This document shows, in pieces, positions 1-64,000 of a stretch of 64,000 bases of DNA (the first letter of the stretch is position 1; every line of letters begins with the position of its first letter). The notes beneath the pieces are model-generated. The model had not been told where the DNA came from, did no database searches, and was given only the letters and a program-made list of their open reading frames with translations. Source of the DNA: Cryptosporangium phraense. GTDB lineage: Bacteria; Actinomycetota; Actinomycetes; Mycobacteriales; Cryptosporangiaceae. Location of the stretch: assembly GCF_006912135.1 (NCBI RefSeq), contig NZ_VIRS01000010.1, forward strand, positions 1 to 64,000, read 5' to 3'. The translations under genes were made by a program, and so were the position numbers.

Positions 1-57
1 GAACGCGACATTCTGCGCAAGGCGGCCCGGTATTTCGCCGGGGAGACGCGCTGGTGA
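1..57 (+). CDS. IS3-family transposase OrfA, C-terminal end only
   Basis: The last 18 codons of an upstream reading frame enter the window and stop at TGA 55-57. The next gene starts with GTG at 54-56, inside this end, and lies in the -1 frame. That is the arrangement expected for orfA/orfB of IS3-family elements, where OrfA carries the helix-turn-helix and an OrfAB fusion is made by -1 frameshifting. Only the tail is visible, so the slippery site and the left inverted repeat cannot be judged. The identity is inferred from the downstream orfB. Confidence 0.6.
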   Translation, partial: ERDILRKAARYFAGETRW

Positions 58-953
58 CCCGCTTCCAGTTCGTCGACGACCACTCTCAGCACCACAGTGT
101 GAAGCGGTTGTGCCAGGTCATCGGCCTGAACCGGTCGAGTTTCTACTACTGGAAGGCCACCGCGGGTGATCGGGCTCGCCGGGACGCGGCCGACCTGCTT
201 TTGGCCGGGCGGATCCGGGCGGTCCACGCCGAGCACGACACGACCTACGGGGCGCCCCGGATCACCGCCGAGCTGCGCGATCAGGGCACCCGGGTCAATC
301 ACGAGCGGGTCGCGCGGGTGATGACCCGGTTCGGTGTCCGCGGGCTGCGGCTGCGCCGCCGGACCCGCACGACGACGATCCCGGACCCGGCCGCGCCGAA
401 GGCCCCGGATCTGATCGGCCGGAACTTCACCGCGGCGGCACCGAATCAGCGTTACGTCGGTGACATCACCTACCTGCCGATCGGCGACCGCGGGTTCCTC
501 TACCTCGCCACCGTCATCGACCTGCACTCCCGCCGCCTGGCCGGATGGGCCATCGCCGATCACATGCGCACCGAACTGGTCCTGGACGCTCTCGAGGCCG
601 CGCGGCGCACCCGAGGCAGCCTGGCCGGAGCGATTCTGCACGTGGACCACGGAGCCCAGTACACGTCCCGGAGCTTCGCCGACGCCTGCGCCGCGGCCGG
701 CGTCAAGCTGTCGATGAGCGCGGTCGGCAGCTCCGCCGACAACGCCGCAGCCGAATCCTTCAATGCCACGCTGAAACGCGAAACCCTGCAAGGACGACGC
801 GTCTTCGCCGACGCCCGCGACGCACGACTGACCTGTTTCCGCTGGCTACACCGCTACAACACCGTCCGACGCCACTCCCGGCTCGGACACCGAGCCCCGA
901 TCACCTACGAACACACCCAAACAACCTCGGATAGATTGACCCCGGCCGCATAA
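54..953 (+). CDS. IS3-family transposase OrfB (DDE integrase core)
   Basis: This 299-residue protein is the catalytic half of an IS3-type transposase. The N-terminal part has the HTH_21-like segment with the SSFYYW motif, followed by the integrase (rve) core. The three acidic residues appear in RYVGDITYLP, HVDHGAQYTS and NAAAESFNATLKRE, in the usual D-D-E order. The end RRHSRLGHRAPITYE is typical for the family. The gene is full length and shows no frameshift, so the element may be active if its left end, outside the window, is intact. The GTG start overlaps the orfA stop. Confidence 0.88.
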   Translation: MTRFQFVDDHSQHHSVKRLCQVIGLNRSSFYYWKATAGDRARRDAADLLLAGRIRAVHAEHDTTYGAPRITAELRDQGTRVNHERVARVMTRFGVRGLRLRRRTRTTTIPDPAAPKAPDLIGRNFTAAAPNQRYVGDITYLPIGDRGFLYLATVIDLHSRRLAGWAIADHMRTELVLDALEAARRTRGSLAGAILHVDHGAQYTSRSFADACAAAGVKLSMSAVGSSADNAAAESFNATLKRETLQGRRVFADARDARLTCFRWLHRYNTVRRHSRLGHRAPITYEHTQTTSDRLTPAA

Positions 954-956
954 ATC

Positions 957-978
957 CCGTGTCCAGGATCAGGGGTCA
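957..978. repeat. Candidate right inverted repeat of the IS3 element
   Basis: Just after the orfB stop the sequence reads towards ...CAGGATCAGGGGTCA. Read from the outside in, it starts TGACCCCTGATCC, which fits the TGA-type termini of IS3-family elements. The left end is outside the window, so the repeat cannot be confirmed. If right, the element ends at about 978, directly against the decayed transposase that follows. Confidence 0.35.
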
Positions 979-1378
979 AGCCCCCCTGAGGCCGGCCTCG
1001 TAACTGGTTCGGACGGTCGCGGTGGGGTTGTGCAGGTACGCGATGGCTCGGGCGGCGTGTGCGACGCCGGTGCCGCGGCGAAAGCAGTCGCGGAGGATCG
1101 TCCGGTTCTTTATCCGGGCGTGGGGTGCGGGCCGCGGTAGGCGCCGTCGGCGACGACCAACTGAGCGTGAGCAGGCGGCGCGAGCCGGTCGAGGATGCGG
1201 TGCACGGCGGCATGTTTGGTCCCGAACAGCGGCGCGACGTCGGCGCGTCGCCAGGGTGGTGCGGTGCTACGCGGCCAGGGGCAGGCGCCACGGCCGCCCG
1301 GGTCGTCCGTCCGCCACTACGTCACCGCCCCGCCGGGCACCGTCGTGACCAGACCCCGGAACTGCCGCTCGGAACAGC
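976..1378 (-). pseudogene. Decayed IS5-family transposase (copy A)
   Basis: Reading the minus strand from about 1378 down gives fragments of an IS5-type transposase in several frames. The N-terminal piece includes LFGTKHAAVHRILDRLAPP, then VVADGAYRG. In another frame comes a C-terminal piece KNRTILRDCFRRGTGVAHAA ending near 978. The catalytic middle is deleted and a stop interrupts the N-terminal part, so it cannot make a transposase. About 230 bp of it matches 8287-8520 in inverted orientation, including the same stop lesion. The IS3 element on its 3' side may have inserted into it. Confidence 0.7.
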
Positions 1379-1396
1379 CGGGGTCTCGAACGAGCC

Positions 1397-3811
1397 CTAG
1401 CCGAAGCGGGACGCTAGCCACGGGCCGGTCACGCTGGACGGATCGGCGGCCACTTCCGCCGGCGTCCCCCGCGCCACGATGCGTCCCCCGTCCGGGCCGC
1501 CGGTCGGGCCCAGGTCCAGCACGTGATCGGCCGCGGCCAGGACGTCCAGATCGTGGTCGATGACGACGACGGTCGCGCCGTCGTCCAGGAGGCGGTCGAA
1601 GACCGCGACCAGCGTGCGGATGTCGACCGGGTGCAGGCCGGTCGAGGGCTCGTCGAAGACGTAGAGGACGTTCCGCTGGCTGCTGCGCAGGCGCGCCGCG
1701 ATCCGCAGGCGCTGCGACTCGCCGCCCGACAGCGACGGGGTCGGCTCGCCCAGCCGCAGGTAGTCCAGGCCGACGTCGGCGATCGGCCGCAGTGGCCGGA
1801 CGACCGCGGGCACGTCCCCGAAGTGGGAAAGTGCCTCCCGGACGGTCAGGTCGAGCACGTCGGCGATCGTCAGCCCGTCCACCCGCACGGCCAGCGTCGC
1901 CTCGTTGTACCGGGCGCCGTGGCAGGTCGGACAGTCCACGTTGATGTCGGGCAGGTACTGGACGTCCAGATCGATCGAACCTAGGCCCCGACAGGTGGGG
2001 CACTGGCCGTCCTTCGTGTTGAACGAGAAGTGACCGGCCGACCGGCCGGACGCGGCCGCGAAGACCGCGCGGATCGCGTCGAACGCACCCGAGTACGTGC
2101 TCGGCGTCGACCGGGCGTTCAACCCGATCGGGGTCGCGTCGATCTCCACCACCTGCCGGATCGACCCCAGGTCCACCGATCGGACGTGCGCGGGCGGCCG
2201 TGAACCGGCCAGCTGCGCCCGGGCGGCCGGAACCAGGCTGTCGAGCACGAGCGCGGTCTTCCCGGCCCCGGACGGACCGGCGACCCCGGTGAGGCGGCCG
2301 ACCGGGAACTCCGCGGTGACGTCCCGCAGGTTGTACAACTCGCGGACGCTGACCGTTATCCACTCGTCCGGCGACGGCCGGGGCTTACGGTGGACTGCCG
2401 GTTCCCCGGCCAGGTACGGCCCGATGATCGACGTGCGGTTCTTCCGGAGCTGCGCCGGCGTGCCCTCGGCGACGACGGTCCCGCCCAGGCGGCCCGCGCC
2501 CGGGCCCATCTCGATGATCCAGTCGGCCCCGGCGACGAGGTCCAGATCGTGCTCGACCATCACCACCGAGTTGCCGTTCGCGGCCAGCGCGGCGATCGTC
2601 CGGCGCAGCCCCTCGACGTTGCTCGGGTGCAGGCCGACCGACGGCTCGTCCAGGACGTACAGCATGCCGGTGGTGCTGGCCCGCACGGTCGACGTCAGCT
2701 CGATCCGCTGCCGCTCGCCGGTCGAGAGCGTGGCCCCGGCGCGGTCGAGGCCGAGGTACCCGAGACCGAGATCCAGCAGCGGGGCGATCGCGCGGGTCAG
2801 CTCGTCGACCAGGCCGGTCGTCAGCCGGGAGAGCTCGGCCGGCAGCAACGGCGGGAGCTCCTCGGCGAACGCGCGCAGGGACTCCAGGTCGAGCGCGCTG
2901 ATCTCGGCCAGGTTGCGCCCGGCCAGGTGCGAGCGCAGCGCCTCCGGCCGCAGCCGGGTGCCGTGGCAGACCGAGCACGTCTGCGCGTCCAGATACTTGC
3001 TGTTCCCGGACTTCGTCGCGGCCGTGATCGCGTTGTCGTACAGGACCTTGAGCTGCACCGGCCGGCCGTTCTTGCCCGAGACCGTGACCGTCTGGCGCAC
3101 GGGTTCCCCGTGCAGCACGAGGTCCTTCTCCGCGTCGGTCAGCGTCGCGTAGGGAACGTCCAGACGGACGCCGAGCTCGCCGGCCGCGTACAGGCTCAGA
3201 CGACGCCCGCCGACGTTCCAGGGCAGCACCGCACCCTCGGCGATCGTCTTGCCCGGGTCGGGCACCAGCGCGGCCGGGTCGACCTCGAACCGGGTCCCGA
3301 TGCCCTCGCAGGCCGGGCAGGCGCCGTACGAGTTGAACGCGAACGACTCCGCGCCCGGCATCTCGAACCGGGCGCCGCAGGTCGGGCAGGTGATCTCCAT
3401 CGCCTGGGTCGCGATCGACGGCGGGACGCCGTGGCCGTTCGGGCAGGTGTGGGTGCCCAGCCGCGACATCGTCAGCCGGAGCACGTTGAGGACCTCGCTC
3501 ATCGTGCCGACCGTGCTCCGCGGGCCGGGAACCGGCGGACGCTGGCGCAGCGCGAGCGCCGGGGGCAGATGGTCGATGCGGTCGGCGTCCGGGCGCTGGG
3601 CCTGGGTGAGCCGGCGCCTGCTGTACGTGCTCAGGCCCTCGAGGAAGCGGTGCAGGCCCTCGGCGTATAGCGTGCCCATGGCGAGGGAGGTCTTGCCCGA
3701 GCCGGACACGCCGGCGATCGCGACGACCCGCCACAGGGGGACGTCGACGTCGAGGTCGCGCAGGGTGTTGTGGCGGACGCCGCGGGCCTCGATGGCCTGG
3801 GGGAGCTGCAT
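1397..3811 (-). CDS. UvrA-like ABC ATPase (short, class II / DrrC type)
   Basis: This 804-residue protein has the two-ATPase layout of UvrA. Walker A motifs are GVSGSGKTSLA near residue 34 and GPSGAGKTALV in the second half. The signatures are LSTGERQR and LSGGESQRLRIAARL. Zinc-type CxxC pairs occur (CPTCGARF...CPAC and CPTCRG...CPTCHG). It is about 150 residues shorter than housekeeping UvrA (about 950), as in UvrA2/DrrC paralogues linked to resistance against DNA-binding compounds. It sits 10 bp downstream of a VanZ-family gene on the same strand, so the two probably form one transcript. No uvrB or uvrC is near. A drug-protection role is inferred; a repair role is not excluded. Confidence 0.85.
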   Translation of the reverse strand: MQLPQAIEARGVRHNTLRDLDVDVPLWRVVAIAGVSGSGKTSLAMGTLYAEGLHRFLEGLSTYSRRRLTQAQRPDADRIDHLPPALALRQRPPVPGPRSTVGTMSEVLNVLRLTMSRLGTHTCPNGHGVPPSIATQAMEITCPTCGARFEMPGAESFAFNSYGACPACEGIGTRFEVDPAALVPDPGKTIAEGAVLPWNVGGRRLSLYAAGELGVRLDVPYATLTDAEKDLVLHGEPVRQTVTVSGKNGRPVQLKVLYDNAITAATKSGNSKYLDAQTCSVCHGTRLRPEALRSHLAGRNLAEISALDLESLRAFAEELPPLLPAELSRLTTGLVDELTRAIAPLLDLGLGYLGLDRAGATLSTGERQRIELTSTVRASTTGMLYVLDEPSVGLHPSNVEGLRRTIAALAANGNSVVMVEHDLDLVAGADWIIEMGPGAGRLGGTVVAEGTPAQLRKNRTSIIGPYLAGEPAVHRKPRPSPDEWITVSVRELYNLRDVTAEFPVGRLTGVAGPSGAGKTALVLDSLVPAARAQLAGSRPPAHVRSVDLGSIRQVVEIDATPIGLNARSTPSTYSGAFDAIRAVFAAASGRSAGHFSFNTKDGQCPTCRGLGSIDLDVQYLPDINVDCPTCHGARYNEATLAVRVDGLTIADVLDLTVREALSHFGDVPAVVRPLRPIADVGLDYLRLGEPTPSLSGGESQRLRIAARLRSSQRNVLYVFDEPSTGLHPVDIRTLVAVFDRLLDDGATVVVIDHDLDVLAAADHVLDLGPTGGPDGGRIVARGTPAEVAADPSSVTGPWLASRFG

Positions 3812-3821
3812 GGTTACCGGT

Positions 3822-4430
3822 CTAGCCGGTGCGGGCCACCGCTGCCGTGGCGGACGTCACACTGCCGGAGCACTCCCACCAGCGGCGGGACGCGGCCGCG
3901 GCCAGCGCGGCGCCGACCGCGTTGAGCAGCACGTCGTCGATCGAGGAGACGCGGTCCAGCCGCAGGACGTACTGCGCGGTCTCGATGACGATCGAGCAGC
4001 CGGCCGCCAGCGCCAGAATCCGCGGCACCGACGCCAGCGCCCGGAACCGCATCGGCGCGAAGAACCCGAGAGCCGCCAGCACCAGCAGGTTGCCCCCGAT
4101 CTGGCCCACCGCCGCCGACGACTCCGCGATCGCGATCAGGTCCCGGAACGGCACCAGGCTCACCCGTCCGGGCTCGGCCCCGGCCCGGTAGCCCGGCAGC
4201 AGCGTCACCCACACGAACGGCACGGTCCCGTAGACCATCCCGACGTCGGCCAACGCCACCGGAAGACCCCGGCGGCGCCCGATCGCCCACACCAGCACCG
4301 CAGCCAGCGGAAACGCCAGCGCGGTCAGCATCACCACCCCGGCCACCGAACCGAACCAGGTGTGCCACCCTCCGTGGATCAGTCCTTCCCAGGGCGACGT
4401 CCGGAGCGGGGGCTGTGGTGCGCGGTCCAT
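3822..4430 (-). CDS. VanZ-family membrane protein
   Basis: The protein (about 202 residues from ATG 4430; a TTG start at 4442 is also possible) has four to five hydrophobic stretches. It carries the VanZ hallmark near the C-terminus: an acidic/glutamine pair in SIVIETAQYVL followed by SSIDDVLLNAVGA. VanZ proteins are integral membrane proteins; the best-known member gives low-level teicoplanin resistance, but most are uncharacterised. Its gene is immediately upstream of the UvrA-like gene. The 143 bp between this start and the next plus-strand gene would hold both divergent promoters. No strong ribosome-binding site marks the start, so it is uncertain by four codons. Confidence 0.75.
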   Translation of the reverse strand: MDRAPQPPLRTSPWEGLIHGGWHTWFGSVAGVVMLTALAFPLAAVLVWAIGRRRGLPVALADVGMVYGTVPFVWVTLLPGYRAGAEPGRVSLVPFRDLIAIAESSAAVGQIGGNLLVLAALGFFAPMRFRALASVPRILALAAGCSIVIETAQYVLRLDRVSSIDDVLLNAVGAALAAAASRRWWECSGSVTSATAAVARTG

Positions 4431-4573
4431 CCGTCCAGCCAAACGCGCCGGCCGTTGCGCGCGCGTATCCCGTTTTCGATACGCCCGCGATATGTCCGGC
4501 CGACCGAGCCGACCGCCCGATCTTCGTCCGGACGACCCAATACACCCCGGTGCTCCGGAACTACTGTCCAGGA

Positions 4574-4807
4574 ATGAGCCAGACCGAGCGCGTGCTGTCG
4601 GCCGTCGCGGTCGACGATCCGCGGATCCCGAGCCGGATCTGCGGTCTGCTGGTGCAGCGGGCCGTGCCGGTCACCCGCATCGAGCTCCGCCGCGAGGTGA
4701 ACACCTGGGCGATCCGGCTCGTCGTCCGCGTCGCCGGGGACGCCGAGGCCCGGCTCGTCGCCGAGCGCCTCAACCGCCTCGTCGGCGTAGTGGAGGTCTC
4801 GTGCTGA
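4574..4807 (+). CDS. Small ACT-domain protein, IlvN/IlvM-like
   Basis: This 77-residue protein is a single ACT-type fold. The pattern LSAVAVDDPRIPSRICGLLVQR, then IELRRE, then RLVAERLNRLVGVVEVS follows the ACT domain of the acetolactate synthase small subunit, whose core ends in ...QLNKLI.V.KV. It lacks the C-terminal half of IlvN. No large subunit is near; instead its stop overlaps the start of the N-acyl-D-amino acid deacylase (GTG 4801), implying translational coupling. It may bind an amino acid and tune the neighbouring enzyme, but this is inferred from position only. Confidence 0.6.
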   Translation: MSQTERVLSAVAVDDPRIPSRICGLLVQRAVPVTRIELRREVNTWAIRLVVRVAGDAEARLVAERLNRLVGVVEVSC

Positions 4808-6282
4808 GCGCCGATCTGGTGCTGCGCGGCGGACGGGTGATCGACCCCGAGACCGGGCTCGACGCGCCCCGCGACGTCGGCATCCGCGGTGACCGCATCG
4901 TCGCGGTCACCCAGGACCCGCTGGACGGACGCCGGGTCGTCGACGTCGCCGGGCTGGTCGTCGCGCCCGGTTTCGTCGACCTGCACAGTCACGGCCAGGC
5001 CCTGGCCGAGTGCCGTCTGCAGGCGCTCGACGGCGTCACCACCGCGCTCGAGCTGGAGGCGGGCGCCGCGCCGGTGGCGCACGCCTACCGCCGGTCGGCC
5101 GAGGAGGGGAGGCCGATCAACTACGGGTTCTCGGCCTCCTGGGCCGCGGCCCGCATGCACGTCGTCGGCGGCGGTCCGCTCTCCGGCTGGCCGTTGGAGC
5201 AGATCAGTGCCCGGCTGGGCGCGGACGCCTGGCGGGCGCCGGCGACGCCGGCGCAGACCGACCGCCTGCTCGCGGTCCTGGAACACGAGCTGGCCGACGG
5301 CGCGCTCGGCATCGGCCTGCTGATCGGCTACGCCCCGGCCACCGACCCGGCCGAGTACGTGCGCGTCGCCGAGCTGGCGGCGCGCGCCGGAGCACCGACG
5401 TTCACCCACGCCCGCCCGCTGGCCGAGCAGGACCCCGGCGTCGCGGTCGACGGAGCCGACGAGATCACCCGGGTCGCGGCCGAGACCGGCGCCCACATGC
5501 ACTACTGCCACATCAACTCGACGTCGGCCCGGCACCTCGACCGGGTGCAGGCGCTCGTCGAGAAGGTGCGGGCCGAGGGTGCGCGGGTGACGACCGAGGC
5601 CTACCCCTACGGCGCCGGGATGACCGCGATCGGCGCGGACTACTTCGCCCCCGACCGGCTGCACGTCCTCGGGGCGACCGGCACCCCGTCCGACGTCGTC
5701 TACGTCCGGACGGGCGAGACCGTCGCCTCGGTCGAGCGGCTCGCCGAGCTCCGCGCCGCGGACCCCGGCGGCCTCGCGTTCATCAAGACGTTCGACGAGG
5801 ACGGCGCGCCGGACCGGCTGGCCGGGCTCGTCGGTCTGCCGGGAGCGGTCGTCGCGTCGGACGCGGTGCCGCTGGTCTGCGAGCCCGGACACGTCTTCGA
5901 CCCGGCTTCCTGGCCGCTGCCGGATTTCGTCCGGACTCACCCGCGGGGCGCGGGGACGTTCGCCCGCACGCTCCGGATCGCCCGCGAGACCGGCGCGCTC
6001 TCGTTGCCCGACGCGATCGCCCGGTGCAGTCTCGAGCCGGCCCGCATCGTCGAGCGGGCCGCGCCCGCCCTGCGCCGGAAGGGCCGGGTACAGGTGGGCT
6101 GCGACGCCGACCTGGTCGTGTTCGACCCCTCGGCAGTCACCGACAACGCCACCTACGCGGACACCGTGCGTCCGTCGAGCGGGTTCGCTTGGGTGCTGGT
6201 CAACGGGGTGCCCGTGGTGGCCGACGGGGAGCTGGTGCAGTCGGCCCGGCCCGGCCGGGCGATCCGGCGCGATGCCCGATAG
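4801..6282 (+). CDS. N-acyl-D-amino acid deacylase (amidohydrolase family)
   Basis: This 493-residue amidohydrolase resembles D-aminoacylase, which hydrolyses N-acyl-D-amino acids to the D-amino acid and a fatty or acetic acid. The metal-binding DLHSHG motif is near residue 60, and later metal-site residues lie in FTHARPL and HMHYCHINSTSARH. The C-terminal ADLVVFDP strand is typical of the superfamily. The GTG start overlaps the ACT gene, and the stop TAG (6280-6282) lies inside a palindrome proposed as the LysR-type box for gabT. Downstream is gabT, so the locus may feed amino groups into the GABA route. Exact substrate is unknown. Confidence 0.82.
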   Translation: MLSADLVLRGGRVIDPETGLDAPRDVGIRGDRIVAVTQDPLDGRRVVDVAGLVVAPGFVDLHSHGQALAECRLQALDGVTTALELEAGAAPVAHAYRRSAEEGRPINYGFSASWAAARMHVVGGGPLSGWPLEQISARLGADAWRAPATPAQTDRLLAVLEHELADGALGIGLLIGYAPATDPAEYVRVAELAARAGAPTFTHARPLAEQDPGVAVDGADEITRVAAETGAHMHYCHINSTSARHLDRVQALVEKVRAEGARVTTEAYPYGAGMTAIGADYFAPDRLHVLGATGTPSDVVYVRTGETVASVERLAELRAADPGGLAFIKTFDEDGAPDRLAGLVGLPGAVVASDAVPLVCEPGHVFDPASWPLPDFVRTHPRGAGTFARTLRIARETGALSLPDAIARCSLEPARIVERAAPALRRKGRVQVGCDADLVVFDPSAVTDNATYADTVRPSSGFAWVLVNGVPVVADGELVQSARPGRAIRRDAR

Positions 6283-6286
6283 GCAT
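6272..6286 (+). promoter_or_regulatory. LysR-type box upstream of gabT
   Basis: ATGCCCGATAGGCAT is a palindrome with arms ATGCC and GGCAT and contains the T-N11-A pattern of LysR-type regulator sites. The same box type (ATGCCTCCGAGGCAT) lies at 60234-60248 between a divergent LysR gene and gabD. In both places a conserved block begins exactly 33 bp after the box start. The box overlaps the stop codon of the deacylase gene. Confidence 0.7.
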
Positions 6287-6304
6287 GGAGAACATGAAAT
6301 CCAG

Positions 6305-6320
6305 GCATTGGACAGCATAG
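6305..6320 (+). promoter_or_regulatory. Conserved gab promoter block (gabT copy)
   Basis: GCATTGGACAGCATAG here matches GCATTGGACGGCATAG at 60267-60282 in 15 of 16 positions. It starts 40 bp before the gabT ATG; the gabD copy starts 39 bp before its ATG. It could hold the activation site and promoter core for the LysR regulator. It contains extra GCAT half-sites, matching the arms of the upstream box. No conventional -35/-10 pair is clear. Confidence 0.6.
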
Positions 6321-6344
6321 GCGCCGACTCCCCAGGCTGAGAAC

Positions 6345-7670
6345 ATGACGACCCCTCTGCCGCAGAGCCGCCACCTCGCCACCGCCGTGCCCGGCCCCCG
6401 CTCACAGGAGCTGATGGCCCGCAAGTCCGGCGCCGTCGCCTCCGGCGTCGGCACCACGATGCCGGTGTTCGCGGTCCGCGCGTCCGGCGGCATCGTCGAG
6501 GACGTCGACGGCAACCGGTTCATCGACCTCGGCTCCGGCATCGCGGTCACGACCGTCGGCAACAGCGCGCCCCGGGTGGTCGAGGCGGTCACCGCGCAGG
6601 CCGCCGCGTTCACCCACACCTGCTTCATGGTGACGCCCTACGAGGGCTACGTCGACGTCGCCGAGGCGCTGAACCGGCTGACGCCGGGGGACCATCCGAA
6701 GCGGACCGCGCTGTTCAACTCGGGCGCGGAGGCGGTGGAGAACGCGGTGAAGATCGCGCGGTCGTTCACCAAGCGCCCGGCGGTCGTCGCGTTCGACCAC
6801 GGCTACCACGGCCGGACCAACCTCACGATGGCCCTGACCGCCAAGAACATGCCGTACAAGCAGGGGTTCGGGCCGTTCGCGCCGGAGATCTACCGGGCGC
6901 CGCTCTCGTACCCGTTCCGCGACGGCGGCCTCGACGGGCCGGCCGCCGCCCGGCGCGCGCTGGACATGATCGAGAAGCAGATCGGGGCCTCGAACCTGGC
7001 CGCGCTGGTGATCGAGCCGATCCAGGGCGAGGGCGGCTTCGTGGAGCCCGCGCCGGGATTCCTGCCCGCGCTGGCGTCCTGGTGCCGGGACAACGGCGTC
7101 GTGTTCGTCGCCGACGAGGTGCAGACCGGCTTCGCCCGCACCGGCGACCTGTTCGCGTGCGCGCACGAGGGAGTGGTTCCCGACCTGATCGTCACGGCCA
7201 AGGGCATCGCCGGCGGTCTGCCGCTGTCCGCGGTCACCGGCCGCGCCGAGATCATGGACGCGCCCCACTCCGGTGGCCTCGGCGGCACCTACGGTGGAAA
7301 CCCGCTCGCCTGCGCGGCCGCGCTCGCCGCGATCGCGACGATCGAGGAGGACGGCCTCGTCGGCCGCGCCCGCGACATCGAACGCCTGATGAAAGCGCGC
7401 CTGTCCAAGCTCCAGTCCGACGACGCCCGGCTGGGCGACGTCCGCGGGCGGGGCGCGATGATCGCGGTGGAGCTCGTCGAGCCGGGGACGACGGCACCGG
7501 ACGCCGGGCTGGCCCGCCGGGTCGCGGCCGCCGCGCACCAGGCCGGCGTGATCGTCCTGACCTGCGGCACCGACGGCAACGTGCTCCGGTTCCTCCCGCC
7601 GCTGACGATCTCCGACGAGCTGCTGGAAGACGCCTTGGACGTCCTGGCCGACGCGTTCGCCGCCGCGTAG
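6345..7670 (+). CDS. gabT: 4-aminobutyrate aminotransferase
   Basis: This 441-residue class III aminotransferase would move the amino group of GABA (or a related omega-amino acid) to 2-oxoglutarate, giving succinic semialdehyde. Diagnostic segments are LFNSGAEAVENAVKIAR, the pyridoxal-contacting FDHGYHGRTNLTMALT, VIEPIQGEGGF, VADEVQTGFARTG, and the Schiff-base lysine in LIVTAKGIAGGLPLSAVTGR. Length is normal for GabT. Its promoter region shares a LysR-type box and a 16-bp block, at identical spacing, with the probable succinic semialdehyde dehydrogenase gene at 60306. A MarR gene follows after 46 bp. Confidence 0.87.
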   Translation: MTTPLPQSRHLATAVPGPRSQELMARKSGAVASGVGTTMPVFAVRASGGIVEDVDGNRFIDLGSGIAVTTVGNSAPRVVEAVTAQAAAFTHTCFMVTPYEGYVDVAEALNRLTPGDHPKRTALFNSGAEAVENAVKIARSFTKRPAVVAFDHGYHGRTNLTMALTAKNMPYKQGFGPFAPEIYRAPLSYPFRDGGLDGPAAARRALDMIEKQIGASNLAALVIEPIQGEGGFVEPAPGFLPALASWCRDNGVVFVADEVQTGFARTGDLFACAHEGVVPDLIVTAKGIAGGLPLSAVTGRAEIMDAPHSGGLGGTYGGNPLACAAALAAIATIEEDGLVGRARDIERLMKARLSKLQSDDARLGDVRGRGAMIAVELVEPGTTAPDAGLARRVAAAAHQAGVIVLTCGTDGNVLRFLPPLTISDELLEDALDVLADAFAAA

Positions 7671-7716
7671 TCGTCCCGGCTCCGCGCCGTAGAATCAGGT
7701 CGGCGAAAGGGGTTCG

Positions 7717-8220
7717 ATGACGGGATCGCACACGCTGCGGGCGACGGAGCAGGCCGTCGAGGAGCGGCTGGCCGGAATGTCGCTGGACACCAGCGCGATG
7801 TGGGCGGTCTCCAACATCTACCGCGCCACCACCGCGATCCGCAACCACCTCGAGCAGACCGTCCTGCGTGACACCGGGCTCACCTGGACCGGGTTCGTCG
7901 TGCTGTGGGTCGTCTGGATCTGGGGCGAGATCGAGACCGCGCAGGCCGCGGCCGAGGCCGGCATCTCCAAGGGGACGCTGACCGGCGTCGTCAAGACGCT
8001 GGAGTCCTACCGGCACATCAAGCGGACCCGCCACGAGACCGACAAGCGCCGGGTGGTGCTGTCGATGAGCCCGTCCGGCCGCAAGCTGATGGAGGGCCTC
8101 TTCCCGGCGTTCAACCGGGAGGAGGCGTTCGTCGTCCGAGGGCTCTCCGACGACCGGCGCAAGGAGCTCGCCGACTCGCTGCGCACGATCGTCGAGGAGC
8201 TGGAGCAGCCCAAGGCGTGA
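7717..8220 (+). CDS. MarR-family transcriptional regulator
   Basis: This 167-residue protein has the MarR winged helix. An N-terminal helix (AVSNIYRATTAIRNHLEQ) precedes the HTH around AQAAAEAGISKGTLTGVVKTLE, and the wing basic pair appears in HETDKRRVVLSMSPSGRKL. A Shine-Dalgarno AAAGGGG stands 5 bp before the ATG. It lies 46 bp behind gabT and might be cotranscribed. MarR proteins usually sense small phenolic or acidic ligands; nothing in the sequence reveals the ligand or targets. Its 3' side is the boundary to degraded transposase DNA. Confidence 0.85.
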   Translation: MTGSHTLRATEQAVEERLAGMSLDTSAMWAVSNIYRATTAIRNHLEQTVLRDTGLTWTGFVVLWVVWIWGEIETAQAAAEAGISKGTLTGVVKTLESYRHIKRTRHETDKRRVVLSMSPSGRKLMEGLFPAFNREEAFVVRGLSDDRRKELADSLRTIVEELEQPKA

Positions 8221-8286
8221 CTCGTCATCCCGGCCGGTGCTGGTCGTTGGCGCGGTGTGGTGGTGTTGTCCGCGTCGCGGTCGGGC

Positions 8287-8870
8287 TTGTCGGAGCGGCA
8301 GTTCCGGCGTCCGGTCACGACGGTGGCCCGGCGGGGCGGTGACGTAGTGGTGGACGGACGACCCGGGCGGCCGTGGTGCCTGCCCCTGGCCGACCGGGCC
8401 CTGCCGGTCGCGGTGTAGCACCGCACCACCCTGACGATGCGCCGACGTCGCGCCGCTGTTCGGGATCAAACAGGCCGCCGCGCACCGCATCCTCGACCGG
8501 CTCGCGCCGCCTGCTCACGGCCCTTTTAGAGACCGGCCGGAACCCACCTGAGACAGTCCTCATCGTCGACGGCACCCTCGTCCCGGTCCGCGACCAGGCC
8601 ATCGCCGCCCGGTCGAAGAACTACCGGTACTCGGTGAACATGCGGATCGTCCTCGACGCCGACACCCGGTTGGTCGTCGCCGCCAGCGACCCACGGCCGG
8701 GCAACCGCAACGACCGCACCGTCTCCGACGACTCCGGTGCCGCGTGGGCGACCCGCGGCGCGACCGTCACCGCCGACGGCGCCCCCCGCGCCCCCCGCAC
8801 TGCATTGGCGTGGTCATCCCGCACCGCCACAACCGCTCCTACCGCGGCGTCCGCGCCCGCAACGAACAAG
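8287..8870 (+). pseudogene. Decayed IS5-family transposase (copy B)
   Basis: Fragments of an IS5-type transposase are spread over different frames. ERQFRRPVTTVARRGG and DGRPGRPWCLPLADRALPVAV are followed by an in-frame TAG, then GIKQAAAHRILDRLAPP. The core piece VDGTLVPVRDQAIAARSKNY continues with YRYSVNMRIVLDADTRLVVA, then a short remnant GVVIPHRHNRSYRGVRARN. Several frameshifts and deletions make it non-functional. Its first 230 bp are an inverted match to copy A at 976-1378; only this copy keeps part of the catalytic core. Confidence 0.72.
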
Positions 8871-9412
8871 ATGACCGCGACATTGGGTGACGTGACCCCG
8901 AGGAAGAAGCAGCCCGAACTGACCGCTGAGGCGCAGGCCGCGGCGGAGCGGGTCCGGCTGGCCCAGGAGCAGGGCCTGTCGTCAACGGGCCCGGACGGGC
9001 TGCTCAAAGCGCTCACCAAGACCGTCCTGGAGACGGCGCTGAACGAGGAGATGACCGAGCACCTCGGGCATGCGAAGGGTGGCCCGCCCGCGCAGCCGGG
9101 CGGGAACGTGCGCAATGGGAGCCGGCCGAAGTCGGTGCTGACGGAGAACACCGGCGAGGTCGAGATCGACGTGCCGCGCGACCGGGCCGGTCGTTCGAGC
9201 CGCAGATCGTGAACGAGCGCCAGCGCTGGTTGTGGGGGGTGGACGAGGTGGTGCTGTCGCTCTATGCCAAGGGTCTGACGACCGGTGAGATCACGGCGCA
9301 TTTCGTGGAGATCTGCGGTGTTCATCGACGCCATCGTGGTGAAGGTCCGCGACGGTCAGGTCGCCAACCGGCCGTTCTCCGCCGCGATCGGCGTCACGTT
9401 GTCCGCACCACC
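8871..9412 (+). pseudogene. Broken IS256-family (mutator) transposase
   Basis: From ATG 8871 the frame reads VTPRKKQPELTAEAQAAAER and later LLKALTKTVLETALNEEMTEHLGH in pieces, the usual start of an actinobacterial IS256-type transposase. It breaks near 9196 (RDRAGRSSRRS). The next frame gives VNERQRWLWGVDEVVLSLYAKGLTTGEITAHF, and after about 9318 a third frame gives FIDAIVVKVRDGQVANRPF. About 35 residues expected between those pieces are missing, and everything after about 9410, including most of the catalytic core, is lost. Together with copy B this makes 8.29-9.41 kb pure IS debris. Confidence 0.75.
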
Positions 9413-9510
9413 TTCCGCCTGGCCGCCCGGGCAGTACTGGGACGAACTCGAACGCAAGTATCCGGCCCACCGCCGGAATCACGTTGGTGAAACAGTCCCC
9501 GAGGCAGGCC

Positions 9511-10788
9511 TCAGGCGGGCGTGATCCGCACCGGGAACTTCTTGATGCCGTTGACGAAGTTGCTGCGGATCCGCGTCACGTCGCCGGTCGGTTCGATCGA
9601 GCCGAGCCGAGGGAGCAGCTCCTCGAACATCAGCCGGATCTCCATCCGGGCCAGGTTGTTGCCCATGCACAGGTGCGGGCTGCCCTTGCCGAACGTCATG
9701 TGGTCGACGTTCGTCCGGGTGACGTCGATCGCGTAGGGGTTCTCGAAGACGTCCTCGTCGCGGTTGCCGGACGCGAACCACATGACGACCTTGTCGCCGG
9801 CCGCGATCTGCTTGCCGCCCAGCTCCAGGTCCCGGGTCGCGGTCCGCCGGAAGTGGTACACCGGCGACGCCCAGCGCAGCAGCTCCTCGACGGCGTTCTT
9901 CATCAGGTCGGGCCGCTCGGTCAGCAGGCGCAGCTGCGACGGCTGCTCCATCAGCCCGAGCATCGAGTTGCTGATCGCGTGCCGGGTGGTCTCGTTGCCG
10001 GCGATGACCAGCAGCGAGAAGTAGTTGTTGAAGTCCTGCTGGGAGAGCGGGATGCCGTCGTCCGGGAGCCGGTTGGCCAGGATCGTGATCAGGTCGGTGC
10101 CGGAGCCGCCGACCCGGTCGGCGCGCAGCCGGTTGCCGTAGTCCCAGACGTCCTGGACGGTCGGCGACCGGAACGGCAGGTGCCGGTACTTCTCCGACTC
10201 GGCGGTGTCGGCCCGCACCGTCGCGTAGTCCGGGTCGGTGTTCGCGACCATCTCGTTGCCCCAGGCGATCAGCTGCGGGGTGTCCTCGGCCGGGACGTCG
10301 AGCAGCCGGGCCAGCACCTGGATCGGGAAGTCGGCGCTGATCTCGGTCACGAAGTCGATCTCGCCGTCGTGGGCCGCCGCCGTCGCGAACGCCCGGTCGA
10401 CGGTGTTCTTCGTGAGCTGACGCAGGAACGCCTCGTAGTTGCGCATCAGGTTCCGGGGCGTGAACTCGCGCTGGATCAGCTTGCGCAGCACCCGGTGGCG
10501 GCCGCCGTCCATCTCCAGGATCGAGCGCCGGAAGTCGCGCAGGTCGTCGTCGACGTCCTCCAGGCCGACGAACTGGGTCGACGTGAACGACTCGACGTCC
10601 CGGCCGACCGCCCAGATGTCGGCGTACCGGGTGACCGCCCAGAACCCGGTGCCGTCCTTCTCGTCGGTCCAGTGCACCGGGTCCTCGGCGCGCAGGGTGT
10701 CGAACTGCGAGTAGCCGCGCAGGTCGGCGAAGCCGTCGATGTCGGAGAGGTCGACGTCGCTCAGCGGGACCGGGGCGTGACGGGGCAT
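9511..10788 (-). CDS. Cytochrome P450
   Basis: This 425-residue soluble bacterial P450 has the oxygen-activation I-helix motif IAGNETT near residue 255, the ExxR motif in EELLRWASPVYHFRR, and the heme-binding segment FGKGSPHLCMGNNLA with the cysteine ligand. Length is typical (about 400-430). It is the last gene after the glutamine-synthetase-like gene (12 bp gap, same strand), so it probably shares that operator-controlled promoter. P450s insert one oxygen atom using electrons from a ferredoxin/reductase; no redox partner gene is adjacent. Substrate is unknown; a ring or side-chain hydroxylation of an amine-derived compound would fit the cluster. Confidence 0.9.
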   Translation of the reverse strand: MPRHAPVPLSDVDLSDIDGFADLRGYSQFDTLRAEDPVHWTDEKDGTGFWAVTRYADIWAVGRDVESFTSTQFVGLEDVDDDLRDFRRSILEMDGGRHRVLRKLIQREFTPRNLMRNYEAFLRQLTKNTVDRAFATAAAHDGEIDFVTEISADFPIQVLARLLDVPAEDTPQLIAWGNEMVANTDPDYATVRADTAESEKYRHLPFRSPTVQDVWDYGNRLRADRVGGSGTDLITILANRLPDDGIPLSQQDFNNYFSLLVIAGNETTRHAISNSMLGLMEQPSQLRLLTERPDLMKNAVEELLRWASPVYHFRRTATRDLELGGKQIAAGDKVVMWFASGNRDEDVFENPYAIDVTRTNVDHMTFGKGSPHLCMGNNLARMEIRLMFEELLPRLGSIEPTGDVTRIRSNFVNGIKKFPVRITPA

Positions 10789-10800
10789 CGGGGGAGCTCC

Positions 10801-12141
10801 TCAGATGTGGTACGTGTACTCCTGGAATTCCCAGTCGGTGATCCAGGTGCGGAAGCGCTCGATCTCGTCGCGCTTGTAGGCCAGGAACACGTCGACGAAC
10901 GGCTTTCCGAGCAGGCCGGCGAACTCGGCGTCGGCCTCCAGCGCGTCCAGCGCCTCGCCCAGGCTCCGCGGCAGCGTGGCCGAGCGTGCGGGGTCGTAGC
11001 CGTAGCCGACCAGGGCGTCCGGCGGCTCGATCCGGTTGCGGATGCCCAGCAGCGCGCCGGCCAGCATCCCGGCGATGGCCAGGTACGAGTTGGCGCTGGC
11101 GTCACCCAGCCGCAGCTCGAGCCGGGACGCGGCCCCGCGCTCCGGCGGGATGCGCACCATCGCGCTGCGGTTGTCGAGGCCCCAGTCGATCAGCCAGGGG
11201 GCCAGCGTGTCCGGGCCGAAGCGCTTGTACGAGTTGATCGTGGGGTTGGCGACCGCGGCGATGGCCGGGGCGTGCTTCAGGATCCCGCCGATCGCGTGGT
11301 GGGCGACCGCCGACAGCCCGTCCGGGGAGGACGGATCGTCGAACGAACCGTCGGCCAGCGAGAAGTGCAGGTGGTACCCGGAGCCGCCCTCGTCGTTGAA
11401 CGGCTTCGGCATGAACGTCGCCAGGTGGCCGTTGCGGCGGGCCAGCTCCTTGACCGCGTCCTTGAAGCGGTGGGCCCGGTCGGCCGCGTCCAGCGCGCCG
11501 CCGTGCCAGAGGTTGATCTCGAACTGGCCGGACGAGAACTCGTGGTTGGCCGCCACCACGTCGATGCCGTAGTCGCCGAGCTGGCGCAGCGACTGGAGCA
11601 GCACGTTCTCCGGGTCGCCCTTGCGGCCGGCCGTGTAGACGTTGCCGGTCCCCTCGCCGTAGCGCTTCCAGCCCGACGGTGACGCCGCCGACTCGGTAAG
11701 CAGGTAGAACTCGAGCTCCGGGCCGACGATCGGCGTCGCCGCCTCGGCCTCGAACTGCTCGCACAGGCTGCGTAACACCTGGCGCGGGCTTTCGGCGGCG
11801 GGTGTCCCGTCCGGATTGAAGACGTCGGCGATGCAGTGCGCGACGCCGGGCTCCCAGGGCAGCGGACGCAGCGTCGACAGGTCGGGGAACGCGACGACGT
11901 CGGGCAGGCCGGCCGAGAGGCCGCCCTCGAAGTCGACGACCCCGCCGCGCGGGGTCGTGCCGTAGACCGAGCGGCAGAACGCGACGCCGCCGCCGACCGT
12001 CCGGGAGAAGTGGTCGACCAAGAGGTCGCGACCGCGGTCGACTCCGATCAGGTCGGCGTAGCCGAGCCGGACGACGTCGATGCCGTCGGCGGTGAGCCGG
12101 TCCTGCGCGGGCCGCAGCCCCGAGGTGTCGAAGTGCGCCAC
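10801..12141 (-). CDS. Glutamine-synthetase-like gamma-glutamyl-amine ligase (PuuA/GlnA3 type)
   Basis: This 446-residue protein has the GS fold: beta-grasp N-terminus, then ATP/metal segments GPELEFYLL, ANHEFSSGQFEINL, GSGYHLHFSL, NPTINSYKRF and RLELRLGDASANSYL. It lies in a catabolic cluster with a PuuD-like hydrolase and an amino acid/amine permease rather than with nitrogen genes. This is the setting of enzymes that join glutamate to an amine (PuuA, IpuC, aniline-type ligases). The GTG start 12141 is chosen for the GGAGG nine bases upstream. Its promoter carries the shared palindromic operator at 12159-12172. The glutamate acceptor cannot be read from sequence. Confidence 0.82.
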   Translation of the reverse strand: MAHFDTSGLRPAQDRLTADGIDVVRLGYADLIGVDRGRDLLVDHFSRTVGGGVAFCRSVYGTTPRGGVVDFEGGLSAGLPDVVAFPDLSTLRPLPWEPGVAHCIADVFNPDGTPAAESPRQVLRSLCEQFEAEAATPIVGPELEFYLLTESAASPSGWKRYGEGTGNVYTAGRKGDPENVLLQSLRQLGDYGIDVVAANHEFSSGQFEINLWHGGALDAADRAHRFKDAVKELARRNGHLATFMPKPFNDEGGSGYHLHFSLADGSFDDPSSPDGLSAVAHHAIGGILKHAPAIAAVANPTINSYKRFGPDTLAPWLIDWGLDNRSAMVRIPPERGAASRLELRLGDASANSYLAIAGMLAGALLGIRNRIEPPDALVGYGYDPARSATLPRSLGEALDALEADAEFAGLLGKPFVDVFLAYKRDEIERFRTWITDWEFQEYTYHI

Positions 12142-12158
12142 GCCGCATCCTCCGGTTC

Positions 12159-12199
12159 GTTTGGGCCCGAACATTATCCGCGGGCGTCCAGGCTGACAA
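12159..12199 (-). promoter_or_regulatory. Promoter and palindromic operator of the GS-like/P450 operon
   Basis: On the minus strand, TTGTCA (12194-12199) and GATAAT (12173-12178) are 15 bp apart. The operator, GTTTGGGCCCGAAC on the plus strand (12159-12172), touches the -10 hexamer on its downstream side. The same order, spacing and operator type occur before the HpaE-like gene (17029-17069) and, on the other strand, before the acetoacetate-decarboxylase-like gene (12203-12243). A repressor blocking promoter clearance would fit this position. Confidence 0.7.
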
Positions 12200-12202
12200 G
12201 AC

Positions 12203-12243
12203 TTTCCAAGCGGGTCGCCACCGCATATCGTACGGATCCAAAC
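12203..12243 (+). promoter_or_regulatory. Promoter and operator of the acetoacetate-decarboxylase-like gene
   Basis: TTTCCA (12203-12208), a 15-bp spacer and CATATC (12224-12229) are followed directly by GTACGGATCCAAAC (12230-12243). The right arm CCAAAC is perfect and the left arm degenerate, with 12 of 14 positions fitting RTTYGGNCCCRAAY. It faces away from the GS-like promoter, so the two genes are divergently controlled, probably by the same factor. Confidence 0.55.
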
Positions 12244-12260
12244 GACATGAGGAGGGGCGA

Positions 12261-13052
12261 ATGCCCGCGATGAACGGCTTCCTCTACCCCCGGAGCGCGT
12301 CCGGTGTCGCGTCGCTCGTCCCGTCCCCGCCGTGGTTCTACTCCGGCGACCTGCTGACGGTGGAGTACCGCACCGACCCGGCCAACGTCGAGGCGCTGCT
12401 GCCCGAGCCGCTGGAGCTCGCGCCCGAGGACCCTGGGGCGGTCGCGTTCATCTGGGCCGACTGGCAGTCGTGCTCGACGAGCCGGGAGGAGCTGCTCGAC
12501 CCGGCCCGGGCCCAGTACAAGGAGGCGTTCGTCGTCGTCCGGTGTTCGTTCCGGGGCGTGACGTACTCGCGGTGCGTGTTCATCTGGGTCGACAAGGACT
12601 TCGCGATCGGCCGGGGCCTGCACCAGGGCTACCCGAAGAAGCTCGGCTCGATGTGGCAGACCCGGCCGCACCCGTTCGCGCAGGCCGCTCCGCGGATCGG
12701 GCCGGGCGGGACGTTCGGGGCCACGCTCGCCTCCTACGACCGGCGCCTGGCCGAGGCGGTCGTGACGCTGCGGGAGGAGTCGGAGACCAACGGCTTCGTC
12801 AACGGCCACCCGATGGCGCACCACCGCATCCTTCCCGACATCGCCGGGCACGGTGACGCGTTCAGCGAGCTGATCTCGTCCGGCGCGAGCGGGTTCCAGG
12901 GTGGGCCGGCCTGGACCGGCGACGCCGAGTTGCGGCTGTTCGAGGCCCCGACCGAGGAGGTCGCGCGGCTCGAGGTCGGCGAGATCATCGGGGGGTATTT
13001 CCGTCAGGTCGGCGTCGAGTGGAACGGGGGAGCGACGCTGGCCCGGCTGTGA
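12261..13052 (+). CDS. Acetoacetate-decarboxylase-family protein
   Basis: This 263-residue protein has the fold signature of the acetoacetate decarboxylase family: PPWFYSGDLLTVEYRTDPANV with the EALLPEPL segment, then the lysine pair in GYPKKLGSMW where the Schiff-base lysine is expected. The family includes true decarboxylases and many Schiff-base enzymes of unknown reaction (aldolase-dehydratases and others). It is divergent from the GS-like operon and shares its operator type, so it should act in the same pathway, perhaps on a keto-acid intermediate. A Shine-Dalgarno GAGGAGG precedes the ATG. Its 3' end overlaps the convergent PuuD-like gene by 49 bp. Confidence 0.75.
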   Translation: MPAMNGFLYPRSASGVASLVPSPPWFYSGDLLTVEYRTDPANVEALLPEPLELAPEDPGAVAFIWADWQSCSTSREELLDPARAQYKEAFVVVRCSFRGVTYSRCVFIWVDKDFAIGRGLHQGYPKKLGSMWQTRPHPFAQAAPRIGPGGTFGATLASYDRRLAEAVVTLREESETNGFVNGHPMAHHRILPDIAGHGDAFSELISSGASGFQGGPAWTGDAELRLFEAPTEEVARLEVGEIIGGYFRQVGVEWNGGATLARL

Positions 13053-13711
13053 CTCACGAACTCGTGGAACACCGAGGCGTCGGTGTTCCAGAGGTCCTCG
13101 GGGTGCCACTGGAGGCCGAGGAACCAGCCGGGTAGATCGTCGATCTCGACGGCCTCGATGACGCCGTCCTCCGAGTGGGCGACCGCGCGCATCCCGTCGC
13201 CGAGGCGGTCGATGCACTGGTGGTGGAAGCAGGACACGTCGACGGTCGGGCCGGCCAGCGCGTGCAGCCTGGAGTCTCTCGCGATCGAGACCCGGTGACG
13301 GCGGTGGCGGTGGTGGGGGTCCATGTCCTGGACGATCCGGCCGCCCCGGGCCGCGTTCACGACCTGCAGGCCTCGGCAGATGGCCAGGAGCGGCGAGCCG
13401 GTGGCCAGGCAGTGCCGGGCGACCGCGAGGTCGAACGCGTCCTGCTCTTCGTCGACGTCGTAGAGGCTCGGGTGCGGGTGCTGGCCGGTCCAGTGGGCGG
13501 CCAGGTCGCCACCTCCTGGTAATAACACGCCCTGAGCCCAGGCTACGCGTTCAGGCACGTCCCCCGGCGCCGACGGGTGCATGGTCAGCGGTTCGCCGCC
13601 GGCCGCGAACACCGCCTCGGCCAGGGCCCGGGCGGTGACCTCGGCTTCGTACCGCAGGGCCGACGTCTTCGCGGCGAAGCGGCCCGGGATGGCGATCAGC
13701 GGTCTGCGCAT
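13004..13711 (-). CDS. Gamma-glutamyl-amine hydrolase, class I amidotransferase fold (PuuD-like)
   Basis: This 235-residue peptidase C26 protein has the nucleophile elbow LLAICRGLQVVN and the catalytic histidine/acid segment FLGLQWHPEDLW, as in gamma-glutamyl-GABA hydrolase PuuD. It would cut the gamma-glutamyl group off an intermediate made by the GS-like ligase, releasing glutamate. It starts the downstream side of a minus-strand series with only 13 bp to the FAH-family gene upstream, so it is probably read from the HpaE promoter. Length matches PuuD-type enzymes (about 250). The specific amide is unknown. Confidence 0.85.
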   Translation of the reverse strand: MRRPLIAIPGRFAAKTSALRYEAEVTARALAEAVFAAGGEPLTMHPSAPGDVPERVAWAQGVLLPGGGDLAAHWTGQHPHPSLYDVDEEQDAFDLAVARHCLATGSPLLAICRGLQVVNAARGGRIVQDMDPHHRHRRHRVSIARDSRLHALAGPTVDVSCFHHQCIDRLGDGMRAVAHSEDGVIEAVEIDDLPGWFLGLQWHPEDLWNTDASVFHEFVSHSRASVAPPFHSTPT

Positions 13712-13724
13712 CCGTGATCCGTCT

Positions 13725-14582
13725 TCACGAGCCGGCCGGCTGGGGCTTGCGGATGCCGCGGAACTCCCAGTCGCCGCCCTGGGCGGTGGAGAGGACCTCC
13801 TCGGACTCGCTCGGCTGGGCCCCGACGTCGGTGCGGATCGAGGTCGGCCCGCTCACGACGTGGTTGCGCAGCGTGCCGAGCCCTTCGACCTCGACCGCGA
13901 CGACGTCCCCCGGGTACACCGTGCGCGAGATCGCCGGGGTGCCCGAGAGCAGCAGGTCGCCGGGCTGCAGCGTGATCGTCCGGGCGATGTCGGCGACCAG
14001 GTAGTGCATGTCCCACTGCATCTCGTCGGTGGTGCCGTCCTGTTTGACCTCGCCGTTGACCAGGGTGCGGATGCGCTTGCCGTGGAAGTCCCAGCCCTCG
14101 ACGACGCCCGGGCCGATCGGGCACAACGTGTCGGCGCCCTTGACGCGCAGCATCGAGCCGGCGTCGGTGTCGCGGAAGTCGTGCAGCCCGAAGTCGTTGG
14201 CGACCGTGTACCCGCGGATGTAGTCGCCGGCCTCGGCCGGGGCGATGTTCCGGGCGGTCCGGCCGATGACGATCGCGATCTCGCCCTCGTAGTTGAGCCA
14301 TTTGCAGCCCTCGGGGCGCACCACCGCGGCCTCGTGCGCGTTCAGCGCCGACACCGGCTTGTGGAAGTACGTCGGTGCGGGCGGGAGCGTCGTCTGCAGC
14401 TCCCGCACCCGGCTGAGGTAGTTCAGGTGGACGCACACGATCTTCGACGGGACGACCGGTGGGAGGTGCTGCGCATCGGCGACCGCCACGGTCCGGCCGT
14501 CGCCGGCCACCAGCACTTCCCCGGCGCGGACGACGTCGACCGGGTTACCGTCGAGCAGGATGCGGCGGGTCTCTCGGGTCAC
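13725..14582 (-). CDS. Fumarylacetoacetate-hydrolase-family enzyme (HpaG-like isomerase/decarboxylase)
   Basis: This 285-residue protein has the FAH core: KIVCVHLNYLSRVREL, then PTYFHKPVSALN, the metal site in NYEGEIAIVIGR, and DLLLSGTPAISRTVYPGDVVAVEVEGLG. Members next to HpaD and HpaE decarboxylate or isomerise the ring-cleavage product of homoprotocatechuate (HpaG). The GTG start 14582 has GAGGAG seven bases upstream. It lies 11 bp after the extradiol dioxygenase gene in the same minus-strand operon. Assignment to the homoprotocatechuate route is inferred from neighbours. Confidence 0.82.
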   Translation of the reverse strand: MTRETRRILLDGNPVDVVRAGEVLVAGDGRTVAVADAQHLPPVVPSKIVCVHLNYLSRVRELQTTLPPAPTYFHKPVSALNAHEAAVVRPEGCKWLNYEGEIAIVIGRTARNIAPAEAGDYIRGYTVANDFGLHDFRDTDAGSMLRVKGADTLCPIGPGVVEGWDFHGKRIRTLVNGEVKQDGTTDEMQWDMHYLVADIARTITLQPGDLLLSGTPAISRTVYPGDVVAVEVEGLGTLRNHVVSGPTSIRTDVGAQPSESEEVLSTAQGGDWEFRGIRKPQPAGS

Positions 14583-14593
14583 GGGGCAGCTCC

Positions 14594-15547
14594 TCAGCCG
14601 GCGGCCGGCAGGTCGGGACCGCCGGTCTGGCGGACGAAGTCGGGATCGGTCGGGGTGGCCTTGGACGGCGGGAAACCCTCGGCCGGGCGGTCGAACCAGA
14701 GGTGCACCTGACCGGTGCCGACCGAGTTCTCGTACTCGCCGAACCGGCGGCCCGGTGCCGTGCAACGCTCCTCGCCGATCGCCCCGATCATCATCTGGTA
14801 GTGCATGAACTTCGCCTCCGGGCGGAAGCGGAGGAACTCCGGCATCGTATCGATGACGGCCCGGTGGTCACCGGCCTGCAACCACTCGATCCGCTCGAGG
14901 TCGGCGGCCAGCGCCCCGGGGGAGTGGATGTGCTCGCGGCCGGCCGCCTCGTGGTCGCGGAGCTGGCGCAGCGGCCAGAACGTGTGCGACATCGCGCCCG
15001 AGGCGATCAGCACGACCTTGCGGTCGGACTCGGCGATCGCCTCGCCGAGCGCCCGGCCGAGCCGGTACGAATCCTCGCCGTCGGCGGTCTGGCAGACGCC
15101 GATCGAGATCCAGCGCTTGTCGGGCAGGCCCTGGCCGAGGAACTCCCACAGGTTCGTGGTCGCGTAGAAGATCGGGAGCTGGTGGTCGTCGATCGCGGTG
15201 ATCCAGGTGGAGTGCTCGTCGGCCTTACCCGCGATCGCGTGCGCCAGCGAGGGGTCGCCGGGGAAGTCGTACGGCCGACGCTGCATGCCGCGGGGGAGCT
15301 CCTCCGAGGTGAACAGTCCGCTGCGCCGGTCCTGCGCGGTGACGACGAACTCGACCGTGGTGGCCCAGTGGGAGTCGAGGACGACGACCGTGTCGTAGTC
15401 GAGCGTGTCGAACACTTCCCGCCGTAGCTGGTGCAGGCCTTCCACGAGGCTGGATTCCCGTCCGTGGTTCAGCTCGCGCCGGGTCTCTTCCGGCAGCACG
15501 ATCGTGGGGACGTGGGCCAGCAGGCCGGCGCCGACTACCTCACCCAT
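14594..15547 (-). CDS. Class III extradiol ring-cleavage dioxygenase, HpaD-like
   Basis: This 317-residue LigB-superfamily protein resembles 3,4-dihydroxyphenylacetate 2,3-dioxygenase. Iron-binding and active-site regions match in order: GLLAHVPTIVLPEE near the N-terminus, VVLDSHWATTVEFVV, LIASGAMSHTFWPLRQL, and the C-terminal GTGQVHLWF, close to GTGQVN in enterobacterial HpaD. It would open a catechol ring using Fe(II) and O2. Its ATG overlaps the stop of the HpaE-like gene, so the two are translationally coupled. The exact catechol could be homoprotocatechuate or an amine-derived analogue. Confidence 0.83.
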   Translation of the reverse strand: MGEVVGAGLLAHVPTIVLPEETRRELNHGRESSLVEGLHQLRREVFDTLDYDTVVVLDSHWATTVEFVVTAQDRRSGLFTSEELPRGMQRRPYDFPGDPSLAHAIAGKADEHSTWITAIDDHQLPIFYATTNLWEFLGQGLPDKRWISIGVCQTADGEDSYRLGRALGEAIAESDRKVVLIASGAMSHTFWPLRQLRDHEAAGREHIHSPGALAADLERIEWLQAGDHRAVIDTMPEFLRFRPEAKFMHYQMMIGAIGEERCTAPGRRFGEYENSVGTGQVHLWFDRPAEGFPPSKATPTDPDFVRQTGGPDLPAAG

Positions 15548-17012
15548 GGGTCGAGTCCTTCCAGCCGACGGGGCTGAACACGCTGTTCTTGACGTCGCAG
15601 TAGAAGTCGAACGACCAGGGGCCGCCCTCGCGTCCGATGCCGGACCGGCCGTTGCCCCCGAACGGGGCCTCGAGGTCGCGGACGAAGAAGCAGTTCACCC
15701 AGACGGTGCCCGCGTTCAATCGATGGGATACCCGCTCGGCGCGGGACCTGTCGCCGGTGACCAGCGTGGCCGCCAGACCGAAGCGGGTGTCGTTGGCGCG
15801 CTCGACGGCCTCGGGCTCGTCGGCGAACGTCTCGATCGTGACGACCGGGCCGAAGACCTCCTCGGTGCGGATCTCCTCGCCGGGATCGGTGAGTACCGTC
15901 GGGCGGTAGTAGAGGCCGCCGAGTTCCTCGTTGGGTCCGCCGCCGAGCTTCACCGTGGCGCCGTCCGCGATCGCGCGGCGGACGAACCCGTCGATCCGCT
16001 CGAAGTGCCGTCGGGAGACGAGCGCGGACTGGTCGGTCCGTTCGTCGCGGGGGTCGCCCTGCCGCAAGGCCGCGGCCTTCTCCACCAGGCGTGCGGTGAA
16101 CTCGTCGGCGATCGACGCCTGGACCAGCATCCGGGCCGCCTTCAGGCAGACCTGGCCGGCGTTGTCGAACTGCTCGACCGCGATGTCGACGGCCAGGTCG
16201 AGGTCGGCGTCCTCGAACACCAGCAGCGGGGACTTGCCGCCGAGCTCGAACGAGAGCGGGACGATGTTCGGCGCGGCCGCGCGGGCGATGACCCCGGCGG
16301 TGGGGACCGAGCCGGTGAACGCGATCCGGTCGACGTCCTCGTGTGCGGTGAGCGGCGCGCCGGCGTCCGCACCTGTGCCCTGCACGACGTTGAAGACCCC
16401 GGCCGGGACGCCGGCCTCGTGCAGGACGTCGGCGAGCAGGCTCGCGGTGAGCGGGGCCCACTCCGGCGGCTTGAGGACCACGGTGTCGCCGGCGGCCAGA
16501 GCCGGCCCGATCCGCCAGGTGGCCAGCATCAGCGGCGCGTTCCAGGGGGTGATGATCGCGACGACGCCGGCCGGGTCGTAGGTGATCCGTTCGCGGTGGT
16601 TGCGCACCGACAGGTCGGGGTGGCCGAGCTGCTTCTCGGCGTAGTCGGCGAACGCCCGGAAGTTCAGCGCGACCCGGGGCATGACCCCGCGCCGGTGGCT
16701 GCGGATCAGCGAACCGTTGTCAAGGGTCTCGACCCGGGACAGGTCCTCGATGCGGGCCTCGATGCCGTCGGCGGCACGCCGGAGGATCGCGCTGCGCTCG
16801 GCGACCGGCAGCGCCGCCCAGGCCGGGAACGCGGCCCGCGCGGCCGCGACCGCCGCGTCGACATCGTCCGGCCCGCCGGCCGCGACCCGGGCGATCTCCT
16901 GCTCGTCGATCGGGGAGACGTCCGCGAAGGTGCGGTCCGACGGGACGCGCCGGCCGCCGATCCAGTGGCGCAGATCGACGCGGACGCCGTCGACCGTGGC
17001 GAAGTGGTCCAT
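15540..17012 (-). CDS. Aldehyde dehydrogenase, HpaE-like (carboxymethyl-hydroxymuconate semialdehyde type)
   Basis: This 490-residue NAD-dependent aldehyde dehydrogenase has the cofactor region ITPWNAPLMLATWRIGPALA, KPPEWAPLTA, the glutamate in FELGGKSPLL and the nucleophilic cysteine in FDNAGQVCLKAARM; the DNAGQVC form is characteristic of HpaE-type enzymes. It would oxidise the semialdehyde made by the HpaD-like dioxygenase. Start 17012 is chosen for GGAGGG seven bases upstream. It is the first gene of the minus-strand series HpaE-HpaD-FAH-PuuD, whose promoter has the same operator as the GS-like gene. Confidence 0.85.
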   Translation of the reverse strand: MDHFATVDGVRVDLRHWIGGRRVPSDRTFADVSPIDEQEIARVAAGGPDDVDAAVAAARAAFPAWAALPVAERSAILRRAADGIEARIEDLSRVETLDNGSLIRSHRRGVMPRVALNFRAFADYAEKQLGHPDLSVRNHRERITYDPAGVVAIITPWNAPLMLATWRIGPALAAGDTVVLKPPEWAPLTASLLADVLHEAGVPAGVFNVVQGTGADAGAPLTAHEDVDRIAFTGSVPTAGVIARAAAPNIVPLSFELGGKSPLLVFEDADLDLAVDIAVEQFDNAGQVCLKAARMLVQASIADEFTARLVEKAAALRQGDPRDERTDQSALVSRRHFERIDGFVRRAIADGATVKLGGGPNEELGGLYYRPTVLTDPGEEIRTEEVFGPVVTIETFADEPEAVERANDTRFGLAATLVTGDRSRAERVSHRLNAGTVWVNCFFVRDLEAPFGGNGRSGIGREGGPWSFDFYCDVKNSVFSPVGWKDSTHG

Positions 17013-17028
17013 CGCTGCCCTCCGGGTC

Positions 17029-17069
17029 GTTTGGTCCCAAACGTAATGCGCGGGCGTGTGCACGGGCAA
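17029..17069 (-). promoter_or_regulatory. Promoter and palindromic operator of the HpaE-HpaD-FAH-PuuD operon
   Basis: On the minus strand TTGCCC (17064-17069) and CATTAC (17043-17048) are 15 bp apart. The perfect palindrome GTTTGGTCCCAAAC (17029-17042) is directly downstream of the -10. Beyond the operator, the stretch ACGCCCGCG between -35 and -10 is also identical to the GS-like promoter, so about 31 bp are nearly the same in the two places. GGAGG and ATG follow. Confidence 0.75.
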
Positions 17070-17097
17070 GAGTCCGAATGATTTGCCGCTGACCTAT

Positions 17098-17132
17098 CGA
17101 CAAGTCATTCGGCCCCGAATATCTTCTTGTCG
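17098..17132 (+). promoter_or_regulatory. Nested palindromes before the APC permease
   Basis: An inner perfect palindrome ATTCGGCCCCGAAT (17107-17120) fits the pattern RTTYGGNCCCRAAY of the cluster operators. It is enclosed by a second inverted repeat, CGACAAG (17098-17104) and CTTGTCG (17126-17132). The gene starts at 17188. The geometry with respect to a -10 differs from the other promoters, so this may be a variant site or a hairpin in the leader. Confidence 0.5.
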
Positions 17133-17187
17133 CCCAGGTCACATTCGCGGCCGCTGAGCTCCGTGCGTCCGAGGCAGAGAGGCTTCC

Positions 17188-18717
17188 ATGAGCGCTGAAC
17201 GGACTACCTCGAGAACTCCGGCCGGTTCCGATCAACTTGCGCCGAACCGGCTGGGCATTGCCGGAATTGTCTTCTTCGTTGTCGCGGCGGCGGCGCCTCT
17301 GGTCGGCATGACCGGCGCGGTGCCGGTCGCCATCGTGCTCGGCAACGGCGCGGCCGCGCCGGGGGCGTATCTGGTGGCCGGGCTCGTGCTGCTGGTGTTC
17401 AGCGTCGGCTACTCGGCGATGAGCCACCGGGTGACGAACACCGGCGCGTTCTTCGCGTTCGTCGGCCGGGGGCTGGGCATCGTCCCCGGGGTCGGGACCG
17501 CGTTCGTGTCGTTGCTGGCTTACATCGCGGTGCAGCTGGCCATCTTCGGGTTCTTCGGGGCGGTCGCCCACGAGCAGCTGAAGGCGCACCTCTCGATCGA
17601 CCTCCCGTGGTGGGCCTGGACGCTGCTGGCCTGGGCCGTCGTGCTGACGTTGTCCCTGCTCCAGGTCGACATCGGAGCGAAGGTGCTCGGCGTGCTGATG
17701 GGCGTCGAGGTGCTGTCGCTGCTGCTCGTCGCCGTGGTCGTGCTGGTGCGGGGCGGCGGGCCGGACGGGCTCGGGTTCGCGGACTCGTTCTCGCCCGCGA
17801 AGATCTTCAGCGGCGGGTTCGGCGGCTCGGCCGGGATCGCGCTGGCGTTCGCGTTCGCGTCCTACATCGGGTTCGAGGCCACCGCGATCTACGCCGAGGA
17901 GACCAAGGACCCGAAGCGGGCGGTTCCGCGGGCCACCTACACCGCGGTCGCGCTGATCGCCGTGCTGTTCGCGCTGACGTCGTGGGCCGTCGTCAGCGGC
18001 GTCGGCAGCGCGCACGTCGTCGACGAGGTTGCGAAGCGGTCGTCGATCGACGGGACGCCGCTGGCCGACCCGGCTCAGGTGCTGTTCTCGGTCGCCGAGC
18101 AGTACGTCGGCGGGTGGCTCTCGACGCTGCTGAGCTGGCTGGTGCTGAGCAGCCTGTTCGCCGGGTTGTTGGCGTTCCAGAACAGCGCGGCCCGGTACTT
18201 CTTCGCGATGGGGCGGGCCGGTGCACTGCCCCGGGCTCTCGACCGGGTCAACGGGCGGGGCGCGCCGGTGCTCGGCTCGATCGCGACGTCGGTGATCACC
18301 TTCGTCGTCATCGGGCTGTTCGCGCTGACCGGGAAGGACCCGGTGCTGAACCTGTTCAACTGGTTCAGTGGGCTCGCGGTGCTGGCGATCGTGCTGGTCG
18401 AGATCTTGGTGTCCTGCGCGGTGATCGTCCACTTCCGGCGGGAGCCGGCCGGGGGTGCGACCGTGTGGCAGACCGTCGTCGCGCCGGTCGCCGCGATCGT
18501 CGGCTTGGCGCTGGCCGGGTACCTGATCATGGCCCGGTTCGGGCTGCTGGCCGGCACGAGCTCGAACCCGGACGATGCGCTGACGGTGTTCTCGCTGTCG
18601 GCCACCGGCTGGACGCTGGTGCTCGCGCCGTTCGTCGTGCTGGTGGTCGGGTTGGTGCTGGGAGCGGTGCGTCGGAGCGCCGAGAACGAGGGCGCGGTCG
18701 CCGACCTGGTGAGCTGA
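17188..18717 (+). CDS. APC-family amino acid/amine permease
   Basis: This 509-residue membrane protein has about twelve hydrophobic segments. It shows the APC-family features AAAAPLVGMTGAVPVAI in the first helix and FASYIGFEATAIYAEETKDPKRAVPRATY around helix six, the region that contacts substrate in this superfamily. It starts 175 bp from the divergent HpaE-like gene, and its leader carries a palindrome like the cluster operators. It is the likely importer of the amine or amino acid degraded by the neighbouring enzymes. The substrate itself cannot be read from the sequence. Confidence 0.87.
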   Translation: MSAERTTSRTPAGSDQLAPNRLGIAGIVFFVVAAAAPLVGMTGAVPVAIVLGNGAAAPGAYLVAGLVLLVFSVGYSAMSHRVTNTGAFFAFVGRGLGIVPGVGTAFVSLLAYIAVQLAIFGFFGAVAHEQLKAHLSIDLPWWAWTLLAWAVVLTLSLLQVDIGAKVLGVLMGVEVLSLLLVAVVVLVRGGGPDGLGFADSFSPAKIFSGGFGGSAGIALAFAFASYIGFEATAIYAEETKDPKRAVPRATYTAVALIAVLFALTSWAVVSGVGSAHVVDEVAKRSSIDGTPLADPAQVLFSVAEQYVGGWLSTLLSWLVLSSLFAGLLAFQNSAARYFFAMGRAGALPRALDRVNGRGAPVLGSIATSVITFVVIGLFALTGKDPVLNLFNWFSGLAVLAIVLVEILVSCAVIVHFRREPAGGATVWQTVVAPVAAIVGLALAGYLIMARFGLLAGTSSNPDDALTVFSLSATGWTLVLAPFVVLVVGLVLGAVRRSAENEGAVADLVS

Positions 18718-18752
18718 GAAACACTTCACCCGGTGCCGGACAGGTAGGGAGT

Positions 18753-19093
18753 GTGGAACGACTGCAGCGTGAACAGTTCCGAGCGTTCTACGCCGACGCC
18801 TACGCCCCCGTCCTGCGTTTCGTGCAGCGCCGGGTGCCTGCTTCGCAGGCCGAGGACATCGTCGCCGACGCGTTCCTGATCGCCTGGCGCCGTTTCGACG
18901 ACGCACCCCCGCAGGCCGACGATCGACGGGCCTGGCTGTTCGGCGTCGCGCGGAACTGCCTGCTGAACGTCAACCGGGGCCAGGAGCCCAGATCCTCGGC
19001 ATCACCCCGACCGCCTATCGCCTGCGATTACTCCGTGCCCGACGCGCGCTCCGCCGGCACCTCGACGCCACTCCGGTGAGGACACGACCATGA
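18753..19093 (+). pseudogene. ECF sigma factor gene, internally deleted and frameshifted
   Basis: From GTG 18753 the frame encodes sigma region 2 (REQFRAFYADAYAPVLRFVQ, then EDIVADAFLIAWRRF and WLFGVARNCLLNVNRGQ), then becomes nonsense and stops at 19079. A second frame from 18992 encodes the end of region 4 (ILGITPTAYRLRLLRARRAL) and stops at TGA 19091-19093. That stop overlaps the ATG of the next gene (19090) as ATGA, the usual coupling of ECF sigma and partner. The linker and most of region 4 are missing, so the gene looks dead. A sequencing error alone would not explain the missing 50-60 residues. Confidence 0.8.
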
Positions 19094-19872
19094 CCGAGAC
19101 CAGGGACCTCCTGCGCCTGCTCGACCCGGCCGACGCCGAGCTCTCCGTCGACCAGCACCAGCGCGCGGCCGCGTCGCTGGAGCGGATCCTGGCGGAGCCG
19201 GTGACCCAGCCGCGGCGGAGCCGGAGGCTGCTGGCGGCGGCCGCCGCCGCCTGCGCGCTGGCCGCCGGAGCCGTCACGTTCTTCCACACCGGCGACGACG
19301 GTCAGGCCTACGCCTCCTGGACGCCCGCGCCCCGGCCGCTGACCCACGACGAGGCCGGCCGGCTGGGTTCGCAGTGCCGGCGCTGGCTGCGCGGCAGCAT
19401 GCTCGACGCCCGGCGGGCCCACCTGGCGCTGGCCGAGCGGCGCGGGGAGTTCGTCGTGCTGCTCTACCGCACCGACGTCCCGGACATGTCCGGCGACTGC
19501 CTGCTGCGCAACCCGGCCGGCACCGACGACGTCGACCTGATCGGGGCCGGCGCCACCGGCAGCGACGCCCCGGCCCGGCCGGCCCCGCTCGGCGCGCTCG
19601 TCGAGGGCGGGTTCAGCCAGTTCCACGAGGCGTCGGTCACCGACGGGGCGGTGGGCCGCGACGTGACCGGGGTGACCGTGCACGCCGGGAAGTTCACGGT
19701 CGAGGCCACCGTGCACGACGGCCGGCACGCGGCCTGGTGGCCCGGCCCGGCGTTCGACAGCACCGAACCGCCGGAGAGCGGCCAGTGGGCGCCGACGTCG
19801 ATCGTGCACTACGACCTCACGCTGACCGACGGCACCGTCCGCCGGGACGTCCACCCGGTGCGCCCGGGCTGA
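19090..19872 (+). CDS. Single-pass membrane protein, former partner of the ECF sigma factor
   Basis: This 260-residue protein has a cytoplasmic N-terminus of about 45 residues with the pattern LDPADAELSVDQHQRAAASLERIL seen in proteins encoded after ECF sigma genes. One membrane helix (LLAAAAAACALAAGAVTFF) follows, then an extracytoplasmic domain of about 190 residues with two cysteines (SQCRRW and GDCLLR). Its ATG overlaps the stop frame of the broken sigma gene, so it was once translationally coupled to it. It may be the cognate anti-sigma or a sensor, now without its sigma. No recognised enzyme motif. Confidence 0.6.
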   Translation: MTETRDLLRLLDPADAELSVDQHQRAAASLERILAEPVTQPRRSRRLLAAAAAACALAAGAVTFFHTGDDGQAYASWTPAPRPLTHDEAGRLGSQCRRWLRGSMLDARRAHLALAERRGEFVVLLYRTDVPDMSGDCLLRNPAGTDDVDLIGAGATGSDAPARPAPLGALVEGGFSQFHEASVTDGAVGRDVTGVTVHAGKFTVEATVHDGRHAAWWPGPAFDSTEPPESGQWAPTSIVHYDLTLTDGTVRRDVHPVRPG

Positions 19873-19876
19873 GCGC

Positions 19877-20314
19877 TCACCAGGCCCGGAACGTCGGCGG
19901 CCCGTCCCCGGCCCGGTGCAGGACGTCGAACACCTGCCGGGCCTGTTCGCGGTTCCGGCGGCGCAGCGCGCGCCGCAGCCCGGTGACCGGCCCCAGCATC
20001 CGCAGCACCAGCGGCAGCCGCTCGACGACGAACGTCGAGGAGAACACGGTCGTGGTGTCGCCGGCGTCGGTCGCCTCGAGTATCCAGCGGCCTTCCAGGC
20101 GCGCCGGAATCAGGTGGTACAGGTAGACCCGCCCGGCCGCGGTACGCAGCTCCAGACGGTGCGACGTCCCGCCCACCTTCTCGTACCGCTGCACCAGCAG
20201 GTGCCCGTACGCCGCGGTGATCGTCGTGCGCTGCGGCCACGCATCGGACAGCGTCGCGTCGAGATCGACCCCGGTCACCGGCGTGAACAACGTCGTGGAA
20301 AGGCGGAGGCGCAT
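19877..20314 (-). CDS. SRPBCC-like (polyketide cyclase/START fold) protein
   Basis: This 145-residue protein has the beta-strand rich pattern of the SRPBCC superfamily: LSTTLFTPVTGVDLDATLSD at the start, WILEATDAGDTTTVFSSTFVV in the middle and a basic C-terminal helix (RRALRRRNREQARQVFDVLH). Such proteins form a hydrophobic ligand cavity. It is isolated, convergent with the sigma-partner gene (4 bp apart) and divergent from the RutA-like gene. Ligand and role are unknown. Several surface arginines replace the residues of known cyclases, so enzymatic activity is not implied. Confidence 0.55.
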   Translation of the reverse strand: MRLRLSTTLFTPVTGVDLDATLSDAWPQRTTITAAYGHLLVQRYEKVGGTSHRLELRTAAGRVYLYHLIPARLEGRWILEATDAGDTTTVFSSTFVVERLPLVLRMLGPVTGLRRALRRRNREQARQVFDVLHRAGDGPPTFRAW

Positions 20315-20397
20315 ACCCGTCCCGGTCGGTACTGATGGGGCGGCTGCGACGCTGCGGCCTGAACGCTGGAAGCATACGGATCACCCCGTACGGTTGG

Positions 20398-21456
20398 ATG
20401 AGCGCCGTGGCTACCAAGGAATACGGGATCTTCCTCCCGATCGGCAGCGGCGGATGGATGCTCTCCACCACCGCTCCGCATCCCGAGGCGACCTACGCGT
20501 ACAACAAGCGCGCCGCGCTGCACGCCGAGTCGATCGGGCTGGACTTCGTCATGACGATGGCGAAGTGGCGCGGCTTCGGCGGCAGCACCGACCACTGGGG
20601 CGAGAGCCTCGAGTCGATGACGATGATGTCCGCGCTGGCCGAGGCCACCGAGCGGGTCAAGATCTGGGCGACCGTGCACGCGAACGTCCACAACCCCGGC
20701 ATCGCGGCGAAGATGTTCACGACCCTGCAGCAGATCTCCGGCGGCCGGGCCGGCATGAACATCGTCAACGGCGCCTACGCGGCCGAGTTCGAGCAGTTCG
20801 GGCTGTGGAGCGACCTGTCCAAAGAGGACCGCTACCGGATGACCGCGGAGTGGACCGACGCCGTCCTCCGGCTCTGGTCCTCCGACCGCGTCACGCTCGA
20901 CGGTGAGTTCTACACGCTGAAGGACGCCGAGTCCCGGCCCCACCCGGCCACCCGGCCCACGCTGATCAGCGCCGGTCAGTCCCCGGCCGGCCGCGCCTTC
21001 CAGGCGAAATACGCCGACGGCGCGTTCCTCTCGGCGAACACGCTGGAGGAGATGCGCGACTTCTCCCGGGACGTCCACCAGAAGGCGACGGACGCCGGAC
21101 GGGACGTGAAGACGTACTCGATGCTGATGGTCGTCCAGGAGGAGACCGACGCCGAGGCGGCGGAGAAGGTCCGGCAGTGGGGCGAGGGACTCGACCGGGA
21201 GGCGCTCGCGACGATGCAGGCGTCCTGGGGTTTTCCGCCCGACCGGGCGCGCGCATGGGCCGAGGGAGCCACCGGGGAGGCCGCGTTCCAGTCACCGTAC
21301 GTGAGCGGATCGGCCGAGACGGTCGTCGCGCACATCCGGCGGATCGTCGGCGAGGCCGAGCTCGACGGGCTGATGCTGATCTTCCCGGAGTACGACCGGG
21401 ACATCCTCCGGTTCGGCGAGACCGTGCTGCCCCGCCTCCGTGAGCTGGACCGATGA
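20398..21456 (+). CDS. LLM-class flavin monooxygenase, RutA-like
   Basis: This 352-residue bacterial luciferase-like protein follows pyrimidine monooxygenase RutA closely in order: GIFLPIGSGGWMLSTTAPHP, then FVMTMAKWRGFGGSTDHWGESLES, then QQISGGRAGMNIVNGAYAAEFEQFGLW, and PTLISAGQSPAGRAFQAKYADGAFL. RutA opens the uracil ring between N3 and C4 with reduced flavin and O2, giving ureidoacrylate peracid. Its stop overlaps the isochorismatase-family gene (ATGA), as rutA/rutB often pair. The rest of the rut set (C, D, E, F, G) is absent here, so the substrate could differ from uracil. Confidence 0.7.
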   Translation: MSAVATKEYGIFLPIGSGGWMLSTTAPHPEATYAYNKRAALHAESIGLDFVMTMAKWRGFGGSTDHWGESLESMTMMSALAEATERVKIWATVHANVHNPGIAAKMFTTLQQISGGRAGMNIVNGAYAAEFEQFGLWSDLSKEDRYRMTAEWTDAVLRLWSSDRVTLDGEFYTLKDAESRPHPATRPTLISAGQSPAGRAFQAKYADGAFLSANTLEEMRDFSRDVHQKATDAGRDVKTYSMLMVVQEETDAEAAEKVRQWGEGLDREALATMQASWGFPPDRARAWAEGATGEAAFQSPYVSGSAETVVAHIRRIVGEAELDGLMLIFPEYDRDILRFGETVLPRLRELDR

Positions 21457-22085
21457 GCGACCGCAGGCGCGCCGCGCTGGCCGGCCTGGGCCCGGCGCTG
21501 CTGGTCGTCGACGTGCAACGGTCGTTCGGGGATCCGGCGTTCCTCGCCGGTCACGGTCTGTCGCCGGCCGCGTCCGCCGCGGTCGAGGCCGCGGTCACCA
21601 CCACCAAGACCTTGGTGGACGCTGCGCGGGCGCGCGACGTTCCGGTGGTCTGGATCGGGCTCGGGACGGATCCGGCGACGCCGTGGCGGGCCAGCCTGTG
21701 GCTGCGCACCGGCGACCCGGACGCGCCCTACGGCCCCGACGAGCCGTGCCTGATCGGGACGCCGGGCGCGGAGTGGTACCGGGTCGCGCCCGCGCCCGGC
21801 GAGACCGTGGTCACCAAGCGGGGCTACAGCGGGTTCCTCGGGACCGGCCTGGAGTCCCGGCTGCGCGACGCCGGGATCGGCTGGGTCGCGGTCGCCGGCC
21901 TGACCACCGAATGCTGCGTGGCCGCCACCGCGACCGACGCGTTCCAGCTCGGCTGGCCGGTGCTGCTGCCGACCGACGCGGTCGCCGCCTACGACCCGGG
22001 CATGCACGAGGCCGCGCTGGCCCAACTAGCCCTCAACGTCGCTGTCCCCACGACGGCCGAGGACCTGACCGCCCTCTGGGGGTAG
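21453..22085 (+). CDS. Isochorismatase-family amidohydrolase, RutB-like
   Basis: This 210-residue cysteine hydrolase has the triad of the family: aspartate in LLVVDVQRSF, lysine in TVVTKRGYSGFLGTGLE and cysteine in VAGLTTECCVAATATDAF. RutB hydrolyses ureidoacrylate to aminoacrylate and carbamate. It is translationally coupled to the RutA-like gene, which supports an amide or ureide substrate in the same route. Its 3' end overlaps the convergent GNAT gene by about 97 bp. Assignment to RutB rather than a general nicotinamidase-like hydrolase rests on the neighbour. Confidence 0.7.
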   Translation: MSDRRRAALAGLGPALLVVDVQRSFGDPAFLAGHGLSPAASAAVEAAVTTTKTLVDAARARDVPVVWIGLGTDPATPWRASLWLRTGDPDAPYGPDEPCLIGTPGAEWYRVAPAPGETVVTKRGYSGFLGTGLESRLRDAGIGWVAVAGLTTECCVAATATDAFQLGWPVLLPTDAVAAYDPGMHEAALAQLALNVAVPTTAEDLTALWG

Positions 22086-22576
22086 CCGGAGGCGACGACC
22101 CACCGAACCTCACCGTCGGCCAGTTCCGGCGCGCCCCCGAGGCCGCGGAGCAGCTTGCGGGCCCGGACGTTGTCCGGCGCGATCCACGCCACCACCCCGG
22201 CGAACCGCAACTGCCCGGCCACCCCGACCAGATACCGCGCGAGCGCCCGCCCGACCCCCGCGTTCTGCCAGTCGTCGCGCAGGAGCAGCGACACCTCGGC
22301 CATCCCGGTCGCGGTCACCCGCAGGAGCGTCGCGAAACCGATCACCGCGTCGCGCTCGTCCGGCCCGGCCAGCACGAACGTCCGGCCGCGGGCCGGGTCG
22401 ACCATCCGTCGCCATTCGCGGTCGAGCAGCGCGCCGCGCCCGGCCGCGTAGCGGCTGATCAGGGTCCGGGGCGAGCAGCGGCCGTGCATTTCGTTGACCG
22501 CGGTCAGGTCGTCCGCGGTCGCCGCGCGCACCACGACCGGCACGCCGGACGCGGTCCGGATGATGCGTGAACTCAT
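21989..22576 (-). CDS. GNAT-family N-acetyltransferase
   Basis: This 195-residue protein has the GNAT pattern: an N-terminal VVVRAATADDLTAVNEMH helix, the strand AEVSLLLRDDWQNAGVGRALARYLV whose QNAGVGR matches the acetyl-CoA pyrophosphate loop (Q/RxxGxG/A), and the late segment VARKLLRGLG-like NVRARKLLRGLGG. The open frame runs some 97 bp into the RutB-like gene on the other strand, and the last 35 residues look like read-through, so the functional protein may not need them. Substrate is unknown. Confidence 0.75.
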   Translation of the reverse strand: MSSRIIRTASGVPVVVRAATADDLTAVNEMHGRCSPRTLISRYAAGRGALLDREWRRMVDPARGRTFVLAGPDERDAVIGFATLLRVTATGMAEVSLLLRDDWQNAGVGRALARYLVGVAGQLRFAGVVAWIAPDNVRARKLLRGLGGAPELADGEVRWVVASGYPQRAVRSSAVVGTATLRASWASAASCMPGS

Positions 22577-22626
22577 GCCTCCACGGTGAGCCGCCGGGGT
22601 CGGCCGGACGACCCGCTCCCGAACGC

Positions 22627-23226
22627 CTAGAACGTTCTCGTCCGAACATTCGTTCGTCCGACCCACCCGGTGACGATCAGGTACAGCGCGGCGCTGTACG
22701 TCGCCATGACCAGCACGTCCCGGCCGGGGAACCCGGCGTCGGCGGCCCCGAGACCGATCAGCAGGTCGGAGACGAGGAAGAGCGCGCCGCCGGCCGCGGT
22801 CCGCCGGGACACCCCGGCGGCGGTGGCCGCCATCGCGCTCAGCGCGAGGCTGTAGACGGCGACCGGGACCGCCAGGTCGCCGAGCCGGTCCCACAGCAGC
22901 ACGTTGGCCACGACCCAGACCACCGCGTACCCCACGAACGGACGAGGCCGCGCCCACGGCGCGAACGCGACGATCAGGCACACCTGGGTACCCAGGAAGA
23001 ACCCCATTCCGACGAGAAACGCCAGGTCATCGTCGACCAGGAGCGCGATGTCGCCGGCGGTCGCGAAGGCCAGCGCGGCCGTGACCAGGTCGGGGCGGCC
23101 CCGGCGGAGCGCGTACCCGGCCAGCAGCGGCGCGAGCAGCGGCTTGGCCACCCACTGCAGAGCGGTCCAGCCGAGCGCGACCGCGACCAGTTCGACGACC
23201 GCGACCACGGCGAACAGCGTCAGCAT
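22627..23226 (-). CDS. YhhN/TMEM86-family membrane protein (lysoplasmalogenase-like)
   Basis: This 199-residue integral membrane protein has about eight short hydrophobic helices. Polar active-site-like positions are in LQWVAKPLLAPLLAG, ATAGDIALLVDDD, FFLGTQVCLIVAF and GGALFLVSDLLIGLG, which match the YhhN family. Eukaryotic members hydrolyse the vinyl ether bond of lysoplasmalogen; the bacterial function is unsettled. It is separate from its neighbours, with 50 bp to the GNAT gene and 46 bp to the divergent cyclic-di-GMP gene. Confidence 0.72.
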   Translation of the reverse strand: MLTLFAVVAVVELVAVALGWTALQWVAKPLLAPLLAGYALRRGRPDLVTAALAFATAGDIALLVDDDLAFLVGMGFFLGTQVCLIVAFAPWARPRPFVGYAVVWVVANVLLWDRLGDLAVPVAVYSLALSAMAATAAGVSRRTAAGGALFLVSDLLIGLGAADAGFPGRDVLVMATYSAALYLIVTGWVGRTNVRTRTF

Positions 23227-23272
23227 CGACGGACCCTATCCGGCGCCCGAGGCACTCAGGGCCGGGTTCCGG

Positions 23273-25582
23273 ATGCCGATCGGGACAGATGTGACCCGAG
23301 TGCTCGCGGACGAGCGCACCGGCTCCGCGCCCTCGGACCGGCCGGAGCCGGTCCCGAGCGGCACCCGGACCGCCGCCTGGGTCCTCGCCGGCGCCTCGGT
23401 GGCGGTGCTGGCCGTGCTGATCGCGGGCCCGCCGGTGCTCCGCGACCCGCTGGGTCTGGCCGGCTCGCTGACCGGCATGGCCGCGGTCGGGTACGGCACG
23501 TTCCGGGTCGCGATCCCGGCCGACCGGGCGCCCTGGAGGCTGATGTGCGTCGCCGCCGTGCTGTTCCTGGCCGGGCTCGTCACCCGGGCCGTGGTGCCGG
23601 GCGCGGCGGTGTCCCCGCCGACGACCGCGGCGCTGGTCCCGGACGCGTTCGTCGTCCCCGGCTACCTGGTCACCGCGTCCGCGTTCGCCGGGCTGCTCAA
23701 CCGGCGGCGGGCGAACCGCGACGACCCGGCCTGGGTCGACGCGGTGCTCGTCGGCGTCGCGTCGATGTTCCTGGCCTGGACGTTCCTGGTCGAGCCGTCG
23801 CTCGACCAGACCGGCCTGCCGGTCATCCGCCTGGCCAACTCGTTCTTCCCGGTCATCGACGTCGTGCTGATCGTCCTGGTGGCCCAGCTCGCGCTGGCCG
23901 GCGGCGTCCGCGCGCCCGCGCTGTGGTTGCTGATCCTCGGCGCGGTCAGCCTGTTCACCGGCGACTTCCTCTACGCGGTCCGCGACGGCGGCCTCGCCGG
24001 GGTCCCGCTCGCCTACATCAACGCGCTCTTCACGAGCGCGTACCTGCTGTTCGGCGCGGCCACCCTGCACCCCTCCATGCGGACGTTGACCGAGCCGCAG
24101 CCGATCGTCGTCCAGCCGCTCTCGAAGGCCCGGACCGTGCTGATCGGGCTCGTCCTGCTGATCCCGGCGATCGTGATGTCGGTGGGGCCGGCCGGTGGCC
24201 TGCTCGGCACGGTCGTCCGGACCGTGCTGTGCGCGCTGCTGGTGCTGGCCGTGCTGTTCCGGGTGGTCCGGTCGAACAACTCCCGGGTCCGGGCCGAGGA
24301 CGCGATCCGCCGCCGGGCCACCCACGACGCGCTCACCGACCTGCCCAACCGGGAGCTGCTCACCGACACCGTCGCGGCCTGGGGCGACCGCGCGGTCGCC
24401 GAGGGGCACGAGATCAGCCTGCTCTTCCTCGACCTCGACCGGTTCAAGCTGGTCAACGACCACTGGGGCCACGGGGTCGGCGACGAGCTGCTCTGCGCGG
24501 TCGCCGGACGCCTGTCCGCGCACGTCCGCGGCCACGACCTGGTCTGCCGGATCGGTGGGGACGAGTTCGTCGTCGCGCTGGCCGGCCCGTCGAACGAGGT
24601 CCTGGCCGAGGCGGCCGCCGGACGGGTGCTGGACCTGTTCGCCCGGCCGTTCCCGCTCTCGGTCGGCGACGTCGTGGTGTCCGCGTCGATCGGCGTGGCC
24701 AGCGCCGCGAGCAGCACCGAGGCGCTGGAGCTGATCCGGGACGCCGACACCGCGATGTACCAGGCCAAGGCGACCGGCCGGAATCGGTACGCCCGGTTCG
24801 ACACCGAGATGCGCGACGAGGTCCGCGACCGGACGACGCTGGAGCAGGCCCTGCGCGGTGCCCTGGAGCGCGGCGAGCTCTACGCGACCTACCAGCCGAT
24901 CATCGACCTGAAGACCGGCGAGCTCGACGGCTTCGAGACGCTGATGCGCTGGCAGCACCCCACGCTGGGGGCGGTCTCGCCGCTGCGGTTCATCCCGATC
25001 GCCGAGGAGACCGGGCTGATCGTCGGGGCCGGGGCCTGGCTGCTGCGCGAGGCCGCGGCGCAGCTGGCGATCTGGCGCGCGGCCGGGCCACCCCGGCTGC
25101 ACATCTCGGTGAACGTGTCGGTACGTCAGCTGCGAGACCGCCAGCTGGTCGGAATCGTCCGGGACGTCCTGGCCGAGACCGGGCTGCCGCCCGAGGCGCT
25201 CTGGCTGGAGATCACCGAGTCCGGGGTCATGGAGGACCTGGAGACCGCGCTGGCCACGCTCGACGCGCTCCGCGCGCTCGGCGTCACGCTGGCCGTCGAC
25301 GACTTCGGCACCGGGTACTCGTCGCTCAGCTACCTCAACCGGCTGCCGGTCGGCATCGTCAAGCTCGACCGCTCGTTCGTGTCCGACGTCGGAGCCCACG
25401 GCGCCAACGAGTCGATCGTCCGGGCCGTGCTGGCGATGGCGCGGGCCCTCGACCTGCGGGTGGTGGCCGAGGGGGTCGAGACCGCGGTCCAGCGCGACTG
25501 GCTGCGTGACCAGGGCTGCGACCTGGTGCAGGGCTGGCTCTACGGCAAACCGCTCCCCGCGTCGGACATCGCCATCGGCTGA
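23273..25582 (+). CDS. Membrane GGDEF-EAL protein (cyclic-di-GMP turnover)
   Basis: This protein of about 770 residues has an N-terminal membrane sensor of eight or more helices (roughly 45-330), then GGDEF and EAL domains. The cyclase motif GGDEF is intact at residues 428-432 (CRIGGDEFVVAL), so diguanylate cyclase activity is plausible. The EAL motif is ETL at 555-557 (DGFETLMRW). The rest of the phosphodiesterase site is kept (ISVNVSVRQL, LEITESGVMED, DDFGTGYSSLSYL with KLDRSFV), so that domain may be active too. Start 23273 is an ATG; a GTG six codons later is possible. It is a single gene without an adjacent partner. Confidence 0.9.
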   Translation: MPIGTDVTRVLADERTGSAPSDRPEPVPSGTRTAAWVLAGASVAVLAVLIAGPPVLRDPLGLAGSLTGMAAVGYGTFRVAIPADRAPWRLMCVAAVLFLAGLVTRAVVPGAAVSPPTTAALVPDAFVVPGYLVTASAFAGLLNRRRANRDDPAWVDAVLVGVASMFLAWTFLVEPSLDQTGLPVIRLANSFFPVIDVVLIVLVAQLALAGGVRAPALWLLILGAVSLFTGDFLYAVRDGGLAGVPLAYINALFTSAYLLFGAATLHPSMRTLTEPQPIVVQPLSKARTVLIGLVLLIPAIVMSVGPAGGLLGTVVRTVLCALLVLAVLFRVVRSNNSRVRAEDAIRRRATHDALTDLPNRELLTDTVAAWGDRAVAEGHEISLLFLDLDRFKLVNDHWGHGVGDELLCAVAGRLSAHVRGHDLVCRIGGDEFVVALAGPSNEVLAEAAAGRVLDLFARPFPLSVGDVVVSASIGVASAASSTEALELIRDADTAMYQAKATGRNRYARFDTEMRDEVRDRTTLEQALRGALERGELYATYQPIIDLKTGELDGFETLMRWQHPTLGAVSPLRFIPIAEETGLIVGAGAWLLREAAAQLAIWRAAGPPRLHISVNVSVRQLRDRQLVGIVRDVLAETGLPPEALWLEITESGVMEDLETALATLDALRALGVTLAVDDFGTGYSSLSYLNRLPVGIVKLDRSFVSDVGAHGANESIVRAVLAMARALDLRVVAEGVETAVQRDWLRDQGCDLVQGWLYGKPLPASDIAIG

Positions 25583-25646
25583 CGCCGAATCCACCCCGCG
25601 CGAATCTTTGTTCACTTAGGATCACGGCACGACGCGAGGAGACGCC

Positions 25647-27308
25647 GTGGTCACCTTCACCTTGTCGCAGGTCTTCCGGACGGCGGCCGCCGCCGTCCCC
25701 GACACCGAGGCCATCGTGTGGCGGGACCGCCGCCTCACCTACCGGAGCGTGGACGAGCGCGCCGACGGCTTCGCCCACTACCTGGCCGGGCGCGGACTCG
25801 GGGCCCGGCGCGAACGGGCCGAGCTCCAGGGCCACGAGTCGGGCCAGGACCACGTCGGCCTCTACCTCCGTAACAGCCCGGAGTACATCGAGGCGATGGT
25901 CGGCGCCCACCGGGCCCGGTGCGCGCCGTTCAACGTCAACTACCGGTACGTGGCCGAGGAGCTGCTCTACCTGCTCACCGATGCGCACGCCCGGGTGCTC
26001 GTGTACCACGCCGAGTTCGCGCCCAGCCTGGCCGCGGTCCGCGACCGGTTACCCGCGCTCGAGGTGCTGATCCAGGTCGCGGACGACAGCGACCACGACC
26101 TGCTCGACGGCGCCGTCGACTACGAGACCGTCGTCGCGACGCCCCCGCCCGGCCCGATGCCGACGCCCTCTGGCGACGACCTGCTGATCCTCTACACCGG
26201 CGGAACGACCGGGATGCCGAAGGGCGTCCTCTGGCGGCAGGACGACATCTACGTCGCGGCGATGGGCGGCACCCCGTTCGGCTCGACCGAGCCGTACCCG
26301 TCCTACGACGCGATCGCCGCCGCCGCGGCCGCGAACCCGGGCGGGCAGCGGGTGCTGATGATCCCGCCGTTCATCCACGGCGCCGCCCAGTGGAGCGCGT
26401 TCTACACGTTCACCAACGGCGGCACGGTGTTCCTGCTCGACGACGTCCGGCACCTCGACGCGGCGGCGGCCCTGCGCCTGATCGTCGACGAGCGGGTCGC
26501 GTCGATCCCGGTGCTCGGCGACGCGGTCGTGCTGCCGGTCGTCGAAGAGATCGAACGGGCGATCGACGACGGCCGGCCGTACGACCTGAGCAGCCTCGCG
26601 GCGATCTCCAACGGCGGCGCACCGCTCTCTCCGGGCATGCGGGAGCGACTGATGCGCGTGCTGCCGGACCTGCTCCTGCTCGACGCCGGGGGCGCGTCGG
26701 AGACCGGCATCCAGATGAGCGCGCTCTCGGCGCGCGAGGCGATGACCGAGGCCGGGGTGTTCGACGCGCACGAGCAGACCGCGGTCATCGACGACACGCT
26801 CGGCCGGGTCCTCGACGAGGGCGACGGCTGGCTGGCCCGGCGGGGGCGGATCCCGCTCGGCTACCTCGGCGACCCGGACAAGACCGCCCGCACGTTCCCG
26901 GTCGTGGCCGGTGAGCGCTGGTCACTGCCCGGCGACCGCGCCACGCGGCTGCCCGACGGGCGGGTCCGGCTGCTCGGCCGGGACAGCGCGACGATCAACA
27001 CCGGCGGTGAGAAGGTCTTCGCCGAGGAGGTCGAGCGGGCGATGCTCGCGCACCCGGCCGTCCGGGACGTGATCGTCTCGAGTCGGCCGTCCGATCGGTG
27101 GGGGAGCGAGGTCGTCGCGATCGTCGAGCTGAACCCGGAGGAGGACGCGACCGACGCCGACCTGGTCGCCGAGGCCGCGCGTCACATCGCCCGCTACAAG
27201 CTGCCGAAGGCCGTGGTCCGGGTGCCGGAGATCGTCCGGTCCCCGTCCGGGAAGGCCGACTACCGGTGGGCGAAGAACCTGGTCAGGCCGCGAGATCCGG
27301 CGCGCTGA
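25647..27308 (+). CDS. Acyl-CoA synthetase (AMP-forming)
   Basis: This 553-residue ANL-superfamily ligase has the P-loop LILYTGGTTGMPKGVLWRQ near residue 185, a substrate-region motif IPPFIHGAAQW, then LLDAGGASETG, the hinge around PDGRVRLLGRDSATINTGGEKVF and the C-terminal lysine in VRSPSGKADYRW. It would activate a carboxylic acid to acyl-CoA via the adenylate. It begins a group of acyl-CoA genes (thiolase and CoA transferase lie downstream beyond a divergent oxidoreductase). An insert GARRERAELQGHESGQDHVG near residue 55 is unusual. The chain length of the substrate is not evident. Confidence 0.85.
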   Translation: MVTFTLSQVFRTAAAAVPDTEAIVWRDRRLTYRSVDERADGFAHYLAGRGLGARRERAELQGHESGQDHVGLYLRNSPEYIEAMVGAHRARCAPFNVNYRYVAEELLYLLTDAHARVLVYHAEFAPSLAAVRDRLPALEVLIQVADDSDHDLLDGAVDYETVVATPPPGPMPTPSGDDLLILYTGGTTGMPKGVLWRQDDIYVAAMGGTPFGSTEPYPSYDAIAAAAAANPGGQRVLMIPPFIHGAAQWSAFYTFTNGGTVFLLDDVRHLDAAAALRLIVDERVASIPVLGDAVVLPVVEEIERAIDDGRPYDLSSLAAISNGGAPLSPGMRERLMRVLPDLLLLDAGGASETGIQMSALSAREAMTEAGVFDAHEQTAVIDDTLGRVLDEGDGWLARRGRIPLGYLGDPDKTARTFPVVAGERWSLPGDRATRLPDGRVRLLGRDSATINTGGEKVFAEEVERAMLAHPAVRDVIVSSRPSDRWGSEVVAIVELNPEEDATDADLVAEAARHIARYKLPKAVVRVPEIVRSPSGKADYRWAKNLVRPRDPAR

Positions 27309-28332
27309 GGTACTTCGAGAGCGCCACCGCGGCGTCGCGGCCGGCCCGGTTCGCGCCGACCGTCGACTGGGACGGTCCGAAACCGATCAGGTGGACGCGC
27401 GGCTCGCCGGCGACCTGGGTGCCCTCGATGCGGATGCCGCCGAGCTCGTTGCGCAGGCCGAGCGGGTCCAGGTGCGGGAGCGCGGCCTTGAAGCCGGTGG
27501 CCCAGAGGATCGTGTCCAGGGCCGTGAACGTGCCGTCGGCCTCGCGCACGCCGGTCGGCTCGATCGCGGTGAACATCGGGCGCCGGTCCAGCGCACCGCG
27601 GGCCCGGGCCGCCAGCGCGTACGGCGTCCAGGCCAGGCCCGTGTAGGAGACGACGCTGCCGGTCGGCCTGCCGGCCTCGGCGTCCGCGGTGACCTTGGCG
27701 ATCGTCTGACGCCCGGCCTCCGGGTCGAACTCGCCGGCCCGGAAGACCGGCTCGCGCCGGGTGTACCAGAACGTCGTGGCGACCCGGCTGATCTCCTCGA
27801 GCTGCTGCACGGCCGAGATCCCGCCCCCGACGACGGCGACGTTCCGGCCGGCGAAGTCGTCGAGTCGGACGTAGTCGGAGGTGTGGAGCTGGCGGCCGGT
27901 GAACGTCTCCTGGCCGGGGTAGTGCGGGCGGACGGGGTTGGTCCAGGTGCCGGTCGCGTTGATGACCGCGCGGGTGCGCCAACGGCCGCCGGTGGACTCG
28001 ACGAGCAGGTCCCGCCCGTCCTCGCGGACCGCCGTGACGGTCACCGGGCGGACGATCGGCAGGTCGTTGGCCTGCTCGAACGCGGCGAAGTAGCGGGGCA
28101 CCGCGGTGCGGCTCGGCTCGTCCGGGTCGATCGGCGGCTGGGGGAAGCCGGGCAGGTCGAAGATCCCGTTGACGGTCGCCATGCGCAGCGACTCCCAGCG
28201 GTGCCGCCACGCACCACCGGCGGCCGGCTCGGCGTCGAGCACGACGAAGTCGACGCCCCGACGCTTCAGGTGGTAGCCCGCCGACAGCCCGGCCTGACCA
28301 CCGCCGATCACCACGACGTCCGTTCGTTCCAC
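27283..28332 (-). CDS. FAD-dependent oxidoreductase, flavin monooxygenase-like
   Basis: This protein of about 349 residues has two dinucleotide-binding motifs: VVVIGGGQAGLSAGYHL at the N-terminus (FAD) and VAVVGGGISAVQQL in the middle (NADPH). Between them FTGRQLHTSDYV resembles the FxGxxxHxx(W/Y) fingerprint of Baeyer-Villiger/N-hydroxylating monooxygenases, and ILWATGFKAALPHL is the usual late ATG motif. The GTG start at 28332 gives a protein beginning right at the FAD fold. It overlaps the acyl-CoA synthetase tail by 26 bp (convergent) and diverges from the thiolase gene. Substrate unknown. Confidence 0.8.
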   Translation of the reverse strand: MERTDVVVIGGGQAGLSAGYHLKRRGVDFVVLDAEPAAGGAWRHRWESLRMATVNGIFDLPGFPQPPIDPDEPSRTAVPRYFAAFEQANDLPIVRPVTVTAVREDGRDLLVESTGGRWRTRAVINATGTWTNPVRPHYPGQETFTGRQLHTSDYVRLDDFAGRNVAVVGGGISAVQQLEEISRVATTFWYTRREPVFRAGEFDPEAGRQTIAKVTADAEAGRPTGSVVSYTGLAWTPYALAARARGALDRRPMFTAIEPTGVREADGTFTALDTILWATGFKAALPHLDPLGLRNELGGIRIEGTQVAGEPRVHLIGFGPSQSTVGANRAGRDAAVALSKYLSAPDLAA

Positions 28333-28418
28333 GTTGCCGAAACAACGCCGGAGCGGGCGTATTCCGGGCCCGTTACTGTCGGGAGGATCGGGCCGACCCG
28401 GACGAGAGGACACGATCG

Positions 28419-29630
28419 ATGCGTGATGCGGTCATCTGCGAGCCGCTGCGGACTCCGGTGGGCGGGTTCGGCGGCGCCCTGCGGGACGTCCCGCCGCACG
28501 AACTGGCCGCGACCGTCATCCGCGCGCTGATCGACCGCACCGGCCTGCCGCCCGAGGCGGTCGACGACGTCCTGCTGGGCAACTGCTACCCGACGATGGA
28601 CGCGCCGGCGATCGGCCGGGTCGCCGCGCTGGACGCCGGGCTGCCGGTGACCGCGTCCGGGCTGCAGATCGACCGGCGGTGCGGGTCGGGCCTGCAGGCC
28701 GTGCTGTACGCGGCGATGCAGGTGCAGTCGGGCGCGTCGGACGTGGTGCTGGCCGGCGGGGCCGAGTCGATGTCGAACGCGCCGTTCTACTCGACCGCGA
28801 TGCGCTGGGGTGTGAAGGGCGGCCCGGGCGTGCTGCTGAAGGACGCGCTGGCCGCCGGGCGGGTCACCGCGGGCGGTGTCAACTTCCCGGTGCCGGGCGG
28901 GATGCTGGAGACGGCCGAGAACCTGCGCCGCGACTACGCGATCCCGCGGGCCGAGCAGGACGAGTACGCGGTGCGCAGTCATCAGCGCGCGGCCGCCGCC
29001 GCGGCGTCGGGAGTGTTCGCGGAGGAGATCGTGCCGGTCACCGTCCGCGGCCGGAAGGCCGACGTCGTCGTGGACGCGGACGAGCACATCCGGCCGGACT
29101 CGTCGGTCTCGAAGCTGGCGACGCTGCGGCCGGTGCTGGGCCGCGACGACCCCGACGCGACCGTGACCGCGGGCAACGCGTCCGGGCAGAACGACGGGGC
29201 CGCGCTCTGCATCGTGACCTCGCCGGAGACGGCGGCCTCGTACGGTCTGACGCCGCTGGTACGGCTGGTGTCCTGGGGCGTCGCCGGGGTGGCGCCGAAG
29301 ACGATGGGCATCGGGCCGGTGCCGGCCGTGGCCAAGGCGCTGGGCCTGGCCGGGCTCGCGCTCAAGGACCTCGACCTGATCGAGCTGAACGAGGCGTTCG
29401 CCTCCCAGGTGCTGGCCTGCACCCGGGAGTGGGGCTTCACGGTTTCGGATTTCGAGCGTCTGAACGTGCACGGCTCCGGCATCTCGCTGGGGCACCCGGT
29501 CGGGGCGACCGGCGGCCGGATCCTGGCCACGCTGAGCCGCGAGATGGTCCGCCGCGACGCCCGTTACGGTCTGGAGACCATGTGTATCGGCGGTGGCCAG
29601 GGCCTCGCCGCGGTGTTCGAGAGGGTCTGA
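28419..29630 (+). CDS. Acetyl-CoA acyltransferase (thiolase)
   Basis: This 403-residue thiolase has the acyl-accepting cysteine in DRRCGSGLQAVLYAAMQV near residue 90, the NEAFASQVLA segment, the histidine in NVHGSGISLGHPVGATGGR and the second cysteine in MCIGGGQGLAAVFE. It would cleave 3-ketoacyl-CoA or condense two acyl-CoAs. Its stop overlaps the ATG of the CoA-transferase-family gene (TGATG), so the two are coupled. Together with the upstream acyl-CoA synthetase it indicates a short acid degradation module. Confidence 0.9.
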   Translation: MRDAVICEPLRTPVGGFGGALRDVPPHELAATVIRALIDRTGLPPEAVDDVLLGNCYPTMDAPAIGRVAALDAGLPVTASGLQIDRRCGSGLQAVLYAAMQVQSGASDVVLAGGAESMSNAPFYSTAMRWGVKGGPGVLLKDALAAGRVTAGGVNFPVPGGMLETAENLRRDYAIPRAEQDEYAVRSHQRAAAAAASGVFAEEIVPVTVRGRKADVVVDADEHIRPDSSVSKLATLRPVLGRDDPDATVTAGNASGQNDGAALCIVTSPETAASYGLTPLVRLVSWGVAGVAPKTMGIGPVPAVAKALGLAGLALKDLDLIELNEAFASQVLACTREWGFTVSDFERLNVHGSGISLGHPVGATGGRILATLSREMVRRDARYGLETMCIGGGQGLAAVFERV

Positions 29631-30844
29631 TGCTTCCGCTGTCCGGCTTGCACGTCGTCGACCTGTGCACGTACGTCGCCGGGCCGTCGGCCTGCATGAC
29701 GCTGGCCCAGCTCGGAGCGGACGTCGTCCGCGTCGATCCGATCGGCGGCGCGACCGACACCCGGCGGCTGCCGCTCGCGCCCGGCGGGCGGAGCCTCTAC
29801 TGGGCCGGCCTCAACCGGGGCAAACGCTCGATCGAGGTCGACCTGCGCAGCGAGGCCGGGCGGGACGTCGTCCGGGGGCTGCTGGCGGTGCCCGGTGACG
29901 GGCACGGGATCCTGGTCACGAACGCGGTCGGCCAGGCCTGGCTGCGCCACGCGGCGCTGCTGGAGGTCCGGCCCGACCTCATCCAGGTGCAGATCGGTGG
30001 GCGCGCGGACGGGCGCCCGGCCGTCGACTACACGGTCAACTGCGAGGTCGGGCTGCCCTGGGTCACCGGCCCGGTCGACGCGAGCGCGCCGGTCAACCAC
30101 GTGCTGCCGGCCTGGGACCTGATCACCGGTGCGCACGCGGCCCTCGCCGTCGTGTCGGCCGAGCGGCTGCGCCGCGCGACCGGTGCGCCGCAGCTCGTCG
30201 AGATCAACTTGGCCGACGTCGCGGTCGCGACGATGGCGCACCTGGGTTTCGTGGCCGACGTGGTCGTGAACGGCTCGCAGCGGCTCCGCGAGGGCAACTA
30301 CCTCTACGGCAGCTACGGCTGCGATTTCCCCACCGCGGACGCCCGGCGAGTCATGGTCGTCGCGCTGACGAACCGGCACTGGAACAACCTGATCCGGCTG
30401 ACCGGCACCGAGGACGTGCTGGCGGCGATGGAGAAGGCACTCGGCGTCGACTTCGCGGCCGAGGAGGCCCGGTACCGGTACCGGGACGTGATCTCGGCGC
30501 TGCTGCGGCCGTGGTTCGAGCAGCGCACGCACGCCGACGTCGTGGCCGCGCTGGAGGGTGCGCACATTCTGTGGGGCGACTACCGGACGATCGAGGAGAT
30601 GACCCGGTCGGGGGACGGGCTGCTGGCGACGAGTGGGCTGTTCACCGAGGTGGACGACCCGGCACTGGGCCGGTACCCGGTGCCGCTGCCGGTGGCACGC
30701 CCGTCCGGGTGGGCGCCGCCGGTGCCCGGGCCGGCGCCGGCCGTGGGCGCGGACACCGGAAACGTGCTGAGCGACTGGCTGGGGCTCTCCGGCTCCGAGG
30801 CGGCCGGGCTCGCCGAGACCGGCGCCGTCCGCCTCCCGGTCTAG
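29630..30844 (+). CDS. Family III CoA-transferase, 2-methylfumaryl-CoA isomerase (Mct)-like
   Basis: This 404-residue protein has the CaiB/BaiF fold. Its segments resemble Mct of the 3-hydroxypropionate cycle in order: MTLAQLGADVVRVDPIGGA, LYWAGLNRGKRSIEVDLR, AVDYTVNCEVGLPWVTGPVD, NHVLPAWDLITGAHAAL, REGNYLYGSYGCDFPTADAR and ALLRPWFEQRTHADV. Mct moves CoA within 2-methylfumaryl-CoA from C1 to C4. The comparison is from memory, so a different intramolecular or intermolecular CoA transfer is possible. It is translationally coupled to the thiolase. No other cycle genes (malyl-CoA lyase, Meh, Mch) are visible. Confidence 0.62.
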   Translation: MLPLSGLHVVDLCTYVAGPSACMTLAQLGADVVRVDPIGGATDTRRLPLAPGGRSLYWAGLNRGKRSIEVDLRSEAGRDVVRGLLAVPGDGHGILVTNAVGQAWLRHAALLEVRPDLIQVQIGGRADGRPAVDYTVNCEVGLPWVTGPVDASAPVNHVLPAWDLITGAHAALAVVSAERLRRATGAPQLVEINLADVAVATMAHLGFVADVVVNGSQRLREGNYLYGSYGCDFPTADARRVMVVALTNRHWNNLIRLTGTEDVLAAMEKALGVDFAAEEARYRYRDVISALLRPWFEQRTHADVVAALEGAHILWGDYRTIEEMTRSGDGLLATSGLFTEVDDPALGRYPVPLPVARPSGWAPPVPGPAPAVGADTGNVLSDWLGLSGSEAAGLAETGAVRLPV

Positions 30845-32007
30845 GAGCGCTTGGCGAGGAACGGGGCCAGGCGGGTGAGGGCCTCTTCGATCGGGGCGGT
30901 GGCGCCGGCGAAGGAGAGGCGGACGTAGCGGTGACCGTCGACCGGGTCGAAGTCCACGCCCGGCGCGATCGCCACGCCGGTCTCGCCGAGCAGCTCGTAC
31001 GTCAGCCGCATCGAGTCGTCGGTCAGGTGACCGACGTCCGCATAGACGTAGAAGGCGCCGTCGGCGGGGGCGAGGCGGTCGATGCCCAGCGCGGGGAGGC
31101 CGTCGAGCAGCAGCGAGCGGTTGAGCGCGTAGCGCTCGACGTGCGAGTCGGCCTCGGCGTACGACTCCGGGGTGAACGCGGCGACGGCCGCGTACTGGGG
31201 GAGCGCGGGCGGGCAGATCGTCAGGTTGCCGGTCAGCCGGTCGACCGCCCGGCGCAACCCCTCGGGCACCAGCAGCCAGCCGAGCCGCCACCCGGTCATC
31301 GAGAAGTACTTCGAGAACGAGTTGACGACGATCGCCTCGCGGGAGGTCTCCCAGGCGCACGCGGTCGCCGGGGCGCCCGGATAGCTCAGCCCGTGGTAGA
31401 TCTCGTCGCTGACCAGGCGGATCCCGCGCTCCTCGCAGAGGGCGGCGAGCGCGGCGAGCTCGGCCGGGTCGACGACCGTGCCGGTCGGGTTGGCCGGGCT
31501 GGCGACGATCAGGCCCTGGACGGGCTGCTCCAGCGCCTCGATCATCGCGACGGTCGGCTGGAACCGGGTCTCGGGCCCGCACGGCAGCTCGACGACCTCG
31601 CAGCCCAGCGCGGTCAGGATGTTGCGGTAGCAGGGGTAGCCCGGGCGGGCCATCGCGACGCGGTCACCGGCGTCGAAGGCGGCCAGGAACGCGAGCAGGA
31701 AGCCGCCGGACCCGGCCGTCGTGACGACGACGTCGTGCGGCTGGACCGGGACGTCGTAGGTGCGCCGGTAGTGCTCGGCGATGCCCTCGCGCAGCTCCGG
31801 GATGCCGAGCGCGACCGTGTACCCGAGCACCTCGCTCTCCAGCGCTTTCGCGGCGGCGGCGCGGACCGGGGCCGGCGCGGGAGTGGACGGCTGGCCGGCC
31901 GAGAGGTTGATCAGGTCGCCCCGGGTCTGCTGGCGCTCGGCCGCGGCGGCCCAGATGTCCATGACGTGGAACGGCTCGATGCCCGAGCGCAGCGACGGGC
32001 CGTTCAC
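30841..32007 (-). CDS. Class I/II pyridoxal-phosphate aminotransferase
   Basis: This 388-residue fold type I aminotransferase has an N-terminal LINLSAGQPSTPAPAPV, the cofactor region TTAGSGGFLLAFL, VASPANPTGTV, the aspartate/tyrosine in LVSDEIYHGLSY, the Schiff-base lysine in VNSFSKYFSMTGWRLGW and the late arginine in YVRLSFAG. It is close to aspartate/aromatic aminotransferases of the AspC/PatA class. It overlaps the Mct-like gene by 4 bp tail to tail and has no operon partner. The amino acid substrate is not evident. Confidence 0.86.
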   Translation of the reverse strand: MNGPSLRSGIEPFHVMDIWAAAAERQQTRGDLINLSAGQPSTPAPAPVRAAAAKALESEVLGYTVALGIPELREGIAEHYRRTYDVPVQPHDVVVTTAGSGGFLLAFLAAFDAGDRVAMARPGYPCYRNILTALGCEVVELPCGPETRFQPTVAMIEALEQPVQGLIVASPANPTGTVVDPAELAALAALCEERGIRLVSDEIYHGLSYPGAPATACAWETSREAIVVNSFSKYFSMTGWRLGWLLVPEGLRRAVDRLTGNLTICPPALPQYAAVAAFTPESYAEADSHVERYALNRSLLLDGLPALGIDRLAPADGAFYVYADVGHLTDDSMRLTYELLGETGVAIAPGVDFDPVDGHRYVRLSFAGATAPIEEALTRLAPFLAKRS

Positions 32008-32169
32008 CGCCGGACCCCCGTCAGCGCTGGATCGAGGGGTCCACCCGGCCGGAGGAAGAGTGTCACGAGTTCAGGGGCCACGCCCCCCAGTACATCACCG
32101 CAGAATGTCGAGAACGCGGGCGTGGCTCCGTCCCGGGGAAGAACGACACCGACCAGGGAGGAAACCACG

Positions 32170-32577
32170 ATGGCGAAATACCTGCTGCTCAAGCACTACC
32201 GCGGAGCTCCGGCGCCGGTCAACGACGTCCCGATGGACCAGTGGACACCGGAGGAGGTCACCGCCCACGTGCGGTTCATGAAGGAGTGGGAGGCCCGGGC
32301 CCAGGCCGCGGGCGAGTTCGTGGACGTCGGCGTGCTGGCCCCGGAGGGGACGTTCGTCCGGTACGACGGCGAGGGCCGTCCGCCGGTCACCGACGGGCCG
32401 TTCGCCGAGACGAAGGACCTGATCGCGGGCTTCTACGTGATCGACGTCGACTCCTACGCACGGGCACTGGAGCTGGCCGGTGACCTGTCGGCCGCGCCGG
32501 GCCAGGGCGGCGAGCCGATCCACGAGTGGCTCGAGCTGCGCCCCTACTACGGGGCGCCCACCACCATCAATGAATGA
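32170..32577 (+). CDS. YCII/DGPF-domain protein (partner of ECF42 sigma factor)
   Basis: This 135-residue protein has the YCII-related fold with the motif PPVTDGPFAETKDLIAGFYVIDVDS that names the DGPF family, and an N-terminal KYLLLKHYRG strand. Genes of this family are the constant partner of ECF42-group sigma factors, as here, where its stop overlaps the sigma start by 8 bp. The molecular role is unknown; the conserved histidine/aspartate pattern suggests a small ligand or enzymatic site. Confidence 0.88.
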   Translation: MAKYLLLKHYRGAPAPVNDVPMDQWTPEEVTAHVRFMKEWEARAQAAGEFVDVGVLAPEGTFVRYDGEGRPPVTDGPFAETKDLIAGFYVIDVDSYARALELAGDLSAAPGQGGEPIHEWLELRPYYGAPTTINE

Positions 32578-33709
32578 GGCACTGCTCCGGGAGCTCACGC
32601 CGAGCGTCCTCGGGGTCCTCGTCCGCCGCGGAGCCGACTTCGCGGCGGCCGAGGACGCCGTGCAGGACGCGCTGGTGGAAGCGGTCCGGTCCTGGCCGTC
32701 CGACCCACCGCGCGACCCCAAGGGCTGGCTGGTCACCGTCGCCTGGCGGAGGTTCCTCGACGCGGCCCGGTCGGACGCGGCCCGCCGCCGACGTGAATTC
32801 CCGCCCGAGGAGCCGCCGCCGGTGCCGGAGACCGACGACACGCTGCAGCTCTACTTCCTGTGCGCGCACCCGTCGCTGACCCCGTCGTCGGCGGTCGCGC
32901 TCACGCTCCGCGCGGTCGGCGGGCTGACCACCCGCCAGATCGCCCAGGCCTACCTGGTGCCCGAGGCGACGATGGCCCAGCGCATCAGCCGGGCCAAGCG
33001 CACGGTCTCCGCGGTGCGGTTCGACCGGCCCGGCGACGTCGGGACCGTGCTGCGGGTGCTGTACCTGGTGTTCAACGAGGGCTACTCGGGTGACGTCGAC
33101 CTGGCCGCCGAGGCGATCCGGCTCACCCGGGCGCTGCGGCGCGCGGTCGACCACCCCGAGGTCGACGGGCTGCTCGCGCTGATGCTGCTCCACCACGCCC
33201 GGCGCGCGGCCCGGACGACGTCCGACGGGTCGTTGGTGCCGCTGGCCGCGCAGGATCGCGCGCGGTGGGACACCGCGCTGATCGCCGAGGGGGTCGAGAT
33301 CCTGCAGGGCGCGCTGACCTCCGACCGGCTGGGGGAGTTCCAGGCCCAGGCCGCGATCGCGGCCCTGCACGCCGACGCGCCCACCGCCGAGGAGACCGAC
33401 TGGGTGCAGATCGTCGAGTGGTACGACGAGCTCACCCGGCTGACCGACAGTCCGGTCGTCCGCCTCAACCGCGCGGTCGCGGTCGGTGAGGCCGACGGTC
33501 CCCGCGCCGGTCTGGCCGCGCTCGCCCAGGTGGACGCCACCGTGCCGCGATTCGCGGCGGTGGAGGCGCATCTCCGCGAGCGCTCCGGCGACCTGACGAC
33601 GGCGGCCAGGCTGTACGCCGAGGCGGCGGCCAAGGCCCCCAACCTCCCGGAACGCGACCACCTCCTCCGTCAGGCCGCCCGCCTGAACAATCGCCGACCG
33701 GACGGGTAA
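32570..33709 (+). CDS. ECF42-group RNA polymerase sigma factor with TPR-like extension
   Basis: This 379-residue protein has sigma region 2 (AAAEDAVQDALVEAVRSWP, GWLVTVAWRRFLDAARSD) and region 4 (RAVGGLTTRQIAQAYLVPEATMAQRISRAK) in the first 170 residues. A helical C-terminal extension of about 200 residues follows, with VLYLVFNEGYSGDVDLAAEAIRL and WVQIVEWYDELTRLTDSPVVRLNRAVAV. This extension marks the ECF42 group, which lacks an anti-sigma factor and is paired with DGPF proteins such as the one encoded just upstream. Promoter targets cannot be predicted with confidence from this window. Confidence 0.9.
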   Translation: MNEALLRELTPSVLGVLVRRGADFAAAEDAVQDALVEAVRSWPSDPPRDPKGWLVTVAWRRFLDAARSDAARRRREFPPEEPPPVPETDDTLQLYFLCAHPSLTPSSAVALTLRAVGGLTTRQIAQAYLVPEATMAQRISRAKRTVSAVRFDRPGDVGTVLRVLYLVFNEGYSGDVDLAAEAIRLTRALRRAVDHPEVDGLLALMLLHHARRAARTTSDGSLVPLAAQDRARWDTALIAEGVEILQGALTSDRLGEFQAQAAIAALHADAPTAEETDWVQIVEWYDELTRLTDSPVVRLNRAVAVGEADGPRAGLAALAQVDATVPRFAAVEAHLRERSGDLTTAARLYAEAAAKAPNLPERDHLLRQAARLNNRRPDG

Positions 33710-33729
33710 CTCGCTGGTAACCTGACGCG

Positions 33730-34794
33730 ATGACCCAGGCCGCCGCGGCGCCGGTCGCCGTCGTCAGCGACTATCTCGCGACCGAACTCGGCGACCCGGC
33801 CTGGCGCGACTGCGAGATCACGCTCATCGCCGGGGGCCGCTCCAACCTCACGTTCCTCGTCACTTCGGCCGCGGGCGAGGTCGTGCTGCGCCGGCCGCCG
33901 ATGTCGAGCGTGCTGCCCACCGCGCACGACATGGCCCGCGAGCACACGGTGATCAGCCGGCTCGGCGAGGGCCGCTCGCCGGTGCCGGTCCCGCGCACCC
34001 GGCTGTTCTGCGCCGACGAGTCGGTGCTCGGGGCGCCGTTCTACGTGATGGACCGGGTGCCCGGGTACGTCGTCACCGACACGCTGCCGGCCGGCTACGC
34101 CGAGCGTCCCGAGGAACGGGAAGCGATCGGCCACGCGGTGATCGACGTGCTCGCCGACCTGCACGGCGTCGACCCGGCCGCGGTCGGCCTGGGCGAGTAC
34201 GGCCGCCCGGACGGATACCTCGAGCGCCAGCTCCGGCGCTGGACCAAGCAGTGGGCCGCCACCCGGCTCCCCGATGACCCGGCCGCCGACGACCTCGACG
34301 CGCTGGCCCACCGGCTGGCCGAGACCCGCCCGCACGGCGAGAGCGGCCCCATCGTCCACGGCGACTACCGGATCGGCAACATGATCCTCGACCCCGACCG
34401 CCCGGGCCGGGTCGCGGCGCTGCTGGACTGGGAGATGTCGACGCTGGGCGATCCGCTGGCCGACGTCGGCATGCTGCTCATCTACTGGCAGGAGAGCCCG
34501 ACCGGCGATCCCTGGGCCGCGACCACCCGGTCGGCGCCGTCGGTCACCGCCCTCGACGGGTTCCCCGGCCGTCGCGCGATCGTGCAGCGGTACGCGGAGC
34601 GGACCGGCCGGTCGCTGGACCACCTCGACTGGTACCTGGGATTCGCATCGTTCAAGCTCGCGGTCGTGGCCGCGGGCGTCGCGGCCCGCGGCCGGGCCGG
34701 CGCGATGATCGGCGACGGGTTCGTCGAAGCCGCCGAGATGGTCGGCCCGCTCGTGGCCGCGGGCGCCCGGGTACTGCGCCACGGCCTCGACTGA
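33730..34794 (+). CDS. Phosphotransferase-family protein (APH/ACAD10-like kinase fold)
   Basis: This 354-residue protein has the aminoglycoside-phosphotransferase fold. A glycine-rich/lysine region sits early (LIAGGRSNLTFLVTSAAGEVVLRRPP), the hinge is in APFYVMDRVPG, the catalytic loop is GPIVHGDYRIGNMILD and the metal-binding segment is ALLDWEMSTLGDPLADVGMLL. Proteins of this subtype accompany acyl-CoA dehydrogenases in fatty acid metabolism (ACAD10/11, FadE36-like) rather than conferring drug resistance. It lies 20 bp behind the sigma factor gene and may be cotranscribed. The phosphate acceptor is unknown. Confidence 0.8.
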   Translation: MTQAAAAPVAVVSDYLATELGDPAWRDCEITLIAGGRSNLTFLVTSAAGEVVLRRPPMSSVLPTAHDMAREHTVISRLGEGRSPVPVPRTRLFCADESVLGAPFYVMDRVPGYVVTDTLPAGYAERPEEREAIGHAVIDVLADLHGVDPAAVGLGEYGRPDGYLERQLRRWTKQWAATRLPDDPAADDLDALAHRLAETRPHGESGPIVHGDYRIGNMILDPDRPGRVAALLDWEMSTLGDPLADVGMLLIYWQESPTGDPWAATTRSAPSVTALDGFPGRRAIVQRYAERTGRSLDHLDWYLGFASFKLAVVAAGVAARGRAGAMIGDGFVEAAEMVGPLVAAGARVLRHGLD

Positions 34795-34798
34795 CGGG

Positions 34799-35458
34799 TC
34801 ACCGACGGAGCGCCCGCCGCGCGAGCCAGTTCCCGAGGAACTGACCCGCCTGCACGATGACGACGATCGTCGCGACCGTGAGGTAGACGACCGGCCAGTT
34901 GTACCGCTGCGAGCCGTAGGTGATCGCGAAGTCGCCCAGCCCGCCGCCGCCGAACAGCCCGGCCTGCGCGGACATGTCGACGATCGCGATGAAGATGAAC
35001 GTGTACCCGAGGATCAGCGGCCCGAGTGCCTCCGGGATCAGCACGGTCACCAGGATCCCGATCGGACGTGCTCCCGCGGCCCGGGCCGCCTCGACGACGC
35101 CGGGGTCCACGGTCAGCAGGTTCTGCTCGACGATCCGGCTGATCGCGAACGCCGCCGACAACGACAGCGCGAACGTGACCGCGTTGGTGCCGATCGTCGT
35201 CCCGATCGTGTGGAGCATCAGCGGCTGGATCGCGGTGATGAAGATGACGAACGGCACCGGCCGGACGACGTTCACCGCGATGTTCAGCCCGACGAACACC
35301 GGACGGTTGCTCAGCAGGTTCCCGGGCCGCGTCCCGTACAGCAGCATCCCGAGCACCAGCCCGAGCAGTCCACCGACGAACAGCGAGATGCTGACGATGT
35401 AGAACGTCTGCCAGATCGCCTCGCGGTAGACCGGCAGGTTGTCGAGGAACTCACTCAT
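34799..35458 (-). CDS. metI: D/L-methionine ABC transporter permease
   Basis: This 219-residue permease has five or six membrane helices and the EAA-type loop EAARAAGARPIGILVTVLIPEALGPLILGYT that docks to the ATPase. The segment RPVPFVIFITAIQPL is typical of MetI. It overlaps metN by 8 bp and completes metQ-metN-metI on the minus strand. It would form the membrane channel for methionine. Confidence 0.88.
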   Translation of the reverse strand: MSEFLDNLPVYREAIWQTFYIVSISLFVGGLLGLVLGMLLYGTRPGNLLSNRPVFVGLNIAVNVVRPVPFVIFITAIQPLMLHTIGTTIGTNAVTFALSLSAAFAISRIVEQNLLTVDPGVVEAARAAGARPIGILVTVLIPEALGPLILGYTFIFIAIVDMSAQAGLFGGGGLGDFAITYGSQRYNWPVVYLTVATIVVIVQAGQFLGNWLARRALRR

Positions 35459-36443
35459 CGTTGACCTCGATTCCCTCGGCTTTCAACGCCGCCAGCGCCG
35501 CGTCGACGTCGCCGCCGGTGAGCTCGAACGTGATGCTCCCGACCGACCTCTCCTGCAACTCGCTGATCCCGCCGAACACCACCTCGGCCGCCACCCCGTG
35601 TTCCAGGAACGTCCGGGCCAGCCCGGCCTGGTCGCGGACCCGGACCGTGACCAGCCGCCCGGGGTGACGCACCCGCAGCCGGGCCAGCGTCTCGGGCGAC
35701 GGCCGGTCGCGCAGCGCGGTGCGGACGAACTGCGCGGCCGCGTCGGTCGAGGGCTGCGCGAACACGTCGTACGCGCTGCCGGTCTCGACCACCCGCCCGG
35801 AGTCGAGCACCGCCACCCGGTCGGCGACCGACCGGATGACGTCGAGCTCGTGGGTGATGAGCACGATCGTGACGCCGAGGTCGCGATTGACCCGGCGCAA
35901 CAGGGCCAGCACCTCGCCGGTGGTCTCCGGGTCGAGCGCGCTGGTCGCCTCGTCGGCCAGCAGCAGCGACGGCTCGGTGGCCAGCGCCCGGGCGACGCCG
36001 ACCCGCTGTTTCTGTCCGCCGGAGAGCTTCTCCGGGTAGTCGTGGGCGCGGTCGAGCAGCCCGACGAAGTCGAGCAGCCGGGCCACCCGCCGGTCGCGTT
36101 CGGGCTGCCGCACGCCCGCGACCTTCAGCGGATAGGCCACGTTTCCGGCCACGGTCCGCGACCGGAACAGGTTGAACTGCTGGAAGATCATCCCGATGTC
36201 GCGCCGGACCTCCCGGCGCCCCCGCTCCGCGAGCGCCGTCACCTCCTGCGGACCGACGTACAACCGGCCGCTGGTCGGCGTCTCCAGCCCGTTGATCAGC
36301 CGGACCAGCGTGCTCTTGCCTGCTCCGGAGTGGCCGATGACGCCGAACACCTCGCCGCGCTCGATGTCCAGAGTGACGTCCGCCAGCGCGGGGCGCCCCG
36401 AGAACTCCTTGCTGACGTGCTCGAACCGGACGTGAACGGTCAC
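35451..36443 (-). CDS. metN: Methionine ABC transporter ATP-binding protein with NIL domain
   Basis: This 330-residue ATPase has Walker A GHSGAGKSTLVRLINGLE, signature LSGGQKQRVGVARALA, Walker B LLLADEATSALDPET and the H-loop in VLITHELDVI. The final 80 residues form a NIL domain (VRHPGRLVTVRVRDQAGLA, then GISELQERSVGSITFEL), which binds methionine and inhibits the transporter when the inside level is high. Gene order metQ-metN-metI with 4-8 bp overlaps shows one transcript. Confidence 0.92.
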   Translation of the reverse strand: MTVHVRFEHVSKEFSGRPALADVTLDIERGEVFGVIGHSGAGKSTLVRLINGLETPTSGRLYVGPQEVTALAERGRREVRRDIGMIFQQFNLFRSRTVAGNVAYPLKVAGVRQPERDRRVARLLDFVGLLDRAHDYPEKLSGGQKQRVGVARALATEPSLLLADEATSALDPETTGEVLALLRRVNRDLGVTIVLITHELDVIRSVADRVAVLDSGRVVETGSAYDVFAQPSTDAAAQFVRTALRDRPSPETLARLRVRHPGRLVTVRVRDQAGLARTFLEHGVAAEVVFGGISELQERSVGSITFELTGGDVDAALAALKAEGIEVNDE

Positions 36444-37387
36444 TTGGCAGCCGCTCGGGCCTGCTCCTCGACGGTCGCCAGCTCCTTCTGAAGCTCGGCC
36501 GCAGGCACGGTCCGGAACACCGCGGTGCCGGCGTTGGCGGCCTGCACGGCCTTCTCCACGGTGGGGTCGTGGTACAGCGCGGCGAGCTTCAGGTACGTCT
36601 CGTTGTTCACGTCGGCTTTGCGGGCGGTGAAGATGTTGACGTAGGGCGCGGCGCTGGGGCTGGCCGGGTCGTCCTTGAAGATCGCCTGCTCCGGCTTCAG
36701 GCCGGCGTTCGTCGCGTAGTTGTTGTTGACGATCGCCGCCGCCACCGAGCCGTTCTGCAGCGCCCCGGCGGTCTGCGAGGCGTCCAGTGTGGTGACGCTG
36801 ACCTTGTGGGTCTCGACGTCGGCGACGGTGGAGAACGCGCCGCCGCCGCCCTTCAGCGTCACCAGCCCGGCGGCCTGCAGCACCAGCAGGCCGCGGGCCT
36901 CGTTGATCGCGTCGTTCGGGATCGCGACCTTCGCGTTCGCCGGGAGTTTCGCCGGGTCGGTGACCTTCAGCGAGTAGAGCGGCAGCGGGTAGACCGCGGT
37001 CGCGCCGATCGGCTGCAGGTCGTCGTTCGCGGTGACGTTGTAGTTCGCCAGGTACTGGATGTGCTGGAACTGGTTGAGGTCGACCTGCTTCTCCTTCAGC
37101 GCCGGGTTGGGCTGGCTGTAGTCGTTGAAGTTGACGAACTTCAACGTCACGCCCAGCTGCTTCTCGGCCAGCGCGGAGTACGTCTTCCAGTACGGCTGCG
37201 ACGCGTCGACGACTCCGATGCTGACGGTCTTCTTCGCGGTGCCCGAGTCGTCACCGCCGCGCGTCAACACGACGGCGAGGACAACGACGACGACGACCAC
37301 GGCGGCCGCCGCGGCGATCCAGATCCCACGGCGTCCGCCGCCGCGGGACGGCAGCTGCGGTTCGTCGGACGGGACTGACTCGGACAT
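36440..37387 (-). CDS. metQ: Methionine-binding protein, MetQ/NlpA family, without lipobox
   Basis: This 315-residue substrate-binding protein matches MetQ/NlpA: VSIGVVDASQPYWKTYSALA, KEKQVDLNQFQHIQYLANYN, IPNDAINEARGLLVLQAAGL and AAIVNNNYATNAGLKP. Unlike usual MetQ it has a cytoplasmic basic segment (about 20 residues), then one hydrophobic stretch (IWIAAAAAVVVVVVVLAVVL) with no cysteine, so it is likely anchored by an uncleaved helix rather than by lipid. Start 37387 is supported by GGGAGG eight bases upstream. It leads the metQNI operon and is divergent from the GAF-LytTR regulator. Confidence 0.86.
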   Translation of the reverse strand: MSESVPSDEPQLPSRGGGRRGIWIAAAAAVVVVVVVLAVVLTRGGDDSGTAKKTVSIGVVDASQPYWKTYSALAEKQLGVTLKFVNFNDYSQPNPALKEKQVDLNQFQHIQYLANYNVTANDDLQPIGATAVYPLPLYSLKVTDPAKLPANAKVAIPNDAINEARGLLVLQAAGLVTLKGGGGAFSTVADVETHKVSVTTLDASQTAGALQNGSVAAAIVNNNYATNAGLKPEQAIFKDDPASPSAAPYVNIFTARKADVNNETYLKLAALYHDPTVEKAVQAANAGTAVFRTVPAAELQKELATVEEQARAAAK

Positions 37388-37585
37388 GACTAGGACCTCC
37401 CAGGCCATAAAGGAACGACCGGACCCTAGCATTCCTAGCGTCTTAGTAGGTAATTGGAAAGTTCCATTGTCGACAGGTGGAACGAAAGGTAGCGAAGCCG
37501 CACGAGGGGTACCTAGAGTGGGGACCGCTGGTCTGTGGCAGAGCCGAGACTCAGCGTGATGTTGGACCAAAGGCGGTTCTTCACC

Positions 37586-41142
<3,557 letters not shown>

Positions 41143-41214
41143 GCGGTGGCGTTCCGGTGGTGAACGGTCGCCGATCGCGGACGAACGGCATCGGGCCGGA
41201 ATTCCTTGTCCGTC

Positions 41215-41283
41215 CTATTTCGCGGGCGTAAAGTCCGGCGTAATAGCTGCTTACGAATCCTCATTGGACGGCGCTATTTCGCG
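41215..41283 (+). promoter_or_regulatory. Upstream region of the PQQ operon with direct and inverted repeats
   Basis: CTATTTCGCG occurs at 41215-41224 and again at 41274-41283, 59 bp apart start to start. Between them lies an inverted repeat CGTAA (41239-41243) / TTACG (41251-41255). LytTR regulators bind spaced direct repeats, so these are candidates for the GAF-LytTR protein encoded two genes upstream. The whole 184-bp gap after katG has no gene. The promoter hexamers are not clear. Confidence 0.4.
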
Positions 41284-41326
41284 TGCCCAGAAATAGATCG
41301 GGAGAATCCGAGGAGAGGATGGGTCG

Positions 41327-41788
41327 ATGGCGACCGCGCAGGACCGCGATTTACTGCTGGAGAAACTCGGGCTCGACGGCCAGAACAAGGCCGCGCTCGG
41401 GAAAGTGCTGAACACGGGCAACATCGGGCAGGCCACCGAGCGGGCCGACGGCACGATGGAAGCGACGATCCGGATCCAGCCCGACGAGATCTGCTGGGAT
41501 CCGTCGATTCTGGTCCTGCCCCACGGTGGCGACGTCGAACTCACGCTGATCAACGACGACCTGAACACGCATTGCGCGTTACTGCCGAGTAATGGCGACC
41601 GCAAATTCATTTGGCTGGTCAACCATTCGAAGGGCCGCGCGACGCTCAATCTCGACGGTCCCGGCTACTACTGGTTCAGCTCGCCGACCGGCAACGACGA
41701 GGGCCGCGGACTCACCGGCACGATCGTCGTCCTCGGTGACGTACCCCCGGAAGCCCGCCTCGACCGCCCGCCGCAGCCCCGCCCGTAA
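41327..41788 (+). CDS. Cupredoxin-like small protein without copper ligands
   Basis: This 153-residue protein has a beta-sandwich pattern like a cupredoxin: ILVLPHGGDVELTLINDD, then the late strand-loop GYYWFSSPTGNDEGRGLTGT. In copper proteins that loop carries Cys, His and Met. Here those places hold Ser, Asn/Asp and Leu, so type 1 copper binding is unlikely. There is no signal peptide, and an in-frame TAG at 41294 excludes an upstream extension. A good Shine-Dalgarno (GAGGAGAGG) precedes the ATG. It is first in the operon with the PQQ dehydrogenase (9 bp gap), so it is probably its partner, chaperone or electron carrier of a new kind. Confidence 0.62.
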   Translation: MATAQDRDLLLEKLGLDGQNKAALGKVLNTGNIGQATERADGTMEATIRIQPDEICWDPSILVLPHGGDVELTLINDDLNTHCALLPSNGDRKFIWLVNHSKGRATLNLDGPGYYWFSSPTGNDEGRGLTGTIVVLGDVPPEARLDRPPQPRP

Positions 41789-41797
41789 GGAGGAACC

Positions 41798-43492
41798 ATG
41801 ACCGTCGAGTACGTGGACGCGGGCGAGGCCGTCGACCAGGGCCGGCTGTCCGGCAAGGTCGCCGGCGGCGAGGTCGCCCCGCCCGTCACCGAGAACGTCA
41901 CCTACGAGCGCATTCTGGACGCCCGCTCGGAACCCGAGAACTGGCTCACCTACTACGGAGCCCACGACGGCCAGCGGTTCAGCCCGCTCGACCAGATCAA
42001 CACCGAGAACGTCAAGCGCCTGCTGCCCGCGTGGGTGTTCCAGGCCGGCAGCAGCGGCATCATCGCGGGCGCATCGACGTACTCGTTCGAGGCGACGCCG
42101 ATCGTCGTCGACGGCATCATGTTCCTGTCCGGCTGGGACGGCTGGGTCTGGGCCCTGGACGCGGCGACCGGCACCGAGATCTGGCGCTACAAGCACGCGA
42201 TCCCGTTCGACGTCTCGCTGTGCTGCGGGAACGTCAACCGGGGCGTCGCGGTGGCCCGGAACAAGGTCTTCTTCGTCACCGCCAACGCGCACCTGATCGC
42301 GCTCGACGCGACGACCGGCAAGAAGGTCTGGGACAAGGTCAAGGGCGACGTCCGGGCCGGGGAGAGCGCCACCAGCGCGCCGATCGTCATCAAGGACATG
42401 GTCGTCGTCGGCAGCGCCGGTGGCGAATTCGGCGTCCGCGGGCACCTCGACGCGTTCGACCTGGAGAGCGGCGAACACCGCTGGCGGTCGTACATGGTGC
42501 CGAAGCCCGGCGAGCCGGGCGCCGAGACCTGGCCGGCCGACGGCGAGGCCTGGGCCCGCGGCGGCGGCAACCCGTGGCTGGTCGGGACGTTCGACCCGGA
42601 CACGAACCTGATGTACTGGGGCACCGGCAACCCGGCGCCCGACTTCGACGGCGGCGTCCGCGAGGGCGACAACCTGTACACCGACAGCGTCGTCGCGGTC
42701 GACGTCGACTCGGGCGAGATCCGCTGGCACTACCAGTGCACCCCGCACGACGTCTGGGACTACGACAGCATCTCGGAGTGCATCCTGTTCGAGCACGACG
42801 GGCGCAAGCTGCTCGGGCACTTCGACAAGAACGGCTACTTCTTCGTCCTCGACCGCACGAACGGCGAGCGGGTCTCGATCACGCCGTTCGTCGACCGGAT
42901 CACCTGGGGCGCGATCACCCGCGACGGCCAGGTCGCGGCCAAGGTCTATCCCGACGAAGAGGGCGTGCCGGTGCACTTCTACCCGGGCCCGGCCGGGGCC
43001 AAGGAGTGGACCCACGCCTCCTACAGCCCGCGCACCGGCCTGTTCTACGTCCCGGTGCAAGACGTCGGGGCCACGGCCACCCGGCGCCGCCGGGAGTTCA
43101 AGGAGAGCATCCCGTACTGGGGCGCGGGCGTTCAGGTCGACATCGAGGAGGCGGTCGGCTACGTCAGCGCGTTCGACGCCAACGGCGACGAGAAGTGGCG
43201 CTGGCGCAACGAGCTCCCGATGTGCGCGTCGACGCTGGTCACCGGCGGTGACGTCGTGTTCGCGGGCGAGCCGTCGGGCGAGTTCAACGCGCTCGACGCC
43301 CGCACCGGGGAGCAGCTGTGGCAGTTCCAGTGCGGCAGCGGCCACCACAGCAGCCCGATCACGTACGCGGTGAACGGACGGCAGTACGTGGCGGTCCCGG
43401 TCGGCTGGGGCGGCTGGGCCGAGGGGTTCCTGCCCGGCATGCTCGGCGCCGGCCACGGCAGCGCCCTGTTCGTGTTCGCCCTGCCGGAATAG
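41798..43492 (+). CDS. PQQ-dependent alcohol dehydrogenase with lanthanide-type site, no signal peptide
   Basis: This 564-residue beta-propeller quinoprotein dehydrogenase should oxidise an alcohol using pyrroloquinoline quinone. The vicinal disulfide pair is C142-C143 (VSLCCGN). Metal ligands expected from the family are E210 (GGEFGVRG), N278 (WGTGNPAPD), and the catalytic base D321 in HDVWDYDS. D323, two residues on, is the extra acid typical of lanthanide-dependent XoxF/ExaF/PedH; calcium MxaF has Ala there. The start, with AAGGAGGAACC immediately upstream, gives no signal peptide, unlike known periplasmic relatives. It is followed by pqqABCDE. Confidence 0.88.
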   Translation: MTVEYVDAGEAVDQGRLSGKVAGGEVAPPVTENVTYERILDARSEPENWLTYYGAHDGQRFSPLDQINTENVKRLLPAWVFQAGSSGIIAGASTYSFEATPIVVDGIMFLSGWDGWVWALDAATGTEIWRYKHAIPFDVSLCCGNVNRGVAVARNKVFFVTANAHLIALDATTGKKVWDKVKGDVRAGESATSAPIVIKDMVVVGSAGGEFGVRGHLDAFDLESGEHRWRSYMVPKPGEPGAETWPADGEAWARGGGNPWLVGTFDPDTNLMYWGTGNPAPDFDGGVREGDNLYTDSVVAVDVDSGEIRWHYQCTPHDVWDYDSISECILFEHDGRKLLGHFDKNGYFFVLDRTNGERVSITPFVDRITWGAITRDGQVAAKVYPDEEGVPVHFYPGPAGAKEWTHASYSPRTGLFYVPVQDVGATATRRRREFKESIPYWGAGVQVDIEEAVGYVSAFDANGDEKWRWRNELPMCASTLVTGGDVVFAGEPSGEFNALDARTGEQLWQFQCGSGHHSSPITYAVNGRQYVAVPVGWGGWAEGFLPGMLGAGHGSALFVFALPE

Positions 43493-43511
43493 TCGAGAGG
43501 AGGAACAGCCG

Positions 43512-43595
43512 ATGATGGAGTGGGAGACGCCTTCGTTCGAGGAAGTCTCGGTCGCCCCCGAGGTGACCATGTACATGGGCACGCTGGAGCCCTGA
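43512..43595 (+). CDS. pqqA: PQQ precursor peptide PqqA
   Basis: This 27-residue peptide lies between the dehydrogenase and pqqB and has GAGGAGGAAC upstream. Its core EVTMY holds the conserved glutamate (E17) and tyrosine (Y21) with the E-x3-Y spacing that PqqE cross-links to begin PQQ synthesis. The flanks differ from classical PqqA (acidic N-terminus MMEWETPSFEE, short tail MGTLEP). pqqB starts one base after its stop. Confidence 0.93.
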   Translation: MMEWETPSFEEVSVAPEVTMYMGTLEP

Positions 43596-43596
43596 C

Positions 43597-44409
43597 GTGA
43601 AGGCGCGGGTGCTCGGCTCGGCGGCCGGCGGTGGCTCGCCGCAGTGGAACTGCCACTGCGACGTCTGCACCGCGGTCCGGTCCGGCGCCGGGCACCCGCG
43701 CACCCAGTCGTCCCTCGCGGTGACGGTCGACGACCGTCAGTGGTTCCTGTTCAACGCCTCGCCGGACGTCCGGACGCAGGTCGACGGCCTGCGCCTGTCC
43801 GCGGTACTTCTCACCGACGCCGAGCTCGACCACACCGCCGGGCTGCTGTTGCTCCGCGAGGCGGACGTCGTCGAGCTGTACGCCACCCCGGCGGTGTACG
43901 AGACGCTCCACGACGGCTCGGGGCTGTTGCCGTTGCTCGCGAGGTACTGCCGGGTCGAGTGGCGCCCGGTGGATCTCGGCGTGGAGTTCGTGCTGGCCCC
44001 GGGGCTGTCGTGCCGGGCGTTCGACGTCCCGACGACCAAGCGCGACCGGTTCGGGGTGGGCGTCGGGGCCGGCCGGGTGGTCGGGTACCGGATCACCGAC
44101 ACCCACTCCGGCGGGACGCTGGTCTACCTGCCGGGCGCGCAGGCGCTGCCGTCGCTCGACCCCGCCGACGTGCTGCTGTTCGACGGCTCGTTCTTCCGCG
44201 ACGACGAGATGGGCCCGGCCCGCACCGCCCGGGACATGGGGCACCTCCCGATTCTCGACAGCCTCGAGCCGTTGTCCGGCTTCCGGCGGGTGATCTACGT
44301 CCACATCAACAACACGAATCCGATCCTGCTCGACGACTCGCCCGAGCGGCGGGCCGTCGAGGCGCGCGGCCTGGAGGTAGCCATGGACGGCCTGGAGATC
44401 GAGCTATGA
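43597..44409 (+). CDS. pqqB: PQQ biosynthesis metallo-beta-lactamase-fold protein
   Basis: This 270-residue protein begins with the PqqB hallmark [19 protein letters not shown], whose cysteines form a structural zinc site. The lactamase-fold segments [18 protein letters not shown] and [16 protein letters not shown] follow. PqqB hydroxylates tyrosine in the excised Glu-Tyr precursor. The GTG start is one base after the pqqA stop, and its stop overlaps pqqC. Confidence 0.93.
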
Positions 44410-45107
44410 CCGCGGTACTCGGTACGGACTTCGTCGCCACGCTGCGGGCCCACTCCCAGCGCTACCACGACGCCCACCCGTTCCACGTCCGCATGAACGA
44501 GGGACGTTGCACCCCGGAGCAGCTGCGCGGGTGGGTGGCCAACCGCTTCTACTACCAGGAAGCCATCCCGCGGAAGGACGCGGCGATCCTCTCCAACTGC
44601 CCGGACGTGGACGTCCGACGGCGCTGGATCCGGCGGATCACCGACCACGACGGCAGTGTTCCCGGTAGTGACGGGGAGCCCGGCGACGGCGGGATCGAGG
44701 CCTGGCTGCGGCTGGGGGAGGCGGCGGGCCTCACCCGGGAGGAGATCCTCGACCATCGGCACCTGGTGCCGGGCGTGCGCTTCGCGGTCGACGCGTACGT
44801 GAACTTCTGCCGGACGCGGCCGTGGGTGGAGGCGGTGGCCTCGTCGCTCACCGAGCTGTTCGCGCCGGACCTGATGGCCTCGCGGTTGGCTGCTTTCGAG
44901 CGGTACTACCCGTGGATCGAGCCGTCGGGGCTGGAGTACTTCCGGAACCGGCTGACCCAGGCGCCGCGCGACTGCTCGCACGCGCTGGAGGTCGTGACGA
45001 CGTACTGCCTCTCGGCCGAGTCCCAGGCTGCGGCCGTCGATGCGCTGTCGTTCAAGTGCGACGTGCTGTGGAGCCAGCTGGACGCGATCGACAAGGCGTA
45101 CCCGTGA
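44406..45107 (+). CDS. pqqC: Pyrroloquinoline-quinone synthase
   Basis: This 233-residue all-helical oxidase performs the last ring closure and oxidation to PQQ. Matching segments are [88 protein letters not shown] and [25 protein letters not shown]. Length agrees with known PqqC (about 240-250). It overlaps pqqB and pqqD by 4 bp each. Confidence 0.95.
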
Positions 45108-45364
45108 GCCGGCCCCGGTTGGCGCGGCACGTGCGGCTGACGTTCGACACCACCCGGCAGAAGCCGATCCTGCTGCTGCCGGAGACGGTCGTGGTGCTCA
45201 ACGCGACCGGCGCGGCGATCCTCGAGCAGTGCGACGGGTCGCGGACCGTGGCCGAGATCGAGGAGTCGCTGGCCGTGCGGTACCGGACGGTGCCGGCCGG
45301 GGAGGTCCAGCGGTTCGTCGACGGGCTGGTGGCCCGGCGGTGCGTGGAGCTGGCCGATGGCTGA
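45104..45364 (+). CDS. pqqD: PQQ peptide chaperone PqqD
   Basis: This 86-residue RiPP recognition element binds PqqA and presents it to PqqE. It has the winged-helix pattern [43 protein letters not shown] with helix [14 protein letters not shown] start overlapping pqqC, stop overlapping pqqE by 8 bp; separate pqqD is the common state, as opposed to PqqCD fusions. Confidence 0.93.
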
Positions 45365-46427
45365 GCCGTTCGGGCTGCTGGCCGAGCTCACGTACCGGTG
45401 CCCGCTGGCCTGCGCGTACTGCTCGAATCCGGTGAACCTGGGGGATTACACCGAGGAGCTGTCCACGTCGGACTGGGCGCGGGTGTTCTCCGAGGCCCGC
45501 GACCTCGGCGTGCTGCAGTGCCATCTGTCCGGCGGCGAGCCGTTGCTCCGGCGGGATCTGGTTGCGCTGGTGTCGGCCGCTTCGTCGCTCGGTCTGTACA
45601 CGAACCTGGTGACCAGCGCGGTGGGGCTGTCGCGGGGGACGGCGTCGCGCCTGCGTGACGCCGGGCTGGACCACGTGCAGATCAGCATCCAGGCCGATCA
45701 GCCGCTGATCTCCGACCGGCTGGCCGGGATCCCGTCGTTCCACCGCAAAGTCGCCGCGATGCGCGTGGTGAAGGAACTGGGCTGGCCGCTGACCGTCAAC
45801 GTCGTGCTGCACCGGCAGAACATCGACCGGGTCGGGGAGCTGCTGGAGTTCGCGGCCTCGGTGGGGGCGGACCGGGTCGAGCTGGCGAACACCCAGTACT
45901 ACGGGTGGGCCTGGCAGAACCGGGACGCGCTGCTGCCGTCGCGCTCGCAGCTCGCCGCGGCCGAGGAGGTGGTGCGGAGCTTCTCGTCGTCGGACCTGGA
46001 CGTTCTGTACGTGGTGCCGGACTACTACGGCAAGTATCCGAAGCCGTGCATGGGCGGCTGGGCCGCCCGGCAGCTGACCGTGACGCCCAACGGCGACGTG
46101 CTGCCGTGCCCGGCGGCCCAGTCGCTGCCGCTGCCGAGGGCGTCGGTGCACTCGGCGTCGCTGGCCTCGATCTGGGCGGACTCGCCGGTGATGAACGCGT
46201 TCCGGGGGACGGACTGGATGCCGTCGCCGTGCGCGTCGTGCGATCGGCGGGGCGTGGACTTCGGTGGGTGCCGGTGCCAGGCGTTCCAGCTGACCGGGGA
46301 CGCCGCGCGGACCGATCCGGTCTGTCACCTCTCGCCGGATCACGCGCTGGTCACCGACGCGGTCGCGGCCGCGAACGAGTCGGTGGACGTACCGTTGATT
46401 CCCCGGCCGCACCGGGCCCGGGCATGA
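45357..46427 (+). CDS. pqqE: PqqA peptide cyclase (radical SAM/SPASM)
   Basis: This 356-residue enzyme forms the carbon-carbon bond between Glu and Tyr of PqqA. The radical SAM motif CPLACAYC is near residue 16 in LTYRCPLACAYCSNP. The SPASM region has cysteines in GKYPKPCMGGWAARQLTVTPNGDVLPCPAA and PSPCASCDRRGVDFGGCRCQ for the auxiliary clusters. Length is somewhat shorter than in proteobacteria (about 380). It overlaps pqqD and the antiporter gene start. Confidence 0.95.
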   Translation: MAEPFGLLAELTYRCPLACAYCSNPVNLGDYTEELSTSDWARVFSEARDLGVLQCHLSGGEPLLRRDLVALVSAASSLGLYTNLVTSAVGLSRGTASRLRDAGLDHVQISIQADQPLISDRLAGIPSFHRKVAAMRVVKELGWPLTVNVVLHRQNIDRVGELLEFAASVGADRVELANTQYYGWAWQNRDALLPSRSQLAAAEEVVRSFSSSDLDVLYVVPDYYGKYPKPCMGGWAARQLTVTPNGDVLPCPAAQSLPLPRASVHSASLASIWADSPVMNAFRGTDWMPSPCASCDRRGVDFGGCRCQAFQLTGDAARTDPVCHLSPDHALVTDAVAAANESVDVPLIPRPHRARA

Positions 46428-47536
46428 TGTCGATCCTGGTGTTCGCGCTCGGGGCCGGGGTGCTGGTCTACAGCGCCGAGAAGCTCATCGTGTATCTGGT
46501 GGGGGCGGCCAGCGGGCTGCGGATCTCGGTGTTCCTGCTGGCGATCCTGTTCACCGGCATCGAGTTCGACGACGTCGCGCTGGGCGTTGCGCTCAACGTC
46601 GAGCACCTGGGCGGGGTGGCGTTGGGGACCGTGTTCGGGACGGCGATCTCGATGACCGGGATCGTCCTGGCGCTGGCCGCGATCGTGTGCCCGACCAGGG
46701 TGAACATCCCGGGGAGTTACCTGGCGCTGTTCGCCGCGTCGCCGCTGATGATGATCCCGTTCGTGCTGTCGGCGCCGCTGACGCCCGGGGATGGTGTGGT
46801 GTTGCTGGCGCTGTTCGGGGCGTTTCTGGCGTACGTCGCGACGAAGGAGCTGCAGAGCACGACGCCGATCTTCCGCAACGCCGAGATCCTCGAGCGGATC
46901 GGCGGGGGACCGGACGACCCACCTGAGCCCCCACGGCCCGGCCGCGGGACGGGGCCGCCGAGCGGCGAGCCGCCGACGGCTCCCGGCGGCGAGGTGTCGA
47001 CGGCTCGCGGCGGCGAGGCGCCGTTCACGGTGATGATGCCGTTCTCGAAGACCCGGCCGCTGCCGAAGTGGGGCGGCCTGGCGTTGGCGGTCGTCGCCCT
47101 GACTGGCCTGATCGCCGGCGCCGCGATCACCAGCTCGGGCATCGGAGGAATCCTCGACGGCTACGGAATCCAGGGCACCCTCTTCGGCGCGACGATCGCC
47201 ACCCTCGTGCTCTCGCTGGAAGACATCTTCCTCACCGTCGAACCCAACCGCCGCGGTGCCCCGGAGATCGGGATCGGCAACGTCATCGGCAGCGTCGTCT
47301 TCGGCGTCACCGCGAAGTTGGGCATCATCCTGCTCACCGGTGGCCGGATCGCCGTGGGCAGCGACGTCCTGGCCTGGCACTTACCGGTGCTGATCGGGAT
47401 GACGTGGCTCTCGGCGTGCTTCATCCGCACCGGCCGTCTCCGCCGCTGGCACGGTTTCGTACTGCTGGCCCTCTACGTCACGTACTGGGCCGTCAGCTTC
47501 ACGATCCTCGGCACCGCCCCCATCGACCCCGACTAG
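46424..47536 (+). CDS. CaCA-family cation antiporter in the PQQ operon
   Basis: This 370-residue membrane protein has about ten helices in two halves, as in Na+/Ca2+ exchanger-type proteins. The alpha-repeat-like segments are LFTGIEFDDVALGVALNVEHLG and SLEDIFLTVEPNRRGAPEIGIGNVIGSVVFGVTAKLG. A Pro/Gly/Glu-rich loop of about 45 residues joins them (PPEPPRPGRGTGPPSGEPP). Its ATG overlaps the pqqE stop (two possible ATGs, 46424 and 46427), so it is the last operon gene. Handling of Ca2+ or a lanthanide, the metals of PQQ dehydrogenases, is a reasonable inference. Its TAG stop (47534-47536) lies within the IS4 target duplication. Confidence 0.78.
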   Translation: MMSILVFALGAGVLVYSAEKLIVYLVGAASGLRISVFLLAILFTGIEFDDVALGVALNVEHLGGVALGTVFGTAISMTGIVLALAAIVCPTRVNIPGSYLALFAASPLMMIPFVLSAPLTPGDGVVLLALFGAFLAYVATKELQSTTPIFRNAEILERIGGGPDDPPEPPRPGRGTGPPSGEPPTAPGGEVSTARGGEAPFTVMMPFSKTRPLPKWGGLALAVVALTGLIAGAAITSSGIGGILDGYGIQGTLFGATIATLVLSLEDIFLTVEPNRRGAPEIGIGNVIGSVVFGVTAKLGIILLTGGRIAVGSDVLAWHLPVLIGMTWLSACFIRTGRLRRWHGFVLLALYVTYWAVSFTILGTAPIDPD

Positions 47537-47539
47537 CGC
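47530..47539. repeat. Target-site duplication of the IS4 element, left copy
   Basis: CGACTAGCGC directly precedes the left end and is repeated directly after the right end at 49061-49070. Joining the two flanks recreates the original sequence after the antiporter gene. Ten base pairs is in the range known for IS4-type elements. Confidence 0.92.
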
Positions 47540-48978
47540 CAATGCCGGGTAGTTAAGGGCTGGTCTGGTTTGTCTGTCCCGGTGAGGACGTCGATGGTGA
47601 CGGTGGTCGGGTAGGTTCGGCGGTCGATGTGGGGGCCGCGGGCGTTGTATTTGGAGATGGCGCGTTTGACGGTGCGGGCGTTGGTCCGGGGCCGCCGGTC
47701 GGGTAGAAGGTCGGCGAGGATGGCTCGGCCGATCGCGCCGACCAGGTCGATCGTGGTGTCAGCGATGACGCCGGCGGCGTGGATGACCTGATCGCGGGCG
47801 GCGTGCAGGGCGGTGGTGAATCCTGCTCGGTCGGGATCGAGGTCGGGGACGCTGTTGGTGGCGTCGGTCATTGCGGTGCGGATGGCCTGGTAGCAGATCA
47901 GCAGCGCCCAGACTTCCTGTTCAACACCGGCTGGGGTGCGGGCGCGCAGCACGCGTCCGCCCAGCAGCCCCGATTTGAGCTCTAGATAGGCGGTCTCGAT
48001 TTCCCATCGCTGGTGGTAGAGGCCGATCAGCTCTGCGGCGGGGTAGCGGCTGGTGTCGAGCAGGGTGGTGAGCAGCCGGTAGGTCTGGGTCCGGGACCCG
48101 GCGGTGGTCCGGACACTGATCCGGGCGTCGATGACCCGAACCGCAACGCCGCCGAACACGGAGCGGAACGATCCGTCGGGGTTGCGGGCCAGGGCGGGCA
48201 GCGCCGGGCCTCCGCGCCCGGTCCTGGCCCGGAACAACACCTGCGCGCCGGTGGAGTTGATCGCGGTGATCAGCCCGCCTGCGGTGAAGTTCCGGTCGGC
48301 CAGCACCAGCATCCCTGGGCGCAGCGCAGCGAACAGGCCAGGTGCGTAACGGGTCTCTCCGGTGCTGGCGGGCCCGAAGACCGCACTGATCACCGTGCGG
48401 GTTCCGCAGGCCAGCAGGGTCACCAGGCGCAGCGTCGGATAGGAGCCGCCGCCGCAGGGTCCACCGGCCTGTTTGCGATAGACACCCAGGTTCGCTGGGC
48501 TGTCGGGCACTGAGAGCAGGGTGCCGTCGATCGCGCAGAGCAGTAGTCCCCGCCATCGTGTTCCCGGGACCCTGCCGGTGGCCGCCGGGCCGGCGAGTAC
48601 CTCGAACAACCTGCGCAACGGGCCCGCGCCCAGCCTCGTCCGGGCCTGGGTCAACGCCGAAGCCGTCGGAATCGGCACCGGTAGGCCTTCCAAGCCGGCG
48701 ATCAGCCGCGCCCAGACCTGCCGGTATCCGATCCCGGTGAACAGACAGCCTGCCAGCAGCAGATACACCACGACCCGGGCCGGAAGGTTCCGGACCCGGG
48801 CCTGAACCGCGCCGGTCTCAGCCAGGACCTCGTCGACCATCTCGAACGGGACCTGCTGAGTCAGCTCACCCAGATGGCCGGCCGCGAACCGGTCAGGGGC
48901 CGCACCGACCGACCGGGTGATGACAGAATCCGTGGACAGCGGAGCTCCAGGTGACATGAGGTTGTCTCGGAAGGACAA
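47533..48978 (-). CDS. IS4-family transposase (DDE)
   Basis: This 481-residue transposase has the DDE residues in LCAIDGTLLSVPDS, GMLVLADRNFTAGGL and the glutamate of LYHQRWEIETAYLELKSGL, whose Y-(2)-R-(3)-E-(6)-K spacing is the IS4-family signature. An N-terminal domain (VDEVLAETGAVQARVRNLPARVVVYLLLAGCLF) precedes the catalytic part. The frame runs through the left end of the element and uses TAG at 47533-47535 in the target duplication as stop, so the last codons lie in the inverted repeat. No lesion is visible. Confidence 0.93.
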   Translation of the reverse strand: MSFRDNLMSPGAPLSTDSVITRSVGAAPDRFAAGHLGELTQQVPFEMVDEVLAETGAVQARVRNLPARVVVYLLLAGCLFTGIGYRQVWARLIAGLEGLPVPIPTASALTQARTRLGAGPLRRLFEVLAGPAATGRVPGTRWRGLLLCAIDGTLLSVPDSPANLGVYRKQAGGPCGGGSYPTLRLVTLLACGTRTVISAVFGPASTGETRYAPGLFAALRPGMLVLADRNFTAGGLITAINSTGAQVLFRARTGRGGPALPALARNPDGSFRSVFGGVAVRVIDARISVRTTAGSRTQTYRLLTTLLDTSRYPAAELIGLYHQRWEIETAYLELKSGLLGGRVLRARTPAGVEQEVWALLICYQAIRTAMTDATNSVPDLDPDRAGFTTALHAARDQVIHAAGVIADTTIDLVGAIGRAILADLLPDRRPRTNARTVKRAISKYNARGPHIDRRTYPTTVTIDVLTGTDKPDQPLTTRHWR

Positions 48979-49060
48979 ACCTCTCTACCGGAGCTCCGCT
49001 GCCATTACCGCCCCGAACCGGGTCGACAACCTCACCACCAGCACTAACTAACCGGCATTG
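47540..49060 (-). mobile_element. Intact IS4-family insertion sequence, 1521 bp
   Basis: The element has imperfect terminal inverted repeats. The left end is CAATGCCGGGTAGTTA (47540-47555), and the right end, reverse complemented, is CAATGCCGGTTAGTTA (49045-49060), 15 of 16 identical. It is flanked by a perfect 10-bp target duplication CGACTAGCGC (47530-47539 and 49061-49070). One transposase gene fills it on the minus strand. Perfect duplication and an undamaged gene indicate recent insertion, directly behind the antiporter stop codon. Confidence 0.93.
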
Positions 49061-49070
49061 CGACTAGCGC
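49061..49070. repeat. Target-site duplication of the IS4 element, right copy
   Basis: Second copy of CGACTAGCGC, identical in all ten positions to 47530-47539. The next 60 bp to the following gene's stop are the displaced former downstream region of the PQQ operon. No clear hairpin terminator is seen there. Confidence 0.92.
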
Positions 49071-49132
49071 CCCGGAAACCACCAGCCAGGACACGACGGC
49101 CCCGGCCGAGGGAACGTCCCGGCACACCTCAT

Positions 49133-49990
49133 CTACGCGAGCTCGGGGACCGCCGCCGCGAACAGGTCGATGATCGACTGCCGGTCGGTGATGTCGTGCG
49201 CGTAGACGTAGGCAACCGTGAACCCCGCGTCCCGGAGCCCACTCGCGGTGCGGACGATGTCGTCGGCGGTGCTGCTCGGGTCGATCGGGAAGATCGTCGT
49301 CTTCTCGATCGCGTCGTAGTCCCGCCCGACCTCGTCGCAGTGACGGCGCAGCACACCGAGCTTGTGCTTCACGGTCTCGACGTCGCCGCCGATGTTGCAC
49401 GCATCCGCGTACTGCGCGACCAGCCGGAGCGTGCGTTTCTCGCCCCCACCCCCGATCATGATCGGCGGCCGGGCCTGCACGTTCTGCGGCGAGTTCAGCG
49501 TCCGCCCGAGCCGGTAGTGCTTGCCGTCGTACGGCTCCTCGGACTCCGACCACATTTGCAAACAGATCTGAAGAGCCTCCTCGAGCCGCTCGAACCGCTC
49601 GGCGACCGAGGGGAACGCGAACCCGAGGCCCTCCGACTCCTCGTCGTTCCAGGCCGCCCCGATCCCGAGCCCGGCGCGCCCGCCGGTGAGGACGTCCAGC
49701 GTCGAGATCTGCTTGGCCAGCAGGGCGGGCTCACGGTAGATCACGCCGGTGACCAGCGTCGACAGCAGCGCCTTCTCGGTGTGCGCGGCGAGGAAGCCGA
49801 GCGTCGTGTAGGCCTCGAGCATCTCGTGCTCGGCCGGGCCGACCCCGCGGATCTGCCAGAAGTGGTCCATCACCGTGATCCGGGTGACGCCCGCGGCTTC
49901 GGCGTCCCGGACGTGGGTGGCGAGCGCCGTGCGGAGCTGTGCCGGGCCGCCGTCCCAGGTGAAGTCGGCGATGTGCAGACCGAGTTCCAT
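49133..49990 (-). CDS. LLM-class F420-dependent oxidoreductase
   Basis: This 285-residue luciferase-like protein matches the F420-using branch common in actinobacteria: MELGLHIADFTWDGG, RITVMDHFWQIRGVGPAEHEMLEAYTTLGFLAAHTEKALL, ISTLDVLTGGRAGLGIGAAWNDEES and PIMIGGGGEKRTLRLVAQYADACNI. It would transfer hydride between F420 and an unknown substrate. ATG 49990 is chosen because the family starts directly with this strand. It stands alone on the minus strand. Confidence 0.85.
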   Translation of the reverse strand: MELGLHIADFTWDGGPAQLRTALATHVRDAEAAGVTRITVMDHFWQIRGVGPAEHEMLEAYTTLGFLAAHTEKALLSTLVTGVIYREPALLAKQISTLDVLTGGRAGLGIGAAWNDEESEGLGFAFPSVAERFERLEEALQICLQMWSESEEPYDGKHYRLGRTLNSPQNVQARPPIMIGGGGEKRTLRLVAQYADACNIGGDVETVKHKLGVLRRHCDEVGRDYDAIEKTTIFPIDPSSTADDIVRTASGLRDAGFTVAYVYAHDITDRQSIIDLFAAAVPELA

Positions 49991-50051
49991 GTACTCGTCT
50001 CCTCGATTCTTCGTGGTGCGTCGAACGCTAGGGGTTCGAGCGCGCTCTAAG

Positions 50052-50447
50052 TCAATGGACGGTCTCGACCTTGACCGTGAGCAGGACCCGCTCGCCGCCA
50101 CCGCCTCCGAACCCCGGGTACGGACGGCCGAGATACCGCTGGGAGAGTGCGTCGATGTGCTCGCGGGCGCCGTCGGTCGTCATCGAGACGACGCTGCCGC
50201 GGACCGCCCAGGACCGCATCGGCGCGGCCGGGTCGCCGATGCCCAGCGAGACCCGCGGGTCGCGGCGGACGTTGCGGGTCTTCTGGTGGGTGTCGACGGT
50301 GTTGATCAGGATGTGCTCGCCGTCGGTGTCGGCCCAGGTCTGCGTCGTCTGGGGGGAGCCGTCGGGCATGAGCGTGCTGAAGAAGCAGATCGCGCTGTTC
50401 TGGAGCACCGCACGCAGGTCGTCGGGTAGTGGCATAGGGCTGGACAT
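50052..50447 (-). CDS. Pyridoxamine-5-phosphate-oxidase-like (PPOX) flavin/F420 protein
   Basis: This protein of about 131 residues has the split barrel of the PPOX family: LQNSAICFFSTLMPDGSPQTTQTWADTDGEHILINTVDTHQKTRNV and PRVSLGIGDPAAPMRSWAVRGSVV. The TRNVRRDPRVSL segment is typical of F420-binding members in actinobacteria. Two ATGs (50447 and 50435) are possible. It lies 62 bp upstream of the LLM gene on the same strand, so both F420-type genes may be expressed together. Confidence 0.78.
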   Translation of the reverse strand: MSSPMPLPDDLRAVLQNSAICFFSTLMPDGSPQTTQTWADTDGEHILINTVDTHQKTRNVRRDPRVSLGIGDPAAPMRSWAVRGSVVSMTTDGAREHIDALSQRYLGRPYPGFGGGGGERVLLTVKVETVH

Positions 50448-50489
50448 TCCCACCCGCGCGGTGAGCAACCCCAGTCGGGAGCAATCCGG

Positions 50490-50840
50490 TTACGGCACGT
50501 CCGACGCGATGTGGGCCGCGATCAGGCCGCCGAGCAGCGCGAGCACATAGGCGGCGCGGATCAGCCACGGGCGGGCGCGGTGGCCGGCGGCCAGGCTCCC
50601 CAGCCCGAGCACCAGCGCGACGGCGGCCGAGCCGACCGGGAGGTATGCGGCCACCTTCAGCCCGAGTCCGGTGCAGATCAGTTCGGTCGACGCGTCGGTG
50701 CAACCGGCGCCGGCCGGCAGCGCGCCCATCGGCCACAGCACGGTCAGCGCCAGCCACCCGGCCAGCCCGACCAGCGCGACGGTCGTCAGCGCACGGTCGT
50801 CCAGAGCGTTGCGTGAGCGGACGGTTCCGGAGAGCTCCAT
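50490..50840 (-). CDS. Small membrane protein of unknown function
   Basis: This 116-residue protein has three clear membrane helices (TTVALVGLAGWLALTVLWPM, KVAAYLPVGSAAVALVLGLG and AAYVLALLGGLIAAHIA). Two cysteines lie in an external loop (AGCTDASTELICTGLG) and could form a disulfide. No family is recognised. The start at ATG 50840 lacks a strong ribosome-binding site, and an upstream GTG in the same frame (50918) remains possible. It is next to the PPOX gene (42 bp) on the same strand. Confidence 0.5.
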   Translation of the reverse strand: MELSGTVRSRNALDDRALTTVALVGLAGWLALTVLWPMGALPAGAGCTDASTELICTGLGLKVAAYLPVGSAAVALVLGLGSLAAGHRARPWLIRAAYVLALLGGLIAAHIASDVP

Positions 50841-50965
50841 ACCCGAGCCACGACGCCGGACCCGACCCGGTTCAGAAGGAGAGAGGTCAAGGATCGCCGG
50901 CGCGGTGGTGCGCGTCACCGTCCGATGAGCCTTGCGGACGCGCCGGAACGGCGCACTGTAGGGGT

Positions 50966-51763
50966 ATGTACCTCGTTGCCCGGGATGGCCTACGGCTCTC
51001 GTACGACGTCCTCCCGGCCGACGGCCCGACCGTCGTGCTGCTGCACGGGTTCGCGGGCACGGCCGAGGCGAACTGGGTCCGCACCGGGGTAGCCGGCGCG
51101 CTGCACCGCGCCGGGCGGCGGGTCGTGCTGCCGGACGCCCGCGGCCACGGCCACTCCGACCGCCCGCACCAGGACACCGCCTACACCGGCGGGGTGTTCG
51201 TCACCGACGTCGAGGACCTGCTCGACCGGCTCGGCACCCCGGTCGACCTCGTCGGCTACTCGATGGGGGCGTTCACCGCCGCGCGGGTCGTGCCGCACCC
51301 GCAGGTGCGCAGCGTCGTGCTGGCCGGCGTCGGCGACGCGGTGCTGCACCCACGCGAGTGCCGCAGCCGCGAGGCGATCGCGACCGCGATGCTCGCCGAC
51401 TCCACCGACCCGCTCGGCCACCGGCTGCGCCGGTACGCGGACCTGCTCGGCGCCGACCGGCAGGCCCTGGCCGCCGCGCAGCGCGGGGCCGCGTTCGACG
51501 AGCCGGCCGGAGTCCGGCTCGGCCGCACGCCGGTGCTGGTCCTCGCGGGCGAGGACGACCGCGCCGTCGGCGACCCGGCCGCCCTCGCGGCGGCGATCCC
51601 CGGGGCCCGGCTCGCGCTGGTCCCCGGCGACCACATGACCGCGCCCGCCGACCCGGCGTTCGCTGCCGCGCTGCTGGCCTACCTTCAGTCCAACGACCGG
51701 TTCCGCACTACGGACGCGTACCAGCGCGCGGAATCCTTCGGGGTCCGTTCCAGGGTCTCGTAG
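50966..51763 (+). CDS. Alpha/beta hydrolase
   Basis: This 265-residue hydrolase has the oxyanion/HG motif [15 protein letters not shown], the acidic strand [15 protein letters not shown], the nucleophile elbow [16 protein letters not shown], aspartate in [15 protein letters not shown] and histidine in [14 protein letters not shown], so the triad Ser-Asp-His is complete. Its last 27 residues overlap the convergent beta-glucosidase gene and are probably not part of the core fold. Substrate is not evident. Confidence 0.83.
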
Positions 51764-53070
51764 TCGACCCGGACGATGCCGAAGCGCTTCGAGTACCCGT
51801 ACGACCATTCGAAGTTGTCCAGCAGCGACCACAGGAAGTACCCGCGCACGTCGACGCCCTTCTCGCGGACGTTGAGCACCGCGCGCAGGTGCCGCCGGAC
51901 GTAGTCGGTGCGGTCGGCGTCGTGGATCCGGCCGTCCTCGGCGACGACGTCCGGGAACGCGGCGCCGTTCTCGGTCACCATCAGCGGCTGGTCCGGGTAC
52001 CGCTGCCCGAGCTCGACCAGCAGGTCCTCCAGGCCCTGGGGGTCGATGTTCCAGCCCATGTCGGTGTGCGGCGGGTCGGTCGGCAGGAACTCGACGTCGT
52101 CCGCGCCGGGCCAGGCGGTCGCCGATGACGCCCCGTGCCCGTCGGCCCGCTGCAGCTCACCGGTGCCGTCCCAGAGCGACACCCGGTTCGTGCTGTAGTA
52201 GTTCACCCCGAGGACGTCGATCGGCTGGCGGATCAGCTCCAGGTCGCCGTCCCGGACGAACGACCAGTCGGTGATCGAGCTCGTGACCTCGAGCGACTCG
52301 GCGGGGTAGGCCCCCTCGAGCATCGGGCCCAGGAAGACGCCGTTCGCCAACGCGTCGACCTTCGACCGGGCCGCTTCGCCGGACGCGCCCACCGGACGGA
52401 AGACGTGCAGGTTGAGCGTCACCGAGAACTGAGCGTCGGGCCGGACGACCTGCCGGAGCTCGCGGAGCGCGAGCCCGTGGGCGAGGTTGAGGTGGTGCAC
52501 CGCCTGCAGCGCGGCCAGCGGATCCGTGCGCCCGGGGGCGTGGACGCCGGAGCTGTACCCGAGGTAGGCCGAGCACCAGGGCTCGTTCAGCGTCGTCCAG
52601 GTGTGGACGCGGTCGCCGAGCGCCTCGCCGACGACGCGGGCGTAGGCCGCGAACGCCTCGGCGGTGCCGCGGACGGTCCAGCCGCCCTCGTCCTCCAGGG
52701 CCTGGGGGAGGTCCCAGTGGTACAGCGTCGCGACCGGCCGGATGTTACGGGCCAGCAGGCCGTCGACCAGCCGGGAGTAGAAGTCGAGGCCGGCCTGGTT
52801 GACCGCCCCACGGCCGGCCGGGACGATCCGGGGCCAGGCGATCGAGAACCGGTAGGCCTCCAGGCCGAGCTCGGCCATCAGGTCGAGGTCCTCGTCGAGG
52901 CGATGGTAGTGATCGTCGGCGACGTCGCCCGTGTCGCCGTCGAGCACCTTGCCCGGCGTGTGGCTGAAAGTATCCCAAATGGACGGGCCGCGTCCGTCCT
53001 CGTGGACGGCGCCCTCGATCTGGTACGACGCGGTGGCCGATCCGAACACGAACTCAGCGGGGAACTGCAT
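51685..53070 (-). CDS. GH1 beta-glucosidase
   Basis: This 461-residue glycoside hydrolase family 1 enzyme begins [19 protein letters not shown]. Its acid/base glutamate is in [16 protein letters not shown] and the nucleophile in [13 protein letters not shown]. The C-terminal [23 protein letters not shown] is diagnostic for GH1. There is no signal peptide, so it cleaves imported cellobiose-like sugars in the cytoplasm. A LacI-type palindrome lies 30 bp before its start. No sugar transporter gene is adjacent; a sugar-binding lipoprotein is encoded at 55482-56813. Confidence 0.93.
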
Positions 53071-53099
53071 CGATGGTCCTCGCCTTCAGTGGGACGAAA

Positions 53100-53126
53100 G
53101 AGAGCGCTTCCCGGGATAGCGCTCTC
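53100..53126 (-). promoter_or_regulatory. LacI-type operator region before the beta-glucosidase
   Basis: Perfect 9-bp arms GAGAGCGCT (53100-53108) and AGCGCTCTC (53118-53126) are separated by 9 bp. Each arm contains AGCGCT, the core of CebR/CelR-type LacI operators (GAGAGCGCTCTC-like), so this may be two adjacent half-strength sites. It would let a sugar-responsive repressor control the GH1 gene. The Nudix-like gene on the other strand starts about 50 bp away. Confidence 0.65.
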
Positions 53127-53176
53127 ACAGCATCGCACGAGGAATGAGAAGGCGGGCGAGTGGGAACGGAACTGCC

Positions 53177-53620
53177 GTGACCGAGACCCGAGAACTGCCG
53201 ATCCAGGAGCGAGCCGGGCAGAAACCCCGCAAGCTCGTGAACGTCGACGTCCTCGTCCGCGACCAGCAGGGCCGAATCCTGCTGGTCGGCAAGCCGGACT
53301 GGGCCATGCCCGGCGGAGCCGTCCCGGACGGCGAAGCCCCGCGCGAAGCGGCCCGCCGTCTGTTGCACGACCAGATCGCGCTGGACCGGGCGCCGAGTCG
53401 GCTGCTGGTCGTGGATTACGTGACCGGGGAGGACCGGCTCGACCTCGTCTTCGACGGGGGCACGATCCGGGCCGAGGACTATCCACGGTTCGCGTTCTGC
53501 GATCCGAGCGAGGCGGGTGAGCGTCTGCCGGAGTCCGGCCGCCCGCGCCTGGCCGCCGCCTGCGAGGGCCTCCGCTTCCAGGTCTCCCGCTATTTGGAGG
53601 ACGGAACGATGCTCGCGTAG
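53177..53620 (+). CDS. Nudix-fold protein with degenerate catalytic box
   Basis: This 147-residue protein has the Nudix beta-sheet start (KLVNVDVLVRDQQGRILLVGKPDWAMPGG). In the box, G(x5)E is kept (GGAVPDGE), but the REUXEE part reads RLLHDQI, so the metal-binding glutamates are missing and hydrolase activity is doubtful. It may bind a nucleotide ligand. GTG 53177 has GGGAACGGAA before it; ATG 53144 is an alternative start with AGGA too close. It lies divergent to the beta-glucosidase. Confidence 0.6.
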   Translation: MTETRELPIQERAGQKPRKLVNVDVLVRDQQGRILLVGKPDWAMPGGAVPDGEAPREAARRLLHDQIALDRAPSRLLVVDYVTGEDRLDLVFDGGTIRAEDYPRFAFCDPSEAGERLPESGRPRLAAACEGLRFQVSRYLEDGTMLA

Positions 53621-53964
53621 GAGTCGTGCGGGCCGGGTCGTTGGCGGGGTGGCTACCGAGTCCGGTTGAGGGCGCTTCGTGTGTCAGATGGTCGAGCGGG
53701 CCGGCCCGTCGCGGGGTGCGACGTTCCATCCGGTCTGCTGGCGGATCGCCCAGCACTGGGCCGAGCGTTGCGCAGCCAGGGTCGCGGCCGGGATGGCCGA
53801 CCGGTCGTCGCACCGGAACGGCTCGGGGCGTCGCCGCGCCGTTCGCGGTCTGGTCCGTAGCCAGCTGTGGCTCACCGCCCGGGCCACCGGTCACGACGTC
53901 GAGAGGGCCGCCCCCGGAGGCCGAGGCCCGCACGGCACCGCCCATTGGCGGTTCCCGGCCAGGA
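53621..53964. other. 344 bp without a supported gene
   Basis: Open frames exist here on the plus strand (for example 53679-54050) but run into the opposite-strand membrane protein gene, lack any recognisable domain and have no good ribosome-binding site. The piece AQHWAERCAARVAAGMADRS could be a remnant of a gene, but I cannot name it. No terminator hairpin or RNA gene is clear. Confidence 0.4.
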
Positions 53965-54651
53965 CTACGACGTCTCCACCGCGGTCGGTGGCATCGCGTC
54001 CGCGGCGCCCCTCCTCCGGGCCCCGGCCTGGGCCCGCCGCCCCACGGTGATCGACAGCCCGATCAACCCGGCGATCACCACATACGGCACCACATTGTTC
54101 ACTACCACCATCGGCCCCGTACCGAGCTTCCACGTCAACACCGCCCGGATCACCGCCTCACCCAACAGCGCCACCCCCCACGCCGTCGTCAGCGTCCGCT
54201 GCACCGACCGGAAATTGGGGTGCGCCCACAGCCCGTCCCACCAGTCCCGCTGCACCTTCGACCCGTCGGTCGCGAACCGGCGGCCGAAGTAGAACGTCAG
54301 CGGCTTGCCGGCCAGCAGCGTGGCCAGGAACACCACCCCGAGCACGCCGGTGGTCACCGAGTCCTTGAGGAACACCGCCCGCGCGCTGTCCGAGAACACG
54401 GTCGTGGCGACGCCGGCCAGCAGGCCGATGAGCACGAACACGCTGAACTCGTCCACGTGGCGCTGGCGGTGCACGGTCCAGGCCAGCTCGGCGGCCGGCC
54501 ACAGGCCGGACAGCAGCAGCGCAGGCACCTCGCCCAGGCCGGCGCCGGTGAGCACGAAGTAGGTGACGGTCGGTAACACGATGTTGGCGACGATCGGGAT
54601 CACCCAGGACTGCAGGGCGGACTGGTCGCTCGCAGGCTTCTCATCGGCCAC
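53965..54651 (-). CDS. VC0807-type multi-pass membrane protein
   Basis: This 228-residue integral membrane protein has six hydrophobic segments: WVIPIVANIVLPTVTYFVLT, FSVFVLIGLLAGVATTVFS, VLGVVFLATLLAGKPLTFYF, ALLGEAVIRAVLTW and VVNNVVPYVVIAGLIGLSI. The KPLTFYFGRRF plus FRSVQRTLTTAWGVALLGEAVIR pattern is that of the VC0807 family, whose function is unknown. GTG 54651 with GGGGAG upstream is the likely start. It is divergent from the PaaX-type regulator with a 39-bp gap, so the regulator may control it. Confidence 0.75.
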   Translation of the reverse strand: MADEKPASDQSALQSWVIPIVANIVLPTVTYFVLTGAGLGEVPALLLSGLWPAAELAWTVHRQRHVDEFSVFVLIGLLAGVATTVFSDSARAVFLKDSVTTGVLGVVFLATLLAGKPLTFYFGRRFATDGSKVQRDWWDGLWAHPNFRSVQRTLTTAWGVALLGEAVIRAVLTWKLGTGPMVVVNNVVPYVVIAGLIGLSITVGRRAQAGARRRGAADAMPPTAVETS

Positions 54652-54690
54652 GGACGGACTCCCCAATAGGTGACGCAGTAGGCTACGACC

Positions 54691-55485
54691 GTGAGCGAGG
54701 TTATCACGCATAGTCGCTCGGCCGGGCTGGTCCCGTTCTTGTTCGGCCTGGCCGGCCGTCCCTCCCTGCCCGGTACCGCGCTGCGCCGGCTGCTCGGTGA
54801 CCTGGGTATGTCCGACGACGCCGCCCGGGCGCTGCTGTCCCGGCTGACCCGGGCCGGCGAACTCACCGGCGAGCGGCACGGGCGCACGGTCGACTACCGG
54901 CTCGCCGGGAACCTCGCCCGCGGCTTCGAGCGCATCCGCACGTCGGACGGCCACCGCCCGCCTGAGTGGGAGGGCTCGTTCGCCGCGGTGCTCTACCAGG
55001 TGCCCGAGGAGCACCGTCCGTTCCGCGACGCGCTACGCCGGGCCGCGCTGCTGGCCGGCTACGGCATCCTGCAGCCCGGCGTCCTGATCTCGATGTCCGA
55101 GCTCGGCACCCGGCTCGACGGGGTGCTCGCCGACCGGCCGGCCGAGGCCCGGGTCTGGCCCGCGCGCCTGGAACTGAGCGTCGAGGACGCGGCCGCGGCC
55201 GCGTCGATCGCCTGGGGCCTGCCCGCCCTGGCCGCCGACTACCGCGCGTACCTCGAGGTGCTGCAGAGCGCCCCGCCGTCGTCGTCCGACCCGGCCGAGG
55301 CACTGCGCGCCTACGCCGGCACGCTGACGCCGATCCTGGTCGAGACCCTGCGGGAGCCGCGGCTCCCGCCGGGTCTGATGCCTCCGGACTGGCCCGGCCC
55401 CGCCCTCCGCTCGGCCATCGGCCGGTACTCCGCCGCGGCCGTGCCGGCCTTCACTACCTATGTGGACGCTCTGGCGAGCGGTTAG
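54691..55485 (+). CDS. PaaX-family transcriptional regulator
   Basis: This 264-residue protein has the N-terminal winged helix of PaaX (LPGTALRRLLGDLGMSDDAARALLSRLTRAGELTGERHGRTVDYRL), then WEGSFAAVLYQVPEEHRPFRDALRRAALLAGYGILQPGVLIS and the PaaX C-terminal domain. The founding member represses phenylacetate degradation genes and is released by phenylacetyl-CoA. No paa genes are near; the divergent VC0807-type gene is the closest candidate target. Its stop overlaps the lipoprotein gene's stop by 4 bp. Confidence 0.82.
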   Translation: MSEVITHSRSAGLVPFLFGLAGRPSLPGTALRRLLGDLGMSDDAARALLSRLTRAGELTGERHGRTVDYRLAGNLARGFERIRTSDGHRPPEWEGSFAAVLYQVPEEHRPFRDALRRAALLAGYGILQPGVLISMSELGTRLDGVLADRPAEARVWPARLELSVEDAAAAASIAWGLPALAADYRAYLEVLQSAPPSSSDPAEALRAYAGTLTPILVETLREPRLPPGLMPPDWPGPALRSAIGRYSAAAVPAFTTYVDALASG

Positions 55486-56813
55486 GAGCCCTCGAGTGCC
55501 GGCGCCGACTTCACGGCGGCGTCGTCCAGAGCCTGTTGTGGTTTGGCCTGGCCCTTGAGCACCTTGGCGATCGCGGCGCCGACGTACTTCGACATCTCGG
55601 CGTAGCCGGGCACGGTCGGGCGGGCCTGGCGGGCGTTCTCGAGGTTGTTGAAGAACTCCCGGCCGCCCGGGTACTCCTGGGCGTAGGCGGCGAACTGCAT
55701 CGTGGTCTGCTCGACGCCCCGCAGCGGCAGGTTACCGATCGCCAGGTTGAACTTCGCGTCGACGTCCTTGCTGGTCAGCCACTTGATGAAGTCGCGGGAC
55801 GCGCCGGCCCGGTTCGCGTTGTCGTGGTTGAAGAGCACCCACAGGTCGGGACCGGACACGGTCTGGTGGTCACCGTTGTAGCCCGGGAGCTGGGTGACGC
55901 CGTAGTCGATGTTGGTGTCCGAGAGCCCCAGCAGCTCCCACGGACCGGACATCATCATGCCGATCTTCCCGTTCGCGAACATCTGCGGGTACTTCTCGTC
56001 GGTCTGGTCGAGGAACATCGACTTGTCGTCGACGGCCATCTGGCGCAGCGTCTCCAGGGCGGCGACGCCGGCCTCGTTGTTGAACGCCGGCTTCTTGCCG
56101 TTGAGGATCAGCCCGCCGTGCTGCCAGAGCAGCGGCCACAGGTGCCAGGTCGTGTCCTCGCTGCCGGAGATCGAGTACGCGGTGCCGTAGACGCCCTTCT
56201 CCTCGTCGGTGAGCTTCTTCGCCGCGATCCGGAACTGCTCCCAGCTCCAGCGCTTGTTCGGGAGCGCGACCCCGGCCTCCTTGAACAGCGCCTTGTTGTA
56301 GATCAGCCCGATGTTGTCGACCAGCGCCGGGATGCCGATCACGACGCCGTTGACCGTCGCGGTCTCCTGGGCGGCCTTGGGGAAGTCCTGGAAGTCGAAC
56401 TCGGGGTCGCGGACGAAGTCGGCGAGGTCCTGGGTCTTGCCGGTGGCCGCCAGCTGACCGGCCCAGCTGCCGAACGCGTAGGACACGTCGGGGTAGCTGC
56501 CGTTGTTGAACGAGCTGGTGAGCTTCGGCAGCAGGTCGTCGGTCACCTGGGCCCCGGCCGACGTCTTGATCGTGACGTTCTTGTGCTTTCGCTGGTACTC
56601 GGCGGCCAGGTTCTCGGCCGCCTTCTCCATCTGCGGCTCCTGCTGCCCCGTCCACCAGGTGATCGTCACCTTGGCGTCCGGGTCGTAGCCCTTGGCCGCG
56701 TCGCGGGCGTTGTCGTTGTCGGGCCCTCCGCAGGCGGAGAGAACGAGGGCGACGCCGACGGCGGCGGCCAGACCGGCCAGCGCGGGCCGCCTGCGGCCGC
56801 GGATCTGCTTCAC
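55482..56813 (-). CDS. ABC transporter sugar-binding lipoprotein
   Basis: This 443-residue family 1 extracellular solute-binding protein has a lipobox signal (VGVALVLSACGG, cysteine at about residue 28). Segments ITWWTGQQEPQMEKAAENLAAEYQRK, GIPALVDNIGLIYNKALFKEAG, FANGKIGMMMSGPWELLG and RAGASRDFIKWLTSKD are typical of sugar binders. GTG 56813 has AAGGGG eight bases before. No permease or ATPase follows, so it depends on components elsewhere, unusual but known for actinomycetes. The 80 bp upstream include ACACGTGT (palindrome near 56863), a possible regulator site. Confidence 0.87.
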   Translation of the reverse strand: MKQIRGRRRPALAGLAAAVGVALVLSACGGPDNDNARDAAKGYDPDAKVTITWWTGQQEPQMEKAAENLAAEYQRKHKNVTIKTSAGAQVTDDLLPKLTSSFNNGSYPDVSYAFGSWAGQLAATGKTQDLADFVRDPEFDFQDFPKAAQETATVNGVVIGIPALVDNIGLIYNKALFKEAGVALPNKRWSWEQFRIAAKKLTDEEKGVYGTAYSISGSEDTTWHLWPLLWQHGGLILNGKKPAFNNEAGVAALETLRQMAVDDKSMFLDQTDEKYPQMFANGKIGMMMSGPWELLGLSDTNIDYGVTQLPGYNGDHQTVSGPDLWVLFNHDNANRAGASRDFIKWLTSKDVDAKFNLAIGNLPLRGVEQTTMQFAAYAQEYPGGREFFNNLENARQARPTVPGYAEMSKYVGAAIAKVLKGQAKPQQALDDAAVKSAPALEGS

Positions 56814-56894
56814 GAGCTACACCCCTTGTAGAAGTCACAGCCGGCCTCGCCCGCTGTTACACGTGTTCTCTTATTTGTTAGACGGACAGCAGGG

Positions 56895-57566
56895 TCAGAG
56901 TTTCCAGGAGTAACGACTTGTCGGGACCAGATCGAGGCCTTTGTCCGCCCCGAACCGGGACACGCTGGTCATCAACTCGCGTTCCCGGCGGGCACGCTCG
57001 GCGTCGTCGCCCGCGCTGCCGTAGAACACGTGCGGATCGGTCAGCGCGGCCATCGGGAAGTGCTCCTCGACGATCGCCGCGACCGGCGGTGACGACGCTG
57101 TCAGCACGTCCTCGACGACGTTCTGGACGTAGGCGACCGTGCCCTGCGTCCGGATCGCGATCGGGGTGTGGTGCACGAGCCAGTACTCCAGGTACTCGTC
57201 CCGGCTCATCGACTCCGGCCGCCGCAGCAGTGCGATCTGGGCCAGCGCGTCGGTGCGGACGCCGTCGGGCACCGGGGCCAGGTCCAGGCGGACCCGCTCG
57301 GTGACCCGGTAGGCGTGCGGTTCGGGCTCCCCGGCGGCGTCGGCGACGACCGGGATCACGTCCGCCGGCTCGCCGTCCGTCCAGATCGAGACCAGCGCGG
57401 TGATCGGCGCGCCGGGACCGAAGCGCAGCGCCGGGGCGACGTCCGCGTCGTCGACGTTGAGCGAGACGGCGGTCGCGCCGGACGCCGAGAGCGCATTCCG
57501 GACGGCAGGGGAGAGCGTGGCGGAACTGACATCAGGGTGGTGCAGGACAACGACAAACTTCTGCAC
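56895..57566 (-). CDS. EthD-domain protein (dimeric alpha-beta barrel)
   Basis: This 223-residue protein carries an EthD-like ferredoxin fold in its second half: IALLRRPESMSRDEYLEYWLVHHTPIAIRTQGTVAYVQNVV, with FPMAALTDPHVFYGSAGDDAE. Such proteins assist oxidative catabolism (EthD with P450) or act as small monooxygenases or lyases. The GTG start gives MQKFVVVLHHPDV. It is encoded 76 bp downstream of the FAD-monooxygenase gene on the same strand, so a shared transcript controlled by the MarR protein is possible. Substrate is unknown. Confidence 0.7.
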   Translation of the reverse strand: MQKFVVVLHHPDVSSATLSPAVRNALSASGATAVSLNVDDADVAPALRFGPGAPITALVSIWTDGEPADVIPVVADAAGEPEPHAYRVTERVRLDLAPVPDGVRTDALAQIALLRRPESMSRDEYLEYWLVHHTPIAIRTQGTVAYVQNVVEDVLTASSPPVAAIVEEHFPMAALTDPHVFYGSAGDDAERARRERELMTSVSRFGADKGLDLVPTSRYSWKL

Positions 57567-57642
57567 GAGGACGAAAAGTAGCAGTGAAGCCCGTTCACTG
57601 GAACGGGTTCCACTGAACGCCCGAGGCAGGTGTGGCGGGACG

Positions 57643-58818
57643 TCAGCGAGTGAAGTCGGGAAGCACGAGGGCCGAATGGGCGACCTCGGCGTCGGACGGG
57701 ATCTCGGTGAGCTGCGTGAGCATCGCGTTGCGGCGGGCCAGGGCCTCGGGCGTGGACGGGAACATCGTCGCCTCGCCCGCGCCGACCAGGGCCTGGTTGA
57801 GCTCGACGAACTCGCGGGTGTGCTTCTCGTAGGCCTCGAACGCGCTCCGGTGGTCGTCGTGCGAGGCCAGTTCGCCGGCCAGCATGTACGCGCCGACCAG
57901 GGCCAGGCTGGTGCCCTGCCCGGTGAGGAACGACGGGGCGTGGGCGGCGTCGCCGACCAGCGCGACCCGCCCGGACGACCACCGGGGCAGGCGGATCTGG
58001 CTGACGACGTCGAAGAAGATGTCGTCGGCCTGCTGCATCGTCGCGATCAGCCCGGGGATCTCCCAGGATTCGTCGCCGCCGAACGCCGAGGCGACGATGC
58101 GGCGCTGTTCGGCCGGGTTGCGGTGGGCGTCGAGCGGCGGTTCGGCCAGGCTGACGTTGAGGAACGCGTGGATGCGCTCGGGCCGGTCGCCGACCGCGTA
58201 GAGCGCGGCGGTGCGGCCGGGGACGTTCCACATCACGCCTTCGCGGGAGAGCCCCAGGTGGTTGGGTGCGCCGAAGCCGGCGAACGAGTAGCCGAGGTAG
58301 CGGTGGTACGGCGCCTCCGGCCCGAGGATGAGGCCGCGGGTGCGCGAGTGCAGGCCGTCGGCCCCGACGACGAGGTCGAACGTCCGGTGCTCGCCGCCGG
58401 TGAACGTGACGTCGACGCCGGTGTCGTGCTCGGTGAGGGCCTCGATCGAGTCGTCGAAGATCATCTCGACGTCGTCGCGGATCGTGCCGAACAGCGCGGC
58501 GGCGAGGTCGCCGCGACGGATCTCCAGGTCGTGGTCGGTGCCGGCGTCGAGGAGGTGCGGTCGCAGGGAGGTCAGGACGGATCCGTCGGGCTCGAGGAAC
58601 GTGATCTGCCGGGTGTCGACGTGCTGGGCGGCCAGTGCGGGGTAGAGGCCCATCCGGCCGACGACGTCGAGCGCGGTGCCGCGGACGTCGATCGGGTAGC
58701 CGCCGCCGCGCAGCGCGCCGGCCTTCTCGACGATCGTCACGTCGAAGGAGTACCGGCGCAGCCAGTAGGCGAGGGCCGGCCCGGCGATGCTCGCTCCGGA
58801 GATGAGGACAGAGGTCAT
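57643..58818 (-). CDS. FAD-dependent aromatic-type monooxygenase (PHBH fold)
   Basis: This 391-residue class A flavin monooxygenase has the FAD motif VLISGASIAGPALAYWLRR, the mid DG motif DLVVGADGLHSRTRG and the late GD motif GRVALVGDAAHAPSFLTGQGTSLALVGAYMLAGEL. These are the three fingerprints of the p-hydroxybenzoate hydroxylase fold; the spacing resembles TetX and similar drug- or phenol-oxidising enzymes. It is divergent from a MarR gene with two palindromic operators between them, so its expression is probably induced by a MarR ligand, perhaps its substrate. Confidence 0.87.
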   Translation of the reverse strand: MTSVLISGASIAGPALAYWLRRYSFDVTIVEKAGALRGGGYPIDVRGTALDVVGRMGLYPALAAQHVDTRQITFLEPDGSVLTSLRPHLLDAGTDHDLEIRRGDLAAALFGTIRDDVEMIFDDSIEALTEHDTGVDVTFTGGEHRTFDLVVGADGLHSRTRGLILGPEAPYHRYLGYSFAGFGAPNHLGLSREGVMWNVPGRTAALYAVGDRPERIHAFLNVSLAEPPLDAHRNPAEQRRIVASAFGGDESWEIPGLIATMQQADDIFFDVVSQIRLPRWSSGRVALVGDAAHAPSFLTGQGTSLALVGAYMLAGELASHDDHRSAFEAYEKHTREFVELNQALVGAGEATMFPSTPEALARRNAMLTQLTEIPSDAEVAHSALVLPDFTR

Positions 58819-58824
58819 TTCGAT

Positions 58825-58839
58825 TACCTAACTTAGGTA
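58825..58839. promoter_or_regulatory. MarR operator 1
   Basis: TACCTAACTTAGGTA is a perfect 7-1-7 palindrome located 6 bp before the monooxygenase ATG (minus strand), where a bound regulator would block it. A related site lies 40 bp away next to the MarR start. Confidence 0.75.
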
Positions 58840-58864
58840 CGCTTCTCCGACGGGGGCAACTATA

Positions 58865-58879
58865 TACCTAAGTAAGGCA
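58865..58879. promoter_or_regulatory. MarR operator 2
   Basis: TACCTAAGTAAGGCA matches operator 1 in 12 of 15 positions and ends 5 bp before the MarR ATG (58885). It suggests autoregulation. The two sites are 40 bp apart centre to centre, about four helix turns. Confidence 0.65.
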
Positions 58880-58884
58880 TCTAT

Positions 58885-59358
58885 ATGGCGGACGAGGACG
58901 ACGAGCTGCGGTCGGTGCTGGCCGGGTTCACGAGGGTGGGGAACGCGATCCGGCGGGGACGCCTGGAAGAGCGGGCGATGGTGCGGGCCGGGATCGAGGT
59001 CGAGCGGCCGGCGCTGACGATCCTGATCACGCTGCAGACGGCCGGTCAGCCGCTGCGGATCGGCGAGATCGCGAACCGGATGCAGGTGGTCGGGCCGCAC
59101 GTCACGCGTCACCTGCCGGAGTTGGAGCGGCGCGGACTCGTGCAGCGGGTCGTCGATCCGGACGACTCCCGGGCCCGGTTGATCGAGGTGACCGAGGCCG
59201 GGTCGGCGACGGTCGGCGAGTATCTGGGCACGGTGCTCGGGTGGATCCGGGAGGTGCTCGACGGGTGGACGCCGGACGACCGGGCCGCGTTCCTGACGCT
59301 GGTGCAGCGGTTCGCCGGCGACTTCGCGGATCGGATTCAGAAGCTGGAGGAGGAGTAG
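58885..59358 (+). CDS. MarR-family regulator of the divergent monooxygenase
   Basis: This 157-residue protein has the MarR winged helix: LTILITLQTAGQPLRIGEIANRMQVVGPHVTRHLPELERRGLVQRVV with the wing DPDDSRARLIEVTEAG. Helices at both ends (EDDELRSVLAGFTRVGNAIRR and FLTLVQRFAGDFADRIQKL) form the dimer. Two palindromes of one type fill the 66-bp divergent region, so it very likely represses the FAD monooxygenase and itself. The stop overlaps the LysR gene by 22 bp, tail to tail. Confidence 0.88.
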   Translation: MADEDDELRSVLAGFTRVGNAIRRGRLEERAMVRAGIEVERPALTILITLQTAGQPLRIGEIANRMQVVGPHVTRHLPELERRGLVQRVVDPDDSRARLIEVTEAGSATVGEYLGTVLGWIREVLDGWTPDDRAAFLTLVQRFAGDFADRIQKLEEE

Positions 59359-60224
59359 CGCTCGGTGACGAAGACGCCCAGGCGGTGGGCCATTCCCTCG
59401 AGCAGCCCGGCGGCCGGGTGGGCCCGGTCCCAGGCGCAGTGCAGACGGACCTCCAGGAACGTCCGCTCGTCGAGCGCGATCCGGATCGCGTGCAGGCCGA
59501 AGCGGGGATCGTCCGAGACCACCGCGATGCCCCGGCCGGCCGCGGCCAGCGCCTGGGCGACGGTCCCGTTGCTGGCCTCGAGCAGTGCCGCCGGGGTCGC
59601 CCCGGCCGTCACCATCGCCGCGTCCAGCACCCGGCGGGCCGAGTGGCCCGGCGGCAGGCCGATGAGCTCCTCGTCCAGCAGCTCGGCCAGCGGCACCGAC
59701 GGACGGCCGTGCCACGGGTGCCCGGCCGGGACGTACGCCAGCACCGGCAGCGGCGGCAGCGAGTGCACGCCGAACGGAGGCCGGGGGCGCATCGTGGTCA
59801 GCACCAGATCGGCGCCGCGCCGCCGGGCGTCCGCCGGGGTGAGCGCGTCGGACTCGAAGACGGCGGGAACCGGGTCGTCGGGCCGGAGGGTGGCCAGGAA
59901 CGGCGAGACGACGTCGGTGAGCGTGGTCGTCGGCGCGGCGATCGTGATCCGCTCCAGCCGTCCGTGGGCCTCCAGCGCGGCCGCCGTGCGCAGGTCGTCG
60001 GCTCGGGCGAGCAGGTCGCGGACCCGGGGCAGCAGCTGACGGCCGGCCGGGGAGAGCGTCAGCCGGCCGTGGCCGCGCTCGAAGAGCGCGACCCCCAGGT
60101 CGCGCTCCAGGCCGCGCAGCTGACGGGAGAGCGACGGCTGCGTGACCCGGACGACCTCGGCGGCCGCCGACACCGTGCCGGCGTCGGCGACCGCGACCAG
60201 ATAGCGCAGCGTGTGCAGGTCCAT
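59337..60224 (-). CDS. LysR-type regulator, probable controller of gabD and gabT
   Basis: This 295-residue protein has the LysR helix-turn-helix (MDLHTLRYLVAVADAGTVSAAAEVVRVTQPSLSRQLRGLERDLGVALFERGHGRL) and an inducer-binding domain (about 90-295; ITIAAPTTTLTDVVSPFLATL near its start). It is divergent from the succinic semialdehyde dehydrogenase gene, the classic layout for activation by LysR proteins. A T-N11-A palindrome lies 10 bp before its own ATG. The same box and downstream block stand before gabT at 6.3 kb, which makes gabT a second target. The likely inducer is GABA or succinic semialdehyde (inference). Confidence 0.85.
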   Translation of the reverse strand: MDLHTLRYLVAVADAGTVSAAAEVVRVTQPSLSRQLRGLERDLGVALFERGHGRLTLSPAGRQLLPRVRDLLARADDLRTAAALEAHGRLERITIAAPTTTLTDVVSPFLATLRPDDPVPAVFESDALTPADARRRGADLVLTTMRPRPPFGVHSLPPLPVLAYVPAGHPWHGRPSVPLAELLDEELIGLPPGHSARRVLDAAMVTAGATPAALLEASNGTVAQALAAAGRGIAVVSDDPRFGLHAIRIALDERTFLEVRLHCAWDRAHPAAGLLEGMAHRLGVFVTERYSSSSF

Positions 60225-60233
60225 GGGCCCATC

Positions 60234-60248
60234 ATGCCTCCGAGGCAT
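60234..60248. promoter_or_regulatory. LysR-type box between the LysR gene and gabD
   Basis: ATGCCTCCGAGGCAT has perfect 7-bp arms (ATGCCTC/GAGGCAT) and the T-N11-A spacing (T 60235, A 60247). It corresponds to ATGCCCGATAGGCAT at 6272-6286. It can serve both autorepression of the LysR gene and activation of gabD. Confidence 0.75.
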
Positions 60249-60266
60249 ACGGCTCATCAGACATGA

Positions 60267-60282
60267 GCATTGGACGGCATAG
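60267..60282 (+). promoter_or_regulatory. Conserved gab promoter block (gabD copy)
   Basis: GCATTGGACGGCATAG, one mismatch to the gabT copy at 6305-6320, starts 33 bp after the LysR box and 39 bp before the gabD ATG. The 18 bp between box and block are not conserved, while their length is exact, which points to protein-determined spacing. Confidence 0.6.
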
Positions 60283-60305
60283 CCGGCCCGCACAACGCTG
60301 GAACC

Positions 60306-63166
<2,861 letters not shown>

Positions 63167-63184
63167 CTAGTTGAGGGAGCTCTC

Positions 63185-64000
63185 GTGCGCGCTGTGCAGA
63201 TCACCGGTCTCGACGGTCCGTCGGCCCTGCAGGTGGTGGACGTCGACGAGCCGGTCGCCGACGGCTCGGCGGTCGTCGTCGACGTGCACGTGGCCGGCGT
63301 GACGTTCCCCGAGGTGCTGCAGAGCCGGGGCGAGTACCAGATCAAGCCGCCGCTGCCGTTCGTGCCGGGGTCGGAGGTCGCCGGCGTCGTGCGGTCCGGC
63401 CCGGGGTTCACGCCCGGCCAGCGGGTCGCCGCGTTCCCCGGGCTGGGCGGGTTCGCCGAGGTCGCGGCCGTGAGCCCGGGCGCGGTGTTCCCGCTGCCCG
63501 ACGCGGTGTCGTTCGAGGCCGGGGCCGCGCTGCCGATGAACTACCTGACCGTGCACTTCGGACTCGTCCGCCGGGGGCAGCTGCGGAAGGGCGAGACGGT
63601 GCTGGTGCACGGCGCGGCCGGTGGCGTCGGAACCGCGGCCGTGCAGCTCGCGTCGGCGCTCGGGGCGCGGGTGATCGCGGTAGTGTCGTCGGACGACAAG
63701 ATCGCGACCGCGAAGGCGGCCGGGGCCGACGAGGTCGTCCTGGCCGACGGGTTCAAGGACGCGGTGAAGGGGCTGACCGGCGGGCGGGGCGTCGACCTGG
63801 TCGTCGACCCGGTCGGCGGCGACCGGTTCACCGACTCGCTGCGCAGCCTGGCCGTCGAGGGCCGGCTGCTGGTCATCGGGTTCACCGGCGGGGAGATCCC
63901 GCAGGTGAAGGTCAACCGGCTGCTGCTGAACAACATCAGCGTGGTGGGCGTCGGGTGGGGCGCGTTCTGGATGGGCCGGCCGGAGTACCTGCAGGAGCAG
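63185..64000 (+). CDS. NADPH:quinone oxidoreductase-type MDR enzyme (cut by window end)
   Basis: The first 272 residues of a zinc-independent medium-chain reductase are present: MRAVQITGLDGPSALQVVDV, then VTFPEVLQSRGEYQIKPPLPFVPGSEVAGVV and the NADPH motif VLVHGAAGGVGTAAVQLASALGARVIAV, then DLVVDPVGGDRFTDSLRSL. There are no catalytic zinc cysteines. It resembles Qor/FadB4-type enzymes that reduce enones or quinones. GTG 63185 has GAGGGAG upstream. The reading frame is open at the window end, where roughly 50 residues are missing. It starts 18 bp after the hydroxylase gene, in probable operon with it. Confidence 0.85.
   Translation, partial: MRAVQITGLDGPSALQVVDVDEPVADGSAVVVDVHVAGVTFPEVLQSRGEYQIKPPLPFVPGSEVAGVVRSGPGFTPGQRVAAFPGLGGFAEVAAVSPGAVFPLPDAVSFEAGAALPMNYLTVHFGLVRRGQLRKGETVLVHGAAGGVGTAAVQLASALGARVIAVVSSDDKIATAKAAGADEVVLADGFKDAVKGLTGGRGVDLVVDPVGGDRFTDSLRSLAVEGRLLVIGFTGGEIPQVKVNRLLLNNISVVGVGWGAFWMGRPEYLQEQ

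Follow-up and report, generated by a model that had tools for sequence, protein, structure and literature searches.

Dehydrogenases of the type encoded at this Cryptosporangium phraense locus normally act outside the cell membrane, and the literature compared here treats lanthanide enzymes as periplasmic in its available portions. In a cassette carried at this locus and by some soil actinobacteria, such an enzyme is apparently intracellular, accompanied by its own cofactor pathway and often by its own peroxidase. This raises the questions of which genes constitute the system, where the dehydrogenase works, and where its electrons go.

Gene content and recurrence of the cassette

Family profile scores and coordinates confirmed eight genes at 41327–47536 of the window (the whole 64,000-nucleotide stretch analyzed), in the order given by the original prediction, which had been made from the DNA letters alone: cupredoxin-like protein, dehydrogenase, pqqA to pqqE, and antiporter (Table 1). 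A search of other actinobacterial genomes, as that prediction had proposed, recovered the same order, gene for gene, in three genomes of the host genus, and related cassettes at 80 named loci (80 of 126 matched loci, the other 46 lying outside the comparison). The gene order is thus not a product of chance.

The proposed PQQ unit is self-contained, as suggested. Its start at the small protein was misplaced, and a dedicated KatG and a regulator, both conserved members upstream in related loci, had been overlooked. At 59 of the 80 named loci, KatG is found no more than 1 kb upstream of the small protein (one of these, L033, holding a remnant), and a LytTR regulator directly precedes katG at 57 of the 71 named loci whose katG is on the plus strand. 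In the window, the regulator and katG share a single base, which ends the stop codon of the former and opens the start codon of the latter; the regulator start codon is the choice of a simple gene caller. The downstream end of the cassette is closed by an IS4-family transposase. Sequence comparison shows a single unit that recurs from locus to locus, made up of the regulator, katG, the small protein, the dehydrogenase, the five pqq genes (pqqABCDE), and a cation transporter. In the titles and abstract openings searched, with subscription journals outside the search, we found no description of this cassette with KatG.

Table 1. Features of the cassette and its downstream neighbor in the window
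Feature	Position	Strand	Profile matches
LytTR-type transcriptional regulator	37535..38977	+	PF04397 E 4.1e-14; GAF match weak, below cut-off
katG, module-specific catalase-peroxidase	38977..41142	+	TIGR00198, NF011635 above cut-off
MSMEG_3727-family small protein	41327..41788	+	TIGR04339 E 9.9e-86; PF23509 E 1.4e-81
PQQ-dependent alcohol dehydrogenase	41798..43492	+	TIGR03075 E 1.7e-185
pqqA, PQQ precursor peptide	43512..43595	+	TIGR02107 above cut-off; PF08042
pqqB	43597..44409	+	TIGR02108 above cut-off
pqqC	44406..45107	+	TIGR02111 above cut-off
pqqD	45104..45364	+	TIGR03859 above cut-off
pqqE, radical SAM/SPASM maturase	45357..46427	+	TIGR02109 above cut-off
divergent CaCA-family cation antiporter	46424..47536	+	PF01699 E 9.8e-23; TIGR00367 below cut-off
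IS4-family transposase, outside cassette	47533..48978	-	NF033592 above cut-off; PF13006, PF01609

Metal-ligand signature of the dehydrogenase

The dehydrogenase scores 617.6 bits against TIGR03075 (cut-off 480.05), in agreement with the predicted quinoprotein alcohol dehydrogenase, and its top PDB match is PedH, both by sequence and by the fold of a structure model that is only fair (mean pLDDT 62.9). What the prediction had overlooked is the lanthanide-type ligand set. Residues aligned to PedH comprise E210, N278, D321, and D323; that is, an additional Asp stands two residues past the catalytic Asp, together with the Glu and Asn ligands. The lanthanide meaning of this second Asp is also given in the accessible part of PMC5606694. 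The motifs WDYD, GGEFG, and TGNP are present in all 75 distinct dehydrogenases from the window and named loci, a set from which duplicates, small proteins shorter than 135 aa, and dehydrogenases shorter than 540 aa had been removed. The last filter took out all distant-class dehydrogenases, which were truncated there; when these were checked from longer loci, the metal ligands were likewise kept in 9/9 complete copies. By alignment, the enzyme retains the PedH/XoxF metal ligands and is probably of the lanthanide type.

PedH/ExaF (lanthanide-dependent PQQ ethanol dehydrogenases; PDB 6zcv, 6zcw) have in common with the window enzyme the beta-propeller, the E/N/D/D ligands, and a vicinal Cys pair (Cys142-Cys143 in the window, with a pair in every complete copy examined). 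Unlike PedH, which the accessible portions of PMC6839425 and PMC5487730 describe as part of a periplasmic system, the window dehydrogenase has no signal peptide, possesses a conserved hydrophilic N-terminal stretch, and belongs to a cassette without a cytochrome c gene. With XoxF, it shares the second Asp and PQQ, whereas the exported enzyme and dedicated cytochrome c of the XoxF system were not seen here (no signal peptide, no CxxCH in the cassette, no PedF-type cytochrome in the genome). Methanol oxidation by XoxF/XoxG is periplasmic, with cytochrome XoxG, in the available text of PMC11845868; in that of PMC10875860, XoxF is placed in the periplasm and went undetected in that study's Gram-positive MAGs.

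Export signals, cytochrome c, and cell location

A hydropathy scan, used in place of SignalP, detected no signal peptide on 87 dehydrogenases (L047 being scored from an internal fragment) or 91 small proteins; the same scan made a signal peptide visible in 5 of 7 proteobacterial controls. In 43 of the 91 small proteins and 28 of the 87 dehydrogenases, the 12 codons before the aligned start contain an in-frame stop. In the window, we confirmed the stop 11 codons upstream of the small protein that the prediction had noted and located another 4 codons upstream of the dehydrogenase, and on visual inspection neither protein begins with a hydrophobic segment. The prediction had named as contrary evidence any relatives whose misjudged starts conceal a signal peptide further upstream; none emerged from the scan. 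Based on the scanned relatives and the upstream stops, we rejected misjudged starts that hide signal peptides; the signal-less state first noted in the window thus extends to its relatives. Judged from their sequences, the dehydrogenase and small protein are without recognizable export signals, and a cytosolic location is well supported.

Two observations on upstream regions at other loci count against this: an in-frame stretch upstream of the L099 small protein has a hydropathy of 1.79, and a weak RR-like motif lies upstream of KatG at two loci.

The predicted lack of a cytochrome c gene in the cassette was likewise upheld: CxxCH motifs were found neither in the matched cassette proteins of related loci nor in genes called at 30–60 kb of the window, a search of the host genome for PedF-type cytochromes came up empty, and no acceptor gene was seen in the cassette. 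A further feature argues against a cytosolic location: exported relatives carry the vicinal Cys pair as a disulfide, a bond that would require an oxidation step in the reducing cytosol. This conserved pair, the normal export of both protein families, and the reported occurrence of actinobacterial KatG outside cells would suit proteins that reach the cell surface by a non-classical route, or carried along by another protein, and work there. We consider this highly improbable, since the dehydrogenase, small protein, and KatG (bar the two weak RR-like cases) offer no signal to ride on, signals are absent throughout the 87 and 91 sequences scored, and neither a cassette cytochrome c nor a genomic PedF was found.

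A cupredoxin relative devoid of copper ligands

Family profiles place the small protein, over its full length, in the MSMEG_3727 family (TIGR04339, 285 bits against a cut-off of 75; PF23509, 271.8 against 27), previously labelled only as PQQ-associated. Alignment with hhalign against five classic cupredoxins gave 96.6% over 92 columns (pseudoazurin type). A PDB search with a profile of the small protein returned only three insignificant matches, pseudoazurin among them at E 0.65, and the AlphaFold2 model (mean pLDDT 53.7) was not used. No match was found among phage records. The cupredoxin relationship in the original prediction is therefore retained, whereas the copper electron partner it implied is not. 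Of the type-1 copper ligands His-Cys-His-Met, blue copper cupredoxins carry all four and the small protein only the first His, with Cys, His, and Met replaced by Ser119, Asp124, and Leu129. Because of these replacements, we regard it as a divergent cupredoxin that is hardly a blue-copper carrier. Among distinct sequences, H82, Ser119, and Asp124 are each conserved in 88/88 and Leu129 in 86/88; with two of the four ligands replaced throughout and a third nearly so, a copper electron carrier was rejected.

D77, D78, N80, N123, D124, and E125 are also each invariant in the 88 distinct sequences. The five cupredoxin relatives have exported-looking N-termini, in contrast to the signal-less small protein. 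To the family description, sequence comparison adds a cupredoxin relationship with lost copper ligands, the lack of a signal, and an association of its gene with those for KatG and a cation transporter. As for the predicted self-contained PQQ system with a different location or electron acceptor, its self-contained and signal-less character stands without the copper partner.

A cation-transporter slot beside pqqE

The CaCA antiporter that the prediction placed in the operon is indeed there; what it missed is that the slot can be filled by either of two cation-transporter families. A cation transporter from one of two different Pfam families adjoins pqqE at 49 of 60 named loci (MntP 39/60, CaCA 10/60; neither 11/60), and the CaCA antiporter occupies the same slot in 3/3 genomes of the host genus. 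MntP gave no match in the host family, in a search run without a positive control. An antiporter unrelated to the unit was rejected for the genus on this 3/3 count and is weakened elsewhere by the repeated transporter slot. On the dehydrogenase tree, which has many weak forks, the CaCA/MntP label changes at least six times; either the swap happened repeatedly, or the tree is unsure.

The window antiporter scores 81.2 bits against PF01699 (gathering score 24.9) and 57.5 bits against TIGR00367, below its cut-off of 179.65. Canonical CaCA alpha-repeats carry the motif GTSxPE; where it is expected, the module-copy alignment, placed by eye, shows the acid-rich repeats GIEFDD and SLED. Both families are exporters by name, which makes any part in supplying metal a guess. 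The same cytosolic system might instead use Ca2+ rather than a lanthanide, with the transporters serving Ca2+ or Mn2+ homeostasis, as their matches to the CaCA and MntP families would allow and as sequence, which gives no certain reading of lanthanide dependence, leaves room for. We deem this very unlikely, since very little Ca2+ is present in the cytosol, 75/75 dehydrogenases carry the second Asp (WDYD), and the best solved relative is the lanthanide-dependent PedH.

KatG and the electron acceptor

The window KatG has the hallmarks of a catalase-peroxidase: a score above the profile cut-off, distal Arg, Trp, and His, a proximal His, and the Trp-Tyr-Met adduct residues, with adduct Met265 and the catalytic residues kept. 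We compared KatGs from cassette loci, leaving out stretches under 1700 bases, matches under 600 aa, sequences with stops, and, in the tree, the frameshifted L061, with 34 other KatGs that represent the best-scoring returned loci, a non-random sample. In the flanks retrieved with these 34, the small protein does not occur. In the tree, 68 cassette KatGs form exactly one side of a branch with an SH-aLRT of 92, against 38 other rows; L050, L053, L057, and L067, placed elsewhere by a first tree, were set aside from this test afterwards. KatG is common (45/60 genomes), and the host encodes a second copy elsewhere, 60% identical to the cassette KatG; chance adjacency was nevertheless rejected, as the cassette copies hold their own branch. 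The adduct Met is absent in 18 of 72 cassette-locus KatGs against 0/34 others, is kept in the remaining 54/72, the window copy included, and undergoes at least eight changes on the tree. By sequence criteria, the cassette KatG is a distinct paralog from which the adduct Met has disappeared in some lineages, and the loss in 18/72 suggests a peroxidase role. KatG was not found in 10 distant-class loci (8 to 19 kb each, from nine genomes, the loci only being searched); with the remnant in L033, this means that KatG cannot be indispensable.

Our preferred, if tentative, reading is a cassette for intracellular alcohol oxidation, in which a PQQ dehydrogenase of probable lanthanide type works in the cytosol and is coupled through KatG to O2/H2O2. 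PQQ would be made and used in the cytosol, where the dehydrogenase would bind a lanthanide (or Ca2+) with PQQ, oxidize an alcohol, and be reoxidized by O2 and H2O2 without cytochrome c. KatG would act mainly as a peroxidase in disposing of the H2O2; the copper-less cupredoxin may be a bound subunit or a metal or cofactor handler of the dehydrogenase rather than a copper shuttle; and the CaCA or MntP-type transporter would balance the metal ion in use. Against this reading, PQQ dehydrogenases are slow with O2, and most cassette-locus KatGs keep the adduct Met; we infer both the electron acceptor and the metal. A bolder version, which we regard as unlikely, is an intracellular lanthanide system with cytosolic PQQ in Gram-positive bacteria, in which electrons would pass to H2O2 via KatG as a dedicated peroxidase (net alcohol + O2 -> aldehyde + water) and the former blue-copper protein, rebuilt with oxygen ligands (the invariant D77, D78, N80, N123, D124, and E125), would hand lanthanide or calcium to the enzyme.

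In a somewhat unlikely competitor, the dehydrogenase is again cytosolic and gives its electrons to NAD, a quinone of the membrane, or an acceptor of mycofactocin type, KatG only clears H2O2 from PqqC and from stray autoxidation of PQQ, and the small protein is a structural subunit. It accords with the distant-class loci in which KatG was not found, the catalase adduct Met kept in most cassette-locus KatGs, and a cassette that shows no acceptor gene. Against it, PqqC is a small source, its H2O2 output being only proportional to the PQQ made, the annotation around the seven proteobacterial control genes shows no KatG within 1.5 kb, and loss of the adduct Met fits a peroxidase better than a scavenger. 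Natural KatG variants without this Met, among them a copy with Phe, make the electron-acceptor question directly testable.

Phyletic context among actinobacteria

The signal-less dehydrogenase of the cassette occurs in Streptomyces, Amycolatopsis, Pseudonocardia, Arthrobacter, and others, with Pseudonocardia dioxanivorans among the carriers. If the lanthanide assignment is true, its conservation would offer a possible reason for cytoplasmic lanthanides and would show where PQQ use by actinobacteria might be sought. Mycobacterium smegmatis MSMEG_3721 to MSMEG_3727, likened to the cassette by published gene descriptions alone, are putatively assigned to PQQ biosynthesis and PQQ-dependent alcohol dehydrogenases in the consulted part of PMC6529628, where growth of this species on ethanol needs mycofactocin, excluding overlap with PQQ reactions under the conditions used. 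PMC5606694 refers to PQQ synthesis by actinobacteria on methanol; its Arthrobacter amplicon, as far as the available text describes it, is XoxF5-like and so probably belongs to another clade.

Composition and distribution of the cassette

The original prediction of an eight-gene operon with small gaps or overlaps proved accurate, its positions being as claimed and every product matching its expected family; a LytTR-type regulator gene and katG, whose ends overlap by one base, belong to the unit as two further members. The IS4 transposase gene, on the opposite strand, reaches 4 bases into the end of the antiporter gene; the antiporter nevertheless aligns along its length with copies from related genomes.

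Coordinates of the cassette genes in the window and of individual features in loci with small-protein relatives from other genomes (L-numbers)
Feature	Position	Match or remark
LytTR-type regulator	37535-38977	PF04397; GAF match below cut-off
katG	38977-41142	184 bases between its end and the small protein
Small protein	41327-41788, part of 41327-47536	TIGR04339/PF23509
PQQ alcohol dehydrogenase	41798-43492, part of 41327-47536	TIGR03075
PqqA to PqqE	part of 41327-47536	expected families
CaCA antiporter	part of 41327-47536	PF01699
IS4 transposase	47533-48978	opposite strand; closes cassette 3'
Two divergent small protein-dehydrogenase copies	L081:6622-12290	Psychromicrobium silvestre
katG remnant	L033:9262-9873	Amycolatopsis alkalitolerans
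Zinc alcohol dehydrogenase	L101:9872-10981	Pfam ADH_N, ADH_zinc_N
Ferredoxin-like gene	L105:6408-6677
Ferredoxin-like gene	L108:3357-3626
Ferredoxin-like gene	L109:13228-13497

A pattern scan of 84,980 species genomes recovered 126 relatives of the small protein, 80 of which were examined as named loci from Pseudonocardia, Amycolatopsis, Saccharopolyspora, Streptomyces, Kineosporia, Prauserella, Arthrobacter, Cryobacterium and other genera. The dehydrogenase was present in 77; in the other three the contig ends directly after the small protein. In 59 of the 80, KatG lay less than 1 kb upstream of the small protein and on its strand. Five loci had it farther upstream, 6 elsewhere on that strand and 3 on the opposite strand; it was not found in 7, two of them without room for it. 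Among the 59 close copies, L033 retains only a remnant, L004 and L035 are cut by contig ends, and L061 (Pseudonocardia sp. CNS-139, a draft assembly) has a frameshifted, broken reading frame. The regulator stood immediately upstream of katG in 57 of the 71 named loci with a plus-strand katG, was absent from 12 and had no room in two.

The gene order recurs in other actinobacterial genomes, three of the same genus sharing the exact arrangement regulator-katG-small protein-dehydrogenase-pqqABCDE-CaCA. On a linear plasmid of Streptomyces the order recurs with an MntP-type gene at the end; among plasmid records, 579 matched the dehydrogenase and only this one the small protein. In another class of Actinomycetota (hereafter the distant class), small protein, dehydrogenase and pqq genes occur in ten loci from nine genomes, in none of which katG was found (L105 and L107 being incomplete). 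The unit is uncommon: genomes above the cut-off, the host included each time, number 11 of 396 in an evenly drawn phylum sample, 2 of 394 in the class and 4 of 5 in the family. As local variants, small protein and dehydrogenase occur in L081 as two divergent copies, each followed by its own pqqA, and in L033, L075 and L081 pqqA occurs both behind the dehydrogenase and heading pqqBCDE on the opposite strand.

Cellular location

A hydropathy scan of 91 small proteins and 87 dehydrogenases (that of L047 scored from an internal fragment) detected no signal peptide, as had been predicted for the window pair. The highest 12-residue hydropathy within the first 50 residues had medians of 0.87 and 0.82 and maxima of 1.33 and 1.68 (L075) for small proteins and dehydrogenases, respectively. 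Five of seven annotated proteobacterial control dehydrogenases reached 2.0-2.5 in the same scan, and the other two, which lack a visible signal in their annotated form, gave 0.70 and 0.68. Of the 91 small proteins 43, and of the 87 dehydrogenases 28, have an in-frame stop no more than 12 codons upstream; in-frame stretches farther upstream peaked at 1.79, in one small protein (L099), and revealed no relative with a signal peptide ahead of a misjudged start. A hydrophilic stretch is conserved at the start of the dehydrogenases (YVDAGEAID or variants; EYxDAP in most distant-class loci). Low N-terminal hydropathy, upstream stops and this hydrophilic N-terminus together make a predicted cytosolic location well supported at the sequence level. 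In L047 (Pseudonocardia sp. CNS-004, a draft assembly) the dehydrogenase reading frame is broken.

A cupredoxin relative without copper ligands

Six sub-threshold matches of the small-protein family model in the phylum scan were inspected, and five of them are classic cupredoxins. A profile built from these five matched one of 17 small proteins at 96.6% probability (E 5.3e-10, 92 columns), both profiles being shallow. The predicted cupredoxin-like character stands as a profile relationship. In the alignment the copper ligands His, Cys, His and Met correspond to H82, S119, D124 and L129. The classic cupredoxins have intact copper loops and exported-looking N-termini; the small protein has neither. 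H82, S119 and D124, like D77, D78, N80, N123 and E125, are invariant in 88 distinct small proteins, and L129 is kept in 86. With Cys, His and Met replaced, a blue-copper carrier appears very unlikely from the alignment, and the small protein more plausibly has an oxygen-ligand metal site or serves as a docking subunit.

Dehydrogenase metal site and adjacent transporters

The nearest solved relative of the dehydrogenase, by sequence and by fold comparison of a predicted model (pLDDT 62.9), is the lanthanide enzyme PedH, with which it shares metal ligands and a vicinal Cys pair. Residues aligned to the PedH ligands Glu, Asn and Asp-x-Asp, and the Cys pair, occur in all 75 distinct sequences from the window and named loci, in the nine complete distant-class copies (the tenth, L107, ends before two of the motifs), and in the three same-genus copies, the plasmid copy and L167. 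Consistent with the predicted lack of a cytochrome c gene in the cassette, no matched module protein contains a CxxCH motif; no PedF-type cytochrome was found in the host genome by a search that gave hits, all below the cut-off, in 3 of 14 control genomes.

Among 60 named loci with pqqE, an MntP-family gene adjoins it in 39 (28 convergent) and a CaCA gene in 10; none has both and 11 have neither. MntP adjoins pqqE in seven of the eight distant-class loci that have pqqE, L100 having an adjoining CaCA gene as well, and in L167 a CaCA gene lies between katG and the small protein. Two different cation-transporter families filling one slot point to metal handling. In each of four unit-bearing genomes of the family, a CaCA query matched only the module copy. 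The acid-rich motifs of module CaCA copies hint at a cation of high charge, but may belong to a wider subfamily.

Module KatG and a proposed route of dehydrogenase reoxidation

Of the host's two KatGs, the one in the module shares 79-80% identity with the copies in the three related genomes and only 60% with the second host KatG. In a tree of 106 KatGs, one branch (SH-aLRT 92) separates exactly 68 module copies. The KatGs of L050, L053, L057 and L067, which are over 1 kb upstream and separated from the small protein by the regulator, fall on the opposite side; they were left out of the module set once the first tree had placed them there. At the position assigned to the Met of the Met-Tyr-Trp adduct, 18 of 72 KatGs of module loci carry Phe, Leu or Thr, against none of 34 others, a pattern for which the tree needs no fewer than 8 changes; the window copy has Met and two of the three related genomes Phe. 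Loss of this Met abolishes catalase activity and leaves peroxidase activity.

PQQ would be both made and used in the cytosol, where a lanthanide-type dehydrogenase may work without a nearby cytochrome c gene. Given these features and a dedicated KatG that in places loses a residue needed for catalase activity, the best reading is that O2 and H2O2 would reoxidise the dehydrogenase, with KatG acting as peroxidase. Two observations weaken this proposal: KatG is absent from the distant-class loci, and 54 of 72 KatGs keep the adduct Met.

Earlier reports and distant-class neighbors

The small-protein family is already known, with curated NCBIfam and Pfam models. PMC6529628 names the M. smegmatis genes as putatively PQQ-related. 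PMC5606694 describes an Arthrobacter isolate with a xoxF5-like amplicon and a second Arthrobacter isolate whose growth on methanol is higher with Ce3+ than with Ca2+, a difference marked by a star; it also refers to previous work on PQQ synthesis and on PQQ methanol dehydrogenase genes in Pseudonocardia. In the titles and abstract openings searched outside subscription journals, no description was found of the KatG linkage, the signal-less state or the lost copper site.

In the distant class, a zinc alcohol dehydrogenase gene that looks like a class III formaldehyde dehydrogenase adjoins the small protein in L101, a hint of methanol as substrate. Three of the ten loci have a plant-type [2Fe-2S] ferredoxin-like gene no farther than 5 kb from the small protein, and its product is a possible electron acceptor.
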